Positions 1-64,000 of a stretch of 64,000 nucleotides of DNA are shown here, piece by piece; position 1 is the stretch's first letter, and each line of letters begins with the position of its first letter. Source of the stretch: Terriglobia bacterium (GTDB lineage: Bacteria; Acidobacteriota; Terriglobia; JAIQFV01); NCBI GenBank assembly GCA_020072965.1, contig JAIQFY010000018.1, positions 1 to 64,000 on the forward strand, given 5' to 3'. The notes under the pieces are model-generated. The model was not told where the DNA came from. It searched no databases and was given only the letters and a program-made list of their open reading frames with translations. A program made the position numbers and the translations under genes.

Positions 1-1
1 T

Positions 2-247
2 CCGGAAGACAAGAGAAGAACGAAAACCTACGGACCCTATTATCAATGGACCTACAAACGGGAAGGGAAAACGGTCACGATCAACCTGACCAAGACCCAA
101 GCCGGGGCGTTTCAAAAGGCGATCCACAATCAGCGCCGGGTCAATCGCATTCTCAAGAAAATGCTGAACCTGTCACGAACCATCTTACAACGTACCACGG
201 TGGGGGTACCCAGGCGGATGCGTGTGCCGCGTGGCGAAAACCCTTAA
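2..247 (+). CDS. C-terminal part of a DUF6788-like small protein (5' end outside the window)
   Basis: Frame 2 is open from base 2 to TAA at 245-247: PEDKRRTKTYGPYYQWTYKREGKTVTINLTKTQAGAFQKAIHNQRRVNRILKKMLNLSRTILQRTTVGVPRRMRVPRGENP*. The YGPYYQWTYKREGKTVTINLT... pattern resembles transposon-associated DUF6788 proteins. The ORF-track entry 46..252 is a different frame. Confidence 0.6.
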   Translation, partial: PEDKRRTKTYGPYYQWTYKREGKTVTINLTKTQAGAFQKAIHNQRRVNRILKKMLNLSRTILQRTTVGVPRRMRVPRGENP

Positions 248-739
248 CTTAGTGCCATTCGTGACTGGGTGGATTTGTGGGGCCCACTAGTGCCCTTGTC
301 TACGCTTCAGCAAGGTCTTCTCGCGGAGACCCAGGCAAGACTTGGGGTCCGGATGGTTCCCTATTCGTTTCTCCGCCGCGGCGGACTCTTGCATCTGCAA
401 CTTCCTACCGGTTTATCCCACCGCTCGGACTCTCAACAATTTCCCCCATAGGAGCCAAAGATTGTTAATCCGAAACCCGTCTTGTGACGATGAGAATAGA
501 GCGCTGCGAGTGCTCAAAGGCGTCGTAGCCGCAGGTAAGGAGGGGAGGTTTACCTCTCCTTTAAACTCACACGCCTTGCCCCGGCCAATAACATTACCGC
601 AAAGATTTTGTAAGTATTGGAGAGGAGTATACGCATTGCCATCGATGGGTTTCGCAGGTGAGCTGTGCGTGAAGCCTCTTGGGGGCGGAAGTAAAGTGAG
701 ATCAAGGGCTTTCAGATAATCATATTAAGGAGAGGCTTC

Positions 740-1168
740 ATGATTTTCTTTTTCTTCTGGATCATGTTTTCCATCGGTGTGGCAGTCATTGCCAACAATA
801 AAGGACGCAGCGGGGTCGGCTGGTTCTTTCTATCCCTCTTAATTAGCCCCCTTTTGGCCGGCATATTCGCATTGATTGCCAGCCCAATAGCGCAGAATGT
901 GGAGCTCAATAAGATCGCATCAGGCGACATGAAGAAGTGCCCTTACTGCGCCGAGATTATAAAGAGAGAGGCCATAGTGTGCCGATATTGTGGGAGGGAT
1001 TTTCCTGCGCCAGTGTCTCCATCACCAGTTTCGGCTTCGCCAGGAGAATACTGGGCAGAGAAAAAGCGTCAGTCTGATTCATTTTGGACAGAACAGAAAC
1101 GCCTCATTTACTTAGAAAAACGTGAAGCGCTGAGAAGGAATAATCCGTCAATTGACGGCACTCGATGA
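740..1168 (+). CDS. Membrane-anchored zinc-ribbon protein
   Basis: N-terminal hydrophobic segments, then KKCPYCAEIIKREAIVCRYCGRDF (CxxC...CxxC zinc ribbon); paralogous to 1428..2708. Confidence 0.7.
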   Translation: MIFFFFWIMFSIGVAVIANNKGRSGVGWFFLSLLISPLLAGIFALIASPIAQNVELNKIASGDMKKCPYCAEIIKREAIVCRYCGRDFPAPVSPSPVSASPGEYWAEKKRQSDSFWTEQKRLIYLEKREALRRNNPSIDGTR

Positions 1169-1427
1169 AGTCCTTTGCTTATTGCGGCAGCCGCTCCAAA
1201 TTGGCCATTCGCCCAGTTGAATCTGGAGCCGCATCTTCCTCGAAAGGTGAATTCCCTGGATTCGCACTTAACGACCATTAAGTCCCGTACCACATGATTT
1301 CCAATCGCAGCCTCTAACTGATCCAGAAGGCCAGTGAATTCAATCATTTCAGATCCTCCAAAAGATAGGCAGTGTTTTGGGGGAAATATCCATGACGGAC
1401 AAAATGCATTGTTAGGAGGGGGATTGA

Positions 1428-2708
1428 ATGTTCTTCGATCTTATTTGCATCTTTATCTTTTTCTTTCTCAGTGGGCTAGCGTGGCACATTGCAAGTAAGA
1501 AAGGCCGGTCTGGAGTCGGCTTCTTCTTTCTTTCTGTAGGAATCGGGATTCCGATTTTCATCTTTACTTTGATTTTTGGGCTAGGCTATGTATCGATCAT
1601 TGGCCCTCTCGTGGGACTTATTTGCGCAGCGGTTGCAAAGCCTGATCTAAAGAAGGTCGAAGAAAGTAGTGTTCAAACGGGTCAATCAAAGAAGTGCCCT
1701 TACTGCGCAGAGCTAATAAAGCAGGAGGCGATTGTCTGTCGATATTGTGGAAAGGACCTTCCCCCGGGCGTCTTGCCATCACCAATGACCCAAGAAGTCC
1801 TCAGTAAATCAAACCTTGCGTCAGTTCCGATTGAAAAGAGCAATGCCAAGACCGATAGCAACACTGCATTGAAATTCACTCTCGGCGTTTTAGCTCTGGT
1901 CGCAATTATCCTGATCTCAATGGGGGTCTTCGGAAGAAACGACAATGAGGGAAAACGAGAGACAGTCGTTTCAGCGGAAAAGGAGGACCTACCTGTACTC
2001 GTGGGGTCGGAGGGCCACCTCACTGATCAAAACAATTGTCTAGTATTTGCAACAAAGGAAGACTACGCCGAGGCGTCTTACGCAGTAGCATACAACACCA
2101 AGAAATATGACCAAATGCTGAGTGAGGGGCGACGAATGTGGTTCGCAACTCCACACAGTAAGGTGAAGGTACTGGAGCTGACGCACGGAACGACCCGTTT
2201 AGCAAGGGTTCATCTGTCTGACGGAAAAGTAGGTTGGGTGCCAGAGACCTGGATTACAGTCACATCACAAGCGCAGGGAGAATCGACCACATCTAACAGA
2301 ACGGTTTCGGACAGTACACCGAACACGGGTCTTCCCGAGAGCGAGACTCAAACGATTGCCGACGAACCTGAATCGGCGGCCTCTTCTCAGAGATACAGCT
2401 ATCTTCTAAATGATCCCGATGAAACCAATATCCAGGTTGCGTCGACACGCGATGACTACATGAGGCTGGGGGTTTTGCAGACCGATCTCAATTATGAGAA
2501 GAATACGAAGTACAAGGACCTCTCGAGCAATGGCCGAATTTGGAAAGCGAAAAGCGGTGACAGAGTCATTGTGCTCAAAATGGAATCCGGGGCAACGAAG
2601 ATTCGCTTTGAAAACGGAAGAGAAGGTTGGGTGCGAGATAATAGAGTAATTCCCAGATCGCAATGGGAGGATATTTCCAGGACAGAATCGCAAAGCAAGT
2701 TCCACTGA
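1428..2708 (+). CDS. Membrane-anchored zinc-ribbon protein with two SH3-like repeats
   Basis: KKCPYCAELIKQEAIVCRYCGKDLP zinc ribbon, a TM segment, and two similar modules (GRRMWFATPHSKVKVLEL...VGWVPE and GRIWKAKSGDRVIVLKM...EGWVRD). Confidence 0.7.
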   Translation: MFFDLICIFIFFFLSGLAWHIASKKGRSGVGFFFLSVGIGIPIFIFTLIFGLGYVSIIGPLVGLICAAVAKPDLKKVEESSVQTGQSKKCPYCAELIKQEAIVCRYCGKDLPPGVLPSPMTQEVLSKSNLASVPIEKSNAKTDSNTALKFTLGVLALVAIILISMGVFGRNDNEGKRETVVSAEKEDLPVLVGSEGHLTDQNNCLVFATKEDYAEASYAVAYNTKKYDQMLSEGRRMWFATPHSKVKVLELTHGTTRLARVHLSDGKVGWVPETWITVTSQAQGESTTSNRTVSDSTPNTGLPESETQTIADEPESAASSQRYSYLLNDPDETNIQVASTRDDYMRLGVLQTDLNYEKNTKYKDLSSNGRIWKAKSGDRVIVLKMESGATKIRFENGREGWVRDNRVIPRSQWEDISRTESQSKFH

Positions 2709-3238
2709 AGAGAGCCCGAAGATTGCCGGCACCAGTGCTGCGAGGCAATGCTTCAACATCCTCAAAATTCTGCTCAGATAAACTCGTACCTGTCCCGAAT
2801 TTGTTCTCATCGAAGTCGCAGGCGATGAGATGTCTTTTCAGACCGTCTCGCGCACCGGCGTCACCGTCGACTCCGGCGTGATTCACCGGACCCCTCGGTG
2901 AGGTGCGCGCAAACCTCCACCCCAAGTCTCGCGCCCACTGACGTCAACCCCAACGCCGTCACACTCCCCGCTATCACCTAACACCTATTCCCTATTAGTT
3001 ATGATTTTGTCTGCCGTGGCGGACATGTCTGCGAAGAGCAGCTCATGCCGCCGCTCCTCCCCCTAGTGAAGGAGCAATCCGCAGAATCCTCATAGGCCCA
3101 CACCCACCGACGGTCTTCAGGACTCTGGCAGACGCAGGCATGCACAGAACACATGCCTGCGGCACCCCAGGTCAGGATTTTTCGGGTCAGACCTTCCAAT
3201 TTCCATCAGGCGCCTTCTGGAGTTTGGACATTGGGAGT

Positions 3239-3403
3239 AAGTCCGCTTCAGCGGACTTGCCTTTGTACAGCCCGCCGGTTCACCGGCGGGGACGGATATC
3301 TCGAGAGCAGCTACCCCGATTCATCGGGGTTGATTCTGCTGCAGCGTCCCGTTAACGGGGCGCTGGGATATAATCCTCCCCGAGAATCAGGATTCGATGA
3401 ATC
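3239..3403. repeat. Cluster of short perfect or near-perfect hairpins with different stems
   Basis: AAGTCCGCT-TC-AGCGGACTT (3239-3258), CCCGCCGGT-TC-ACCGGCGGG (3271-3290), ACCCCGAT-TC-ATCGGGGT (3313-3330), AGCGTCCCGTT/AACGGGGCGCT (3343-3364), GATTC-GAT-GAATC (3391-3403). Confidence 0.85.
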
Positions 3404-3471
3404 GAGGCTTCCAGCCGTCCGCCTCGTCGTTTCCTTGGAATTGGGATTGTGCTTCTAACGAAAGCCTCACT

Positions 3472-3499
3472 TGACAAGTGTTACGTAACGGGCTACAGT
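3472..3499 (+). promoter_or_regulatory. Putative sigma70 promoter of higBA with internal palindrome
   Basis: TTGACA (3472-3477), 16-nt spacer, TACAGT (3494-3499); TTACGTAA palindrome (3481-3488) between -35 and -10; GTG start of the toxin at 3507. Confidence 0.45.
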
Positions 3500-3506
3500 C
3501 TGTGAG

Positions 3507-3797
3507 GTGAAAATACGGAACTTTGCCCATAAGGGCCTGAAGAGACTCTACGCGGAAGATAATGCGAAAGGTGTTCCGCCCGATACGGTGGACAAGCTTC
3601 GCAAGATGCTGGCATTTCTTGATGATATGCAGGGCCCCGAGGAATTGCGGTCGCTCCCGGCGTGGAAAGCACACACACTGACCGGCGACCGCAGGGACAC
3701 ATGGAGCCTCACCGTCACCCGTAACCGCCGGTTGACGTTCCGTATCGTCATCGCAGAGGGCGAAATCTGTGACCTTAACTTGGAAGACTACCACTAA
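3507..3797 (+). CDS. higB: RelE/ParE-superfamily toxin of HigB type
   Basis: GTG start; ...GVPPDTVDKLRKMLAFLDDMQGPEELRSLPAWKAHTLTGDRRDTWSLTVTRNRRLTFRI...EICDLNLEDYH is typical HigB; followed by a HigA-like HTH gene. Confidence 0.88.
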   Translation: MKIRNFAHKGLKRLYAEDNAKGVPPDTVDKLRKMLAFLDDMQGPEELRSLPAWKAHTLTGDRRDTWSLTVTRNRRLTFRIVIAEGEICDLNLEDYH

Positions 3798-3816
3798 GAT
3801 GAAAGGAGGCAGCGAC

Positions 3817-4119
3817 ATGCCTATGAAGAACCCGCCCCATCCCGGAGATTTCATTCGGACTGAGATTATCGAGCCCGCCGGGCTATCGGTAACGGCAGCT
3901 GCCGCCGCGCTTCAGGTGTCCCGGCCAGCGCTATCCAGCCTGCTTAACGGTAGGGCTGACCTTTCGGGTAACATGGCGCTCCGCATTGAGAAAGCCTTTG
4001 GCGTGAAGATGGACACGCTGATGCGAATGCAAGCCGCTTACGACATTGCCCAAACCCGCAAGCGTGAGAAGCGAATTCGGGTACGGAGATTTCATCCCCT
4101 GGCCGACGTCCACGCATGA
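3817..4119 (+). CDS. higA: HigA-family addiction-module antitoxin (HTH)
   Basis: MPMKNPPHPGDFIRTEIIEPAGLSVTAAAAALQVSRPALSSLLNGRADLSGNMALRIEKAFG; start refined from 3769 to 3817 because AAAGGAGG precedes it. Confidence 0.9.
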   Translation: MPMKNPPHPGDFIRTEIIEPAGLSVTAAAAALQVSRPALSSLLNGRADLSGNMALRIEKAFGVKMDTLMRMQAAYDIAQTRKREKRIRVRRFHPLADVHA

Positions 4120-4260
4120 GCGCCCATGCTGATGTGAAGCGGCTCTCAAAGACTCCCCCAGAAATCCCAGAGAGCGGGATATGTGCGCCACCCGACCTAT
4201 TGTTCTACCTTGAACCTTGTGAGAAATAGGGCTGTCCCTAGTTTATCCGCATGACCCTCA

Positions 4261-4347
4261 GCCCCGCATGCGGGGCGCTGGATCTTTAGCCCACGGCGCC
4301 AGCCGTGGGAACGCTTATCAACAAGGGCGACAAGCCCCGTCAGGGGC
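4261..4347. repeat. Second hairpin cluster
   Basis: GCCCCGCATGCGGGGC (4261-4276), CCCACGGC-GCCA-GCCGTGGG (4290-4309), GCCCC-GTCA-GGGGC (4334-4347). Confidence 0.8.
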
Positions 4348-4711
4348 GAAAGATTATTCAGGCCATTTCCAGGTGATGCATCCATAATTAACAACGGGAT
4401 ATTTTTTCAAGTCCATCAATCCGGGACCGACCCGAATTGACCAAATGATGCGACCGCACTGATCTTCGCCAATCAGAAACCCGCACAATCTTCACCTCAT
4501 TTCCGTTGCACAAATCCGCCTTCCCTGTATAATCCAAAAACGTTTGGTCCTGCTCATCCGGTGTGTCGCCAGAAGTTCATGCTGAGCAGGAATCCCCCGG
4601 GAAATATCTTTTTTGTCCTTTCAATCTTCCTGATTAAAATCCCGGGATGGGCCCTTCGTACTCGAAGCATTTTCCTATGAAGAGAACACCACAAGACTTT
4701 CGGGGAGCAGA

Positions 4712-5065
4712 ATGTTCATGACAGGACTCGAGGAAGTCACTAAGAAAATCCGGGATTTCAGAGACGAACGCGACTGGATGCAGTTTCACAATCCCAAGAA
4801 CCTGGCTGGTTCTATCGTCATCGAGGCTGCCGAGATTCTGGAGCACTTTCAATGGAAAAGCCCGGAGGAGAGCACCGCCATTAGTCGCGAAAAGCACGAT
4901 GAAATCGCTTCGGAGATTGCTGACGTTGGAATCTATCTGATTGAACTCGCAGACAATCTCGGAATCGATCTCGTGAAAGCCATCCAGGATAAGCTGATCG
5001 TAAACGCCTCCAAGTACCCGGTCGCGAAGGCGAAAGGCTCGGCGTCGAAATACACTGAACTGTGA
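4712..5065 (+). CDS. MazG-like nucleotide pyrophosphohydrolase
   Basis: EVTKKIRDFRDERDWMQFHNPKNLAGSIVIEAAEILEHFQWKSPEE...EIASEIADVGIYLIELADNLGIDL: MazG-like EAAE...EIADV motif. Confidence 0.88.
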   Translation: MFMTGLEEVTKKIRDFRDERDWMQFHNPKNLAGSIVIEAAEILEHFQWKSPEESTAISREKHDEIASEIADVGIYLIELADNLGIDLVKAIQDKLIVNASKYPVAKAKGSASKYTEL

Positions 5066-5072
5066 TACCCCC

Positions 5073-5190
5073 ATGCGACTTTATTCCGGACCCAGCAGAG
5101 ACTTTATCGACGATTCCGTCCACAACCGGATCACCGACAAGCTAAGAACCGCCTATTTCAATACCTACCGCCGGGAAGCCGCGCGCAGAA
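5073..5190 (+). pseudogene. 5' fragment of a DUF2075-like (helicase/ATPase) gene, cut by a repeat element
   Basis: MRLYSGPSRDFIDDSVHNRITDKLRTAYFNTYRREAARR resembles DUF2075 N-termini that commonly follow a MazG-like gene. Similarity stops where the repeat begins and no continuation is seen. Confidence 0.5.
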
Positions 5191-5200
5191 CAAATTCCTG

Positions 5201-5474
5201 GGGTCAGGCTTCCACAATTACACAATTACAGCCGATCGGTCACAGAAGCTTTGGTGCCAGGGGAGGCGGGTGGTTCGTTCTGTTGGTGTTATATCTGGCA
5301 GGGGAGTGCTGCGGCCTCACCCTGAAGGAGTTGGGCGAGGCGGCGGGGGGACCCCGGCTTACCACCGTCAGCAAGGCGGTGCGGCGGTTTCAGCAGCAGA
5401 TGGAGAAGGATGCGGACGAGGCTGCCCGCTTTGCTCAGGCCGTCTCCACATTGTGGAATGTGGAAGCCTGACCC
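5201..5474 (+). mobile_element. MITE-like element A, copy 1 (274 bp, 16-bp TIRs)
   Basis: GGGTCAGGCTTCCACA (5201-5216) and its exact reverse complement TGTGGAAGCCTGACCC (5459-5474). Nearly identical copy at 12621-12894; the shared block is 5190-5485 versus 12610-12905. Confidence 0.85.
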
Positions 5475-5523
5475 TAGTTGCTGTTCTTCATGGCTGCGGT
5501 GCGGCTCTACAGCTCATTATTGT

Positions 5524-5542
5524 GGAAAGGCTCAGCCTTTCC
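5524..5542. repeat. REP-like hairpin with conserved head
   Basis: GCTCATTATTGTGG followed by GGAAAGGC-TCA-GCCTTTCC; the same head (GCTCAYTATTGYGGAA) occurs around the transposase at 63 kb. Confidence 0.7.
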
Positions 5543-5831
5543 ATCTGATCCGGCACCTTCCCCCATTTCGAGTCGCTCTTGCCCCCTGCCATTGGCGGCG
5601 GGCCAGAGGGAGCGATGGGAAGAGGTATAAGAGGGCTTCGCAGAATGCCTGGGGCCAGGTCGCGACTTTGGACGATTTGAGGGTCGCCCCGCCGAAGATG
5701 CGGTCATCGTCCCGGTTTCTCACATTGTCAAACCATCCCAATTCGATACGCATTGTTCGCGGAATTTCCATTTGTCCAAAGTCCCAATCTGCCCCCAGCA
5801 TGTCTACCCTGCTTTCGGCAAAGCCCCTGAG

Positions 5832-5856
5832 ATTCTCGCACAAGTTGTGCGAGAAT
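5832..5856. repeat. Perfect 12-bp inverted repeat with 1-nt centre
   Basis: ATTCTCGCACAA-G-TTGTGCGAGAAT. Confidence 0.85.
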
Positions 5857-5926
5857 TGATCGCCTCCATTTCCTAAATTCGGGACAGTCCGAGCGAATAA
5901 TGAGAGACGGGCCCGGGTTTCTCCAG

Positions 5927-6082
5927 TCATCGGGGACGATGGGCTTGCATACAGGCCCTTAACAACTGGTTGCTGCGGGTTTGGTAACCGGAGCCTTGCA
6001 ACCTAAACCAACTCAGGACATCGGCATCAATGCGAAGGGTCAACTGCTGCTTATGAGGCACGAGCCCAAATCCACGGCGCAC
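5927..6082 (-). pseudogene. Truncated BrnA-like antitoxin (C-terminal part)
   Basis: Minus-strand translation VRRGFGLVPHKQQLTLRIDADVLSWFRLQGSGYQTRSNQLLRACMQAHRPR* carries the BrnA signature (LRIDADVLxWFxxQGxGYQTRxNxLLR). Its upstream end abuts the repeat remnant at 6095. Absent from the ORF track (<60 aa). Confidence 0.7.
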
Positions 6083-6094
6083 TAAGAATTTTTG

Positions 6095-6136
6095 GGGTCA
6101 GGCTTCCACAATTACACAATTAGAGCCGATCGGTCA
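6095..6136 (+). repeat. Left-end remnant of element A
   Basis: GGGTCAGGCTTCCACAATTACACAATTAGAGCCGATCGGTCA: 41/42 identical to the left end of element A. Confidence 0.85.
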
Positions 6137-6366
6137 AATGAGCCTCTTGTTGTTCCTTGGATCATAGACCGGACTCATGACCAGACCTGTCCAAACGAGG
6201 GTTTTCGTCCGCGGACATTTTGCAGCCGTAATCTCCGCAATCCGTTCTTCAGCAGGGCTTTGTCGCGAAGGGTAGGTGAAGGCGAGGCATATCTCTTGGG
6301 GTGAACACTCCGTGTGGGTCTGTGTTCACCCTTCAACTTTGCAGAGCTGACCTAAGGACTTTGTCG

Positions 6367-7470
6367 TCACGGACTTCTCGCGGGGGGCCGCCGGGCGCCA
6401 CAAACCCCGAGGGCACTCTGGACATTCCAGATCGCCACACCCGTACCACCGTTCGCCGTCGCTGCAGCCAGCCACCGACCATCAGCACTGATCCCGATGG
6501 TACCGTTGCCGAGGCCTTCTTTGTAACAATACTGCCTGCCCGTTGTATCCCAAACACCGAAACCACCGCTCGAATAGGTAAGAATTAGAGCTCCGTCCAG
6601 GCTAAATGCGGCGAAGTTCGTATACCCCAGTCCCACCTTTGCAATTTCCTCTCCCGAGCTAAGGTGGACGAGGCGTGCATTCTTAGGGCCCCCTACAACC
6701 GCAAGGTCCTTCTCAGGAAAAGGTGCAATTCGCGTCACGTAGTCGGGGCCGTTCGGTGAATCGCTGACCTTGGTCCAATCCTTCGTACTCCATGTAATCA
6801 GATGCTTGGCGTTGCCACCGACCAAGAACGCACCGTCGCGCGAAAACTGCCCCTGTTGTGTGCTTGCGAGAGTGGCGACCAGCTGCCCCGAAGAAACATC
6901 GAACACTAAATCATTTTCGCCATTTGAGGAGACATGCAATAGACTGCCGGGAGGATTGAACTCTAGTTTTTTTACTGTTCGCTGCACGCCCGGAGTGGAG
7001 GTTGTGAGGGACCACGGAATTCTCTTGAACAGTTTGCCCGTCGCCACGTCGCGTATTTCGATGCCGTTTCCATCGTTCGCAAGAAGACGCCCGTCCGGGC
7101 TCAATGCAAGCGTGCTGCCGCCCGCCAACGAGCGAAGCTTTGTTCGCTTTTCAACGTCCCAGAGGTCGACGCGCCCGGGCGTACTTCCAACTGCCAATAT
7201 CCTTCCGTCGCTGCTGAACGAGAGACTTCCCACATGAATCAGAGACGAGCCTCCATAGACTGCAAAGGATCCCTTGGTTCCTCCCTTGCCGTCGCTCTCC
7301 ATTGGGCCCAACACAAGCCCGCCCTTCTGCGGTTTCAAGTCGTTGTCGCGAAGTATGAAGTCCGGCTCCGGAAATGACTTGGCGTCAGATTGCGGAGCAG
7401 CAGCCTTCTCCTGTGCGAACAGAAAAGCGGGCAAAACAAACATCGCCATGATGCAGATTGCTCGATTCAT
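6367..7470 (-). CDS. Secreted WD40-repeat beta-propeller protein
   Basis: Likely start MNRAICIMAMFVLPAFLFAQEK (signal peptide, refined from 7608); repeated LSFSSDGRILAVGSTPGRVDLWDVEKRTKLRSL-type WD40 motifs. Confidence 0.8.
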   Translation of the reverse strand: MNRAICIMAMFVLPAFLFAQEKAAAPQSDAKSFPEPDFILRDNDLKPQKGGLVLGPMESDGKGGTKGSFAVYGGSSLIHVGSLSFSSDGRILAVGSTPGRVDLWDVEKRTKLRSLAGGSTLALSPDGRLLANDGNGIEIRDVATGKLFKRIPWSLTTSTPGVQRTVKKLEFNPPGSLLHVSSNGENDLVFDVSSGQLVATLASTQQGQFSRDGAFLVGGNAKHLITWSTKDWTKVSDSPNGPDYVTRIAPFPEKDLAVVGGPKNARLVHLSSGEEIAKVGLGYTNFAAFSLDGALILTYSSGGFGVWDTTGRQYCYKEGLGNGTIGISADGRWLAAATANGGTGVAIWNVQSALGVCGARRPPARSP

Positions 7471-7556
7471 GAAATCGCAAGATATAGCAATCTTCAACGA
7501 TTGGCAAGTCGGGAACTGACTCGGCCACGGAATGTATTCCTCAAAAAAGAAGGTGC

Positions 7557-7663
7557 AAAAGGGGTCAGGCTGCGACATTCTATTGAGAGACCATGCCACA
7601 GAAACCAATCCCGTCGATTCAATCTTATCCAGTTATGTCGATTGTCGCGGCCTGACCCCTTTT
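7557..7663. mobile_element. MITE-like element B (107 bp, ~21-bp TIRs)
   Basis: AAAAGGGGTCAGGCTGCGACA (7557-7577) and TGTCGCGGCCTGACCCCTTTT (7643-7663), 20/21 complementary; interior resembles 12472-12570. Confidence 0.75.
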
Positions 7664-7687
7664 CTAGTTTTTGATTTCGCGCTGCTC

Positions 7688-8428
7688 TCAATCCAGGTTT
7701 ACTGTAGGGCTATCCCAAGCATGTCCTTCGGCGGTTCCGTTCCTCGGGACACCCATAAACGTTCGTCCAACCGCGAAAATTCCCCGTTGCGGGATCAAGA
7801 AATCACGCAGAGCGGCCTGATGTGTCAAGGCGCCTACGGGGCCGATATCCTGACCCTTCACCATGGCCTGACTCGAATCGATCAACCACATTCGTTGTGG
7901 GATTGCAGTGAACTCTTGACCGTTTGGAGTACGACCCACTAAGTTCATCTTGCCCGTGCCAAGAAGGAATTGGGAGGTGATCCCCATCACCCGCAGCATG
8001 CTCCTTTTTTGCCACCAGGCCTCGGGTATTTGACTTGCGACCGTATTGAGCAATCGGGAGAGCAATGACTCCTTCAATGAGACATCCCAGCGCAAGGCGT
8101 TGCCGGCCGTCACCGAGAACTGCACTGGACTCGACCATCGAATCTCGATTGGAGTTACAACGTTTCGATGGACTTCCCGGCCAAAATACTTTGCGCATCC
8201 CTGGTCCGGTGGAACCGTCGAATAGAATGTCCATTCCCCCGACGGATTACGATGCCATACTGAGGTGTATCCAGGCCCCACGGAGGAAGCCGGAAACTTC
8301 CGGAGCGCCAAAACGTGCTCCGATCGGAACGGCAGCCCGATCACCGAATAACCGATAAGCCGGTCACCGTTCCCGGAAGGCAGTGAAGCGTTCTGCTCAA
8401 TGGCTTGCACGACTTGTCTAGGTTGCAT
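7688..8428 (-). CDS. Hypothetical protein
   Basis: Start refined to MQPRQVVQAIEQNASLPSGNGDRLIGYSVIGLPFRSEHVLALRKF..., with AGGAAAAG upstream; coherent long ORF. Confidence 0.6.
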   Translation of the reverse strand: MQPRQVVQAIEQNASLPSGNGDRLIGYSVIGLPFRSEHVLALRKFPASSVGPGYTSVWHRNPSGEWTFYSTVPPDQGCAKYFGREVHRNVVTPIEIRWSSPVQFSVTAGNALRWDVSLKESLLSRLLNTVASQIPEAWWQKRSMLRVMGITSQFLLGTGKMNLVGRTPNGQEFTAIPQRMWLIDSSQAMVKGQDIGPVGALTHQAALRDFLIPQRGIFAVGRTFMGVPRNGTAEGHAWDSPTVNLD

Positions 8429-8780
8429 AATCTTTTCCTCCACTAATAATCTTTGATGAATTTTCAACCTTGATGTTGATAACGCCCTTCGGTTGACCGC
8501 GGCCTGCGATTGCGAGCGCCACTCAAAGCCTCCGAGGAGTCCCTGGTGGGCAAACCGGGAACGAGCATCGGAACTTGCTTGCGAAAACTCGCGTATTCCG
8601 GATGCGCCTGCATGAGGTTCCTTTCGTCCCACGGAATGGCAACCAGGCTTTAAACAGTGGTCATAACCGCAAAAACAAGTGTGTAGCGGTCATGCAGATC
8701 ACAGAACGTGCGGACCGCGACTGTGGGAGCTGCGGCCCGCCTGGCATGTCTGCCGATGCTTATTGGGCTTCGGTGCGAAC

Positions 8781-9782
8781 TCAGGACGCATGGATGGGTT
8801 GAGCACGATTCGTCGCCTTCTCGACCGGCTCGGAAATGGCCGCGAGGGGCGCGATCGCCTCTTCGATGCGCCGGAGCTGATCGGCGGTGGTCATGCTTCG
8901 CAACACCTTTTGGAAGCGCCGTTCTCCGGCACCCGATAGAATGTACTGCCAGCGGTAGGCAGCCAGCACGCCCGCATGCAGGCGCTCGATGTTCTCCTCG
9001 GGGAATGCCGCGCCGCTGACTTTCAAGAAGTAGTCGACGTCGGCTGCCGCCTGGGCGCGTACGATACCGTCCACGGCCATCACCAGCTCGATCATGTCGT
9101 CTACCGCGCGGTCGCGTTCTTCGGGCGACATCGATGCATTCTCACGAACCCACTCGAGCTCGTCGATCCTCGCATGCTGAGATTCCTCTTTCCAGTGATA
9201 CAGAAAAACGTCTTTGTACAGCGGAGAGCTTTCCTGATCGGGCTCGATGCTTTTGAGGTAGTGGGTTTGCGAGAAGAGTTCAATCAGCAGCGTCAACCCC
9301 ATGACCGACCAAGTAGACTTCGACAGGACCGCCTTCGCCACCTCGTTCGGTTGCGCCACAAAGCGGTACCCCAAGGGCATCTTCGCGGCGATCATTTGTT
9401 CAATGCGGCGGAACAGCTCCTGGTGCTTAAGCTCTTCGTCGCTGAAGCGAACGAGGGCCTCCAGCGCGATTTGATCGCCGGTGCAGTGATGGTGGGTTAA
9501 TTCAAGAACCTTGCAATTGATGAAACGTTCTACCAAGCCGAACGTGTTCGCATAGGTGCGTCCCTGGATCTGGCTCAGCAAACGCGCTTCCTGTTCATCC
9601 AGAAATTCAAATTGCTGGACAGCGGAGATTGAGTCCGGCAGGAGTTTGTGGTCCATATCAAAATCGCGGCCGCGGATGACGTCTCGATCGATGTCCCAAC
9701 GGACGCGCTTCGAAGCTGCCACGGTGCTGGCGTATTGTTCAGTCTGAACCGGAAAAGCGGCAGTCATGATAAATTGATTCAT
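8781..9782 (-). CDS. Ferritin-like/diiron protein, possibly an AurF-type oxygenase
   Basis: Helical protein with paired E...ExxH motifs (FSDEELKHQELFRRIE; HWKEESQHARIDELEW); start refined to MNQFIMTAAFPV. Confidence 0.6.
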   Translation of the reverse strand: MNQFIMTAAFPVQTEQYASTVAASKRVRWDIDRDVIRGRDFDMDHKLLPDSISAVQQFEFLDEQEARLLSQIQGRTYANTFGLVERFINCKVLELTHHHCTGDQIALEALVRFSDEELKHQELFRRIEQMIAAKMPLGYRFVAQPNEVAKAVLSKSTWSVMGLTLLIELFSQTHYLKSIEPDQESSPLYKDVFLYHWKEESQHARIDELEWVRENASMSPEERDRAVDDMIELVMAVDGIVRAQAAADVDYFLKVSGAAFPEENIERLHAGVLAAYRWQYILSGAGERRFQKVLRSMTTADQLRRIEEAIAPLAAISEPVEKATNRAQPIHAS

Positions 9783-9968
9783 TGTCAGATTCCTCCCTTT
9801 CACTTCCAGAATTGTTGCGCAATAGGTGCGCCACGGTTAGAATCATAGGAAGTTTCACAGGCGTTGACCATGCTCAGCAGCACGGAATTATTGACTTGGA
9901 GTCCAATCCAGGCAATTCACTTTGCAGCGGTCCCGACAATGTTTGCAGCGAATCCGGGGTATTCATAG

Positions 9969-10958
9969 ATGGACGCGTTTTCCGAAATCCTGAGCGGAGT
10001 CAAACTGAAGGGCGCCGTGTTTTTCAGGGCGGAGTTCTCGGCGCCGTGGAATATCTCAGCCCCGGCATCCAGTGCCGTTGCACCCACCCTTTCTCCCGGC
10101 GCCCCTCATCTGATCGTCTATCATTTCCTTCTCGAAGGCAGGGCTCAAGCGCGCTTGAACGACGGCGGAGCAATTTCGCTGGAAGCAGGAGAGGTCGTTG
10201 TTTTTCCACATGGAGATCCGCATCAATTGGGCAGCGGAGCAAAAGGCCGTGCAGTGGAGGTTTCGGCGATTATCCAGAAGTTTCTAAGGCACGACCTGAC
10301 TCCGATGAAGGCGGGAGGGGGCGGTGAGGTCACGCGCTTCATCTGTGGGTATATGGCATTTGACCCTCTGTTGTCCAAACCGATCCTGGAAGGACTTCCC
10401 AAGATCTTCAAAGTCAACCTTAGAACGGATCGCTCGGGCCAATGGCTGGAGAACTCGATTCTCCACCTTGTAGAGGAAACAGCGTCAGGACGGGCGGGCA
10501 GCGAGGCCATGCTGTCAAAGCTCTCCGAGGCATTGTTTGTCGACACATTGCGGAGATACATCGACGCGCTTCCAGAGCTGGAATCGGGATGGATCGCTGC
10601 CGCCCGAGATCCGATGGTGGGAAAGTGTCTGGCGATTCTACACAGTCGAGTGGATTTTCCGTGGACCCTGGCTGACCTCGCGAAGGAAGCCGGACTATCG
10701 CGTACGACCCTATTGGAGCGATTCAATCGATATCTTTCGGAGCCACCCATTACCTACTTAATGCGCTGGAGGCTACAGCTCGCCGCGCGCTTGCTCAACA
10801 CCACCCCTCGCGGGATCGCCGAAATTGCCGCGGATGTCGGCTACGAATCAGAGGCCGCGTTCAATCGTGCTTTCAAGCGCGAATTTGGCTTGCCTCCAGC
10901 CCGTTACAGAAATGAACGCAAAGTGTCGCCGATTCCTCTACCGATATCGGCTGGATAA
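9969..10958 (+). CDS. AraC-family regulator with N-terminal cupin domain
   Basis: N-terminal cupin pattern (HLIVYHFLLEGRAQARL...EAGEVVVFPHGDPHQL) and C-terminal double HTH (WTLADLAKEAGLSRTTLLERFNRYLSEPPITYLMRWRLQLAARLL...IAADVGYESEAAFNRAFKREFGLPPARYR). Confidence 0.93.
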   Translation: MDAFSEILSGVKLKGAVFFRAEFSAPWNISAPASSAVAPTLSPGAPHLIVYHFLLEGRAQARLNDGGAISLEAGEVVVFPHGDPHQLGSGAKGRAVEVSAIIQKFLRHDLTPMKAGGGGEVTRFICGYMAFDPLLSKPILEGLPKIFKVNLRTDRSGQWLENSILHLVEETASGRAGSEAMLSKLSEALFVDTLRRYIDALPELESGWIAAARDPMVGKCLAILHSRVDFPWTLADLAKEAGLSRTTLLERFNRYLSEPPITYLMRWRLQLAARLLNTTPRGIAEIAADVGYESEAAFNRAFKREFGLPPARYRNERKVSPIPLPISAG

Positions 10959-11040
10959 ACAATTTCGGGTCAGGCACCGACATTCGACATTTGTTTCATC
11001 CACAGATTTCGCGGATGACGCAGACCGGTAACGATTTTTG

Positions 11041-12177
11041 TCACAGCCCCGCTTTTTCAAGTCGCAGGAGGAAAGAGGGCTTGCGGGCATGTGCCTGCCG
11101 CAATGCTTTGAGATGCCGGTGGAAATCGCCGCCGCGGGTGTGGAGATCGAGGTCGCGCAGATCGAGAAGAATTTGCACCGTCCGATCATAATCCTTCGGC
11201 TGTTTCGTGGAGATCAAACTTTCCACCCTGGCCCACAGCTTGGACTCCTGACCCCTCAGACTGTCCAAGTGCTGTTCCCTGGCGAGGGCTGCCTCATGTT
11301 CGCGGCGAGCCTTCTCTTTGGCGCGTTTGTCGGCCTCGAGTCGGCTTCTCTCCTCAAAGCAGGCCTTGGCCGATTGAAGAAGAGCGCCCACGGTTCTGCG
11401 GGGTGGTTGATCCATGAGGGCCCCCGTCGAACGCTCCCGGTTGAACCGCAGGAGAAGTGCGGAGATCGCGGAATGATCCCCGTTCACGATCAAGGACGCG
11501 ATGACTTCGTCCTTTTCCCGGGCAGGAAGGCGGGCCACCCACTCCGTGACCTCTTTCGGATGATACTCAACCTTCCTTAATTGCGGACTTGACCGGGCGG
11601 CGACGTCCAACAGGTCACGATCGATTCGCAGGAATTCGGCCAGTGCCTCTGCCGTGGCGCTGAGTTCTCCGAGCCCCCTCGGCACGGGCGGCTCCAATTC
11701 CTCGTCATCTACTTCCCTGTTCTGGACGCAAAGCAGCCAACCCAGGTAGAGCGCCCGCAGGTCACCGCGGGCCAATTCGGCGCGCACCGCAAACAAAGCC
11801 GAGGAAGGCTCTTCCTCATCATCCCATTCGCCTCCTTCGTCGTCGGATACGAAGGAAAGGATGACTCTACCGGCCTTCTGACGAACGAATGCGCTGTCTC
11901 CAACGCAGTATTGTTGTGCGGTCTCGGGATCGAGGAGCCTGGAAGGCAGGCGCAGTTTAAGGATGTGCGTACCCCAGTTGGCGAAGTAGAGGAACGCGTC
12001 GAAGTACTTCTCCATCCAGGCGTCTGGGTCGCCCTTGAAGTCTCCCCAATTGTATTCGTTGACGAAACTGGTCCGGGAGATGCGCGCGCGGGTGGAAAAG
12101 CATCGCAGTTTCTCCATCTCCTCGTCGCTGAGCGGCCGGTCAATGGCTTGGAATTCATAATATTGATACTCGCTCAT
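11041..12177 (-). CDS. Conserved hypothetical protein
   Basis: Start refined to MSEYQYYEFQAIDRPLSDEEMEKLRCFSTRARISRTSFVNEYNWGDFKGDPDAWMEKYFDAFLYFANWGTHILKLRLPSRLL, which I recognise as a widespread uncharacterised family; charged helical C-terminus. Confidence 0.8.
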   Translation of the reverse strand: MSEYQYYEFQAIDRPLSDEEMEKLRCFSTRARISRTSFVNEYNWGDFKGDPDAWMEKYFDAFLYFANWGTHILKLRLPSRLLDPETAQQYCVGDSAFVRQKAGRVILSFVSDDEGGEWDDEEEPSSALFAVRAELARGDLRALYLGWLLCVQNREVDDEELEPPVPRGLGELSATAEALAEFLRIDRDLLDVAARSSPQLRKVEYHPKEVTEWVARLPAREKDEVIASLIVNGDHSAISALLLRFNRERSTGALMDQPPRRTVGALLQSAKACFEERSRLEADKRAKEKARREHEAALAREQHLDSLRGQESKLWARVESLISTKQPKDYDRTVQILLDLRDLDLHTRGGDFHRHLKALRQAHARKPSFLLRLEKAGL

Positions 12178-12314
12178 GAGGGTTGCCCTTCCGGTGTTTG
12201 TGACAGCCCAGGAGTGTACCGAGGTGTTAACGCAAAAATGACCCACCCCTCGGGATCAATAGATGAGTCAGCAATCCTGCGGGGTCAAGAGACCATTGTT
12301 CGTTTTGTGAAACT

Positions 12315-12448
12315 CTGAAGGGGTTTCGGAATCATCATGGTATTACGTAACCCCTTCAGGGTGAGACCTGCATGGAAATGAACACTGACCCAGGGTAGCC
12401 CCGAAGGTCGGGGCAACCCTGGGCTGTAGTATATAACCCCTTCGGGGT
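12315..12448. repeat. Compound hairpin array
   Basis: CTGAAGGGGTT (12315-12325)/AACCCCTTCAG (12349-12359); CCCAGGGTAGCCCCGA-AGG-TCGGGGCAACCCTGGG (12389-12423, 15/16 paired); ACCCC-TTC-GGGGT (12436-12448). Confidence 0.8.
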
Positions 12449-12471
12449 AGGGGCGAGCACGAGGGGATTGG

Positions 12472-12570
12472 CTGCGAAATTCGACAATCGAGAGAGCATG
12501 GTAGGGAGAGCAATCCCATCCATTCGATCTTGCCCGGGTTTGTCGCCTGTCGCAGCAGTGCCCGGGGTCA
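12472..12570. repeat. Diverged copy of the element B interior ending in GGGGTCA
   Basis: GCGAAATTCGACAATCGAGAGAGCATGG...CAATCCCATCCATTCGATCTT...GTCGC matches element B (GCGACATTCTATTGAGAGACCATGC...CAATCCCGTCGATTCAATCTT...GTCGC). Confidence 0.5.
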
Positions 12571-12594
12571 GATCTATTTTATTTTCATTTGAAT

Positions 12595-12626
12595 CAAATT
12601 CCTGGGGTCACAAATTCCTGGGGTCA
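12595..12626. repeat. 16-bp perfect tandem duplication CAAATTCCTGGGGTCA
   Basis: 12595-12610 and 12611-12626 are identical; the second copy overlaps the left end of element A copy 2. Confidence 0.9.
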
Positions 12627-12894
12627 GGCTTCCACAATTACACAATTACAGCCGATCGGTCACAGAAGCTTTGGTGCCAGGGGAGGCGGGTGGTTCGTTC
12701 TGTTGGTGTTATATCTGGCGGGGGAGTGCTGCGGCCTCACCCTGAAGGAGTTGGGCGAGGCGGCGGGGGGACCCCGGCTTACCACCGTCAGCAAGGCGGT
12801 GCGGCGGTTTCAGCAGCAGATGGAGAAGAATGCGGACGTGGCTGCCCGCTTTGCTCAGGCCGTCTCCACATTGTGGAATGTGGAAGCCTGACCC
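12621..12894 (+). mobile_element. MITE-like element A, copy 2 (274 bp)
   Basis: Same length and TIRs as 5201-5474 with only a few substitutions; both encode ...GWFVLLVLYLAGECCGLTLKELGEAAGGPRLTTVSKAVRRFQQQMEK... Confidence 0.85.
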
Positions 12895-12915
12895 TAGTTG
12901 CTGTTGTACTGACGC

Positions 12916-13143
12916 CTAAGGGTCGTAGACGATTCCATCAACCTTGACCTTTGAGCACCAGAAGCAATGGAGAATGTCCTTGTCCGGCATGAGCGTTGCA
13001 AGGTCCAAGCGCCGCCAGCGGTGCAGACCAACCCGGCAGAGTAGACCCAGCACGCTGTTGGACTCGTGTTCTCTGTGCGGCCACAGCTTAGCGACGAGAG
13101 TCGCGAGTTCGGAATCGGGCAATGCATTCTCCGGGTCTTTCAT
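12916..13143 (-). CDS. Small protein with CRVGLHRW...CFWCSKVKVDG motif
   Basis: MKDPENALPDSELATLVAKLWPHREHESNSVLGLLCRVGLHRWRRLDLATLMPDKDILHCFWCSKVKVDGIVYDP; C...H...CxxC looks like a small metal-binding fold. Confidence 0.5.
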   Translation of the reverse strand: MKDPENALPDSELATLVAKLWPHREHESNSVLGLLCRVGLHRWRRLDLATLMPDKDILHCFWCSKVKVDGIVYDP

Positions 13144-13202
13144 GCGGCCATTCTATCAGGCTCTCCGGAAGGGGCACAAGAATAGGTGGGGTCAGATCCG
13201 GA

Positions 13203-13309
13203 CCACTGGACAATTGCGTGCTCGCTTTGAACTCCGTTAATCGGCCCCGGATTGGTTAGTGATTTTATTGCATGCTGCTCGCGCAAGCGAATTCGCAATT
13301 GTCCAATGG
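13203..13309. repeat. Inverted-repeat element D adjoining a GGGGTCAG end
   Basis: CCACTGGACAATTGCG (13203-13218) versus CGCAATTGTCCAATGG (13294-13309), 15/16 complementary; GGGGTCAG at 13188-13195 just outside. Confidence 0.65.
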
Positions 13310-13517
13310 TATCAATGACGAGCGTCAGGTCTCTGCATACGGCAATTGAGCGTTGAGACCAGGCACTACGTAATCGCGCTTGCCGACGTGGGGCGGCTGA
13401 TTCGTCTCAAAGCAGGTCGCACTCGGCTGATACAAGACCTGGCTGGATAGCCGCATCGAAAGTAACAGGGGTGAGTGATTCCGAGGCTCGGCCCTGAATT
13501 TCAGCGAAGAAGATCCA

Positions 13518-13575
13518 AGTCACAAGGTCCAAATTCCAAATAAAAGCCAAAATCCAAAAACCAAATTCCAAGTAA
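13518..13575. repeat. Degenerate A/C-rich repeat (CCAAATTCCAAA type)
   Basis: CCAAATTCCAAATAAAAGCCAAAATCCAAAAACCAAATTCCAAGTAAAG; related sequence at 24131-24175. Confidence 0.65.
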
Positions 13576-13596
13576 AGGCGTTTAATATTAGCATCC

Positions 13597-14883
13597 TCAC
13601 AGCCCATAAAGCCGGCGTGCATTCTCGCGCAGCACCATACGAGCGAGTTCCGTGGCGCGCTCGAGCGAAATCTCGCCGTCGCGCATCATCCCCGTAAGCG
13701 CGATGGCCAGTGCCTGTCGCCCGGTGCGCGCGGCGATCCACCCTGATTCTTCCCAACCCAACTGGTCACTGTAAGGGTATGCATCGGTTCCGAACATGAC
13801 CTTCTCGGGCACCAACTCAAGCCAGCGGCGGATGTCGGCCGCCACTGCCGTCGGGGGCAGCAGCAGATCCTCAGCCGAAAAGTCCAAGTAGGCATTCGGC
13901 CGCTCCAGGAGGGCCGTAATTTCACGGGTGAAAGGCCACCCCCCATGGATCATTACAAAGCTCGTCTTTCGCAGCTCCGGATCTTCCAGGACCGATTCGA
14001 GCAGCAACGGGTTGGCCCCGGCCACGTCGAAGTAACTCCCCCCTCCCGCCGCGGTATGGAGGTGGACCGCCATCCCCAGCCTTCCGCATTCCGCCGCGAT
14101 GTACCGGAACAAATAATCCTGAAGCGCCTTGTATTCGGTGTCCGGCGGCGTCCCCCGGCCGGCAAACCGCGCATATACGCGCTCCGCCACCGCCCGATCC
14201 ACGCGGTCAAACTGGAGCGAACGCAGGTAGGCGGCCTCGAACTTCTCGGCCAGGGCCCCGCCCTGCTTCTGCCGCTCGAGGGTGGGCGTCACCACGCGCG
14301 TCAGGTACTCGGAGAGCGTTGCCGGGAGCACCTTCAGCCCGGCTTCACCGAGATACCTCTGACGGAGGACATCTTCCAGAGGAAAAAACGCTTTGCGGTC
14401 GGGGTTTTGCTGAGTCAAGTGGGAATTATCTAGCGGGAAGATCAGCCCATCGGCGTATGGCACCCAGCGGAAGCGAGGGGGCTGAATGCTGGTGCCCATC
14501 GCCACGCGATTGGCGAACATAATGTCTACCCCGATCTGGTCCAACACCCAGGTGGGATAAGATTCGCCTTTCTCGCGCACGAAGGAAGGCTTGCGCTCCG
14601 CGGAGCCATAGAGCTGCTTCTCGGCCTCCAGCACCGCCGGGGCGTTGGGTCGCAAATTGAGCGGGTCGGAGGCGGGCTCCAGGTTCTCCACAGGCAGCGC
14701 GTCGAACTCGCGGTCCGGCGGGCCGTTCCCCACCACGCGCACCGGATGGGCGTGATGGTCGATCGCCCGAATCTGCTGGATCTCCGACCAGAGCGGCGGA
14801 TCAATCGCGGGCTCGCGCCCGCGATTGCATCCGGACGACAACATCGCTCCCGCCAACAGCAGCCCGCAACAAAGCGCTTTCAT
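13597..14883 (-). CDS. Amidohydrolase-family (TIM-barrel) lipoprotein
   Basis: Lipobox LLAGAMLSSGC; IRAIDHHAHP metal motif, MAVHLHTAAGGG, SFVMIHGGWPF and VMFGTDAYPY. Confidence 0.82.
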   Translation of the reverse strand: MKALCCGLLLAGAMLSSGCNRGREPAIDPPLWSEIQQIRAIDHHAHPVRVVGNGPPDREFDALPVENLEPASDPLNLRPNAPAVLEAEKQLYGSAERKPSFVREKGESYPTWVLDQIGVDIMFANRVAMGTSIQPPRFRWVPYADGLIFPLDNSHLTQQNPDRKAFFPLEDVLRQRYLGEAGLKVLPATLSEYLTRVVTPTLERQKQGGALAEKFEAAYLRSLQFDRVDRAVAERVYARFAGRGTPPDTEYKALQDYLFRYIAAECGRLGMAVHLHTAAGGGSYFDVAGANPLLLESVLEDPELRKTSFVMIHGGWPFTREITALLERPNAYLDFSAEDLLLPPTAVAADIRRWLELVPEKVMFGTDAYPYSDQLGWEESGWIAARTGRQALAIALTGMMRDGEISLERATELARMVLRENARRLYGL

Positions 14884-15186
14884 ATAAGCAGGCATTGTCT
14901 GCCCTCCTAAAAAATTTCGGATCTATACGGATCAAAGAATTATAGCGCCGTGAGCAAGGTCATTCCCCGCTTTGTATAGCGTACCGGGTGGGATTGTCAA
15001 CTCAGTGCTATCACACGCCGAGCCAGTTCGGCTCTGTCCCATGTCCAGGTTTGCCCCCTTTTTCCTTCCTCTTGGCTGCTTCCTCGTTGGGTCGTGGGAA
15101 GCCGGTTCGCCGCATTTTCCGTAAATCCTTTCATTTACCCTTGATGGGTTGACTCTGTCTGGTTATGGGTATAACGTAGCATCGAA

Positions 15187-16104
15187 ATGCCTATATCCGA
15201 CAGCGAAGCTCCTTGGCTTTTGCTGACCTTTACGCTGCCCGCAAAGCGCGCGAGCGATAGAGTGAAAGTGTGGCGAAAGCTGCAACGCTACGGCGCTGTT
15301 CCGCTTGGTAACTCCGGTTACCTGCTCCCCAACGCCCCTGCCAATCAGGAACACTTTGAGTGGCTGGCGACAGCGATTCGCAAGTATGCGGGAGAGGCTT
15401 CTGTTGTCAAGGTCCAGTCCATCGACAATCTATCAACCCATCAGTTGGTAGGGCGGTTTGCTGAGGTGCGTGCCCGCGAATATCAGGAATTGATTCGAGA
15501 CTTGCAGAAGCTCTCCACAATCCCTCTCCAAAAGCGTGCGCCCGGTCGTTTAAGTCGTCTCAGGATGCGCTTCCAGGAGGTTGTAGAGATCGATTTCTTC
15601 CATAGTCCCCTCCAAAAGCGAGTTGAGGAACTGCTGGTGCGCGGTGATACGTCTCCGACACCTGCAAAGGGACAAGCCAGGGTCAACGCACGGGAGTACA
15701 TCGGCAGGCTCTGGGTCACGCGGCCACGGCCCGGGATCGACCGGTCGGGATCGGCCTGGTTGATCCGGCGCTTCATCGATAAAAGGGCGCGGTTCACCTT
15801 TGCACCGGAGGAGCGTGTTCCGCGCAAAGCAGTACCCTTTGACATGTTCCGCGGAGGCTTCGGTCATTGTGGCGAAGACTGCACATATGAAACGCTTGAA
15901 AAATCGTTCCACATCCGCGATCGCAAGGTCCATGCGATTGGACAGATGATCCACGATGCAGATCTGCTGGACGAGAAATTCGGCCGTAAAGAAGGCTTTG
16001 GGATCGACGAAGTGTTGAAAGGCTGGGCCCGACAGGGAGTATCGGACAAAGAGCTTCTCGAACGCGGGATTGAACTGATTGAAGGGATGTACCACTCACT
16101 TTAA
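15187..16104 (+). CDS. chrB: ChrB-like protein (ChrB N- and C-terminal domains)
   Basis: WLLLTFTLPAKRASDRVKVWRKLQRYGAVPLGNSGYLLPNAPANQEHFEWLA... (ChrB_N) and LWVTRPRPGIDRSGSAWLIRRFIDKRARFTFA...CTYETLEKSFHI (ChrB_C). Confidence 0.88.
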   Translation: MPISDSEAPWLLLTFTLPAKRASDRVKVWRKLQRYGAVPLGNSGYLLPNAPANQEHFEWLATAIRKYAGEASVVKVQSIDNLSTHQLVGRFAEVRAREYQELIRDLQKLSTIPLQKRAPGRLSRLRMRFQEVVEIDFFHSPLQKRVEELLVRGDTSPTPAKGQARVNAREYIGRLWVTRPRPGIDRSGSAWLIRRFIDKRARFTFAPEERVPRKAVPFDMFRGGFGHCGEDCTYETLEKSFHIRDRKVHAIGQMIHDADLLDEKFGRKEGFGIDEVLKGWARQGVSDKELLERGIELIEGMYHSL

Positions 16105-16127
16105 TGAAAGAGGAGGAGTGAACCATT

Positions 16128-17558
16128 GTGACAGGAAATCGCAGTCTTTACGCCGGTGTCGCAGCCGCCGCCCTGTTTCTTCTCTTGATTAGCTGCCAGA
16201 CCCTATTTGCTCAATCCCATGGGGACGGAACGAAGGTATTTAATCTGGAAGCCGCGGTTGATTTCGCTCTCCAAAATTATCCGGCCGTTCGTGCATCTAT
16301 CGAGCAATTGTCTGCGGCGCGAGCGGGCGTCGGACTGGCAAAAACCAGTTATCTTCCCCGCGCCGACATGCTTTGGCAATCCAACCGCGCGACGCGAAAT
16401 AATATCTTCGGGCTTCTCCTGCCTCAGTCGGTCATTTCACCCGTTTCGGGCCCCGTTCTCCCCTCCACTTCGAATGATTCTGTTTGGGGAAGTGCCGCGG
16501 GCCTCCTGGTTTCCTGGGAACCCTTCGACTTCGGGCGCCGCGGGGCAGCCGTGGATGCGGCGCGCGCCGGTCAGAACGTAGCGAACTCCGACCTATCGGT
16601 GACGCGGCTCGATGTCGCCGTGGCGGTTACAAATGCGTTCTTCACTGTGGCCGCTGCCCGGCAGAGAGTATCGGCGGCGAAGGCAAATGTGAACCGGCGG
16701 CAGGTATTGGCAAATTCCGTGCACGTGTTGGTGAACAATGATCTGCGGCCCGGCGCGGATGCTTCCCGCGCGGATGCCGAATTGGCGCGGGCGCAGATCT
16801 TGTTCATTCAAGCAGAGCAAGCCGAAGCCGTCAGCCGCGCTGCACTGGCACAAATCCTGGGCATAGCCGGGAGCAACCTTCAAATCGATGTCGGCTCCCT
16901 TCTCTCCGCTCCCCCGAAATCCATCCCCACCGCGCCACTTCCTTCGACGCATCCCTTCGCTGCCGCCGAACAAGCGAGGGTCGATCAGATAAAGGCACGA
17001 GAACACATCCTGGACCGATCTTACTATCCTCGGTTTAATCTTCAATCCACAATCTACGGACGAGGGAGCGGGGCTAACACTGACGGAACGATTCAAACGG
17101 GAGCAAGCGGCCTGGGCCTGGATCGTTACAACTGGGGTGTCGGTCTGACGGTAACTTTCCCGCTCTTTGACATCTTCTCCATCCGAGGGCAAAAGCAAAT
17201 TGAAGCGGCGAATGAGCGCGCCGAACATGCCCGTTATGACCTGACACTTGATGTTCTGACCGGGCAATTACAGCAAGCGCAAGCCACCCTGGATGGCGCG
17301 CGCCTTGTGGCTGAAAAAACTCCTGTGGAGCTTCAGGCAGCGCGTGAAGCTGAGATGCAGGCACGGGCGCGCTACGACGCAGGACTTGCAAACCTCGTAG
17401 AGGCAGCAGACGCGCAAAGCCTCCTGGTTCAAGCGGAGACCGACGACGCGCTGGCCCGTCTGGCCGTGTGGAATGATCTGGCGTCGGTTACCGCCGCGCA
17501 TGGAGATCTGCAGCCCTTTCTGCAGTTCCTCCACCAGAACACGCAAGGAGGTCGCTAA
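16128..17558 (+). CDS. TolC-family outer-membrane efflux protein
   Basis: Two coiled-coil repeats typical of OEP; immediately upstream of the RND and MFP genes. Confidence 0.88.
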
Positions 17559-17560
17559 CC

Positions 17561-20500
17561 ATGTGGCTGATCCGTGCCGCACTCCGACGTCCAATAACCA
17601 TAATCATCATTGTGATCGGCATCGGCTTATGCTCCATCCTGGCCGTCAGCCGGATGCCGATCGATATTTTTCCGAACTTGAATTTGCCGGTGATTTATGT
17701 GGCGCAACCGTATGGTGGTATGAGTCCCGCTCAGATGGAGGGATATCTTACCTACTATTACGAATATCATTTCCTTTATATCAACGGCATTGAGAGCGTT
17801 GAATCCAGGTCCATCCAAAACGTTGGCCTGCTGAAACTGACTTTCCATCCCGGCACAGATATGAGCCAGGCCCTGTCTGAAACCATCTCCTATGTCAATC
17901 GTGCCCGGGCGTTCATGCCGGCCGGCACAGTCCCACCTTTTGTCATTCGATTCGACGCGGGGAGCGTGCCGGTCGGCTACCTGGTCTTTTCCAGTAAAGC
18001 TCGGACCCTGGGTGAAATCCAGGATTTAGCCCTGAATCGCGTGCGTCCGCTCTTCGCCACGTTGCCCGGCGTATCCGCTCCTCCCCCTTTCGGAGGGAAC
18101 CAGCGGACCATTGTCATTACGGTTGATCCCGACCGCCTGCGTGCGTACCAAATGTCTCCCGATCAAGTGGTCCAGACCGTCAGTGCGGGAAATACAATCC
18201 TGCCCGCCGGAAACGCCAGCACAGGAAATCTCTGGCGGATTATTCCCAGCAATGCCGTGGTATCAAATATCAAAGACCTTTTGACTCTTCCTCTTCGAAC
18301 AGGGCCGGGCCCAGCGGTGTATTTGCGCGACATCGGAACGGTCCAGGATTCGACCGACATCCTCGCCGGGTATGCGCTGGTCAACGGACGACGCGCTGTC
18401 TATATCCCTGTCACCAAGCGCGCCGACGCATCCACGCTCACTGTGATTGACGAGGTCGAAAAGAACCTTTCCCGCTTCCAGTCTGTTGTTCCGGAAGATA
18501 TTGGCATCAGCCTGGAGTTTGACCAGTCCTCTTATGTTCGGAATGCGCTGAATTCTGTCGTCCGGGAAGGTTTGCTGGGAGCGTTGCTGACCGGGTTCGT
18601 CGTGCTGCTCTTTCTAAAAGACTGGCGCAGCGCAATCATCGTTATTACGACGATTCCTTTTGCTTTGCTTACAGCGGTGGTTGCCCTTTGGGGCGCCGGG
18701 CAAACGATCAACATCATGACGCTTGGCGGTCTGGCGCTGGCTGTCGGGATTCTTGTGGATCAAGCTACAGTCATCATCGAGAACATCCACAGTCACCTCC
18801 ACCAAGGTGAACGGCGTGCGCGGGCCGTGGTGGAGGCAAGCAAGGGGGTCGTCATCCCCATGCTGCTCGCGATGCTGTGTGTTCTCGCTGTATTTGTTCC
18901 TTCTTTCTTCATGACCGGTGTCCCCCGGGCCCTGTTCGTCCCCCTCTCCCTGGCTGTGGGTTTCGCCATGGCCGCGTCCTATTTCCTTTCGAGTTCGCTT
19001 GTTCCGATCCTGTCGACCTGGATTTTGCGTGAGCTTCCCGATGCAAAGGAATCCCTTGAGATGGCTTTTCTCATCCGGATGCGTGAACGACTTGGCTCGA
19101 CCCTTCGCCGGTTTGTCCTGCACCGCCGGTTGATTGTGGTCGTTTATGCGGTAGCGGCCTTTGGAATCATCCTTCTTGTCGGACCATGGCTGGGGAGAGA
19201 AATCTTCCCGCAGGTCACGGGCGGCCAATTTCAGCTTCGTTTTCGTGCCCCAACCGGTACGCGCGTGGATATGACCGAGCAGATGGCTCGTCAGATACTT
19301 GACCAGGTCAACAAGGAAGTTGGACCCGGTCATGTGGATGTCACGCTGGGCTATGTAGGAACGATCCCTTCTGCCTATCCGATCAACACGGTGTTTCTCT
19401 GGACGAGTGGACCGCAGGAAGGGATCCTGCGTGTCGCCCTGCGGCCCGACTCGCCCATTTCAATCGAGGATTTGAAGGCGCGCCTGCGGAAAACACTGGA
19501 GGGAAAGTTTCCGAACGGCCTGTTTTCCTTTGAATCGGGCGACATTGTAAGTCAGATCATGAACTTTGGAGCGCCGACGCCGGTCGAGGTCGCCGTCGCC
19601 GGTCCTAATCTTGCTGCCGATCGGGCGTTTGCTGAGAAGGTACAGACGGAGCTTGGAAAGATACCGCAGTTGCGCGACTTGCACTTCGAGCAGCCACTCG
19701 ATTATCCGAGTCTGAATGTGAACTTCAATCGCGAACTGGCGGGTCAACTCGGTGTGACGGTAACCCAGGCGGGAAAAGCGCTGGTGGCGGCAACTTCCTC
19801 CAGCCGCTTTATCACTCCCGTCTTCTGGGCCGACCCAACCTCCGGCGTGGCTTATCAAGTCCAAGTCGAATTTCCCCAGGCAAGCATGACAACAATTCAG
19901 GACCTCGAAGGCATCCCCGTGATGCCGGGAGGAAATTCTCATCCACTGCTCGGCGATGTCGCCCACGTAACCTCCGGGACAGTTGTTGGAGAGTACGACC
20001 GCTACAACGGACAGAGGATGGTTTCCCTCAGCGCCAATGTTGTGGGTGAAGATATGGGACGCGCGGCAAAGCAAGTGGACGCCGCGATCAAGCATGCGGG
20101 AACTCCCCCGCGCGGCGTCGCAGCGACGGTCCGCGGCCAGATCGCGCCTATGAATGAAACCCTGTCCAATCTCGGGATTGGTTTGCTGCTCGCCATTGTG
20201 GTGATCTTCCTCCTCCTCGCGGCCAACTTTCAATCGATCCGGCTTTCTCTCGTGGTCCTTTCGACGGTTCCCAGCGTCGTTGTCGGGGTTGTTCTTGCCC
20301 TGCTTGTGACTGGAACCACCCTGAACATGCAATCTTTCATGGGAGCAATCATGGCCATCGGCGTGTCCGTGGCCAACGCGATCCTGCTGGTTGTTTTTGC
20401 GGAGGAATACCGCGCCCGGGGCAATTCCTCCATCGATGCGGCAATTCACGCCGCCCAGTCTCGCATGCGCCCCATTTTGATGACCAGCATGGCCATGGTC

Positions 20501-20749
20501 GTGGGCATGATCCCGATGGCCATGGCCCTGGGTTCAGGGGCCGAAGAAACGGCTCCCCTCGGAAGAGCAGTGATCGGTGGATTGATAGCTTCTACGTTCT
20601 CGACGCTGGCAATCCTGCCCTATGTATTTTCGATTGTGCAGAAACATGCCCGCACCCGATCAGTCTCTCTCGATCCCGACGATCCGATGAGTGTCCACGC
20701 AGAAGGAAATTCCACTGATTTCAAAAATTCCGGTGAGGAAGCCCTATGA
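17561..20749 (+). CDS. RND-family efflux permease
   Basis: 1062 aa with [51 protein letters not shown] and [25 protein letters not shown] (AcrB/ACR_tran type). Confidence 0.95.
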
Positions 20750-21930
20750 AAGCCGTGAAACCGTTCTTCTTGTCCAGTGTGCTTGCCGTGTGCTGCCTGT
20801 ACACTGCTTGCAGCTCCACCGGAACGCCTGCACCCGCGCCCGCGAGCGTGGACGCTGCGCAGACCTCTTCGGTGGAGGCCGTGAAAGTAGTCTTGCAGAC
20901 GCTCAACATCACAGTCCATCTTCCGAGCGAACTCGCGCCCTACGAGGTGGTCTCGGTCTATCCCAAAGTGACGGGGTTCGTGAAGCGGATCAAGGTAGAT
21001 CGCGGTTCGCGGGTCAAGACCGGGGAGTTGATCGCTCAGCTCGAAGCGCCTGAACTGATCGCACAGCGAGCAGAGGCCCAGGCCAAACTCCAGAGTGCCG
21101 AATCACAACTTGCCGCCTCCCAAGCCAAGTTGGCCTCGGACCAGAGCACCTATGAAAAGCTGACTGCAGCCGCGGCAACACCCGGGGTCGTCGCCAAGAA
21201 CGATCTCAATATTGCTGAAAAGGCCGCCCAGGCCGACGCCGCGCAAGTGAAGTCGGCCAGCAGCAATGTGAACGCGGCAGAACATTCCCTTCAATCCATC
21301 ACGGAGATTGAGGGATATTTGCAGGTCCGTGCGCCATTTGATGGCGTCGTGACGGAGCGAAATGTGCACCCGGGCGCGCTGGTAGGGCCGACAGGAGGCC
21401 CGGGTGCGTTAGTCCCCCTGGTGCGGATTGAAACGCTGGCCCGCTTGCGATTGGTCGTACCCGTTCCGGAAAACTATGTTGCGGGCATTCCCGAAGGAAC
21501 GAAGGTCAGCTTTGCCGTTCCCGCCTATCCCGGCCAAACCTTTGCCGGAACCGTTGCGCGGATTTCACATGTTGTGGACGAGAAGACCAGGACGATGCCG
21601 GTCGAGTTGGATGTTATGAATCCAACGGGTCGCCTCGAACCTGGAACCTTCACGGATGTACAGTGGCCAGTGCGCCGGCCTCAACCTACGCTGTTTGCTC
21701 CTTCCTCTGCGGTCGCTTCGACGCTGCAGCGCACTTTCCTGGTTCGCATCGATAACGGGGTCGCGGAGTGGGTCGATGTCAAAACAGGAGCGACGAGCGG
21801 AAATCTCACTGAAGTTTTCGGCGATATTCATGCTGGCGACACGATTGCCTTGCATGGGACCGATGAGGTCCAACCGGGAAGCCGCGTCAATGCCCGGCTT
21901 GTCTCGCAGGAGTCAAACAGTTCCCGGTGA
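20746..21930 (+). CDS. RND efflux periplasmic adaptor (MFP) lipoprotein
   Basis: Lipobox [41 protein letters not shown] biotinyl-lipoyl-like motif; 4-bp overlap with the RND gene. Confidence 0.93.
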
Positions 21931-21997
21931 GGGCTTCGGAGGCTTTGAGCCATGTTGCAACGAATTAGGATCCGGCATATTGGGAGGGAGAATCGTG

Positions 21998-23011
21998 ATG
22001 CGAAATTGCTTGTCAGTTTTGCTGGCGCTGTTGAGTCTCGTGGCAGCTCCGAGAATCAACGGCCAGACACAGCCGCCGACACTGAAGAAGGTGGCCGCGT
22101 TTGATCTGCCCGGACCTCCAGGTAAGCGCTTTGACTATTTGACGATTGATCCAGACGATCATTACTTGATCTCGGCGCATCTCGGTGCGGGACAGACATA
22201 CATCATCAATTTGCGCACCAACAAGGTAGTGGCGACGGTGGAGGACACGCCGGGCGTCGAAGGCGTGGAATACGTCCCGGAACTGAAAAAGGTCTATACT
22301 TCGAACTCGGGCGACAACACCATCGGCGTTGTGGATCTACATACGATGAAAGTGATCAAGAAACTGCCAACGGAGCGCAAGCCGGACGGAAGCGCCTATG
22401 CCGCGCCTTTCCATAAACTTTATGTTTCCGACGAGCGGGGCAGGGCCGAGGCTGTCGTGGATGTCAGGCGGGACGAAATCGTCAAATCTCTGCATTTCGA
22501 TAGCGAGACCGGCATGCCGCAGTATGATCCGGTGGCGCGGAAGGTGTACGTGAACTTGCAGGATCAGAACCTTTTCGCCGTCATCGATCCGGCTACAGAT
22601 GAGGTTGTGGGGCGCTATCCAGTGGGGCGTTGTGAAGGAAACCACGGGATGACACTTGACCCGGAACATCATCGCGCCTTCCTCTCATGTGAAGGCAACG
22701 AGCTTATGACCGTCTTCAACCTCGACACTCACCGGCCCATCGCGTTCCTTCCGATGGCTGGTGGTCCTGACGTTATCAAATTCGATCCTGGCCTGAGACG
22801 AATCTACGTGGCCTGTTCGAGCGGCGCCATCTCGGTTTTCCACATGGACGATCCCGACCACTACCGCAAGCTGGAAGACTTCCCGGTCCAGAAGAAGGTA
22901 CACAGCCTGGCTGTAGACCCGGAAACACATCGTGTGTATGCGCCCGAGCAGGAAGCTGACGGCAAAGCCGTTGCGCGCATGGTCGTCTACGAGGCGGTGA
23001 CGGGTCACTAG
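21998..23011 (+). CDS. Secreted YncE-type beta-propeller protein
   Basis: Start refined from 21656: GGGAGG upstream and signal peptide MRNCLSVLLALLSLVAAPRINGQ; repeats such as LKKVYTSNSGDNTIGVVDLHTMKVIKKL. Confidence 0.85.
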   Translation: MRNCLSVLLALLSLVAAPRINGQTQPPTLKKVAAFDLPGPPGKRFDYLTIDPDDHYLISAHLGAGQTYIINLRTNKVVATVEDTPGVEGVEYVPELKKVYTSNSGDNTIGVVDLHTMKVIKKLPTERKPDGSAYAAPFHKLYVSDERGRAEAVVDVRRDEIVKSLHFDSETGMPQYDPVARKVYVNLQDQNLFAVIDPATDEVVGRYPVGRCEGNHGMTLDPEHHRAFLSCEGNELMTVFNLDTHRPIAFLPMAGGPDVIKFDPGLRRIYVACSSGAISVFHMDDPDHYRKLEDFPVQKKVHSLAVDPETHRVYAPEQEADGKAVARMVVYEAVTGH

Positions 23012-23111
23012 GGCCTCATCTCGCCTTTGCCTGGCAGTGAGCTTCTTTGGAAACAATGGTGATAACTGCGTCCCGGCGCTTAAGAGACTTCTTAGACTGC
23101 AGCACGAACTG

Positions 23112-23966
23112 TCATCGTCTGAGATAGCCATCGAGGAATCGGAAGACGTCAGGCTCCCAGTCGGGGATGGCCTTGTACAACAGATTGTGCCCCTCCTCCG
23201 GTGTTTGGCCGACGGGCGGGTAGATCTTCAGAAGATGAGTTTTGTTCAGGCGTTCGAGCTCGGCGGCGAGGTCGCGGCCAGGCGCCGTGCTGTAGTCGTT
23301 GGCAGCTTGAATGAGCAGGAGGGGGGCGGCTGCTTTGCGGACGGCAGTCAGCAGCCGCTCGCGCAATTCGGGGTTATTTTCCCAGGAGCCCGCAGCCGCA
23401 GCGAAAGTGACAGCGGCGCGCACGGTGGGTTCGCGCCCGGCGGCGAGCAGGGTGAGCTGGCCACCGAACGAATGCCCTGCGATCGCGATCCGGCGGGGGT
23501 CCACGCCGTGCACGGTTTTCAAGAAGGACAAAGCGGCCAGCACATCGTCGAGATGATCCGTGGTCAGTAGAACGAACTGCAGGTGTTTTCGCGCTTCGTC
23601 TCCATGGACAGCTTTCTCACGCTGCAGGAGATCCTGCATGAACGGTCCCTGGTCGGCAGAAAGGCCCTGACCGCGGCGGAAGAGATAAAGGAAAGCGTAG
23701 CCGTGTTTGACGAAGAGTGGGCCGAGTTGTTCGGCTGCTTCTGTCATCGTGAGCCCGGCGGTATGCGCGGGGTCGGCCCCGCCGGAGCCGTGATTGAACA
23801 GGACGGCAGGAACGGGACCGCGACCCGCCGGCGTCCAGAGGAAGGCTTTAAGGCGAAGAGTGCCGCTGCGGATCTCAACGGTTTGCGGAGCGATTGGCGG
23901 CGACGACTGGCCAGCTGCCATCCCTGAAAGTAGCAAAACGAACACGAATAAGCGTGATGGTCTCAT
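23112..23966 (-). CDS. Secreted alpha/beta hydrolase (dienelactone-hydrolase-like)
   Basis: Signal peptide; PAVLFNHGSGG, IAIAGHSFGGQ nucleophile elbow, and a C-terminal EEGHNL His. Confidence 0.85.
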   Translation of the reverse strand: MRPSRLFVFVLLLSGMAAGQSSPPIAPQTVEIRSGTLRLKAFLWTPAGRGPVPAVLFNHGSGGADPAHTAGLTMTEAAEQLGPLFVKHGYAFLYLFRRGQGLSADQGPFMQDLLQREKAVHGDEARKHLQFVLLTTDHLDDVLAALSFLKTVHGVDPRRIAIAGHSFGGQLTLLAAGREPTVRAAVTFAAAAGSWENNPELRERLLTAVRKAAAPLLLIQAANDYSTAPGRDLAAELERLNKTHLLKIYPPVGQTPEEGHNLLYKAIPDWEPDVFRFLDGYLRR

Positions 23967-24030
23967 CGGACTTGGAATACCCAGGCGGCCTGACTATAAA
24001 ATAGACGTGAAGCCCTGACAAGAAATAAAG

Positions 24031-24052
24031 GGGGTCAGGCTGCAACATTCCA
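24031..24052 (+). repeat. Terminal fragment of element B
   Basis: GGGGTCAGGCTGCAACATTCCA matches the left end of element B (GGGGTCAGGCTGCGACATTCTA). Confidence 0.6.
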
Positions 24053-24130
24053 TAAACAGGATGTTTGCGGGGGTGCCGTATGCATTTCGTTGGACGCGGA
24101 TCAAACCGAAGAGGAAAATCCAAATACCAA

Positions 24131-24175
24131 AGTCCAAATTCCAAAAAAAGTCAAAATCCAAACTCCAAGCAAAGT
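24131..24175. repeat. Degenerate A/C-rich repeat, second copy
   Basis: CCAAAGTCCAAATTCCAAAAAAAGTCAAAATCCAAACTCCAAGCAAAG aligns with 13518-13575. Confidence 0.6.
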
Positions 24176-24286
24176 TGTTTAGGCCAGGGGATTGTTCCTG
24201 GAAACTCGTAGGAGGAGGAAGCGATCGGTGGGGATTGCACGCATTGGGGGCGGCGGTCGAAGAGAGGGAAGGCCTTCAAGGAGGGC

Positions 24287-25348
24287 CTAATCGCGTGAGG
24301 CGTAGTAACCCTTGCGTGCGACGATTTTCACTTCACGGCGCTCGCACCGGACGTTGATTTTACGAAAAGATCCGTCCCGGGAGATGTTGGCCGGGGCGTA
24401 GCCAAGCCGATATTGCTGGTGAAGCTCGGTCTTGATCTGCTCAAACGTCTTTCTCAAATCCTCCATGCTGCGCGGGTAATACGCCTTCCCGCCGGTTTCT
24501 TCCGCCAGTTTGTTCAGCACTCCCGCATCGCCGCTGAACTGCGGCTGCCCATAGCCGATGCTGAAGTGCGTGGAACGCGCGGGCTGAAAGTAAATGGGAT
24601 AAATAATTGTGTTTGCCTTTTGGGCGGCGACCAGCGCGTCGTTCAATTTATATTTGCTGCCTTCGTCCTCGCCATCGGTCACCAGCACCATCACCTTGCG
24701 TCCCGCCTCGCTACGCAGCTTCTCATCGCCCGCCAGCACGATCGCATCGTAGAGGTGAGTTCCTCCTACATTCGTATGGATAGGTCCCGGATAGCCGCCC
24801 GATCGAATGCGTGTGCTCTTGATGGCTCTCTCCAGGGCGGGCATGTTGTCCGTCAGATCTTCATCCAGGTCGATGCTCAGATCAAAATTGATGACGAGGC
24901 TTAAATCCCCCTTGCGCATCACGGCGTGAATGAACTCGATGGCCCCCTCCTGCTCAAGAGAAAGGATGTCCTGGGCGGCAATGCTGCCGCTGGTGTCGAT
25001 CATCATGGCGATGGTCAGCGGGACGGTAGTCTCCTTGTCGAAAAAAGTGATCTCCTGCGCCTTGCCGTCCTCCTCAACTTTGATCTCATTGCGATTCAAA
25101 TCGCTGACGATCCCACCGTGTTTGTCCTTGGCAATAAAAAACACATTTACCACATCCACAGGAACCTTAATGACGGACCCTTGCATCTGATTAGGAGTGG
25201 ATTTCTCCTGCGCGGTGGAGAGGTGCGTGCCCGCGGCCAGGAATCCCAGAGTGAGAAGGGCGACGACCATGGCCCCGGATGCGGTCATGCGGCCCAAGGT
25301 GCATGGGGTGGGGCGGGTTTTCAAAGGTAGATCCCCTCTTCCGAACAC
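24287..25348 (-). CDS. VWA-domain protein, VWFA-related acidobacterial type
   Basis: VDVVNVFFIAKDKHGGIVSDLNRNEIKVEEDGKAQEITFF...IAMMIDTSGSIAAQD (MIDAS DxSxS), C-terminal YRLGYAPANISRDGSFRKINVRCERREVKIVARKGYYA. Confidence 0.88.
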   Translation of the reverse strand: MFGRGDLPLKTRPTPCTLGRMTASGAMVVALLTLGFLAAGTHLSTAQEKSTPNQMQGSVIKVPVDVVNVFFIAKDKHGGIVSDLNRNEIKVEEDGKAQEITFFDKETTVPLTIAMMIDTSGSIAAQDILSLEQEGAIEFIHAVMRKGDLSLVINFDLSIDLDEDLTDNMPALERAIKSTRIRSGGYPGPIHTNVGGTHLYDAIVLAGDEKLRSEAGRKVMVLVTDGEDEGSKYKLNDALVAAQKANTIIYPIYFQPARSTHFSIGYGQPQFSGDAGVLNKLAEETGGKAYYPRSMEDLRKTFEQIKTELHQQYRLGYAPANISRDGSFRKINVRCERREVKIVARKGYYASRD

Positions 25349-25622
25349 TATTTTGTTCCGCGAGCCATTAGATGGAGGCAGCGGGCAATTGGTTTGCTTA
25401 TGATCTTATGCTAGCACGACCGTTTGCCAATCGGCACCATAAAAGTTATAATAAGAGCCAATTCCGACACCACCCGCGCCATTGGAAATGCCACTGGACC
25501 TCGCTATTTATCTATCGTTGCCGCGAAGAACAGGGCTCCGGCGGATGGGCTCCGGGAACGGTGAGGTTGATATGGCGATGCGTTCTCTCAGGAGTTTAGA
25601 ACCCCAAAGCGATCTTGTTCTT

Positions 25623-26687
25623 ATGAGAACACTATTCGGAATCCTGGCCGCGGTCTTACTGAGTGGCACGTTGACCCTCGCCCAGAGCAAGACGCCTCCG
25701 CCGGAGGCGAAATCAGACCAATCGAAGATGCCCCGGATTGTGGTCACCGTGAGGAAGGTGGTCGTGCCGGTCACGGTCAAGGACGGCAAAGGACATCTGA
25801 TCAACGATCTGAAAAAAACAGATTTTGAAATCCTGGAGGACGGCGTGTCCCAGGAGATCTCGGATTTCACGACTGATCCCCGGGCCCTCAGTGCGATTCT
25901 CCTGGTGGACACCGCTATGTCCGGACGCGCGGAACGGCTTCTTGGCGAGACCTTGACTTCACTCACCGAATCGTTCAGCGAGTTTGATGACCTGGCCGTG
26001 TACACCTTTGAAGACCGCGTGGATAAGCTGGTGGGATTCGGAACCAACCGGGATATCGCTTATACCAAACTTAAAAAGATGGTGGGAGCGAGCGGCTCCA
26101 ACTCCTCCGTTCCGGGAGGGCCCATTTACGGCGGCGGGCCCCCTTCCATCAATGGACGCCCTATGGATGTGGGCCCCCCGCCGAATTATGGCGCCTTAAA
26201 ACCTCCCCTCAAACGGATCACGGACGCGATCTTTGCTGCGGCCATGGACTGCAAGAATCAGCCTAAAGACCGGAGAAAAGTCATCCTCGTAATTTCTGAC
26301 GGGAATGACACGGGAAAAAACGAGGCCAGTTACCAGGGCACGCTCCGTCTGCTGCTCGATAACGACATCGCGGTTTATGGCATCAGCAACGACGAGGCTC
26401 CCCTGTTGCGGCATGTCGAGATGACCAATGTGATGCCCAAGTTCGCGGCAGATACCGGGGGAAGCATGTTCTCTTCGTTGAAGCGCGAGACCCTGGAGAA
26501 AATTTATCCCGCCCTTACCGAGCAAGTGCGCAACCAGTACGAACTGGCCTACACGCCCAAGCGGGAGACTGATGACTCCGTCTTCAAATCGATTGAAGTC
26601 AAAGTGAATCGCCCCGGCGTCCGTGTCATCGCGAGGCAGGGTTACTATTCGGTATCTGTCGTAACGCCGACTCAGGAATCAAAATAG
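25623..26687 (+). CDS. VWA-domain protein, VWFA-related acidobacterial type (divergent paralogue)
   Basis: Signal peptide MRTLFGILAAVLLSGTLTLAQ (start refined from 25482); VTVKDGKGHLINDLKKTDFEILEDGVSQEISDF; C-terminal YELAYTPKRETDDSVFKSIEVKVNRPGVRVIARQGYYS. Confidence 0.87.
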   Translation: MRTLFGILAAVLLSGTLTLAQSKTPPPEAKSDQSKMPRIVVTVRKVVVPVTVKDGKGHLINDLKKTDFEILEDGVSQEISDFTTDPRALSAILLVDTAMSGRAERLLGETLTSLTESFSEFDDLAVYTFEDRVDKLVGFGTNRDIAYTKLKKMVGASGSNSSVPGGPIYGGGPPSINGRPMDVGPPPNYGALKPPLKRITDAIFAAAMDCKNQPKDRRKVILVISDGNDTGKNEASYQGTLRLLLDNDIAVYGISNDEAPLLRHVEMTNVMPKFAADTGGSMFSSLKRETLEKIYPALTEQVRNQYELAYTPKRETDDSVFKSIEVKVNRPGVRVIARQGYYSVSVVTPTQESK

Positions 26688-26966
26688 ATTTCCACTCGCG
26701 CGCCTCTCAACATACCGATTTGACGCTTCCGGATTTTGTGCGTGTCCTTTGAAAACCTCCTCAATCGCCACTCAGCCACCCTTTGAACGACGCGCACAAC
26801 TTCGGGAAGAGCGCCAATTTTGCCGCATCCAAGGCGCGTGTCCGCATGGACGTTCCCCCCACCGTTGAGCGGTTCAACCGTTCGCTTCGCAGATGAAATC
26901 GCGTCGAGAAAATTTTTTTTCGCGTTTGGCAGCGCCTGATTTTTTTCGCAACACTCTATTTTTTTC

Positions 26967-26995
26967 TTGACATTGAATTACCAAGACACTATACA
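26967..26995 (+). promoter_or_regulatory. Near-consensus sigma70 promoter
   Basis: TTGACA (26967-26972), 17-nt spacer, TATACA (26990-26995); T-tract immediately upstream. Confidence 0.75.
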
Positions 26996-27071
26996 ATGAA
27001 GCAATTCCTGTATTTGCCGCAAGATGTTGTAAGCGGCAAGCAGGACGAATCCTAGAATTGGAGGGAATCGC

Positions 27072-27134
27072 ATGAAGAAAAGCGCAACCAAGAAAGCACC
27101 GAAGAAAAAGGCAGCAAAAAAGAAGAAGAGATAA
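27072..27134 (+). CDS. Lys-rich 20-aa micropeptide
   Basis: MKKSATKKAPKKKAAKKKKR*; GGAGG Shine-Dalgarno upstream (TTGGAGGGAATCGCATG); bracketed by a promoter and an intrinsic terminator. Absent from the ORF track. Confidence 0.6.
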   Translation: MKKSATKKAPKKKAAKKKKR

Positions 27135-27166
27135 GATTCTTATCGGAAGAGTTATTGACTTGAATG

Positions 27167-27203
27167 TGGGGAATGTCGAAAGATATTCCCCATTTTTGTT
27201 TTT
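27167..27203 (+). terminator. Rho-independent terminator
   Basis: TGGGGAAT-GTCGAAAGAT-ATTCCCCA followed by TTTTTGTTTTT. Confidence 0.85.
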
Positions 27204-27680
27204 GGGAACAGCACTGTCCAACAAAACTCCAGGCAATTCGCCTTAATTATTTGGGGGAGCGAGAGCACAGGATTGAAATGGGAGTGTTCGATTTCACTTA
27301 TTGTCGTTCGTCAAGCCGGCTTCCCTAATCATCGCTGCTCGTCTTCTCTGTCACCGCGTAGTGTACAATCTCAAATGTGAAATTTCAGATCGTTCCAGCC
27401 GATGAGGGGAAGGCTTGGACCCTCGTCGCGATCATTTCGTGCCCTTGTCTGGCGGCCCGCTCTATGAGCTTCTCAAAATTCTCGAGATCAAGAGTTGCGA
27501 GAAACCGGATTTTACAGGGGTTCTTCGAGTCTTGAGATGACCCCGAATAAGAGCCATCCCCTAAGCAATTAAATCTCTTGGAATTTTAATTGGACAGCCC
27601 TGTTTTTGGAAACAGCCCACGATCCCTCCGCGCCACGGCATCCCCTTTCCGGCTTCCCTCCCGCGTGGCGCGGGTTCGAT

Positions 27681-30665
27681 TCACTCTCCTTCAAAGGCTG
27701 GACAGACTGGCAGGAAATCACATTGAGGACAGAAGAAATTCCGTCGAGGCGGAAATGAACGGCGCCGAATTTCGCGGGCGATTTGCAGGATCGTGTCCCG
27801 ATCCAACTCGAGCTGTGCGGCGGTGCGCTCGGTGGTGATCTTCTCCCCGTTCTCGAGATTGTAGAAAGACAGACTCGCCGGCCACAAGTGAAAGGACTCG
27901 CGGCATGCCAGCGCATACACGGAGAGCTGCAAACTCCGATCCGCTTCCTTCTGGTCTTTCGGCCGGCCCGTCTTGTAATCAACGAGCTCGACGCGCCCTT
28001 CCACGTCTTTGTTCACCTGGTCGACGCGGCCCATGACGATGACGTCGTCAATCGGAAACTGGAACTTTTTCTCCTGCCCCCATACGGAGACGTCCAGATG
28101 AATGTTCTTTTCGTAAAACCGGCGCAGTTGTTCCAACGCGCTCGTTCGGTACCGGTCCTCCTGGTACTTATCTTCAAACCCCACCGACCGCCGCCAGCGG
28201 AGAGCGAGATACTCCTCCATCCTTTCCGCCGGAAACACTCCCTCCTCCTGTTTCCAGACGAAGAACTGCCTCACACACTCATGCAGGATGGAACCCACGG
28301 TCAGCGCGGCGCTGGGCCCCCCGGAGAGCTTGTAGACGTGCCCGAATTTGTATTGCATGGGACACGTCTTGTAGGTCTCCATCGAAGAGGCACTCAGCCT
28401 TAATTCTTCTCCGGGGACGCCGGGGTCGACCGTTGGCGCAGACGCATTGCGAAGAGCCCAGAAAGGAAGCCGGGAATTCACCACGGACGCCTCCGCCGCC
28501 GACGGGTCCAGTGAGAGTTCGTTGGCCAGATCTTCCCCCGAAGGATTCATCTGACTGACTTTCAAATCGGCGTCGGCTCCCGGCCCATCGCGCTGAATGT
28601 CGCTCACAAATTCCGAGAGCTTCCACCGGGGCTTGGTGACCGCGGTCAGGATCAGGATCTCCTGCGCCCGCGTCATGGCGACATAACCCAGGCGCCGCTC
28701 CTCGTGGATATGCGCCCCGGGCGGGAGCAGGCCTTCCTTTCTCAGAACCTCGGGGAAAGGCAGCAACGTGGACCGCTGCCTGGCTGGAAAATAGTTCTGC
28801 GTCAAGCGAAGCACGAACACGACGGGAAATTCCAATCCCTTGGCGGCATGAACGGTCATCAGTCGGACTGCGTCTGCCTCCAGGGATTTGTCTACTTCCT
28901 CGGAAATGTCGCCGCCGGCTTCGAGGTAAAAGTCAAAGTACTGCAGGAAGTCCTTGAGTTGGTCTCCGGGATATCTTTTTTGCCATTCCTCCACAAACTT
29001 CAGGACGCGCCGCACCGGCATTCCGACTTCTTCTTCTCGATATGCCTTGACATCGCCCAGATGGAATTGCCGCGGCGCATCGCCTCCCTGAAGTTCCGCG
29101 GCACAGACTCTCACGGCCGACAGGGCCGATCGCTTCAACAGGGATTTCCGCAGGGATTCCACCCACGCAACAAAGGGGGCAAGTTTTATCTTCAATCTGC
29201 CTGAGGCCTCATTGTGCACGATCGCTTGAATCGCTTTATACAGGGACGAATGCCTCTTCCCACCAAGCCAAGGAGGGTGGGCAGCCCAGTCCGTCATGAC
29301 CATGAACTCCTCTTCCGTCAATCCCCACTTCGGCAATGCGAGCGTGCGGCCGCAGCAGATATTGTCGCCCGCTTTTACCAGGAAACGCATGGTCGCCAGG
29401 AGATCGCGGACTGCGGGATCGAGGAGCACCGACAGACCCACGACTCGAAAGGGAAGGGCCCGGCGCCGTAATGCCCTGATCAGGAGTTCCCGATGGGCGT
29501 GTGCGCGATAGAGCACGGCCATGTCGCGAAAGGCTCTTCCCATCGCATTCAATCGCTCAATTTCGGCGGCTACCGCGAGCGCCTCATCATCCGGCTCCGG
29601 AGCGATGACGAGCGGCACTGGTTCACCTTCCCCCTTTTCCGTCCACAGATTTTTGTCCGGATCGAAGCGGTCGGGATTGACCGCGATCAGTTGGTTGGCC
29701 CGTCGCAGAATTCGTCGCGTCGAGCGGTAGTTCCGGTTCAGCTTCAGCTGGTGAAACCGCGGAAACTTCCGGGCAAACAGAGTGAAGCTTTCCGAAGAGG
29801 CGCCCCGGAATCGATAGATCCCTTGATCGTCGTCGCCCACCACGGTAATGTTCTGATGCGATTGCGCCAGCAGGTGGAGCAGTTCAATCTGGGCGACGTT
29901 GGTGTCCTGAAACTCATCCACCAGGATGGCGCGATATCGATCCTCACAGGCCTGTCGGATCTCCGGATGCTCCTGCAACAACCGGACCGCCGAGGCGATG
30001 ACATCTCCGAACGTTTGGGCCCCGGCATCTGCGAGCAGTTGTGAAGCGACCTGGTAAACCCGGGCGATCTCGCGCTCCCGCTTCAACTGCAGCTCCGCAT
30101 CAGCGGATGACACCCGGCCGGCCTCCACTTCGCCCTGGAGTTGCTCCTCGAGGCCCTCGACATAGGCCTCATAGTCTGCGACGCTCACCAGTTCATCGTG
30201 GGCCCGGGACATGAACTCAATGAGATTATTCAGAAACTTTCCCGGCTCGGCGTTCTTCCAGAACACTTCAAGCTGAAGGCTATCCAGGTGACGCCGCAAC
30301 AATATCCAGAAATCAATGTTGTCGAGCAGTTGGCTCTTTTGACTTGGCCGGAGTCGTACTGACTGCTCTTCAACCAATTTCAGCGCAAAGGCGTGGAAGG
30401 TATGCACCCCGACTTCCCCGCTCCACGAGTCCCCCAGGCGTTGCCGTATCCGGCGGGCCATGACTTCGGTCGCCCGTTCAGTAAACGTCAGGGCCACGAC
30501 GTTCTCGGGACGCAGGCCTTCCACGCCACGGAGTAAAAACGCGACCCGTTCCGTGATCACCCGCGTCTTTCCAGTGCCGGCGCCCGCGATGATCAGCAAC
30601 GGGCTGCCCTCGTGGGTGACAGCCGCTTCTTGCTCGGGATTAAGCCGAATCTCGGGACTTGACAT
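27681..30665 (-). CDS. UvrD/PcrA-like helicase fused to a PD-(D/E)XK nuclease with probable Fe-S cysteines
   Basis: LLIIAGAGTGKTRVITERVA (Walker A), ILVDEFQDTNVAQ, VGDDDQGIYRFRGA, TVHAAKGLEFPVVF; C-terminal VGSILHECV...ELVDYKTGRPKD and CPQCDFLPVC. Confidence 0.92.
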   Translation of the reverse strand: MSSPEIRLNPEQEAAVTHEGSPLLIIAGAGTGKTRVITERVAFLLRGVEGLRPENVVALTFTERATEVMARRIRQRLGDSWSGEVGVHTFHAFALKLVEEQSVRLRPSQKSQLLDNIDFWILLRRHLDSLQLEVFWKNAEPGKFLNNLIEFMSRAHDELVSVADYEAYVEGLEEQLQGEVEAGRVSSADAELQLKREREIARVYQVASQLLADAGAQTFGDVIASAVRLLQEHPEIRQACEDRYRAILVDEFQDTNVAQIELLHLLAQSHQNITVVGDDDQGIYRFRGASSESFTLFARKFPRFHQLKLNRNYRSTRRILRRANQLIAVNPDRFDPDKNLWTEKGEGEPVPLVIAPEPDDEALAVAAEIERLNAMGRAFRDMAVLYRAHAHRELLIRALRRRALPFRVVGLSVLLDPAVRDLLATMRFLVKAGDNICCGRTLALPKWGLTEEEFMVMTDWAAHPPWLGGKRHSSLYKAIQAIVHNEASGRLKIKLAPFVAWVESLRKSLLKRSALSAVRVCAAELQGGDAPRQFHLGDVKAYREEEVGMPVRRVLKFVEEWQKRYPGDQLKDFLQYFDFYLEAGGDISEEVDKSLEADAVRLMTVHAAKGLEFPVVFVLRLTQNYFPARQRSTLLPFPEVLRKEGLLPPGAHIHEERRLGYVAMTRAQEILILTAVTKPRWKLSEFVSDIQRDGPGADADLKVSQMNPSGEDLANELSLDPSAAEASVVNSRLPFWALRNASAPTVDPGVPGEELRLSASSMETYKTCPMQYKFGHVYKLSGGPSAALTVGSILHECVRQFFVWKQEEGVFPAERMEEYLALRWRRSVGFEDKYQEDRYRTSALEQLRRFYEKNIHLDVSVWGQEKKFQFPIDDVIVMGRVDQVNKDVEGRVELVDYKTGRPKDQKEADRSLQLSVYALACRESFHLWPASLSFYNLENGEKITTERTAAQLELDRDTILQIAREIRRRSFPPRRNFFCPQCDFLPVCPAFEGE

Positions 30666-31104
30666 ATTCTCCTTGCCCCCTTCCTTTGGAGGGGGCACAT
30701 GAGGCCCTCGCCTCTTGGTTGGTTCTCATAAGAATCGAAGGGAAAATATAATCGGTTGTGTTTCTATGTACAATTCAAATATCCCGCCCGCTTTCCGCGT
30801 GTGGCGATGGGATGGGGGAACCCTTTGAATGGGGCCCCTCCCCACGGGCCTTGCTGTCTATCCCGTTTCTTTACAATTTTTCAGGGAACATGATAGAATT
30901 TCGTGTAATTTGAGCGTTGTTTTTGTTCTCATTTCCCGCATCCCGATGGATCCGCACGGGCTCTCCGGATCGGAATTGGCGGATCAACTCTGCAACGTTG
31001 ACACCGGATCAGCGAGGCCAAAGCAAGGAACAGTCGAGCTCGCTTTCATCATCAGCACGATCAATTCGCGAAACAACCGAGAGAAGAATTAAGGAGTTTC
31101 TGTC

Positions 31105-31854
31105 ATGTCAGGGCATTCAAAGTGGCATTCGATCAAGCATAAGAAGGGCGCCGCAGATGCCAAGCGCGGACGCATATTTACGAAGCTCATCAAGGAAATC
31201 ACTGTCGCCGCCCGTGTAGGGGGAGGCGACCCGGATGGCAACCCGCGATTGCGCACGGCCATTCTCGCGGGAAAGTCGGAAAACATGCCCGCCGACAACA
31301 TCAAACGCGCCATCCAGAAGGGTACCGGCGAGCTGCCCGGCGCCCAGTATGAAGAAATCACCTACGAAGGATACGGCCCGGGTGGGGTTGCCATCATCGT
31401 AGATGCCATGAGCGACAATAAGAACCGAACCGTGTCGGAGATGCGACACATCTTCAGCAAACACGGTGGAAATCTCGGTGAAGCCAATTCGGTGGCGTGG
31501 ATGTTCCACAAGAAGGGCTATTTGATTGTGGAAAAAGCGAAGGCCAGTGAAGACCGCTTGATGGAGGTGGGGCTGGACGCGGGAATTGACGATATCCGGG
31601 AAGATGGTGACAACCTTGAAGTCCTGACCGCTCCCGAGAGTTTTGAATCGGTATTGAAGGCCATCAAATCTGCGGGCATCGAACCGACGACGGCTGAAGT
31701 GTCAAAGGTCCCTCAGAACTATGTCAAGCTCGACAGCAAACAAGCGGCCCAGATGCTGCGACTCATGGAGGAGTTGGAGGACCATGAAGATGTCCAGAAG
31801 GTCTTCGCGAACTTTGACATTGAAGAAAAAGATCTGGAGGCAGTGGTTGGATAA
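31105..31854 (+). CDS. yebC: YebC/PmpR-family regulator
   Basis: MSGHSKWHSIKHKKGAADAKRGRIFTKLIKEI; full-length match to the family. Confidence 0.97.
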   Translation: MSGHSKWHSIKHKKGAADAKRGRIFTKLIKEITVAARVGGGDPDGNPRLRTAILAGKSENMPADNIKRAIQKGTGELPGAQYEEITYEGYGPGGVAIIVDAMSDNKNRTVSEMRHIFSKHGGNLGEANSVAWMFHKKGYLIVEKAKASEDRLMEVGLDAGIDDIREDGDNLEVLTAPESFESVLKAIKSAGIEPTTAEVSKVPQNYVKLDSKQAAQMLRLMEELEDHEDVQKVFANFDIEEKDLEAVVG

Positions 31855-32043
31855 TCTCCGGGACTGGGCGGTAGGGGGCAGGATCGGGTATGGACGCGCC
31901 GGAGATGCCCGGTTCTTGAGAACCTTTTTCCTGGGCCAGTGCCGCAAGGCAACCGCTGGAAATCCCCCAGCAAGATTCCGGGCCCTTGAGCAAGGATAGG
32001 ACGAAACTGATTAAGAGTCCGGCGGGATGATCAGCCTGATCAA

Positions 32044-32565
32044 ATGCGAATTCTCGGCATCGATTGCGGCAGCGAACGGACCGGCTTCGGCGTTATTGAT
32101 TCCGACGGGGACCTCCACCAGGTTGTTGTCTTTGGTGCGGTCGAGACCTCTTCCAAACAGTCATTCCCCAGACGCCTGCAGAAAATCCATGCGGGGCTCG
32201 TCTCTCTCATCCAGCAGTTTTCTCCCGATGAAGTCGCGGTTGAGGAAGTGTTCTACGCCTCCAATGTGAAAAGTGCCTTGAAACTGGGGCACGTCCGCGG
32301 TGTTGCGCTTCTCGCCGCCACCGAGGCCGGCATCCCCATCAGCGAATACTCCGCCCTGGAAGTTAAATCCAGCGTCGTGGGGTATGGGCGTGCGGAGAAG
32401 AGACAAGTTCAAGAAATGGTGAAGGTCCTGCTGCGGCTCCGGGATATCCCTCAGCCAGATGATGCTGCCGACGCCCTGGCCATCAGCATTTGCCACGTCC
32501 ATCATCGTGCCACTCAAATCCGAATAGAGGAGAGCCTTGCCGCCGAGAACAAGCGGCACGGGTGA
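32044..32565 (+). CDS. ruvC: Holliday junction endonuclease RuvC
   Basis: [57 protein letters not shown]; downstream of yebC. Confidence 0.97.
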
Positions 32566-32571
32566 GGGAGA

Positions 32572-33360
32572 ATGAAGTCGTCCGGCGTGATCGTGACGGG
32601 AACTGCGTCCCCTGTCTGTGTTTTGACGACCACTCTAAATCGAACCATGACCAGGATCCAGAAAAGTCCATGGTTGGCGCTTATGGGGCTCCTTTTTGTG
32701 CTGGCGTCTACGCCCGCTCTCATGGGCCGTGCCACCGGAAAGACCATTCCCGACGGACCGGACGCTCTTCCCCCCACGTCGATTCTCTTCTCCAAAGACT
32801 TTCAGCAGGGACCGTATGAGCGCTTCAAGATAACGATTGATCAGCTGGGACGGGGAAAGTTTGAGGCCAAGCCGCGCGACGGTGAGTTGATCGCGAGGGA
32901 TTTGCAGGTAAGCCAGGACACGATGCGACGGCTTCTGAATTCATTCGAGTCCGCCCAATTCCTCTCATCAACTCGAGAGTACGAGAGCCATGTCAAAGTG
33001 GCCGACATGGGAATGAAGACCATCGCGTTGGAGCAGAATGGACGGTCCCGGGAGGTGCGCTTCAACTATACCTTCGACAAAAACATGGCCACCGTGGCGG
33101 ACCTGTTTGGTGGCCTCGTGACGACTCAACTTCGGCTCGCGGCCCTGGAAAACGCCAAGAAATACGACCGGCTCGGGCTGCCCGACGAACTCAATGCCCT
33201 GCAGGCTGAATTAAACAACCGATGGCTGGTGGATGCCGAACTTCTGATTCCTCTCCTCACCGAAATTGCAAACAATCACGCCTTCTTCAATGTCGTGCAA
33301 CGCCAGGCTCGCCAATTGATCCAGCAGATTGAGTCCGCCACACCCTCCTCGAGGAAATAA
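32572..33360 (+). CDS. Secreted hypothetical protein
   Basis: Coherent ORF; true start may be Met at 32647 (MTRIQKSPWLALMGLLFVLASTPALMG signal peptide). Confidence 0.65.
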   Translation: MKSSGVIVTGTASPVCVLTTTLNRTMTRIQKSPWLALMGLLFVLASTPALMGRATGKTIPDGPDALPPTSILFSKDFQQGPYERFKITIDQLGRGKFEAKPRDGELIARDLQVSQDTMRRLLNSFESAQFLSSTREYESHVKVADMGMKTIALEQNGRSREVRFNYTFDKNMATVADLFGGLVTTQLRLAALENAKKYDRLGLPDELNALQAELNNRWLVDAELLIPLLTEIANNHAFFNVVQRQARQLIQQIESATPSSRK

Positions 33361-33404
33361 CCCTGCGCTTTCGTGAGAGTGACTTCCAACACCGCGTCAG
33401 GGCG

Positions 33405-33776
33405 CTATTGGAGAACGGGTTTTGTCACGCGCGGAGAGAAATGCCACAGGTAGGATTTGCCAAGGGGGAGATCAACCAGGACCGCATACTGTACCTCTAT
33501 GGTGACCAAGCCCGTCGTCCTCGTGACATGGATGTTTGCGTCCTTCACCGGCAGTTTCAGTTCTCTTGCTTTAATCAAGATCGCCGACCGGATCTTCCCT
33601 TCATCCCGGTTGCCGGCGGCCGCTTCTTTGGCCTCGTAATCCATGGCATCAGTGAACTCATTGGAGGAGACGTAAGGCGGGAGAAACTTCACTCCCAGAT
33701 AAATGATTGCGGCCAGGACGACAACCCAAAAAACAAACGACCCTGTTCCACCTCGTTGGCTGCTCCTTCGTCCCAT
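33405..33776 (-). CDS. Membrane-anchored DUF4845-like protein
   Basis: MGRRSSQRGGTGSFVFWVVVLAAIIYLGVKFLPPYVSSNEFTDAMDYEAKEAA...; single N-terminal TM; start refined from 33830. Confidence 0.65.
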   Translation of the reverse strand: MGRRSSQRGGTGSFVFWVVVLAAIIYLGVKFLPPYVSSNEFTDAMDYEAKEAAAGNRDEGKIRSAILIKARELKLPVKDANIHVTRTTGLVTIEVQYAVLVDLPLGKSYLWHFSPRVTKPVLQ

Positions 33777-33846
33777 CGATCCCGTTTTCCTTTCGAATCG
33801 AAAATCGCCGCACCGGGTTTCAGATTTCATCTCATCGGCCCGCGGG

Positions 33847-35574
33847 TCATTCCTTAGTTTGGGGCGTACTCGACTCCAGTGCTGCCTGCACCCTTGCCGC
33901 GACCTCGTCCAGCGCCACGTCGACCGATTCGCGCTTTGCCCGGATGTAAATCTCGGCTTTGCCCTCTTTAAGCTTCTTGGGTCCCAGAGTCACCCGCAGG
34001 GGAATTCCAATCAGGTCATTGTCCTTGAATTTTACCCCGGGCCGCTCATCTCGATCATCAAGCAGAACATCAATTCCCGCTGCTTCCAACGCCGTGGTAA
34101 TCCGTTCCGCTGCCCGGACTGACTCCGGGTCACCCATGTTGACGACATTCACGATCACAGAGAACGGGGCAATGGAAACGGGCAGGATCATTCCATTTTC
34201 ATCATGATTTTGTTCGATGGCCGCGGCGAGGATCCGTTCGACCCCAATCCCGTAACAGCCCATGATCATAGGGACGGCTTCCCCTTTCTCATTCAACACC
34301 GTGGCCTTCATGGTCTGGGAATAGCGGACGCCGAGCTTGAAAATCTGTCCCACCTCCAGCCCCTTCCACATCCTGATGGGCTTCCCACAGTTGATGCAGA
34401 AATCCCCTTCCTCGACCAAACGCACCTGCTGATATTCGCCCTTGAAGTCCCGGTCCACGACGACTCCGCGAATGTGGAAATCATCCTCGTTGGCGCCCGT
34501 CGTCATATTCTTCCGGCCGCGGAGCGCCTCGTCGACGACAATGCGAAGCCCGCTCACCCCCACGGGACCGAGCGAACCGGCGTTGGCGCCCATGGCCGCC
34601 ACAATTTGGCCGGGATGGGCCGGATAGAATCTCGCCTCCGCACCAAACAATCGCGCCAGGGCCGCTTCGTTGACGGTATGATCGCCGCGCACGCAGACCA
34701 GAACAGGCTGTTCGTCCACCATATAGACCAGCGTTTTAATCTGCCTATGGGCCTCGGCCCCGCCCGGAAAGGTTTCCAGAGCCGCGATCGTCCGAATGCC
34801 CGGGGTTGGAAATTTCTCGGGACGGTCCGGCGCCGGTTGATCATCAACGACGGGGGCCCTGCTGATCGCCATTTCGCGGTTGGCTCCGTAACCACAGTGC
34901 TCGCAATGGACAATCAGATCTTCGCCGACGTCGATGAGCGCTGAAAACTCATGTGAGTCTTTGCCTCCCATCGCCCCCGTGTCGGCCTTCACCGCAATGT
35001 AACGCAGGCCACAGCGATCGTAGATCCGGCTGTAGGCACGGTACTGCTGCTGATAGGTCTCATCGAGGGACTCCCACGAGGTATGGAAGGAGTATGCATC
35101 CTTCATGGTGAATTGCCGCACGCGCAACAGGCCGCCCTTGGGACGGGCCTCATCGCGAAATTTGGTTTGAATCTGATACCAGGTCTGCGGCAGTTGCTTG
35201 TAGCTCCGGAGTTCATGACGGGCAATATCGGTGATGACCTCCTCATGGGTCATGCCGAGACACATGTCCCTTCCCGCGCGATCCTTCAGGCGGAACATAT
35301 TGTCTCCCATGATTTCCCAGCGCCCGGATTCCTCCCACAACTCCCGGGGATGGAGGACCGGCAGAAAAAACTCCTGACCGCCGATGCGATTCATTTCTTC
35401 CCGGATGATTTGGGAGATTTTGAGCACCGACCGTTGCGCCAGTGGCAGATAGGAATAAATGCCCGCAGCCACTTGACGGATGTAACCCGCCCGCAGCAGG
35501 AGCTGATGACTGATTGTCTCTGCCTCGGCCGGCATCTCTCTCAGAGTCGGTATGAAAGTCTCACTCCAGCGCAA
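33847..35574 (-). CDS. proS: Proline--tRNA ligase
   Basis: [53 protein letters not shown]...; class II motifs and YBAK-like insertion. Confidence 0.97.
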
Positions 35575-35842
35575 GCCAGGTCTCTCCTCTCGTGCAAAAA
35601 AGACGGGTACCGATCGAATACGGAAACAACGCCCTCACGGAAAATTCCGTCGCCAAACCGGCGTCAAATGTTCAGTGAAAGCACGCGCTTTGTCAAGGCG
35701 AATTGCGGTCGGGAGATTCAACTTTGATGTTTGGCCCTCGACGGATCCTGAGACCGCTTGAGCAGGAACCAGCCGGGCTTTGCCGGCCTCAAGACGAGTC
35801 CTCACCCTCGCGCCTGCCCCGGCAATCGTGCCCGTGGTCCTC

Positions 35843-36652
35843 CTAACCGGTTTTCACCTTCATCGAAGAGTAATCCAAATGCGAACCGAGCACACTGTGT
35901 GGAATGGAATAAACAACCAGGAGGAACACCGCGGCGGCTATGATCGCTCCCGTCCGCTCTTTCTTCCAGTTCGCAAGCAGGGCGAGCAGCCATCCCACCA
36001 GGGCAATCAAAGTTTTGTTATCGGTCAGGTCGTATCCGAAAGGAACGCCCGTCCAATACTCCCCGAAGGCATGGTGCTGCACGATGGGTCCGAGGATCAT
36101 GCCTCCCAAAATAAGGAATACCACCGTCAACCATGCAGTCGTCTTGTAGCCTGCGGTCCTGCGAATCGCCTTCAATGCGGTGACCGTCGACGCCCACATC
36201 GCCAGAAACATACAGGTCACATGAGGAATCAAGACCGTGAGCGGCACAACCCCTCGGAAACGAATCCGGATCGGAGAGTCGCCTCCGATCGTCTGTTGCC
36301 CTGCAGGCGATGACAGGGCAATGATGTACTCCATTCTCCCCGCCGGGGGCTGGTGAGGCAGACTGCCGACAAGATCATCTCTTTCACGCCGCATCGAAAC
36401 ACTCCCCCACGGTTCGCCCGCCCCGAGGCGGCGGAAGGAAAGCTGCCCCTGGATGGAAGGATCCAACTGTTTGAGACGGATCTCGGAGTCGCCTGGTCCG
36501 TCATAGCTCCGCGGCAAACGGTAGGAATAAGTCTGCCTGTCGAAGGTCACCTTGCCTCGCGCGGGATAGGTGGGGCCGGTCACGCGCTGGTAGTAGGCAG
36601 CTGCCAAGGTGATCAGCAGTGCCATGAGGTATGTGAAGGGTGAGCGTTTCAT
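35843..36652 (-). CDS. Integral membrane hypothetical protein
   Basis: MKRSPFTYLMALLITLAAAYYQRVTGPTYPARG... with several TM segments. Confidence 0.7.
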   Translation of the reverse strand: MKRSPFTYLMALLITLAAAYYQRVTGPTYPARGKVTFDRQTYSYRLPRSYDGPGDSEIRLKQLDPSIQGQLSFRRLGAGEPWGSVSMRRERDDLVGSLPHQPPAGRMEYIIALSSPAGQQTIGGDSPIRIRFRGVVPLTVLIPHVTCMFLAMWASTVTALKAIRRTAGYKTTAWLTVVFLILGGMILGPIVQHHAFGEYWTGVPFGYDLTDNKTLIALVGWLLALLANWKKERTGAIIAAAVFLLVVYSIPHSVLGSHLDYSSMKVKTG

Positions 36653-37218
36653 AGAACTGCGTCGCAAGGAGGCATCAAAAAATCATCAAAACATTCTCCA
36701 TTCCCCCAGGATATTCCGGTGGTCTCGGAAGAGAACTGTCACGCTGGTGACTATATACGACCCTCCCAAATTCTTTAAGCATTTAATCTCACTTTTTTCC
36801 AACGACTTGACTTTCTGCTCCGTCTAAGCAGTGGAAAGTGATGAAGAGGGGCACTTCCGAAATCACTTGCCCCAAGTTGTGAGGAGGCTGGCTTGCTTCT
36901 GGAAAATGTGCTAAGAGTGCAGCCCTCGACAAAGGAGAGCGCCTTGCCAGGTTCTCACAACTCGGCCCTTCGAACGGATCCCGAATGGGATCTCGTCGAA
37001 GGTTGCAAGAGCGGAAGCCTGCTGGAAAGTAGGGCGGATATTTCTGACATCGAGCCGCTCCGGTTCATCGGACGGCAAGCCCGATGACCCCACGTGTCTG
37101 CCTGGGATTGAGAATCCTTCGCTCCTGAGACCCCTCAAATGACGTTCGCGGGACTTCCCCCCTGGAGGCAGGGGAGTCCCGCCGACGGTTCCGCCTTCAA
37201 TCCCTGCCCCTTAATCAT

Positions 37219-37248
37219 TTGACTTTGATTTTTACACCTGTGTATATT
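37219..37248 (+). promoter_or_regulatory. Putative sigma70 promoter for the pgsA-like gene
   Basis: TTGACT, 18-nt spacer, TATATT. Confidence 0.4.
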
Positions 37249-37315
37249 GGCGGCGAGCGTTCCCCAAGAGGCCTCTGCCATTGGCGCTGAACGCCGCGAT
37301 CCCGGTCAATATCAA

Positions 37316-37972
37316 ATGACAAACCGCATGAAAGCAAGGCTGATCGCGTCGGAAACGGATCAGCTCTTCACCCTCTCGAATCAACTGACCGTGGCCCGTA
37401 TGGCCATGGTTCCGATCTTCGTCCTGCTGGTGATGTACGGGATGATCGGGTGGGCTCTGCTCGTCTTCCTGCTTGCGGGAGTCACCGACATGCTGGACGG
37501 ATGGCTGGCGCGGTGGCTGCACCAGCGCACGGTACTGGGCACCTATCTTGATCCCATCGCGGACAAGATGCTCCTGACGGCCTCCTTTGTCACGCTCTCG
37601 ATTCAATCGGTCCCCATCAAGAATCATATCCCCCTGTGGGCCACCGCCCTCTTTATCAGCCGCGACATCATCATCGTTGTCAGCGCTCTGATCATTTATA
37701 TTGCCACCGGATTCCGCAACTTCCGCCCATCGGTGTATGGAAAAATCACAACGCTCCTGCAGTTGGCCACGGTCCTGACATCGATCGGATTCAGTTATCT
37801 GGGGTATCGTTCTTTAATAGCCCGGGCCACGGTGTACGCGGCGGTCGCGGCCACAGCATTCTCCGGTTTTCACTACGTCATCCTCATGCGCCAGCGGCTG
37901 GGAGAAGAGGCCCCGGCCGCGGCGGTCGCGCCGAAACCCGAAGATGTAGAATTGCATCGCCGTGTGAGCTAG
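37316..37972 (+). CDS. pgsA: CDP-alcohol phosphatidyltransferase (PgsA-like)
   Basis: DMLDGWLARWLHQRTVLGTYLDPIADK matches the DGxxAR(x)8G(x)3D(x)3D motif. Confidence 0.85.
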   Translation: MTNRMKARLIASETDQLFTLSNQLTVARMAMVPIFVLLVMYGMIGWALLVFLLAGVTDMLDGWLARWLHQRTVLGTYLDPIADKMLLTASFVTLSIQSVPIKNHIPLWATALFISRDIIIVVSALIIYIATGFRNFRPSVYGKITTLLQLATVLTSIGFSYLGYRSLIARATVYAAVAATAFSGFHYVILMRQRLGEEAPAAAVAPKPEDVELHRRVS

Positions 37973-37993
37973 CCCGGGAAGGATGAGCCACCC

Positions 37994-39088
37994 TTGACAC
38001 TCACGACACCCCCCTCAGAAGCCCTCTCCCTGGCACAGCGCGTCCTCATCGTCCTGCTGCTGATCCTGGGATTCGGCCTGACGCTCTGGCTGGTCCGTCC
38101 GGTTATTTCCCCGCTGGTAATATCTCTGCTCCTTGCCTATGTCCTGAACCCCGTCGTGGAAAAACTGGAGGGCGTACTGGCTTCGCGACTGTTTGCTTTG
38201 ATCTTAATGACGCTGATTATCGTCGGGTTTATAGTCGTCTTTGCCATCTTCCTCGTTCCGCTCTTTGCCGACCAACTCACTCTCACGGTTCAGCGGATCC
38301 CCGTCGCCCTGAACAAACTGGTAGCGCAAATCGACCCTCTCCTCAACCGTCTGCGCGCTAATTATCCTCTCTTCTTCCGGCAATTCTTCGGCTCTTCGTT
38401 GGCCAGCGTCAAGAGTTCAATCCCCCTGCTCTCGACTCCGACCCTCAAAATCTTTTCGGCCGGTGCGACCGACCTCTTTTCGGTATTCCTGAATGCCTTG
38501 AAACTCTTGTTTGTTCCTGTCTTCACCTTCTATCTGCTCTATGATTTCCCGAATATCGGTCAAAAGATTTATCAAGCCATCCCCCATCGTCGAAAGCTTT
38601 TTTTCACAGAACGGTTCTACGAGATTGACCAGGCGCTGCGGCGCTTCACTCACGGTCAGTTGCTGATTGCTATCATCTATGCGGCAATCTACTCGGTGGG
38701 TCTGACCTTGCTGAACATCCAGGTGGGACTTTTTCTTGGTGTGCTGGCAGGTCTGGCAAACCTGGTCCCTTATCTCGGCACTGTGGTGGGTTTATTCTTC
38801 GCCATTATCCTCTCTACTTTTGATGGTTTCAGCTGGTTGCGCGTCGCCGGAATCCTGGGTGTGTTCGGGTTCGCACAGGCCCTGGATGGCTCCGTGCTGA
38901 CTCCGAAGATTCTCGGTAACAAGGTCGGACTCCATCCCCTCGTCATGTTGGTCGGCATCATCTCGTTTGGGAAACTCTTCGGCCTTCTGGGAATTGCCAT
39001 CGCCGTGCCCGCCATGGCAACCTTCGCGGTTTTCCTGCGGGCTTTTTACCGGGAATATCTGACCTCTGATTTTTATCACAGGACGTGA
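37994..39088 (+). CDS. AI-2E family (PerM-like) transporter
   Basis: Multi-TM; PVISPLVISLLLAYVLNPVVEKLE and GLANLVPYLGTVVGLFFAIILS. Confidence 0.92.
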   Translation: MTLTTPPSEALSLAQRVLIVLLLILGFGLTLWLVRPVISPLVISLLLAYVLNPVVEKLEGVLASRLFALILMTLIIVGFIVVFAIFLVPLFADQLTLTVQRIPVALNKLVAQIDPLLNRLRANYPLFFRQFFGSSLASVKSSIPLLSTPTLKIFSAGATDLFSVFLNALKLLFVPVFTFYLLYDFPNIGQKIYQAIPHRRKLFFTERFYEIDQALRRFTHGQLLIAIIYAAIYSVGLTLLNIQVGLFLGVLAGLANLVPYLGTVVGLFFAIILSTFDGFSWLRVAGILGVFGFAQALDGSVLTPKILGNKVGLHPLVMLVGIISFGKLFGLLGIAIAVPAMATFAVFLRAFYREYLTSDFYHRT

Positions 39089-39092
39089 ATGT

Positions 39093-39150
39093 GTCAGGTG
39101 CCAGAGGACAGTTGTCAGTTCTCAGTTGCCAGTGGTCAGTTGTCAGAGGA
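39093..39150. repeat. Low-complexity CAGTTGTCAGT-type degenerate repeat
   Basis: TCAGGTGCCAGAGGACAGTTGTCAGTTCTCAGTTGCCAGTGGTCAGTTGTCAG; further CTTTGAACTTTGAACTT near 39232-39250. Confidence 0.7.
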
Positions 39151-39254
39151 AAGACATTGAAGCCGGAGGCCAGAGGTAAGAAACCCGAGGTCGGAGGTCG
39201 GAAATGAAAAGGGTGGAATTGGAGACCTTGGAACTTTGAACTTTGAACTTCCCC

Positions 39255-40019
39255 TCACAATTCCTTCCTCCATGCTTCGGTTTCGGCAAGGTATTCACGC
39301 CGGGCTTTATGGGCGGCGAGGGCGGCGAAGAGCGTCTCCCGGGCTGGCCGCTCAATTCCCATGTGGGAAAGGCCGCGCACGAAGATCCGAGCCGAGGAGT
39401 GCAAGTCGGACGCTTGGAAAAACTTTTGCCATTCGGAATAGGAATAGGCAGCGCGAACGCGGGCATGAAAGGCCGCTCGCATCCATCCCGGGTATTTCCT
39501 TCCAAACCATCGGCTATGCCACCACAAAGAAAACCTGGACGGTCGCCGGAGATCGCGCACCAGCAGCGCTCCATCCCTCTTCACGACGCGCGCTATTTCG
39601 TTGAGGAGGGCCAGGGGATCTTCCACCTGATGCAGAATTCCAAGGCAGAGGACCCCATCAAAGTATTCGGACTTGAATTTTGTGCGACGCAGGTCAGTGG
39701 CCTGAAAGAAGACACGTCCCTGAAGCCCTTCGCGCTCAGCCGCCTCGGTCGCGGACGCAATCTTCTCTGCAGAGCGATCGATGCTGAGAACTGTCACTTC
39801 CGGACACCGTCCTGCCAACTCGAGGGCGATGGCTCCGTCCCCGACCCCGATATTGAGCAGCACGCCCTGGTGCATTCCCAGCTGGATCGCGTGCTCGACG
39901 CACGCGGCTTCGCGTGGGGAGCGAGATTCACCTCCCACCCGGTCCGTCAAGACCGTGGCCTCACCCGCCGCAGTCCCGACCTCAGGCAGCGGGACCCGCT
40001 TAGACTCCAGCCAAGACAT
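39255..40019 (-). CDS. Class I SAM-dependent methyltransferase
   Basis: VLLNIGVGDGAIALELAGRCPEVTVLSIDRS (motif I), FDGVLCLGILHQVEDPLALLNEIARVVKRDGALLVRDLRRP. Confidence 0.88.
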   Translation of the reverse strand: MSWLESKRVPLPEVGTAAGEATVLTDRVGGESRSPREAACVEHAIQLGMHQGVLLNIGVGDGAIALELAGRCPEVTVLSIDRSAEKIASATEAAEREGLQGRVFFQATDLRRTKFKSEYFDGVLCLGILHQVEDPLALLNEIARVVKRDGALLVRDLRRPSRFSLWWHSRWFGRKYPGWMRAAFHARVRAAYSYSEWQKFFQASDLHSSARIFVRGLSHMGIERPARETLFAALAAHKARREYLAETEAWRKEL

Positions 40020-40121
40020 GCTTGGATTCTAGTTCATTGCAGACAAAAACTGAAGGAGGCTTGCGCCCGAGAGGTTCCAATAGGGCGCGTTGACGACCGT
40101 GCTTCGGCAAGCTAGAATCAT

Positions 40122-40880
40122 GTGATGATCTCAGTCAGGACTCCAGTTGACTTTTCCCAGGCCCGTCTTCTCATATTTGACCTGGATGGCACTCTGATTG
40201 ATTCCAGGGAGGACCTCGCAAACACCGCCAACCACATGCGGGTGGCGCTGGGCCTGCTTCCTCTGGATCACGGGACCATTTTTTCCTATGTCGGCGACGG
40301 AGCGCGGTTGCTGGTCCAGCGGCTGCTGGATCACTCCACTGACGATGCCGTGGTCGACCGCGGATTGCAGATCTTCCTCAACTTCTATCGGGATCACATG
40401 CTCGAGCACACGGTACTTTATCCCGGAGTCTTGGAAGGACTCGAAGGATTATCCCTCTCCTCAGACGGGGCAAGACGCACCTTCGTGGTGCTCTCCAATA
40501 AACCCGTCCGGTCTTCCCGAATGATTCTTGAAGGGCTGGGGGTGTCTGATTTCTTCCGGTATATTTACGGAGGCAACAGCTTTGAACTGAAAAAGCCCGA
40601 CCCGATGGGAATCCATACCATCCTGGATGAGACCGGCCTTCCTGCCCGGGCCGCGCTGATGGTGGGAGATTCGGATGTAGACGTTCTGACGGGACGAAAC
40701 GCCGGGGTCGCGACGTGTGGCGTGACCTACGGCCTCGGTTCCGAGAAGATGATGCAGACGCCACCTGACGTTTACGTTGACGACCTGCGTGAACTTGCCG
40801 CATTGCTGAACGGGCAGACCCTGCCCGCGGATGAGCACCGTGCCGGCACGCACACCCCAACCACGAATCTCGGTTTCTGA
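40122..40880 (+). CDS. gph: HAD-family hydrolase, phosphoglycolate phosphatase-like
   Basis: LLIFDLDGTLIDSREDLANTANHM, VVLSNKP, MVGDSDVDVLTGRNAGVATCGVTYG. Confidence 0.88.
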   Translation: MMISVRTPVDFSQARLLIFDLDGTLIDSREDLANTANHMRVALGLLPLDHGTIFSYVGDGARLLVQRLLDHSTDDAVVDRGLQIFLNFYRDHMLEHTVLYPGVLEGLEGLSLSSDGARRTFVVLSNKPVRSSRMILEGLGVSDFFRYIYGGNSFELKKPDPMGIHTILDETGLPARAALMVGDSDVDVLTGRNAGVATCGVTYGLGSEKMMQTPPDVYVDDLRELAALLNGQTLPADEHRAGTHTPTTNLGF

Positions 40881-40899
40881 TTCGAGAAAAGGCTCTCTC

Positions 40900-41166
40900 A
40901 TGGAAGAACGCGATTTCTTCACCGAAAAGGACGAAGTCAAGCAGGCCCAGTTGAATTGTCCTTCATGCCATACGATGGAAACCTATGACATCCGCTGGAG
41001 GCGGCGCACCAAAAAGAAATCGCTTCCTCCTCATGCCAGCGAAGAAGACCGGATGCGGTTCGCCAAGGCGCGCGACTATCTCGTTCGAGTGGACGACGTC
41101 CTTTCCTGCAAACGGTGCCGAAAGCGCCTCGAGATCACGAGCCTTCAGTCCGTGATCCTGCTGTAG
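40900..41166 (+). CDS. Small zinc-ribbon hypothetical protein
   Basis: MEERDFFTEKDEVKQAQLNCPSCHTMETYDIRWRRRTKKK...LSCKRCRKRLEITSLQSVILL; two CxxC pairs. Confidence 0.72.
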   Translation: MEERDFFTEKDEVKQAQLNCPSCHTMETYDIRWRRRTKKKSLPPHASEEDRMRFAKARDYLVRVDDVLSCKRCRKRLEITSLQSVILL

Positions 41167-41224
41167 TAACGACTTCAGTCGTTACCCGCAGGTTGGACAC
41201 AGGTGTAACGACCAAGGTCGTGAC
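41166..41224. repeat. Paired hairpins sharing a GTAACGAC stem
   Basis: GTAACGACT-TC-AGTCGTTAC (41166-41185) and GTAACGACC-AA-GGTCGTGAC (41205-41224). Confidence 0.8.
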
Positions 41225-41236
41225 TACCCCCACCTT

Positions 41237-42742
41237 CTATTGATGGAATGTCAGGGTAGAGATTCGCTCGAGACGCGTGGCCGTCCGTTCTCTCCCCAGT
41301 TGGACCATGATGTGGAAAAGCGGCGGCCCCACGGCCCGGCCGGTCAGCAGCACCCTGGCGGCGTTGATGAGCAATCCGGCCTTCACCTGCTTTTCTTCTG
41401 CCAGCGCCCGCAATGCCTGTTCGCTGCTTTCCAACGAGAAGACATCATGCGCCTTGAGCCGGGACGCCAGCAGTGGCATTAATTCCTTCAAGGCGGGGTC
41501 CTTCAGGTTCTTCTTGGCCGCGGCCTCATCAATCTCGTACACATCCGTGAAGAATGCCTGTCCGCTCTCCGCAAAATCATTGATCGAATGCATGCGAGAC
41601 TTCAACATGTCGATCGTGGCGAAGAAATATTCCCTTTCCGCCTCATTGAACTCGTCGCGCCAAAGGTGTTTGGATTCGAGTGCCTTCTGAACCATGGGCG
41701 CCAGCCGTTCGGCCGTGGACGCCCCGATGTATTGCCGGTTCAGCCAATCCAGTTTCTGGATATCGAACACGGCATTGGATTGGTTGATCTTGTCGAGCGA
41801 AAAACGCTCGATTAATTCATCGGTCGACATGATCTCGGTGTTGTCCCCGGGCGACCACCCCAAGAGCGCCAGGAAATTGCGAAACGCTTCCGGAAGATAT
41901 CCCATGTCGCGATAGGCGGTCACCGAGGTGGTCCCGTGACGCTTGCTCAGCTTTGCTTTGTCCGGGCCCAGGATCAGCGGCAGGTGCGCAAATTCGGGAA
42001 TCTCGGCGCCGAAGGCCCGGTAGAGGAGGATTTGCTTGGGCGTGTTCGAGACGTGGTCGGCCCCGCGGACCACGTGTGTGATGCGCATCTCCATGTCGTC
42101 GACTACCACCGAGAGATGGTAGGTGGGATGATTCTTTGAGTTCAGTAACACAAAATCTTCAATCTGCTCATGGGCCACTTCGATCTTTCCAAAGACGTGG
42201 TCCGAGATCTCGACCGTACCGGATTCCGGAACTTTGAAGCGCACGGCCCGGGGAAGCCCTCTCCCCTCATTCACTTCGATCTGCGCTGAAGTCAGCCGGC
42301 GGCAAGTCCCTTCATACTTGTAGTTTCTTTTTTCTTTCATCGCGAGGTCGCGGCGCTCTTTCAAACTCTCAGGGGTACAATAGCAGTAATAAGCATGTCC
42401 GCTTTCGAGAAGCTCTCGTGCCGCCTTCCGGTAGTGTTCCGTGCGCTCGGACTGAAAGAAGGGTCCCTCATCCCAATCGAGCCCCAGCCAGCGCATGCCC
42501 TCCAGGATCTCTTCCACCATCTCCGGCGAGCTTCGTTCAACATCCGTATCCTCGATGCGCAGGATGAACTTTCCTCCATAGTGCCGCGCAAACAGCCAGT
42601 CGAACAGTGCTGTGCGCGCTCCCCCCACGTGCAAATAGCCTGTCGGGGACGGTGCGAATCGGACGCGAACTTCACCACTCTTCGCCGCATGTGAACTCAC
42701 AGGACTCACTCCCTCATGTCCGGGTGAAAACAAAAGCTCCAA
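41237..42742 (-). CDS. gltX: Glutamate--tRNA ligase
   Basis: VRVRFAPSPTGYLHVGGARTALFDWLFARHYGGKFILRIEDTD; KLSKRHG. Confidence 0.97.
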   Translation of the reverse strand: MELLFSPGHEGVSPVSSHAAKSGEVRVRFAPSPTGYLHVGGARTALFDWLFARHYGGKFILRIEDTDVERSSPEMVEEILEGMRWLGLDWDEGPFFQSERTEHYRKAARELLESGHAYYCYCTPESLKERRDLAMKEKRNYKYEGTCRRLTSAQIEVNEGRGLPRAVRFKVPESGTVEISDHVFGKIEVAHEQIEDFVLLNSKNHPTYHLSVVVDDMEMRITHVVRGADHVSNTPKQILLYRAFGAEIPEFAHLPLILGPDKAKLSKRHGTTSVTAYRDMGYLPEAFRNFLALLGWSPGDNTEIMSTDELIERFSLDKINQSNAVFDIQKLDWLNRQYIGASTAERLAPMVQKALESKHLWRDEFNEAEREYFFATIDMLKSRMHSINDFAESGQAFFTDVYEIDEAAAKKNLKDPALKELMPLLASRLKAHDVFSLESSEQALRALAEEKQVKAGLLINAARVLLTGRAVGPPLFHIMVQLGRERTATRLERISTLTFHQ

Positions 42743-42890
42743 ATTCTACTGGAACTTGCCATGGAAGGCAAAACGAAAGCAAAACTGCCACCGCAGAGGG
42801 GCGGGGTCGCGGAGATGTAAAAAGGCCGGGATAGGCGAACTCCTCAGAACCCTCAAGTTGTATCCGCTTACGATGTTTCCCTATTCTCCT

Positions 42891-45245
42891 TCAAAACGAA
42901 AACAGGTAGGAAAGCTTGATAAAGATTTCTTTACCCCGATGTGTGGGGTCGTTGGGTGTGAATCGATCACTGTTGTATCCAATAAAGAGCGCCGAGCGCG
43001 CATTGAAGTCGTAGGCCAGCAGTGAGTTGATCGCAAGCCGTTTCTGGCCGAACGCGGATGGGAAGTCGGAAATAGGGGGGTCGAAGACAACGCGTTTGGG
43101 ATCAATCTCTGAGGAATATTGCGCCAGGAGACGCGCCCGCCACTTCCGGGTGAAATTTCCTGAAATATGCCAGATCAGGGAACTGCGGTTCTGAAAACGG
43201 GCGCCATCCAGAAAGCGCTCCTGGTATACATTGGTGCTCAGACTGGTACGGAATCGATCGCCGATCTTCCAATTGACTGTCACATACCAGTTCCGCGTTC
43301 TTCCTTGAAAGTTAAAGGGGAAGTTGACGAAGCGAACTCGATTTTCGAGCTCAAAATTAAAGGAGAATTGACGATTCTCGTTTGAGGAGACCTGCACGAC
43401 ATACTTGGGATTGACATAGATGCGCGTTGAGCCGTCCGGCAGGGGAAGATGGTTCGGGGTAAATTTATTGAACCGAACCCTGTCGTAGGACCAATCGAGC
43501 CCCGCACTCCAAAAGTTCTTGAACTGGGCGCTGATACTGAAGTCCGCACCGGAATCATCCACGCGTCCATCCTGCAGATGGGTAAAATCGTAGTTGGGCT
43601 CGATGAAGAGCTGCCGGATACCGAAGCGATTGATGAACGGTTTGTACACGATTGAAGCCGAACCGCCCCAGCGGTTCGTCTCAGGCTCAAATCCAATTTG
43701 TTCGACGTCGAATTTCTCTCCCAGCGATTTCAGGTGCAGATGATATTCCCATTGATTGGAGTTGTAGGCGAATTGGGAGTCCGCGCCGATCCGTTTGCCC
43801 AGGGCGCCGTGAAATTGGGGGGAGGAACTCACCGCGAGTTGTGAGCTCCAGGTGATGTGGTCTCCGAATAAGAAATTGGCATCGATTCCGGCGGCACGTT
43901 CGGTGAAAGAAGTGGTGGTGTTCTGCTGGTCACGATTGACTGTGATAAATCCAATGGACGATTTCTTGAGGATATCCCGGGCCACACGCAAAACAAAGAA
44001 ATTGGCCGCGGGGGCATCGAAGTTGTTGGGAGAGGCTGGATTTGAGGGGTTGGTGTTTTCGGGGTCGAAGAAAGTCCGCTCCACCGTCCGGGCGTCAAGA
44101 AAACCGATCTTGTAGGCCCCTATTTTCCCGGTGATTTTAGCTCCGGCCAGGATTCTTTGGGGTTCGCCATCGGGCAGAACAGCGCCAACACGCCGCGTAA
44201 AGAACAGGTTGAGCGGAGTCTTGAAGTTGTCCATCCCCTCATTGAAGAACTGCCGTTTTTCCGGGAAGAACAATTCGAACCGCGAGACGGTGAGGTTGAA
44301 CTCATCGGCTTCCGCCTGCGAGAAATCGGGATTCACCGTGGCATCCAGCACCAAGTTTGAAGTCAACCCATATTTCACATCGAGCCCCGCACTGCCCAAC
44401 TTGGCATAGTGTCCGTCCGCCCGTCCGAAGTTGGTGAAGCGGGAGGTGATCGAGGGGAGTATGTCCACGGCATGTCCCGGCTCAATATCGTGCAAGCCTT
44501 CCAGCACACCTGACTTGGAAGGGCGCATCGCCTCATCGAACCGGGCCACGAAGACCCAGCGGGAATCCTCGTTTTTCCGCACGATGGGGCGCCCAAGATT
44601 GATGCCCCATTCCTGGACCGAGGTCCGGGGAAATCGCAGAATCTTAAAGGGAATGGCAACTTCCGCAGTCCACCCTTGATCGTCAATCGTGGTCGCATCG
44701 TCCCACACCGCATTCCACGTCGAATCGTACATTTCGAAACCCTTCAAGCCGCTTTGTTCAAGGACGGTGGCGTCGTATTGCACGCCGCGCGCGTTGATGC
44801 TGAAAAAATACCCGCTCCTGAGATCATGAAACGTGTCGAGGAGAATATCGACGCTGTCGGAATTCGTGCGTGCATCATGGGCATCGAAGCGGGCGACAAT
44901 CTTGCTGGGCTCGCGATCAAAGCAACGGAAGCCGAAATAGATCTTCTTGTCATCGTAGAAGATCCGGACTTCGGTTCGTTCACTCGCGGGCTTCCCCTCC
45001 TCCGGCTCGGTCTGAGTAAAGGAGGTAATCGGGGTAATCTTCTGCCACACCGGCTCGTCGAGCCGGCCGTCAATCACCACTTTTTCATTCAGCTTTTCGA
45101 TATGGATGATCGGGACCGTAGCTCGAGTTTCCCTGAGATTTTGCGGTTGAGCCCTAAACTGAGAGGGAAAGCAAACTGTACCCCAGAGGAGCAGCAAGGC
45201 ACCGGACTTCGTCATCTTCGGATGTAAGGCGATCGCGTTCAGCAT
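42891..45245 (-). CDS. DUF5916/CBM9-like outer-membrane-associated protein
   Basis: IHIEKLNEKVVIDGRLDEPVWQKITPITSFTQTEP...VRIFYDDKKIYFGFRCFD..., then beta-strand-rich C-terminus ending FIKLSYLFSF. Confidence 0.9.
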   Translation of the reverse strand: MLNAIALHPKMTKSGALLLLWGTVCFPSQFRAQPQNLRETRATVPIIHIEKLNEKVVIDGRLDEPVWQKITPITSFTQTEPEEGKPASERTEVRIFYDDKKIYFGFRCFDREPSKIVARFDAHDARTNSDSVDILLDTFHDLRSGYFFSINARGVQYDATVLEQSGLKGFEMYDSTWNAVWDDATTIDDQGWTAEVAIPFKILRFPRTSVQEWGINLGRPIVRKNEDSRWVFVARFDEAMRPSKSGVLEGLHDIEPGHAVDILPSITSRFTNFGRADGHYAKLGSAGLDVKYGLTSNLVLDATVNPDFSQAEADEFNLTVSRFELFFPEKRQFFNEGMDNFKTPLNLFFTRRVGAVLPDGEPQRILAGAKITGKIGAYKIGFLDARTVERTFFDPENTNPSNPASPNNFDAPAANFFVLRVARDILKKSSIGFITVNRDQQNTTTSFTERAAGIDANFLFGDHITWSSQLAVSSSPQFHGALGKRIGADSQFAYNSNQWEYHLHLKSLGEKFDVEQIGFEPETNRWGGSASIVYKPFINRFGIRQLFIEPNYDFTHLQDGRVDDSGADFSISAQFKNFWSAGLDWSYDRVRFNKFTPNHLPLPDGSTRIYVNPKYVVQVSSNENRQFSFNFELENRVRFVNFPFNFQGRTRNWYVTVNWKIGDRFRTSLSTNVYQERFLDGARFQNRSSLIWHISGNFTRKWRARLLAQYSSEIDPKRVVFDPPISDFPSAFGQKRLAINSLLAYDFNARSALFIGYNSDRFTPNDPTHRGKEIFIKLSYLFSF

Positions 45246-45577
45246 GGATAAAGTGGTTTGGGTTCCGTTCCTTGATGCTGGAAAGGGATGGCAATCGAAC
45301 CTGAGCCGGCGCCATCAGGCAGAGGTGTGAAGATCGCTCGAGGAAACCGGAGACAAGGATTGGCGCGTGACGATGATTTAATTCAGCGAGAACCTGGGTG
45401 GACAACCCGCAGGCGGAATCAAACTCTTCCTGCGGTCTGCCTCGTGCATGTACCAACCACAAGACAAGATCGTCAAGCAGGAAGAGCCCCGAAGACGGCC
45501 CATTTTACCTAAGAAGTTGCGTTCTGAAAACACCGGGGAGACTTTTTCACCTGCCCCGCTTCAGGGGTTCATGGTCT

Positions 45578-48500
45578 CTAAAAATCGATGACGATTGTCC
45601 CATCGAAGCCGCACGTGTCCACGTTGAACCAGACCACCTTGCGCTCCTCTTTGCCGGCAATCGTTGCCTCCACCTTGAGCTGGTAGACGCCCGGCACCAA
45701 CTGCGTCGGGTTGGAAATCGCCCCCCACTCGCGGTGGAACTGGAATGATGCGCACGCCGTGCCCGGCGTCGCTGTCACCGTCTGGAGGGCTACGTTCCTT
45801 GTCTCGTCAATCTCATTGGCAAATCCAAACGCGCCCCCGAATCGCTTCAGTTCAATCTCGTGGACCTGAGTCATGGGCACGCCTCCCTGAGTTACCAGGA
45901 CACGGGCGCCCGTCCGGACGCCTTCACCGCAAAGATCGCGCGTCTGGGTGCTCGTCGCGCCGGTGGCCGGGTTGGAGACAAAGGTGACGGTGATGTTGGC
46001 AGTACGTTCCCGTGCCAAGGCGGTGGGCGCAAAGACCGCTTTCAAGTCGCCCGAGCCGGCCACATGTCCGGGCTCGAGCGTGATGGGAAAGGCCTGAATT
46101 CCGGACAGCGAGAAGTCGCCTGCGTTCGTCCCCCCAATGGCAATGTTGGTGATCGTAAGATTACAGGTCCCGGTGTTCGATATGACAACCGGCTTGGAGG
46201 ATTGACACGTTCCCAGGCTCTGAATGACCGTAGGCAGGAACCGCAGATTCGGCGTGAGGCCCAGTGCGCCCGCTCCTCCCTGCCCCGTGGCTTGCACGGT
46301 GACGGAGGAAGTCGACGGGTCATCGCTTGGAACTGTCAGCGTGGCGGTTTGAGGTCCGACACCCGTCGGGGTGAAGGTCACCTCGAAGGGGAAGCAGAAA
46401 TCAGGGCTGATCGCGACCGGATACCCCCCGGACGGCGTCGTGGCCGCAAACTGAGGATTTGATGCGGTAATGGGATTCACGGACAAGTTGGCATTCCCCG
46501 TATTGCAGACCTTCAGCGTCGCATGCCCGACGCTCCCATCGCAGATGCTCCCGAAAGATGCGCCCGAAGGTACCTGGATCTGCGGGACGTCTCCCACAAG
46601 GAACTTGGCAAAGAAAACATCGATGGCGGCCGAGGGTGGAGTGATCTCAGGGGGGGATTTCGCGGAAGCGAAGGAGGTAAAGAATCGTCCTGCGGCGCAG
46701 GCACTACCGTTATAGTCTCCATACTTCGGAGAGCCCCCACCCGTGTTGCAGGTCTCTCCCGCCGGGCACACGGTCGAAGAGAAATCACATCGGGTATGCG
46801 ACCCTGGGCAATTGGGCTGCGTATTGTCACAACAGACGCCGGCAAGCTGCGGCTGGACAGAGCACGACTCAGAATCACCGGCGCTCCGTGGCGCCGAGCC
46901 CCACCCCGAGGCACACTGGGGATCGAGGACCTTCGATATCTTGAACTCGGGGCCCGCAACAAGGTTGCCAAGCGCGTCAAGGCGGGCCCTTCCCCCGAAG
47001 AATTCCGTCAAGTCGTTTGCCGCAGGAGTCGCGGCTCTTCGGTCGTACCACGACACGAAGGCTTCGCCGCCGGTCGATGCTACCCATGGCATGAACCGTC
47101 GTCCCGCGGCCGCGGTATTGATAGTTACCACTCGGCCTGCCAACCATGTCCGTCCGCCATCCAGCGAATCACGCACGAGGATGTTCTCGTTTCCGGCCGC
47201 CGTGTTGTTTGCGTAGGCCACGTAGACGTGGTTGGTGTTTGTGTCATCCACTGCCACCGTGTGGCTGGAGAGCACATTGCCGTCATTGCAGCGGTCCAAT
47301 CCCGCGACCGGGCAGGTGACATCACTGACGGCAGTCACAGTTACCGGAAAACCCAACTGCGGGGCGAGGCCGGCGCCGCACGAACTGAATTTATGCAGGC
47401 GGATGTTACCGCCCTGACGATAGATTACATAAACAAACCCATCCTGCCCGACGCCCACGCGCGGCACGAAGGCGCCGATCTCAACATCGAGAGGGGCAGT
47501 CCAGTTGGCCCCGCTGTCCTGGGAGCAGATGATGGAGGGGTCCTGGCCGGTGGAATTGAAATTTCGCCACACCGAGTAAACTTGGTCCCCTCCGCCAGGT
47601 GCGGCGTTGACGCGATCGGCAGCAATGTGCTCCTGGTCGGGAAAGCACGAATTGACGCCCGTATTGGGGCAGCTTAGTGCATTGGTCAGAAACGGGAAGG
47701 TCTGGCCACTATTGGTTGACCGGTCCATTCCCGTACACGTGGTGGTGGCCGTACAGCCCGTGTTGATCCCCGCCAGATAAAAATTGCCGCTTTGCCCCCA
47801 AGCAAGCGATGGGTCCCCATCGCCGAACCCTGCAGCCCCGTTAAAAGCAAACGTCTGACCGCCGTCGTTGGAGGTCCTGAATAAGCGTTGCCGGGCAACC
47901 ACGATATTTCGACCATTGGGCGAGGCAGCAATCTCTAGCTCGCCATTCCCTCCCTGAAACAGCCTCGTGAGCGGCGGATCCTGAAGCGGCCACTGCCGCG
48001 CAACGGTGGGAGTCTCATTTGCGGCGACCTGAGTCATCTCTCGCGGGACTGCTTCTGCCGCAATGCCGTTCGACGAGTTCGGGTTCTGCGGACCGGGGGA
48101 CGTGAGGAGTGCCGATCCGGGGGGCGCACTTGCGCCCCGACGGAGCTCTTCGAGTTCTTGCTCCGTGCGCTGGGGCGTCCCCTCGGATTTGAACTTGAGG
48201 GACTTCTCCATGGCTTCCACCTCGGCGATGAGGGTCGGGCTGGCGGCTGAAGGCAGGAACGCCTCGACGCGAACAAGAAGATTGCCGACCGCGACCGCCG
48301 TAGTGATTCGCAACACCATCTTGTCGGGGAACAAAGGGCCACCACTGGGCTGCTGGCGAGGTTCCGTGTGGCGTCGCTGGAGCCCCGGCCAGCCGCCGAT
48401 GTCCAGGAACGTCGGCTTGGAGCTGTTTTCCGTCGCGATGTCCCGGAGCTCCCGAAGCGCTTCGGCATGGTCCGTTCGGGCCACAGAGGTGATCTGGACC

Positions 48501-48781
48501 CGTGCGGTCGGCCGGCCACGGGCATGCTCGCTGACCGGCACATTCACCAGTTCGTCCACGTTCGCATATCGCTTGAGCGGACTTGACCAGCCGGCCGGGT
48601 AGCGCATGGTGATACCCTGCGCTTTGATTTCCAATTGATTCGGGAGCGCAGGCTGGGCGAGGCCGTGAGATGCCCCGCCCGCCAGCAAGAATCCCGCCAG
48701 GGCCGCACGCCCTAGAGCCGGAATCGTGGATTGCACCGCAAGTGCCTGCCAGAGGGCACCAAATCTTTGAAGCGTTGCCAT
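45578..48781 (-). CDS. Large secreted protein with sialidase/BNR-like repeats and choice-of-anchor-D-like Ig modules
   Basis: Signal peptide; FRTSNDGGQTFAF / STNSGQTFPF / DSGANWTAPLD repeats; VCNTGNANLSVNPITASNPQFAATTPSGGYPVAISPDFCFPFEVTFTPTGVGPQTATLTVPSDDPSTSSVTVQATG. Confidence 0.85.
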   Translation of the reverse strand: MATLQRFGALWQALAVQSTIPALGRAALAGFLLAGGASHGLAQPALPNQLEIKAQGITMRYPAGWSSPLKRYANVDELVNVPVSEHARGRPTARVQITSVARTDHAEALRELRDIATENSSKPTFLDIGGWPGLQRRHTEPRQQPSGGPLFPDKMVLRITTAVAVGNLLVRVEAFLPSAASPTLIAEVEAMEKSLKFKSEGTPQRTEQELEELRRGASAPPGSALLTSPGPQNPNSSNGIAAEAVPREMTQVAANETPTVARQWPLQDPPLTRLFQGGNGELEIAASPNGRNIVVARQRLFRTSNDGGQTFAFNGAAGFGDGDPSLAWGQSGNFYLAGINTGCTATTTCTGMDRSTNSGQTFPFLTNALSCPNTGVNSCFPDQEHIAADRVNAAPGGGDQVYSVWRNFNSTGQDPSIICSQDSGANWTAPLDVEIGAFVPRVGVGQDGFVYVIYRQGGNIRLHKFSSCGAGLAPQLGFPVTVTAVSDVTCPVAGLDRCNDGNVLSSHTVAVDDTNTNHVYVAYANNTAAGNENILVRDSLDGGRTWLAGRVVTINTAAAGRRFMPWVASTGGEAFVSWYDRRAATPAANDLTEFFGGRARLDALGNLVAGPEFKISKVLDPQCASGWGSAPRSAGDSESCSVQPQLAGVCCDNTQPNCPGSHTRCDFSSTVCPAGETCNTGGGSPKYGDYNGSACAAGRFFTSFASAKSPPEITPPSAAIDVFFAKFLVGDVPQIQVPSGASFGSICDGSVGHATLKVCNTGNANLSVNPITASNPQFAATTPSGGYPVAISPDFCFPFEVTFTPTGVGPQTATLTVPSDDPSTSSVTVQATGQGGAGALGLTPNLRFLPTVIQSLGTCQSSKPVVISNTGTCNLTITNIAIGGTNAGDFSLSGIQAFPITLEPGHVAGSGDLKAVFAPTALARERTANITVTFVSNPATGATSTQTRDLCGEGVRTGARVLVTQGGVPMTQVHEIELKRFGGAFGFANEIDETRNVALQTVTATPGTACASFQFHREWGAISNPTQLVPGVYQLKVEATIAGKEERKVVWFNVDTCGFDGTIVIDF

Positions 48782-49587
48782 TGCACACCTCCAGAACTAA
48801 TTGTTTTGCCTTGGTAATTACTCCATGGGAATTCTCATTTCGGACTCTCGGCAGCCGGCATTGGATCCGCAACACAGCCTGCCCCCTGGCGCGCCAGTTC
48901 GCTCATCGGCGGCTGAGTCTTCCTCCCCGGGCAGGCACCACTCAAATCCCTCCCGTGGGGCTGCTCAATCGCGGACGATTGTCTAAACTCCTGCATCCGC
49001 AGAAGCCGCCCGACAAGAGTTACCAGTGCTCCTTGGAGATCGCCGTCCAAATAGGCGATGAAGGAGAGCGGTTTGGGCAATTCTCATTGATTGCCCACTG
49101 GGTCGCGCCCTCGAAGTGCCTCCATCACGTATCGTCTCGCATCGATAGAGGCGTTCGAAACCATTGTAGGTCTCGAAAGTCAGATCCAGTTTGGTTATGC
49201 GAGTTAAGTAGTCTTCATGATGCCAAAAGTCAATATAATTTCGATTTTTCAGGTGTCTTCACAAGCTTCTGTGATATGTTTCACGATCACTCGTTCCATA
49301 AAGCCGCCCGCCTCCGGATCCGATGCGAGACCACGGCGAGACGTTGGACCTCGCGTGGCAGGGAAAAAGACGTTCTAGGGATGTTCTGTTGGAGGCTTGT
49401 CTAGATCCAGTGACAATGAGCGCAGACCGATGCGGTTGGCTTGGAGGGCGTGATCCGTCTACTTATAAGCTGATGAAGAGACGCGCAAGCCTCCTCTGGA
49501 ACACCGTGTTGTTGAGGGAATGGGACCCGGAGTGGCAAATCGGTCGCACCCGAGGGGGCCGGGGGCACACTTGAGTGTCACGGGAGT

Positions 49588-51609
49588 TCATCTCCGCGCC
49601 AGGGCCATATTCAGTTGCCACTGAAAGGACTCTTCTTCGGTGGTCTTAGAGCACTTGCCCTCCCGGTTAACAGTGTGCTTCCCGTGCCCGGAGGCCGACC
49701 GTATCCCGTCGCCAGAGGAATTCTCGGAGTCTTTATGCCATCCCGAACCACCGGAGGGCGTGGTGACGTTGTCCTCGACCGGGTGGGGGCTGAAGCTCCT
49801 CTTTAACGTGTCGTGCGTTTCTGTCGGCCCGGTGGTCTTGATCTGCCTGCCGCTACCTGTATCGACCCCTCTTTTGGACTTGGTTGTCTTGGTCTCCTCC
49901 CAGGTTTGTTCGATTCGAGGGTAGTTGAAATAGACTCTCTTGATCTTCTTCGTTTGGCCGTCAAAGTAGATGACTACTTCGTGCTTCTTATTGGCCTCAT
50001 CGGGGTTGGGTTGTGCGCTCGTGACCGTTCTCTTCAATTCGAATTCGCCCTCGGTGAGGAGGGGTGGTTTTCCTAAGTCTCCGACGTAGTCATAAGAGGT
50101 ATGGTTCTCGGTCCCGGAAAAGGAAGCGACGCCGGTGTCTTTCACTGTGACTCGCCAGCGCAATTCCCCTGTGCTGCGGACGTAGTTCGACACAATGCTG
50201 TCTTTGTCGAGGGTGAGGTTGACCTGGACCCGGAGATCCTTCGTCTGGTTCTCTTTGTTGATCTTGGTATAACCGGGCGGAGTCTCGCGGCAGTCCGCGG
50301 TCCGCTCTTCGTGCAACGTTCCGGTCAGCACCGCAGAAAAAGTAGGAGGCGTGACCTTCACTACCCCCTTGCCGGCGACGCCCTCGTTGTAGCCCGTGGG
50401 CTGGTAGTTGGCAATGAACGTCACCGACTTGTCCTTGTTCCCGGCCTGATACGTTGTGGTGGCCTGCCCCTGCCCGTTGGTCGCGATCTCGCCCAGCGGG
50501 GTGACCTTCCCATCATTCAACCCCTGGACGCTTAAGTGAATCTTGCGGCCGGAGAGCGGTTCCTGGCCGCCGTCCGGGTCCGTCTTGAAAAGCGTGAAGC
50601 GTACCTTCGTCTCCGCTCCAGGCATAAGCGTGTTCTGGTCGGCCTTCACCTCGAGCTTCAAGCCCTTGATCTTGATGATGAGAATCTGTTCGATCCGCTT
50701 CTCGCCTCTTCCGATCACATGCACCGTGATCCTCTCAGAGCCCGGATCCGTTCCCTTTTCGAGTGTGTACTCGGCCTGAATTGTGCCATCTTTCATCGTC
50801 CTGATCTGGTCAAAACGCCCGCCGTCGATCGGCAAGTCTGCGATCCATTCGCTGGCCTTCAAGTCTCGGATCGTGCCTCGGTCCCCTGGGGGGTTTTTGG
50901 CCTGGATATAGACGTTTGTTCCCTCCCCACTTCGACCCCGGCAATCGGTCACCTTCGCCCAGATCTTGGCCTTGCGCTCGCCGGGCTCCGGCGATACCCA
51001 TGATGGATCCACTTTTGACTCGAGTTTCGGCTCCCGAAGCGATCGAAAGTGGGTACTCTCGTACTTTTCTATGAGCTTCGCCAGGTTTCCGTACTGGAGC
51101 ACGTTGATCTGGAGGGCGCTGGTGATGTTGGGCATCTCGGTGTTGTACAAGGCTGCGATCGTGCCCCCGCGGTCGGCTGCCCCGAGGTGGGAGCCGACCC
51201 AATAGTTGGGGTGGAGGGAGGAATCCCTCACGCCGTCTGGGCCGCGGGCCGTTATCACACCGACCACGATCCGGAGGCTGTACTCGCCGGGCTCATCGTA
51301 GTTGAAGCTGTTCTCTACCTTCTCCGTCTTGGGATCGTCGTCGTAGAATACTGTCTTCTCATCCAGGATCAAGTCTACATCGCCGGCGAATTTACTCAAC
51401 TGATCCATGACGATCTTCGCCAGTTCTTCCGTCCACTGTTCGTCGGTTTGGAAATGCCCCTTGTCCTGGTTCAACTGCTCCTCGGTGCCCTTGACGAAGG
51501 CAAACTTGACGTAAACCTTTGCCTTCGGGCAGGGATTTGCCTCTGCCGCCTCAGCAGCCCCGACAAGAAAAAACACCATTGCCGCAAGGGCAAGCACTCG
51601 CCGTGTCAT
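49588..51609 (-). CDS. Secreted protein with Ig-like modules, unknown function
   Basis: Start refined to MTRRVLALAAMVFFLVGAAEA with GGGAGGT upstream; Ig-like segment LEVKADQNTLMPGAETKVRFTLFKTDPDGGQEPLSGRKIHLSVQG. Confidence 0.78.
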   Translation of the reverse strand: MTRRVLALAAMVFFLVGAAEAAEANPCPKAKVYVKFAFVKGTEEQLNQDKGHFQTDEQWTEELAKIVMDQLSKFAGDVDLILDEKTVFYDDDPKTEKVENSFNYDEPGEYSLRIVVGVITARGPDGVRDSSLHPNYWVGSHLGAADRGGTIAALYNTEMPNITSALQINVLQYGNLAKLIEKYESTHFRSLREPKLESKVDPSWVSPEPGERKAKIWAKVTDCRGRSGEGTNVYIQAKNPPGDRGTIRDLKASEWIADLPIDGGRFDQIRTMKDGTIQAEYTLEKGTDPGSERITVHVIGRGEKRIEQILIIKIKGLKLEVKADQNTLMPGAETKVRFTLFKTDPDGGQEPLSGRKIHLSVQGLNDGKVTPLGEIATNGQGQATTTYQAGNKDKSVTFIANYQPTGYNEGVAGKGVVKVTPPTFSAVLTGTLHEERTADCRETPPGYTKINKENQTKDLRVQVNLTLDKDSIVSNYVRSTGELRWRVTVKDTGVASFSGTENHTSYDYVGDLGKPPLLTEGEFELKRTVTSAQPNPDEANKKHEVVIYFDGQTKKIKRVYFNYPRIEQTWEETKTTKSKRGVDTGSGRQIKTTGPTETHDTLKRSFSPHPVEDNVTTPSGGSGWHKDSENSSGDGIRSASGHGKHTVNREGKCSKTTEEESFQWQLNMALARR

Positions 51610-51653
51610 ATGGACCTCCCTGGGGTGCACATTCGCTCGTGCGCCTTGTTCGT

Positions 51654-52490
51654 TCACCGCTCCACCAGCTCCACCCTCCGGTTTTTCGCCTTGCCATCCT
51701 CGGTCTTGTTGGACGCGACCGGTGCAAGTGAAGCCACTCCCGTCGGCTTGAGGCGCGCCCCCGCGATCCCGTCCTTCGCGACCAGCGCGCTGACCACCGA
51801 CGCCGCGCGGTCCTGGGAGAGCTTCATGTTGTGTTCGAAGGTGCCGGTGTTGTCGGTATGTCCGACGATAAAAACGTTGAGGGCCGCGTTGTTCTTCAGC
51901 AGCTTCGCCATCTCGGTGAGCGCCGGCTCGGACTCCGGCTTGATCTCGGCCTTGTCGGTGTCGAAGTAAATGCCATAGACCGCCGCATGGCCCGTGGTGG
52001 TGATGTCAGTCAGCCAGGAGGCCGCATTGGCCTGTATAGTCTGCTCCATGACCTGCCGCTCGATGATGTTTAGTGCGATGCAGTCGCCACCGTTCCATGG
52101 CTGTGCGCGGACCCAGATTTCTTTCCCCTCCTTGATGATTTTCCCAATCGTGTAAGACTTGCCGGAGGTGTACAGTAGGGCGCCGCCTGCCTTGCGAATA
52201 GCGTTCTCGTAGTTGCGGATAACCTCGAGCTCGCTAGCACCTTCGACGCCCCTCTTTTTGCAATAACTGAGATAGTAGTACTCTCCCTCGACAGCTTCCT
52301 TCTTGTCTTTCAGCTCGTACGTGTAAGCGTCGAACTTGTTGTGCTTGTAACTATCCATGTAATACCCCGGCCAGCGGGAGAACAATGGGTAATCCTTACT
52401 TCCCTTGGAGTCCTCCTGCGCCCATACTGCAACCGCACAGAGTAGCAATAGCATTGCGACGGACGCTGCAACAAGGATGCATCTTTTCAT
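51654..52490 (-). CDS. OmpA-family protein
   Basis: C-terminal YFDTDKAEIKPESEPALTEMAKLLKNNAALNVFIVGHTDNTGTFEHNMKLSQDRAASVVSALV...NRRVELVER; start refined to MKRCILVAASVAMLLLLCAVAVWAQ. Confidence 0.93.
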   Translation of the reverse strand: MKRCILVAASVAMLLLLCAVAVWAQEDSKGSKDYPLFSRWPGYYMDSYKHNKFDAYTYELKDKKEAVEGEYYYLSYCKKRGVEGASELEVIRNYENAIRKAGGALLYTSGKSYTIGKIIKEGKEIWVRAQPWNGGDCIALNIIERQVMEQTIQANAASWLTDITTTGHAAVYGIYFDTDKAEIKPESEPALTEMAKLLKNNAALNVFIVGHTDNTGTFEHNMKLSQDRAASVVSALVAKDGIAGARLKPTGVASLAPVASNKTEDGKAKNRRVELVER

Positions 52491-52536
52491 GATGTGACCT
52501 CCCTTCAGCTTCATGGTTTGACCTACCTTCCGCCTC

Positions 52537-53379
52537 TCACCGCTTCACTAACTCCACGCGGCGGTTCTTGGCCTTACCGTCCTCGGTATCGTTGGAAGCC
52601 ACCGGGGCAAGCGAAGCCACGCCCATCGGCTTGAGGCGTGTCGCCCCGATCCCGTGCTTGGCCACCAGCGCGTTGACCACTGAGGCCGCGCGGTCCTGCG
52701 ACAGCTTCCTGTTGTGCTCGAAGATGCCGGTATTATCGGTGTGACCGACGATGAAAACGTTGAGGGCGGCGTTGCTCTTCAGCAGTTTCGCCATCTCGGT
52801 AAGCGCCGGCTCGGACTCGGGTTTGATCTCGGCCTTGTCGGCGTCGAAGTAGATTCCGTAAACCGCCGCGTGGCCGGTGGTGGTAATGTCGTTGGCCAGC
52901 ACCTCAGCCGTGGCCTTCATCTCCTGAGCCATTTCCTTGGCCTTGACGGTGGTGACCCAGTAGCGGTCGCTGCCGGTGGTCACGAAAATCCATTGCGACG
53001 CCTTGCGGGCCGTGACCGCAGGGTCGCCGTCGTACGTCCCGGAAAACTCGATGGTGTAGCCCGCCGGTCGCAGGGCCGCCTCAGCATTGCGGACCACCTT
53101 CAGGCGGCTGTAAGACTCCGCTGAACACTCGTAGTAATTGTGGACCTTCTCCCCTTCGATCATTTGAGTCTTGTTCCCGGCGCCGACCGCGATCTTTACC
53201 GCATCCCATTCGTTCCGTTCACAGCTGTAGATATAGCAACCGGAGACCCTGCTCAGAAGCGGAGAGTCACTGCAGCCTTTCTTGTCCGGCTTTACCGCCT
53301 GGCCCACCAGGAGCCCCGGGGCAAGCAGTGAAATGAACAGCATTACCCAGCCGAATGTGAATCCCTTAGCGGTTTTCAT
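52537..53379 (-). CDS. OmpA-family protein (tandem paralogue)
   Basis: Nearly identical C-terminal OmpA domain to 51654..52490, different N-terminal region; start refined to MKTAKGFTFGWVMLF. Confidence 0.93.
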   Translation of the reverse strand: MKTAKGFTFGWVMLFISLLAPGLLVGQAVKPDKKGCSDSPLLSRVSGCYIYSCERNEWDAVKIAVGAGNKTQMIEGEKVHNYYECSAESYSRLKVVRNAEAALRPAGYTIEFSGTYDGDPAVTARKASQWIFVTTGSDRYWVTTVKAKEMAQEMKATAEVLANDITTTGHAAVYGIYFDADKAEIKPESEPALTEMAKLLKSNAALNVFIVGHTDNTGIFEHNRKLSQDRAASVVNALVAKHGIGATRLKPMGVASLAPVASNDTEDGKAKNRRVELVKR

Positions 53380-53957
53380 GATTTTTCCCTTTCTCGTCTG
53401 ACCAGTTCGCCCATACATTACTTTGCATGCCCGTCATCGATTGAACCTCAAAGCAACACTCTCCAAGATAAGAATCTGCCGTTCTTACTGAATAGATAGC
53501 TCATCTCGCCTGCCCTTGAAGACAGTCGCCTGACCATAATGGCGCTTCAGCGCAAGCGCTCAAAAGAGACCTCAAATCCTCTAAATCAATGTCTCAATTC
53601 TTCATGGGGCGATACCTTTGAAGAGCCACCCTGAGACGGGTTTGTTAAGGACAGAGAAGTTTGGTATGTCTCAATATCGGGGAAAATTTGGAGAGATGTG
53701 AATCAAAATGCCCACACGAATGAGTTCACGCGGATCTTTCACCTGATGTGTTTCACCCCTAAATGGCATCTTGAAGAACATGTGAATTGTGTCACAAGTA
53801 CTTCCTGATGGCAAGGCTGTATCGATACAAACGCTGAGGCGAGGGATTCGCAGGTTCTTTCGCGAGGGCGGAGAAGGCGTTGACCGCTTCGCCGGAACAA
53901 TGAAACGGCTTCTGGTTCCCCCGGAACGCTGTGGCTGAGCCCGACGCGGGCGCCGGG

Positions 53958-53979
53958 GGGCAGACGTCCTCGTCTGCCC
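53958..53979. repeat. Dispersed palindrome GGGCAGACG-TCCT-CGTCTGCCC
   Basis: Perfect 9-bp stem; same core at 55801 and 63979. Confidence 0.85.
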
Positions 53980-54164
53980 AGTAAATCGGGACAGCACAAA
54001 TGACGCCAAGTTAAGGGATCGCCTTAATGTTCATGCAAAGTCAGCGTTGGCGGACTTGGCACGCGGGAGCCCCCAAAATTCCAGATAGGAATGAAAGTCT
54101 CCTCCTCTGGTTTGCCGTGTTTTGATTGCCGAGGCGCTTTGCGTTTTGTTATCCTCCAGCATCC

Positions 54165-55733
54165 ATGAAGGCTTCCGTTCACGAAGGTGGCCCATCTCAG
54201 TCAGTCCTTCTTCCACCTTGTCTCATTGCCCTGGCCTACATTCTTCTGCACATGGTCACTGCCAGCCGCTACGGCTACTTCCGGGATGCGCTCTACTATA
54301 TCGCCTGCTCCAATCATCTTGACTGGGGCTATGTGGATCATCCTCCGCTGATCGTATTCGTCGCATGGATTTCACGGCACACGCTCGGCCTGTCGCTGCC
54401 TGCGCTGCTCGTGTGGCCCGCTGCTGCCGGTGCTGCGCGCATTGTTCTCACGGCTGTCATAGCCCGGGAACTGGGTACCCGCCGCTTTGGCGTTGCCCTC
54501 GCTGCCCTGCTGGCTGCCGTTCCCGGTGTGTGGATGGTCAGCGATCACCAGTTCTCCATGAATGCCTTCGAGCCGTTGTTCTGGGGTGGCTGCGCGTACG
54601 TCGTCCTGCGGATGATCAGGTCAGACAACCCGAGGCTCTGGTTGGCTTTCGGAGCCATTGCCGGACTCGGACTGGAGAACAAGTACTCGATCGCCGTCTT
54701 CGCCTTTGCTCTCATTGCCGGTCTTTTCTTCACTCCGCAACGCAAGCTCCTCTTCACCCCCTGGCTCCTGGCTGGCGGCGCCGTGGCGCTTCTTTTTTCT
54801 CTTCCCAATCTGCTCTGGAACATCCACCACCACTGGCCCTTTTTGGAGCTCATGCATAACATCCACGCCGCCGGCAAGGATATCGTTCTCTCGCCGGTGG
54901 ACTTTCTGTTGCAGCAGGCGCTCATCATGAGCCCTACCACGTCACCCTTCTGGTTCGGCGGCCTGTTCTTCTATCTTTTCTCTCGCGACGCAAAACCGTT
55001 CCGGGCCTTTGGCTGGGCCTTTGTCTTAACCATTACCTTCTTCCTTGTGGCCCACGGCAAGAACTACTACTCGGCTCCGGTCTATCCCATCGTTCTGGCT
55101 GCTGGAGCCTTCGTCGTTGAACGTTCTTTGGCGAGCTCGCGCTTAATGGAACATTTCCGGCTGCGTTCCATTTTGAAGCCCGCTATGTTCCTGTGGCTCC
55201 TTGCCGGGGTGATTCTCTTCTTGCCTGTGACCCTTCCGGTGCTCAGCGTTGAAGCTTTTCTCCGTTACCAATCCCATCTTCCTTTCGAAGTGCCGCACAG
55301 CGAGAACAGTCAAAAGGGGACAGCCTTGCCGCAGTACTATGCCGACGAGTTCGGCTGGCCGGAAATGGTCGCCGCCGTGGCCCGTGTTTACGAATCCCTG
55401 CCGCCGGAGGATCGCGCCAGGACCGCCATCCTCACCAACAACTATGGAGAGGCCGCCGCCATCGATTTCTTCGGCTTGAAATACGGCCTGCCCAAAGCCA
55501 TCTGCCCCCATCAGAGCTATTTCTTGTGGGGCCCCCGCAACTCTACCGGGGAAATTGTAATCCGTGTTGGAGCGACGATTGACACCGTTCGACCTTCATA
55601 TGCAAATGTTATCGTGGCGGCCACACTCGATAATCCATACGCTTACTCCTACGAAATCCGCCCGATCCTCCTCTGCCGCGGTCTCAAGACCGACCTCCAA
55701 GTCCTGTGGCCAAAGCTCAAGATCTGGCAATAA
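54165..55733 (+). CDS. GT39/ArnT-like membrane glycosyltransferase
   Basis: YFRDALYYIACSNHLDWGYVDHPPLIVFVAWISRHTLG, many TM segments (PMT_2 family); start refined from 54126. Confidence 0.88.
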   Translation: MKASVHEGGPSQSVLLPPCLIALAYILLHMVTASRYGYFRDALYYIACSNHLDWGYVDHPPLIVFVAWISRHTLGLSLPALLVWPAAAGAARIVLTAVIARELGTRRFGVALAALLAAVPGVWMVSDHQFSMNAFEPLFWGGCAYVVLRMIRSDNPRLWLAFGAIAGLGLENKYSIAVFAFALIAGLFFTPQRKLLFTPWLLAGGAVALLFSLPNLLWNIHHHWPFLELMHNIHAAGKDIVLSPVDFLLQQALIMSPTTSPFWFGGLFFYLFSRDAKPFRAFGWAFVLTITFFLVAHGKNYYSAPVYPIVLAAGAFVVERSLASSRLMEHFRLRSILKPAMFLWLLAGVILFLPVTLPVLSVEAFLRYQSHLPFEVPHSENSQKGTALPQYYADEFGWPEMVAAVARVYESLPPEDRARTAILTNNYGEAAAIDFFGLKYGLPKAICPHQSYFLWGPRNSTGEIVIRVGATIDTVRPSYANVIVAATLDNPYAYSYEIRPILLCRGLKTDLQVLWPKLKIWQ

Positions 55734-55800
55734 CCGCACGAAGGCCTCCCAGCACCTGTCGACTTCGGAAGTCCCGGTCACGGTGGAAGGTGCGTTGTGG

Positions 55801-55820
55801 GGCAGACGTCCTCGTCTGCC
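55801..55820. repeat. Dispersed palindrome GGCAGACG-TCCT-CGTCTGCC
   Basis: Identical core to 53958-53979. Confidence 0.85.
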
Positions 55821-55912
55821 TAAATGGGGTGTGGGTTCGAGCGGAACTGTTGGGAGTATAAAGGAAGCGGGCAGCCCAGGGCGGGCTGCCCATTCACCTG
55901 CAAACGCCGTTC

Positions 55913-57208
55913 TTAAGCTTGAGCCACGGCCGTCGTCGCACCGTTCAGGCTGAAGCCGTGCAAGGCCTGCTTGATGATCCACCGCAGGACGGTCTGGTTG
56001 TTGTAATAATGGCCCAGCACGTACTGGCAGGTCGACAGGCAATGCTTGTTGCAGTCCTTCTTCATCTCATCAAGTTGTTTGACATCGAACTTCTGGTTCT
56101 CGACAGTCCCCCAGTCGTACTGCGCGGAGTACATGGGGAAGCAGGGCGCCAGGGTGCCGTCAGTCCGAATCACGCAGGAGTTGTGACCGGCGCGACAATT
56201 CCAAGACTCGACTTTGCCCCGCATGAATTCCTTCATTCGCCCCAGGTGCGCCTTGGAATTCACCATGATGTAACCCTGCTTGTTTTTCTCAATCAAATGA
56301 TCCAGCAGGGCGTCGACCTGGGGGAAGTCCTCGGGCCGCAGGTAAGTCTCGTTTTCCTGCATATGCTTGAAGTGGGACTGTTCCAGCATCGGCGTCTCGT
56401 TGATGTGGTAATCCGTGGAGATCCCATGGTCGTGCGCGATCTCGGTCAATTCCTTGATGTCGTCCATATTGTTCCGGCAAATGTTCATATTGAAAACGAC
56501 CATGTAGCCATACCGCCGCTGCATCTTCACCATGTAATCAAAATTGGATCGGATGGGCTTGAGCGCCTTGGGAAGTCCCGGCTTCTCATCGACACAATCG
56601 ACCGCGAAATTGATGGCCGCGACGCCGCTATCACCGATCCAATCGCACACCTCCGGCCTCAACAATCGACCATTAGTGGGAAGATAAACGAAAAATCCCC
56701 TCTTCGTGCCGTAGTAAACCACCTTGTGGATGAACTGGGGACGCAGCAGCGGCTCCCCTCCCATGATGGCAATCACGCGGCATCCCACGGAATGCAGCCA
56801 ATCGATGGAGCGCCTGGCCGTGTCTTCGGTCATTCCCTTGACACTATTGTCGAACGCCCAGCAGTAATGGCAGTCGAGGTTGCATTTCCACTCTGTAAAC
56901 AGGTAGGACAACAAGGGGCGAAATTCGTCCGACATCACACGCGATTGAACGTAGGGGACAAACCAACGACGAAATGCGCGCACTCCATTATTGGAGTGAT
57001 AGACGAATCCCGACCGCTTCATGTCGGTGGTCCTTGAGTTCATGGGAAAGACCGGCTCCGGCAGGGCCTGGGGCTCCGGGGAGGGTGGCAGGAGGGTAGT
57101 CCGCACGGACGACTTTTGAAGGAATTCTTGCAAAGGAACATCAACTCGAAAGGGACGTGCGGATTCAGTAAATTCGGGTGTGGATTCGACTTGGACCAGT
57201 CTTGACAT
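55913..57208 (-). CDS. Radical SAM protein with SPASM-like C-terminal cysteines
   Basis: LFTEWKCNLDCHYCWAFDN (CxxxCxxC), IMGGEPLLRP; C-terminal WNCRAGHNSCVIRTDGTLAPCFPMY...CNKHCLSTCQYV; AAAGGAGA SD. Confidence 0.93.
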   Translation of the reverse strand: MSRLVQVESTPEFTESARPFRVDVPLQEFLQKSSVRTTLLPPSPEPQALPEPVFPMNSRTTDMKRSGFVYHSNNGVRAFRRWFVPYVQSRVMSDEFRPLLSYLFTEWKCNLDCHYCWAFDNSVKGMTEDTARRSIDWLHSVGCRVIAIMGGEPLLRPQFIHKVVYYGTKRGFFVYLPTNGRLLRPEVCDWIGDSGVAAINFAVDCVDEKPGLPKALKPIRSNFDYMVKMQRRYGYMVVFNMNICRNNMDDIKELTEIAHDHGISTDYHINETPMLEQSHFKHMQENETYLRPEDFPQVDALLDHLIEKNKQGYIMVNSKAHLGRMKEFMRGKVESWNCRAGHNSCVIRTDGTLAPCFPMYSAQYDWGTVENQKFDVKQLDEMKKDCNKHCLSTCQYVLGHYYNNQTVLRWIIKQALHGFSLNGATTAVAQA

Positions 57209-57313
57209 TCTTGCAATCTCCTTTCCTCATTCGAAGCGCGGTTACGAGGAATCCTTAATGATCCTCGGAAGTGGATAACAGCGTCCCGTTTTCGCCGTCA
57301 CTGCGGGACACCC

Positions 57314-59398
57314 CTACTGTGGAGGCGAGTCTTTCTGCGGCTCAATGCCGTATTTGTTCAGCAACTGGACGATCTTAGGGACCTCGGGGACGGGTTCATT
57401 CAAAATGTGCTGCCGGTAGAGCTTCGCCATCCGCTCGTTTTCCTGCTGCTGCTTCAATCGCTCTCGCGCTGCCCGCAGCTTCTCTTCGCGAGCGGTCTTG
57501 GCAATTCCCTTTTCCTCGAGATCGTGTTGGACCTCGGTGGTGATGAGTCCCTCTTTGAGGACGAGAGAATGGTCACGGCTGTCGAGGTTGACGCTCTTAC
57601 CGCCGGCAAAGATTTCGTGGCGTCCATGTTCTTCGTACCACTTTGTCAACGTGGCCGTCATGTGCATCTTCTCCACGATATTGCGCCAGCCGACGCCCGT
57701 GTTGTAGGCGCAGAAAGAAATCTCGCCCTCCTGGGTCGCGTACGGAATAATGCACCGCTCCGTCCGGCGGAAGTCGTAATTGAATAGATCCTGGAACCAC
57801 ATGCCGGCAATGAACAGGACATTCCAGCGGTCGCGGCGGCGCCTTTCGATATCCTCCAAGGTCCGATCCGCTGTGACTTTACCGTAGTCCCTTCCGCTGG
57901 CTCCAAAGCCCTTGTCGAATTTTTGCAACAGGTCGAAAACCGAGAAATGCGTTGTCGCTTTGAAGGGGTCGTAATTCCGCATCACGGCGAGTGCCATTCC
58001 CAGGATCGAGAGGAATTTGCCGCGGGCGCCATCGTTGACCTTGGCGACATCCCTGGCCAGCCGGTCGGTGTTAAGAAAAGAAGTGAGCGGGGCGGCCTCT
58101 TTTGTTTCCTTATCAATCAACACCGCCATCCCGACGCCGCAGTTGGGATGGCAACCACAGCTCAACTGTCCCCAGTCGGCACCGGGGCCATGTACCAGGT
58201 CAGCCCAGTCCGCAAACGTGCTGATAAAGGAGAGCGGGAACCAGTCGCGGATGGGTTCGCCCAGGCCCGTTTGCTTTTTCACATCGTGGGCGAGGTGCGA
58301 AAGCGTATACCGTTGCGCCTTGCGGCGTTCATCGGAGATGTCCTCATCGCGCCCCGTGAAGGAGACGGGCTGGAACGAGCAGAAGGACACTCTCTTGGGG
58401 TTGTCCAGCGCGAATTGGATGATGCGTCCCACCTGTTCGTTGTTAATGCCATTGACAATGGTCGTCACGGGCACAATTTCGATACCCGCTTTGTGGAGGT
58501 TTTCAATGGCACGGAGTTTAACGTCAAACAGGTTCCCCACCTTGCGATGTTCATTGGCCGCGTTTCCAATCCCGTCAAACTGGAGGTAAGCATACCTCAG
58601 GCCCGCCTCCGAGGACTGGCGGCAAAACTCTTCACTCTTGGCGAACTCGATCCCGTTCGTCGCCGCCTGCACGCTGTTGTATCCCACCTTGCGGGCATAA
58701 CGGACCGCATCGATGAAATACGGGGACAGGGTCGGCTCACCGCCCGAAAACTGGACGCTCATTTGGCGCCGAGGCTTGAGGGAGATGGCGTTATCCAGGA
58801 GCTGCTGGATCTCTTCCCAACTCAGTTCGTGAACAAATCCCACCTGATTGGCGTCCATGAAACAGGGATCACACATCATATTGCAGCGGTTGGTCAGATC
58901 AACCGTGAGGACTGCACCCCGCCCATACCGGATCGTGCTCGTTCCGTGGTTGTGCAACTTCTCATCATTGTGGGAGAGGATATCGCTGCCCGGATAAGCC
59001 TGTTCCAAGTGCTTGAAAAACTCCGCATCAATCGACATCACATCTTCAAAATGTCCGTGCTTGGGGCAGTCTTTCACCATCAGGATCTGCCCGTCACGCT
59101 CCACAATCTGCGCCTTGATTTCACCGACCCTCTCATTCAACAGAATCTCTTTGGGAACTTTGCCGTCCACGATCTGCTTGCGAACTTCGGGCACACACTT
59201 CGGGCAAAGCGAATCGGTGGTTCGCGGCCACCCCAGCGGCGGTTTGACTTTTTGATAGGATTTCAGGAGGGGGCGATCCGACCACTTCGGTGTGAATGCC
59301 GGGTTCGGCTTAATGCGGTTAAGCCTTTCATATACATTCCACGCCCCACCAGCTAAATAGGTTAAGCCTTTCTCCACGTACTTTATTGGCTTGTGCAT
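57314..59398 (-). CDS. Radical SAM protein resembling the Tes/MJ0619 (tetraether lipid synthase-like) group
   Basis: N-terminal LCPKC...VKDCPKHGHFEDVMSID, then VDLTNRCNMMCDPCFMDANQ (CxxxCxxC), FSGGEPTLSPYF; extra cysteines SCGCHPNCGVG. Confidence 0.88.
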   Translation of the reverse strand: MHKPIKYVEKGLTYLAGGAWNVYERLNRIKPNPAFTPKWSDRPLLKSYQKVKPPLGWPRTTDSLCPKCVPEVRKQIVDGKVPKEILLNERVGEIKAQIVERDGQILMVKDCPKHGHFEDVMSIDAEFFKHLEQAYPGSDILSHNDEKLHNHGTSTIRYGRGAVLTVDLTNRCNMMCDPCFMDANQVGFVHELSWEEIQQLLDNAISLKPRRQMSVQFSGGEPTLSPYFIDAVRYARKVGYNSVQAATNGIEFAKSEEFCRQSSEAGLRYAYLQFDGIGNAANEHRKVGNLFDVKLRAIENLHKAGIEIVPVTTIVNGINNEQVGRIIQFALDNPKRVSFCSFQPVSFTGRDEDISDERRKAQRYTLSHLAHDVKKQTGLGEPIRDWFPLSFISTFADWADLVHGPGADWGQLSCGCHPNCGVGMAVLIDKETKEAAPLTSFLNTDRLARDVAKVNDGARGKFLSILGMALAVMRNYDPFKATTHFSVFDLLQKFDKGFGASGRDYGKVTADRTLEDIERRRRDRWNVLFIAGMWFQDLFNYDFRRTERCIIPYATQEGEISFCAYNTGVGWRNIVEKMHMTATLTKWYEEHGRHEIFAGGKSVNLDSRDHSLVLKEGLITTEVQHDLEEKGIAKTAREEKLRAARERLKQQQENERMAKLYRQHILNEPVPEVPKIVQLLNKYGIEPQKDSPPQ

Positions 59399-60489
59399 GT
59401 TTTTCTAAATACTCCTTTACATTTGGCGGACAAACCCTGGCGACATCTACCCACCTCGTGCTTGGTTGCCGCGATGAGAACTGGTTTCCGTCTCAAACAT
59501 ATGGCACGAGCCGCCAACGTCATATTTGGATTAGGCGTGATGAAATGATCATTCCGCCCGCGTTTGGCCGGTATCATGCCAAAAGGACAGCGAGTTTTGC
59601 CTTTATCAGGCCCGAATATCACAGGTAAATCGAATTTATGTCAAGTTTTTTCCGCTGAATGGGCACTATTAGTCCAACCACGTTTCATCGATGAAACACC
59701 CCCTGGGTACGCCATATATTGTGTTCATTCAATGACATAGCCCAATTTGGCATTGATTCGTCTGCTCGCGGGAGGAAGAAGAGGCCAGGGAAAACCACCT
59801 CCAAATGCCTGAAATCGCAGCTGAATGGCGGGCCATTTTTCTGCGAGAGGAATCAATTTGTTGAAGCCGATTTGAGGATTCAAGGGTAAGGGAACGGTGC
59901 CACGCAGGAGAGAAATTCGTCAAAAATGGTCATCGGTTTGCCCATGTAATGAAATGGGACAATCGCTCAAGGATTGTCTGAAGGGATTTCGCTCGGGGGC
60001 GACTATCATTAATATTAGATGTTCTGCTTAACCCCCCAAGTCTGAGGGCACGGGAATCGCATCCACAGGAAACTATTCCTGATCCATGCTTCTCCGCGAG
60101 GCATCATTGAGGGATGATCTGTGAGATCCAGTTCTTCCTGAAGTAGCGTTGCGTCCACTCAACGGGCCTTGACGCTATTAAGGATTGGGTTATACTACCC
60201 TCCGCATCGGGCAAATGCTCGCTGCCACTTTCCTCAAGGAGGAGCCTATGTCTGCAATCTCTATCGTCAGGGGTAGGTCTGCCTCCGTCCGCTGATCTAA
60301 ACCAAGACGTTCTGCGCCTGGATGCCCGGCATCCAACAAATCTTTCGGTGACTGTTTCTCTTCCGCAGGCCTCTCCCCTTCTACCGTCATAAGCCACCAT
60401 TCGTAGCGATTGATTCGCTGCGCGATAAATTCATCTCCGTGCTTCTCGGATACGGTGGGCCGGAGCCAACAAGATGAGGAGAGACTTGC

Positions 60490-61554
60490 ATGCAATTAAC
60501 TGAACTGGGATGGAATCCCTATTTTCAGGGTCATTTTTTGAATGAACAATCGAACGGCTGTGTACCTGGACGCGTCTCGGAGGAGAGCAAAGGATATTAC
60601 CGGGTGATGGCTGAAGCGGGGGAGTTCCTCGCGCAAATTGCGGGAAGGGTCCGCTATCGCGCCGAAGAGCGAAGCGATTTCCCTTCAGTGGGTGACTGGG
60701 TTGTCCTCGCGCCACACGCCTCAGGCGGACGTGCCAGCATTACGGCGATTCTGCCGCGGCGCACCTTGCTTTCGCGCAAGGTCGCCGGGCGGGCCGTCGC
60801 TGAACAGGTCCTGGCGACGAATCTCGACCTCGTGTTCATCGTCACATCGCTCAACCAGGAGTTCAAACTCCGGCGCGTCGAGCGATATCTCACTCTGGTG
60901 TGGCAGAGTGGGGCTCAACCCGTCGTGCTCCTCAACAAAGCCGACCTTTGTCCGGATGCAGGCGCTCGTTCGACGGACGTCGCGCGGGGCGCGCCGGGCG
61001 CCCCGGTACATGCGATCAGCGCGGCGAATGGGATAGGGCTTGAATTGGTGCGACAGTACCTGAGTGTGGGCCGGACAGGAGCATTTGTCGGCTCCTCGGG
61101 AGTCGGGAAGAGCACGATCATCAACGCGCTCCTGGGCGACACCCTCCAACCCGTTCAGGCCGTCAGGCAGACAGATGATCGGGGGCGGCACACGACCACC
61201 TCGCGCCAGATGATCATGCTGCCGCGCGGGGGTATCGTGGTGGATACCCCGGGGATGCGCGAGTTGCAGCTGTGGGAGAGCGATGCGGGGATCTCAAAAG
61301 CATTTGAAGATCTTGAAGAGTTGGCCCAACAATGCAGGTTCCGCGATTGCCAACACCTCGGAGAACCCGGCTGCGCCATCCCGCAGGCCATCGCGGACGG
61401 CACCTTCGATCGCGAACGCCTTGAGAATTATCGCAAGATGCAAGCGGAGCTGAGATTCCTTGATACCAAGACAAATCTCGAGGTCCGCCGGGCGGTCAAA
61501 GAGCGGTGGAAGAAACTCTGCAAGGCACAGAAGAGGGGGCCCAGGAAATATTAG
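60490..61554 (+). CDS. rsgA: Ribosome small-subunit-dependent GTPase A
   Basis: AFVGSSGVGKSTIINALLG with circularly permuted G motifs, VVDTPGMRELQLW, C-terminal Zn region CRFRDCQHLGEPGCAI. Confidence 0.95.
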   Translation: MQLTELGWNPYFQGHFLNEQSNGCVPGRVSEESKGYYRVMAEAGEFLAQIAGRVRYRAEERSDFPSVGDWVVLAPHASGGRASITAILPRRTLLSRKVAGRAVAEQVLATNLDLVFIVTSLNQEFKLRRVERYLTLVWQSGAQPVVLLNKADLCPDAGARSTDVARGAPGAPVHAISAANGIGLELVRQYLSVGRTGAFVGSSGVGKSTIINALLGDTLQPVQAVRQTDDRGRHTTTSRQMIMLPRGGIVVDTPGMRELQLWESDAGISKAFEDLEELAQQCRFRDCQHLGEPGCAIPQAIADGTFDRERLENYRKMQAELRFLDTKTNLEVRRAVKERWKKLCKAQKRGPRKY

Positions 61555-61843
61555 GGGCGCCGGGCCCCTCTTCGTGGATCGCTTTGAGGAATCCTTGCTC
61601 TGCCTCTTCGTTAGTGTTTACCCGCGGTCATCCGCGTCCAACAAGATTTTTTCAGTATCTTTGCGTTGACGGGACCATTGAAACCAGCCTAAAATCCTGT
61701 TCACCCTGATACTTTGGTACCAACGCAGCCCCGCTCGACCGCCAGCTCTGGTTGGGGATTTCATTGTTGCGGGGAGTGCGGTAATTCCTGAAGTCGACTA
61801 AAAACAACGTCTGAACACCTAAAAAAAAGACAGGAGGAACTCT

Positions 61844-62473
61844 ATGAGGTTTGCAAGGGCGTTTTTGACTTTGACTCTCGTCGTGATCCTGGCTGGTTTG
61901 GTTTTCGGTACTGACCAGGAGAAGAAGCCGGCCACCAAGGCCGCGGCGAAACCGGCCATGGACGAGAAGGCTGCTATGGCGATGATGGAGAAGCTGGCCA
62001 CCCCATCGGAGGGACATAAGAAACTCGATCTGATGGTCGGCACCTGGCATGCGAAAAACACGATGTGGATGGATCCGTCAAAGCCGCCGGTGGTTTCCGA
62101 AGGGACGTCGGAGCACAAGTGGATCCTGGGTGGACGGTTTCTCGAGCAGCGCTTCGAAGGGACGTTCATGAACATGCCCTTCTCCGGGATCGGCTACACC
62201 GGCTACGACAACTACAAGAAAAAGTATGTAAGCGTGTGGATGGATTCAGCGGCCACCTCGATCATGAACATGACCGGTTCATTCGATGCCTCTGGCAAGA
62301 TTCTCACTACGACCGGGAAGATGGATGATTTCACCACCGGAAAGACGATGACGGTCCGTGAGAAGATGACCCTCACCGGCAAGGACGAAATTCTTTTCGA
62401 GATGTGGGGGCCGGACCCCACCGGCAAGGAGTACCGGATGATGGAAATCCAGTACACGCGGAAGGGGCAATAA
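61844..62473 (+). CDS. Secreted DUF1579-family protein
   Basis: Signal peptide; HKKLDLMVGTWHAKNTMWMDPSKPPVVSEGTSEHKWILGGRFLEQRFEGTFMNMPFSGIGYTGYDNYKKKYVSVWMDS. Confidence 0.9.
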   Translation: MRFARAFLTLTLVVILAGLVFGTDQEKKPATKAAAKPAMDEKAAMAMMEKLATPSEGHKKLDLMVGTWHAKNTMWMDPSKPPVVSEGTSEHKWILGGRFLEQRFEGTFMNMPFSGIGYTGYDNYKKKYVSVWMDSAATSIMNMTGSFDASGKILTTTGKMDDFTTGKTMTVREKMTLTGKDEILFEMWGPDPTGKEYRMMEIQYTRKGQ

Positions 62474-62614
62474 AGGCGAAGGAAATTGGGGACTGTCGCC
62501 GTGAAGTCAGGGGACGGTCCCCTCTCCTTCTTTAGAACCAGGGAATTGTCCCGTTCTGATCTCTTGATAGCTAAGACTTTGGATTCAGCCCGGCGGCTTT
62601 GCCGCCCACTATTG

Positions 62615-62777
62615 CGGAAAGGCTCCGAGACTGTGTCAAAACTCAGGTGCGTAGGATCTGTGGAAAAAAATTTCTGCATTAGATGACCTATGAGACGCTT
62701 CATCGATCAGGTTAATGATTTTTCTTGTCCTGATTTTCGCGATTTGTTGGTTTTGACACAGTCTCTCCGCCTTTCCG
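62615..62777. mobile_element. Inverted-repeat element C (163 bp, 28-bp arms, 25/28 complementary)
   Basis: CGGAAAGGCTCCGAGACTGTGTCAAAAC (62615-62642) versus GTTTTGACACAGTCTCTCCGCCTTTCCG (62750-62777). Confidence 0.75.
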
Positions 62778-62803
62778 GACTGAGTGCACACCAACTTCTT
62801 TCT

Positions 62804-62903
62804 TCTTTGGCGAGGCTGAGCCTCGCCAAAGAAAAACAATTCTGATTGAGATGGCCACTTCCGGAAAGCCGCAGGCTTTCCGCAATAGTGAGCGGCGAAG
62901 CCG
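62804..62903. repeat. REP/BIME-like hairpins upstream of the transposase
   Basis: CTTTGGCGAGGC-TGA-GCCTCGCCAAAG (62804-62830), GGAAAGCC-GCA-GGCTTTCC (62862-62880), GCGGC-GAA-GCCGC (62891-62903). Confidence 0.82.
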
Positions 62904-63060
62904 CAAGATCCCTCTCTCAGGGAGATGACCAGTTCATCCAGAGAACAAGAATTAAATTAGTGTCTTCGGCAATAACCTGGAATACAATAGACAGGTCAGC
63001 AATCCGAAATTGAAGTCCTTTCCCCCCGTTTCCTTAAATCCTCCCCCCTTGGAATTGACC

Positions 63061-63618
63061 ATGAAAAATCTGAATTTCAAGATCTCCAAAGACACGCCTG
63101 CGCTCTATTTCACTTCGGTCACGAAGGATCGTCTCCCGGTATTCAGAACAGACCTCGTCAGAGACATTGCCTGCAAAGCCCTCAACGAGGCGCGAATCTC
63201 GGGAGAATTTGCGTTATTTGCATACGTCCTCATGCTGGATCACATTCACTGGATCACCGACTCGGTACAAAAGCCCTCAGAAATTCTGAGATTTGTCGAT
63301 GGAATCCTCGGTCACCGGATCATTGAGTACTTGAAGAGAAACAACTGCCAGAAATCCCTGGACAAGTTGAGAAAGGCCGAAAAGGCCAGGGGTTATAAAT
63401 ACTCACTATGGGATCACCATCCCAATACACTTTGGTTGACGAGTGAATCCATCTTGATGCAAAAGGTGAATTACATTCATCAGAACCCGGTCAAAGCGGG
63501 ACTGGTCGACCGAGCCGAAGATTACCTTTGGTCAAGTGTGAGATATTGGGCAGGAAAAGTCAGGGATGATGAGCCTGTCCGGCTTGATATTGAACTGATC
63601 TGCTGGCGGAAGAGGTGA
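63061..63618 (+). CDS. REP-associated tyrosine (Y1/HUH) transposase
   Basis: LYFTSVTKDRLPVF, LMLDHIHWITD (HUH-type motif), YIHQNPVKAGLVDRAEDYLWSSVRYW (RAYT catalytic region); start refined from 63010. Confidence 0.9.
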   Translation: MKNLNFKISKDTPALYFTSVTKDRLPVFRTDLVRDIACKALNEARISGEFALFAYVLMLDHIHWITDSVQKPSEILRFVDGILGHRIIEYLKRNNCQKSLDKLRKAEKARGYKYSLWDHHPNTLWLTSESILMQKVNYIHQNPVKAGLVDRAEDYLWSSVRYWAGKVRDDEPVRLDIELICWRKR

Positions 63619-63678
63619 GAATTTCATTGAGCTGACTTGAGAAGTTCCAGAAGATCAGAGATCGTACGGAGTAGGTCC

Positions 63679-63852
63679 GCGGCTTCGCCGCTTCCGCCTT
63701 GGCGGACGGAAAGCCTCTGGCTTTCCCGTGGCCGGCCAATAAACATTCTATCTTTGTCTTCTGTGGCGAGGCTCAGCCTCGCCGAGGGGAAAGAATATGG
63801 AAGGGGGAAGAACCCCGGCTCGGAAAGGCGGAGCCATTCCGCAATAATGAGC
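63679..63852. repeat. REP/BIME-like hairpins downstream of the transposase
   Basis: GCGGC-TTC-GCCGC (63679-63691), CCGCC-TT-GGCGG (63694-63705), GGAAAGCC-TCT-GGCTTTCC (63708-63726), GGCGAGGC-TCA-GCCTCGCC (63765-63783), ATTCCGCAATAATGAGC (63836-63852). Confidence 0.82.
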
Positions 63853-63978
63853 GGCCAAGCCGCGGGCTGATTCTGCAGCCTAATTCAGCACGCACAGGAA
63901 TCAGGCCCGATGGATTGGAGATCTTCGCCTAGGGGGATACTACCTACAAAGTTCCAGACATCAGAAACGTCAACTTAT

Positions 63979-64000
63979 GAGCAGACGGGGACGTCTGCTC
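63979..64000. repeat. Dispersed palindrome GAGCAGACG-GGGA-CGTCTGCTC
   Basis: 9-bp stem sharing the GCAGACG/CGTCTGC core with 53958 and 55801; reaches the window edge. Confidence 0.8.

Follow-up and report, generated by a model that had tools for sequence, protein, structure and literature searches.

Does a lysine-rich reading frame of only 20 codons, lying alone between two long genes, represent a gene in its own right, and if so does it act through its peptide, its transcript or both? The question is raised by a locus in a Terriglobia genome (contig JAIQFY010000018.1), of which we analyzed a stretch of 64,000 nucleotides, referred to here as the window. On the forward strand at 26967-27204 we find a complete small transcription unit in which promoter, leader hairpin, Shine-Dalgarno sequence, micro-ORF and terminator are all present. 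A -35 box TTGACA (26967-26972), with a T-rich tract directly 5' of it (26960-26966), is separated by a 17-nt spacer from a -10 box TATACA (26990-26995), all as read from the sequence. A 5' leader hairpin (UCCUGU..UUGCCGC / GCGGCAA.GCAGGA; 27006-27045) forms 13 pairs with a folding energy of -19.1 kcal/mol (z = -2.9 against shuffled sequences), and its arms TTGCCGC (27014-27020) and GCGGCAA (27033-27039) enclose a loop of 12 nt. A Shine-Dalgarno GGAGG (27060-27064, likewise read directly) is followed by the micro-ORF (27072-27134), which starts at an ATG at 27072, ends with a TAA at 27132-27134 and encodes the 20-aa peptide MKKSATKKAPKKKAAKKKKR, conserved in a genome of the same genus (G001) and another of the same family (G002). 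The unit is closed by an intrinsic terminator (27166-27204) with a 12-pair stem at 27166-27193, a 4-nt loop and a T tail reaching to about 27204. The initial annotation had these elements right, in position as well as in description.

The unit lies between an upstream ORF for a von Willebrand-type protein (25482-26687, forward strand) and a downstream ORF for a UvrD-like helicase-nuclease (27681-30698, reverse strand), both named by sequence inspection. The gap between them had been described as about 1 kb and otherwise empty; its length is indeed 993 bp, but about 400 bp of it are taken up by a separate repeat element. This element (27207-27604) lies on the helicase side of the unit. Imperfect inverted repeats of 20 nt, AACAGCACTGTCCAACAAAA and TTTAATTGGACAGCCCTGTT, delimit it, 11 other diverged partial copies are present elsewhere in the genome (65-90% identity), and the gap is shorter at its site in both G001 and G002. 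These features mark it as a MITE-like element distinct from the micropeptide unit. Gene finders would probably pass over the unit itself, which is short.

We consider it likely that this locus is a stand-alone, single-copy gene for a polycationic, polyanion-binding microprotein, whose transcript would have a second role as RNA in the Acidobacteriaceae. As judged by sequence comparison, the gene is autonomous, its Lys/Ala-rich peptide and its 5' hairpin are both under selection, and its RNA is present without the ORF in one clade.

The follow-up proposed in the initial annotation, a search across the Acidobacteriota, recovered a conserved promoter, ORF and terminator, with changes in the ORF biased towards synonymous ones. 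By DNA similarity, the unit is present in G001 at 96% identity with an identical ORF, and in G002 at 83% identity over 177 nt with one amino-acid change, the other changes being mostly at third codon positions. In both genomes it adjoins the two genes that flank it in the window. Weak DNA matches in other families, once read, proved to be similar units with unrelated leader sequence that share the same layout of TTGAC(A/T)-17-TATA, hairpin, Shine-Dalgarno, Lys/Ala-rich ORF and terminator. Two weak matches (L005 and L006) were rejected as Lys-rich parts of larger proteins.

A promoter-to-ORF pattern occurred mainly in Terriglobia, both in 396 genomes of the phylum and, among the matches listed, in a scan of 85,462 species at one genome per species, where counts are to be read as at least the number given. 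The matches listed belong to Acidobacteriaceae, Bryobacteraceae/Solibacteraceae and unclassified Acidobacteriota. Those examined in Ruminococcus, Clostridia and Saccharibacteria were mostly the starts of longer proteins and were taken as unrelated. A stricter pattern (promoter, Shine-Dalgarno and Ala-Thr-Lys-Lys) matched 89 of 299 genomes of the class and its reversed control matched none. We also observed, on a deltaproteobacterial contig (L104:6380-6489), a promoter-like site, a Lys/Arg-rich small ORF of ~19-28 aa and a terminator-like hairpin; this ORF possibly encodes a small basic protein with no relation to the unit.

Within the Terriglobia, the unit is present in the window's own family (f1), a Bryobacteraceae-type family (f5), the Acidobacteriaceae (f9) and family f7, with a variant unit in f4 (L009) and f10 (L257) and a single candidate match in f6 (L322). 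Using only the leaders, in the segment spanning TATA to ATG, we built two covariance models and ran them against 151 genomes of the class. The first found 28 genomes, all of them Acidobacteriaceae, and the second found 28, of which 27 were of the Bryobacteraceae-type family, with one copy in each genome in both cases. E-values from these home-made RNA models are rough. When the leader model was applied more widely, to 301 genomes of the Acidobacteriaceae, 255 had the unit, almost always in a single copy, and these belonged to 75 of the 80 genera. Distinct units were counted instead of loci where relevant, some loci and genome entries being one and the same genome. These surveys indicate that two large soil families of the Acidobacteriota have the micropeptide unit in almost all their genomes, as a single copy.

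The promoter and leader are conserved in form. In the 159 units counted, TTGAC(A/T) is followed by a spacer of exactly 17 nt, in part because the searches were built that way; in 155 of 160 units, at least five of the eight nucleotides preceding TTGAC are T. The hairpin region was left unconstrained by the search patterns. The position of the 5' hairpin is constant, and its sequence differs between Acidobacteriaceae and Bryobacteraceae-type leaders. Helix 1 is 95% paired in the Acidobacteriaceae leaders, with both sides changed in 5 of 7 pairs, and the Bryobacteraceae-type helix is 86% paired, with both sides changed in 5 of 8 pairs; slid controls were only 20-52% paired. This covariation indicates that the hairpin is maintained by compensatory change.

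A Lys/Ala-rich ORF follows 22 of the 28 matches to the Acidobacteriaceae leader model and 27 of the 28 to the Bryobacteraceae-type model. Our first omega-like value had used units picked partly by their peptide pattern, and the estimate was redone on these leader-only units. Between nearest neighbors, substitutions at codon positions 1, 2 and 3 numbered 38, 19 and 139, and 118 synonymous changes were counted against 18 non-synonymous ones (omega-like value 0.05, obtained by plain counting over nearest pairs rather than from a likelihood model). The same bias was seen in a larger set of units selected in part by peptide pattern. The substitutions point to strong purifying selection on the micro-ORF, which evolves as a protein. 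Together with the promoter, 5' hairpin and terminator kept across several Acidobacteriota families, this bears out the view of the locus as a self-contained transcription unit. Across 143 units the peptides consist of 50% Lys, 35% Ala, 6% Thr and 5% Pro, and they range from 13 to ~120 aa, mostly 13-38 aa, with a mode of 20-23. Given such variable length at constant composition, selection acts on composition and not on length, as in disordered polycationic tails. Some Bryobacteraceae-type units (L087, L134, L245 and L247) share the leader and have ORFs enlarged to 76-120 aa by Lys/Ala/Pro repeats, and they form a naturally occurring series of peptide lengths.

A different picture is seen in two related genera, g42 and g44. 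The leader model finds the unit in 21 of 28 g42 genomes and 16 of 19 g44 genomes, some at weak E-values, and none of these matches has a Lys/Ala ORF downstream. In this clade (36 genomes) the promoter, hairpins, SD-like GGGAG, GGCAA motifs (AGGCAAA / AAAGGCAAC) and terminator are kept, and the start codon and ORF are lost. In g42 the sequence at this site is GGGAGCGCAGGCAAACGCAACCAAGGCAAAGCA, as against GGGAGAATAGGCAAATGGCAACCAAGAAAGCA in ORF-bearing relatives: the position of the start codon is occupied by ACG, and the greater part of the ORF is gone. Among 20 distinct g42 units, the linker from Shine-Dalgarno to terminator is 90% identical, the promoter 82% and the hairpin region 70%, versus 33% in the upstream and 38% in the downstream flank. 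The g42 linker lacks a start codon in 17 of 20 units and differs in length by 1 nt, and is therefore non-coding. In g44 the promoter, hairpin and terminator are also kept, and the linker is less conserved (51%); most members carry GCGGTGGCAAAGGCCGC, possibly a small hairpin with a GGCAAAG loop. Basic frames in some of the g44 units (for instance, with a GTG at linker position 31-36) were rejected, since they have no Shine-Dalgarno at a suitable distance and run into the terminator. Two isolated genomes, G300 (Acidobacteriaceae) and G456 (Bryobacteraceae-type), also lack the ORF. As a separate observation, the ORF-less RNAs of the two related genera (L225-L229 and L285-L317) lie beside rsmE and carry repeated GGCAA motifs.

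Of 99 ORF-bearing Acidobacteriaceae units, 78 likewise have the GGCAA motif directly behind the stop codon, versus 9.9 expected from shuffling; of 60 Bryobacteraceae-type units, 3 have it, versus 3.2 expected, relatedness being ignored in both expectations. The window's unit lacks it. The conservation of the ORF-less units of g42 and g44 suggests that the transcript is functional as an RNA, in the Acidobacteriaceae at least. For the window's own family a second RNA role is possible. The suggestion of a dual-function sRNA in the initial annotation thus gains support from the g42 and g44 clade, which keeps the RNA without the ORF, but finds none in the family from which the window comes. It had also held that an RNA conserved without its ORF would speak for an sRNA only; we see this pattern in one derived clade and the two isolated genomes, and the ORF is kept elsewhere. 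The peptide is not indispensable, because the g42 and g44 clade, G300 and G456 live without it.

These observations give some weight to the alternative that the locus is primarily a regulatory small RNA, its ORF being a secondary, lineage-dependent add-on or a control of RNA lifetime. The persistence of the remaining elements in g42 and g44, the contrast between the g42 linker and its flanks and the excess of GGCAA after Acidobacteriaceae stop codons all speak for this reading. However, outside this clade the ORF is under strong purifying selection and has many internal synonymous changes, so that in those lineages it is the protein that has been preserved, and we see no conserved unpaired motif common to the families. 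In a tree of RsmE, whose gene adjoins all 36 ORF-less loci as it does many ORF-bearing relatives, the ORF-less loci cluster (100/99) with ORF-bearing rows on both sides, under a midpoint root only. This grouping suggests that the ORF was most likely lost once in g42 and g44 with the RNA retained, and the nesting of the ORF-less clade within ORF-bearing lineages makes the ORF older than its loss. On balance we regard a primarily regulatory RNA as unlikely. It is conceivable, though less likely than not, that the unit descends from an ancient bifunctional transcript of the Terriglobia, at once mRNA for an H1-tail-like microprotein and regulatory RNA, that became purely noncoding in one clade through loss of the start codon.

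The constant presence of rsmE next to the ORF-less loci could also mean that the unit is a cis-acting leader of its downstream gene, rsmE in some clades. This is quite improbable: genomes of the window's family, of the Bryobacteraceae type and of the Edaphobacter type have another neighbor, usually convergent, and the unit is closed by a terminator. By sequence inspection, the flanking genes vary by clade (acetyl-CoA acetyltransferase, RsmE, helicase-nuclease, serine dehydratase and a methyltransferase), and 97 of 136 loci have a convergent gene downstream. We therefore take the unit to be autonomous and not to serve as an attenuator or as the constant leader of an operon, both of these readings being ruled out for the window by the orientation and variety of the downstream genes. 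In outline, a short Lys-rich ORF followed by a terminator does recall a lysine attenuator, in which translation of a leader peptide rich in Lys codons controls termination before a lysine gene. Amino-acid attenuators share with our unit a short ORF rich in one residue and then a terminator; here, by contrast, the downstream gene is not conserved and lies mostly on the other strand, as it does in the window, which refutes an attenuator at this site. No lysine gene is among the downstream genes recognized, and neither lengths of 13 to ~120 aa nor the conserved Ala and Pro fit, so we give this reading practically no credence. A chance ORF in an AT-rich intergenic gap, which would be short, of low complexity and without Rfam or Pfam match as this one is, is refuted by the conservation of protein and whole unit over several families and by the empty reversed-pattern control.

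For the polycationic microprotein that we favor, we propose the following mechanism. Hairpins at the 5' end are a feature of stabilized bacterial mRNAs, and a near-consensus sigma-70-type promoter combined with such a hairpin and a terminator would be expected to give a short, stable and abundant mRNA. From its composition, the peptide is predicted to be a disordered Lys/Ala/Pro chain, similar to an H1 tail without a folded domain, that would bind DNA, RNA or polyphosphate by charge. In the Acidobacteriaceae the same transcript may double as an RNA by way of GGGAG, the repeated GGCAA motifs and the hairpins, a role that would be the sole remainder of its functions in g42 and g44. Terriglobia are among the commonest soil bacteria, and this strongly selected single-copy gene, nearly universal in two of their families, falls outside every family in the libraries that we searched. 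Trypsin-based proteomics would hardly detect the micropeptide, since trypsin digests Lys-rich chains into small fragments. Should it prove to be an abundant polycation of the H1-tail type, it would constitute a new minimal factor of the nucleoid or of polyphosphate. The ORF-less clade is a natural setting in which to test how the RNA acts once the peptide is gone. It also provides an example of an mRNA turning into a noncoding RNA, which, if true, would be a naturally documented conversion of mRNA to sRNA.

How does the family compare with known systems? None of 4227 Rfam covariance models matched the window at gathering score, and the 11 loci searched at E up to 1 gave no relevant match. Pfam and NCBIfam gave no match for the window's peptide. 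The best-scoring member, of 38 aa, reaches 15.2 bits with Pfam HC2 (PF07382), below the gathering cut-off of 40 bits, and a 38-aa member gives only a sub-threshold H1-like match in NCBIfam. A literature search on the micropeptide gene and on small RNAs of Acidobacteria returned no mention of the gene. The nearest protein likeness is to the H1-like proteins of bacteria, namely chlamydial Hc1 and Hc2, the tails of Pseudomonas AlgP and PhaF and the H1-like proteins of Burkholderiales. The micropeptide has in common with them a make-up of Lys, Ala, Pro and Thr, disordered repeats (KKAAKK and AAPAKK, for example) and a length that varies freely by repeat number, and the HC2-type Lys/Ala-rich repeat composition is found in the family (143 units). 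A precedent for the proposed binding is AlgP, whose KPAA-repeat tail is histone H1-like, binds DNA and is needed for the spacing of polyphosphate granules (PMC9239181), and Hc2 varies in length by Lys-rich repeats (PMC2848022). Unlike these proteins, the micropeptide is mostly 13-38 aa in all, lacks a folded domain, falls below the Pfam and NCBIfam cut-offs and has its own fixed, conserved transcription unit.

The second likeness is to dual-function small RNAs such as SgrS/SgrT, SR1/SR1P and VcdRP (the last described in PMC8672173), for here too a small protein is encoded on a single short transcript bounded by a promoter and a terminator of its own, and there is evidence for an importance of the RNA beyond its ORF. 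As in these systems, the ORF is selected as a protein at the sequence level (the omega-like value of the leader-only units). Conserved ORF-less RNAs in g42 and g44 suggest that the RNA may act independently of the ORF, though none are seen in the window's family. The unit differs from these systems in that the micropeptide is a low-complexity polycation and that the RNA function is supported only in one derived clade and, weakly, in the Acidobacteriaceae. The family, which as seen here falls within the formal definition of neither group, resembles the H1-tail proteins and perhaps also the dual-function RNAs.
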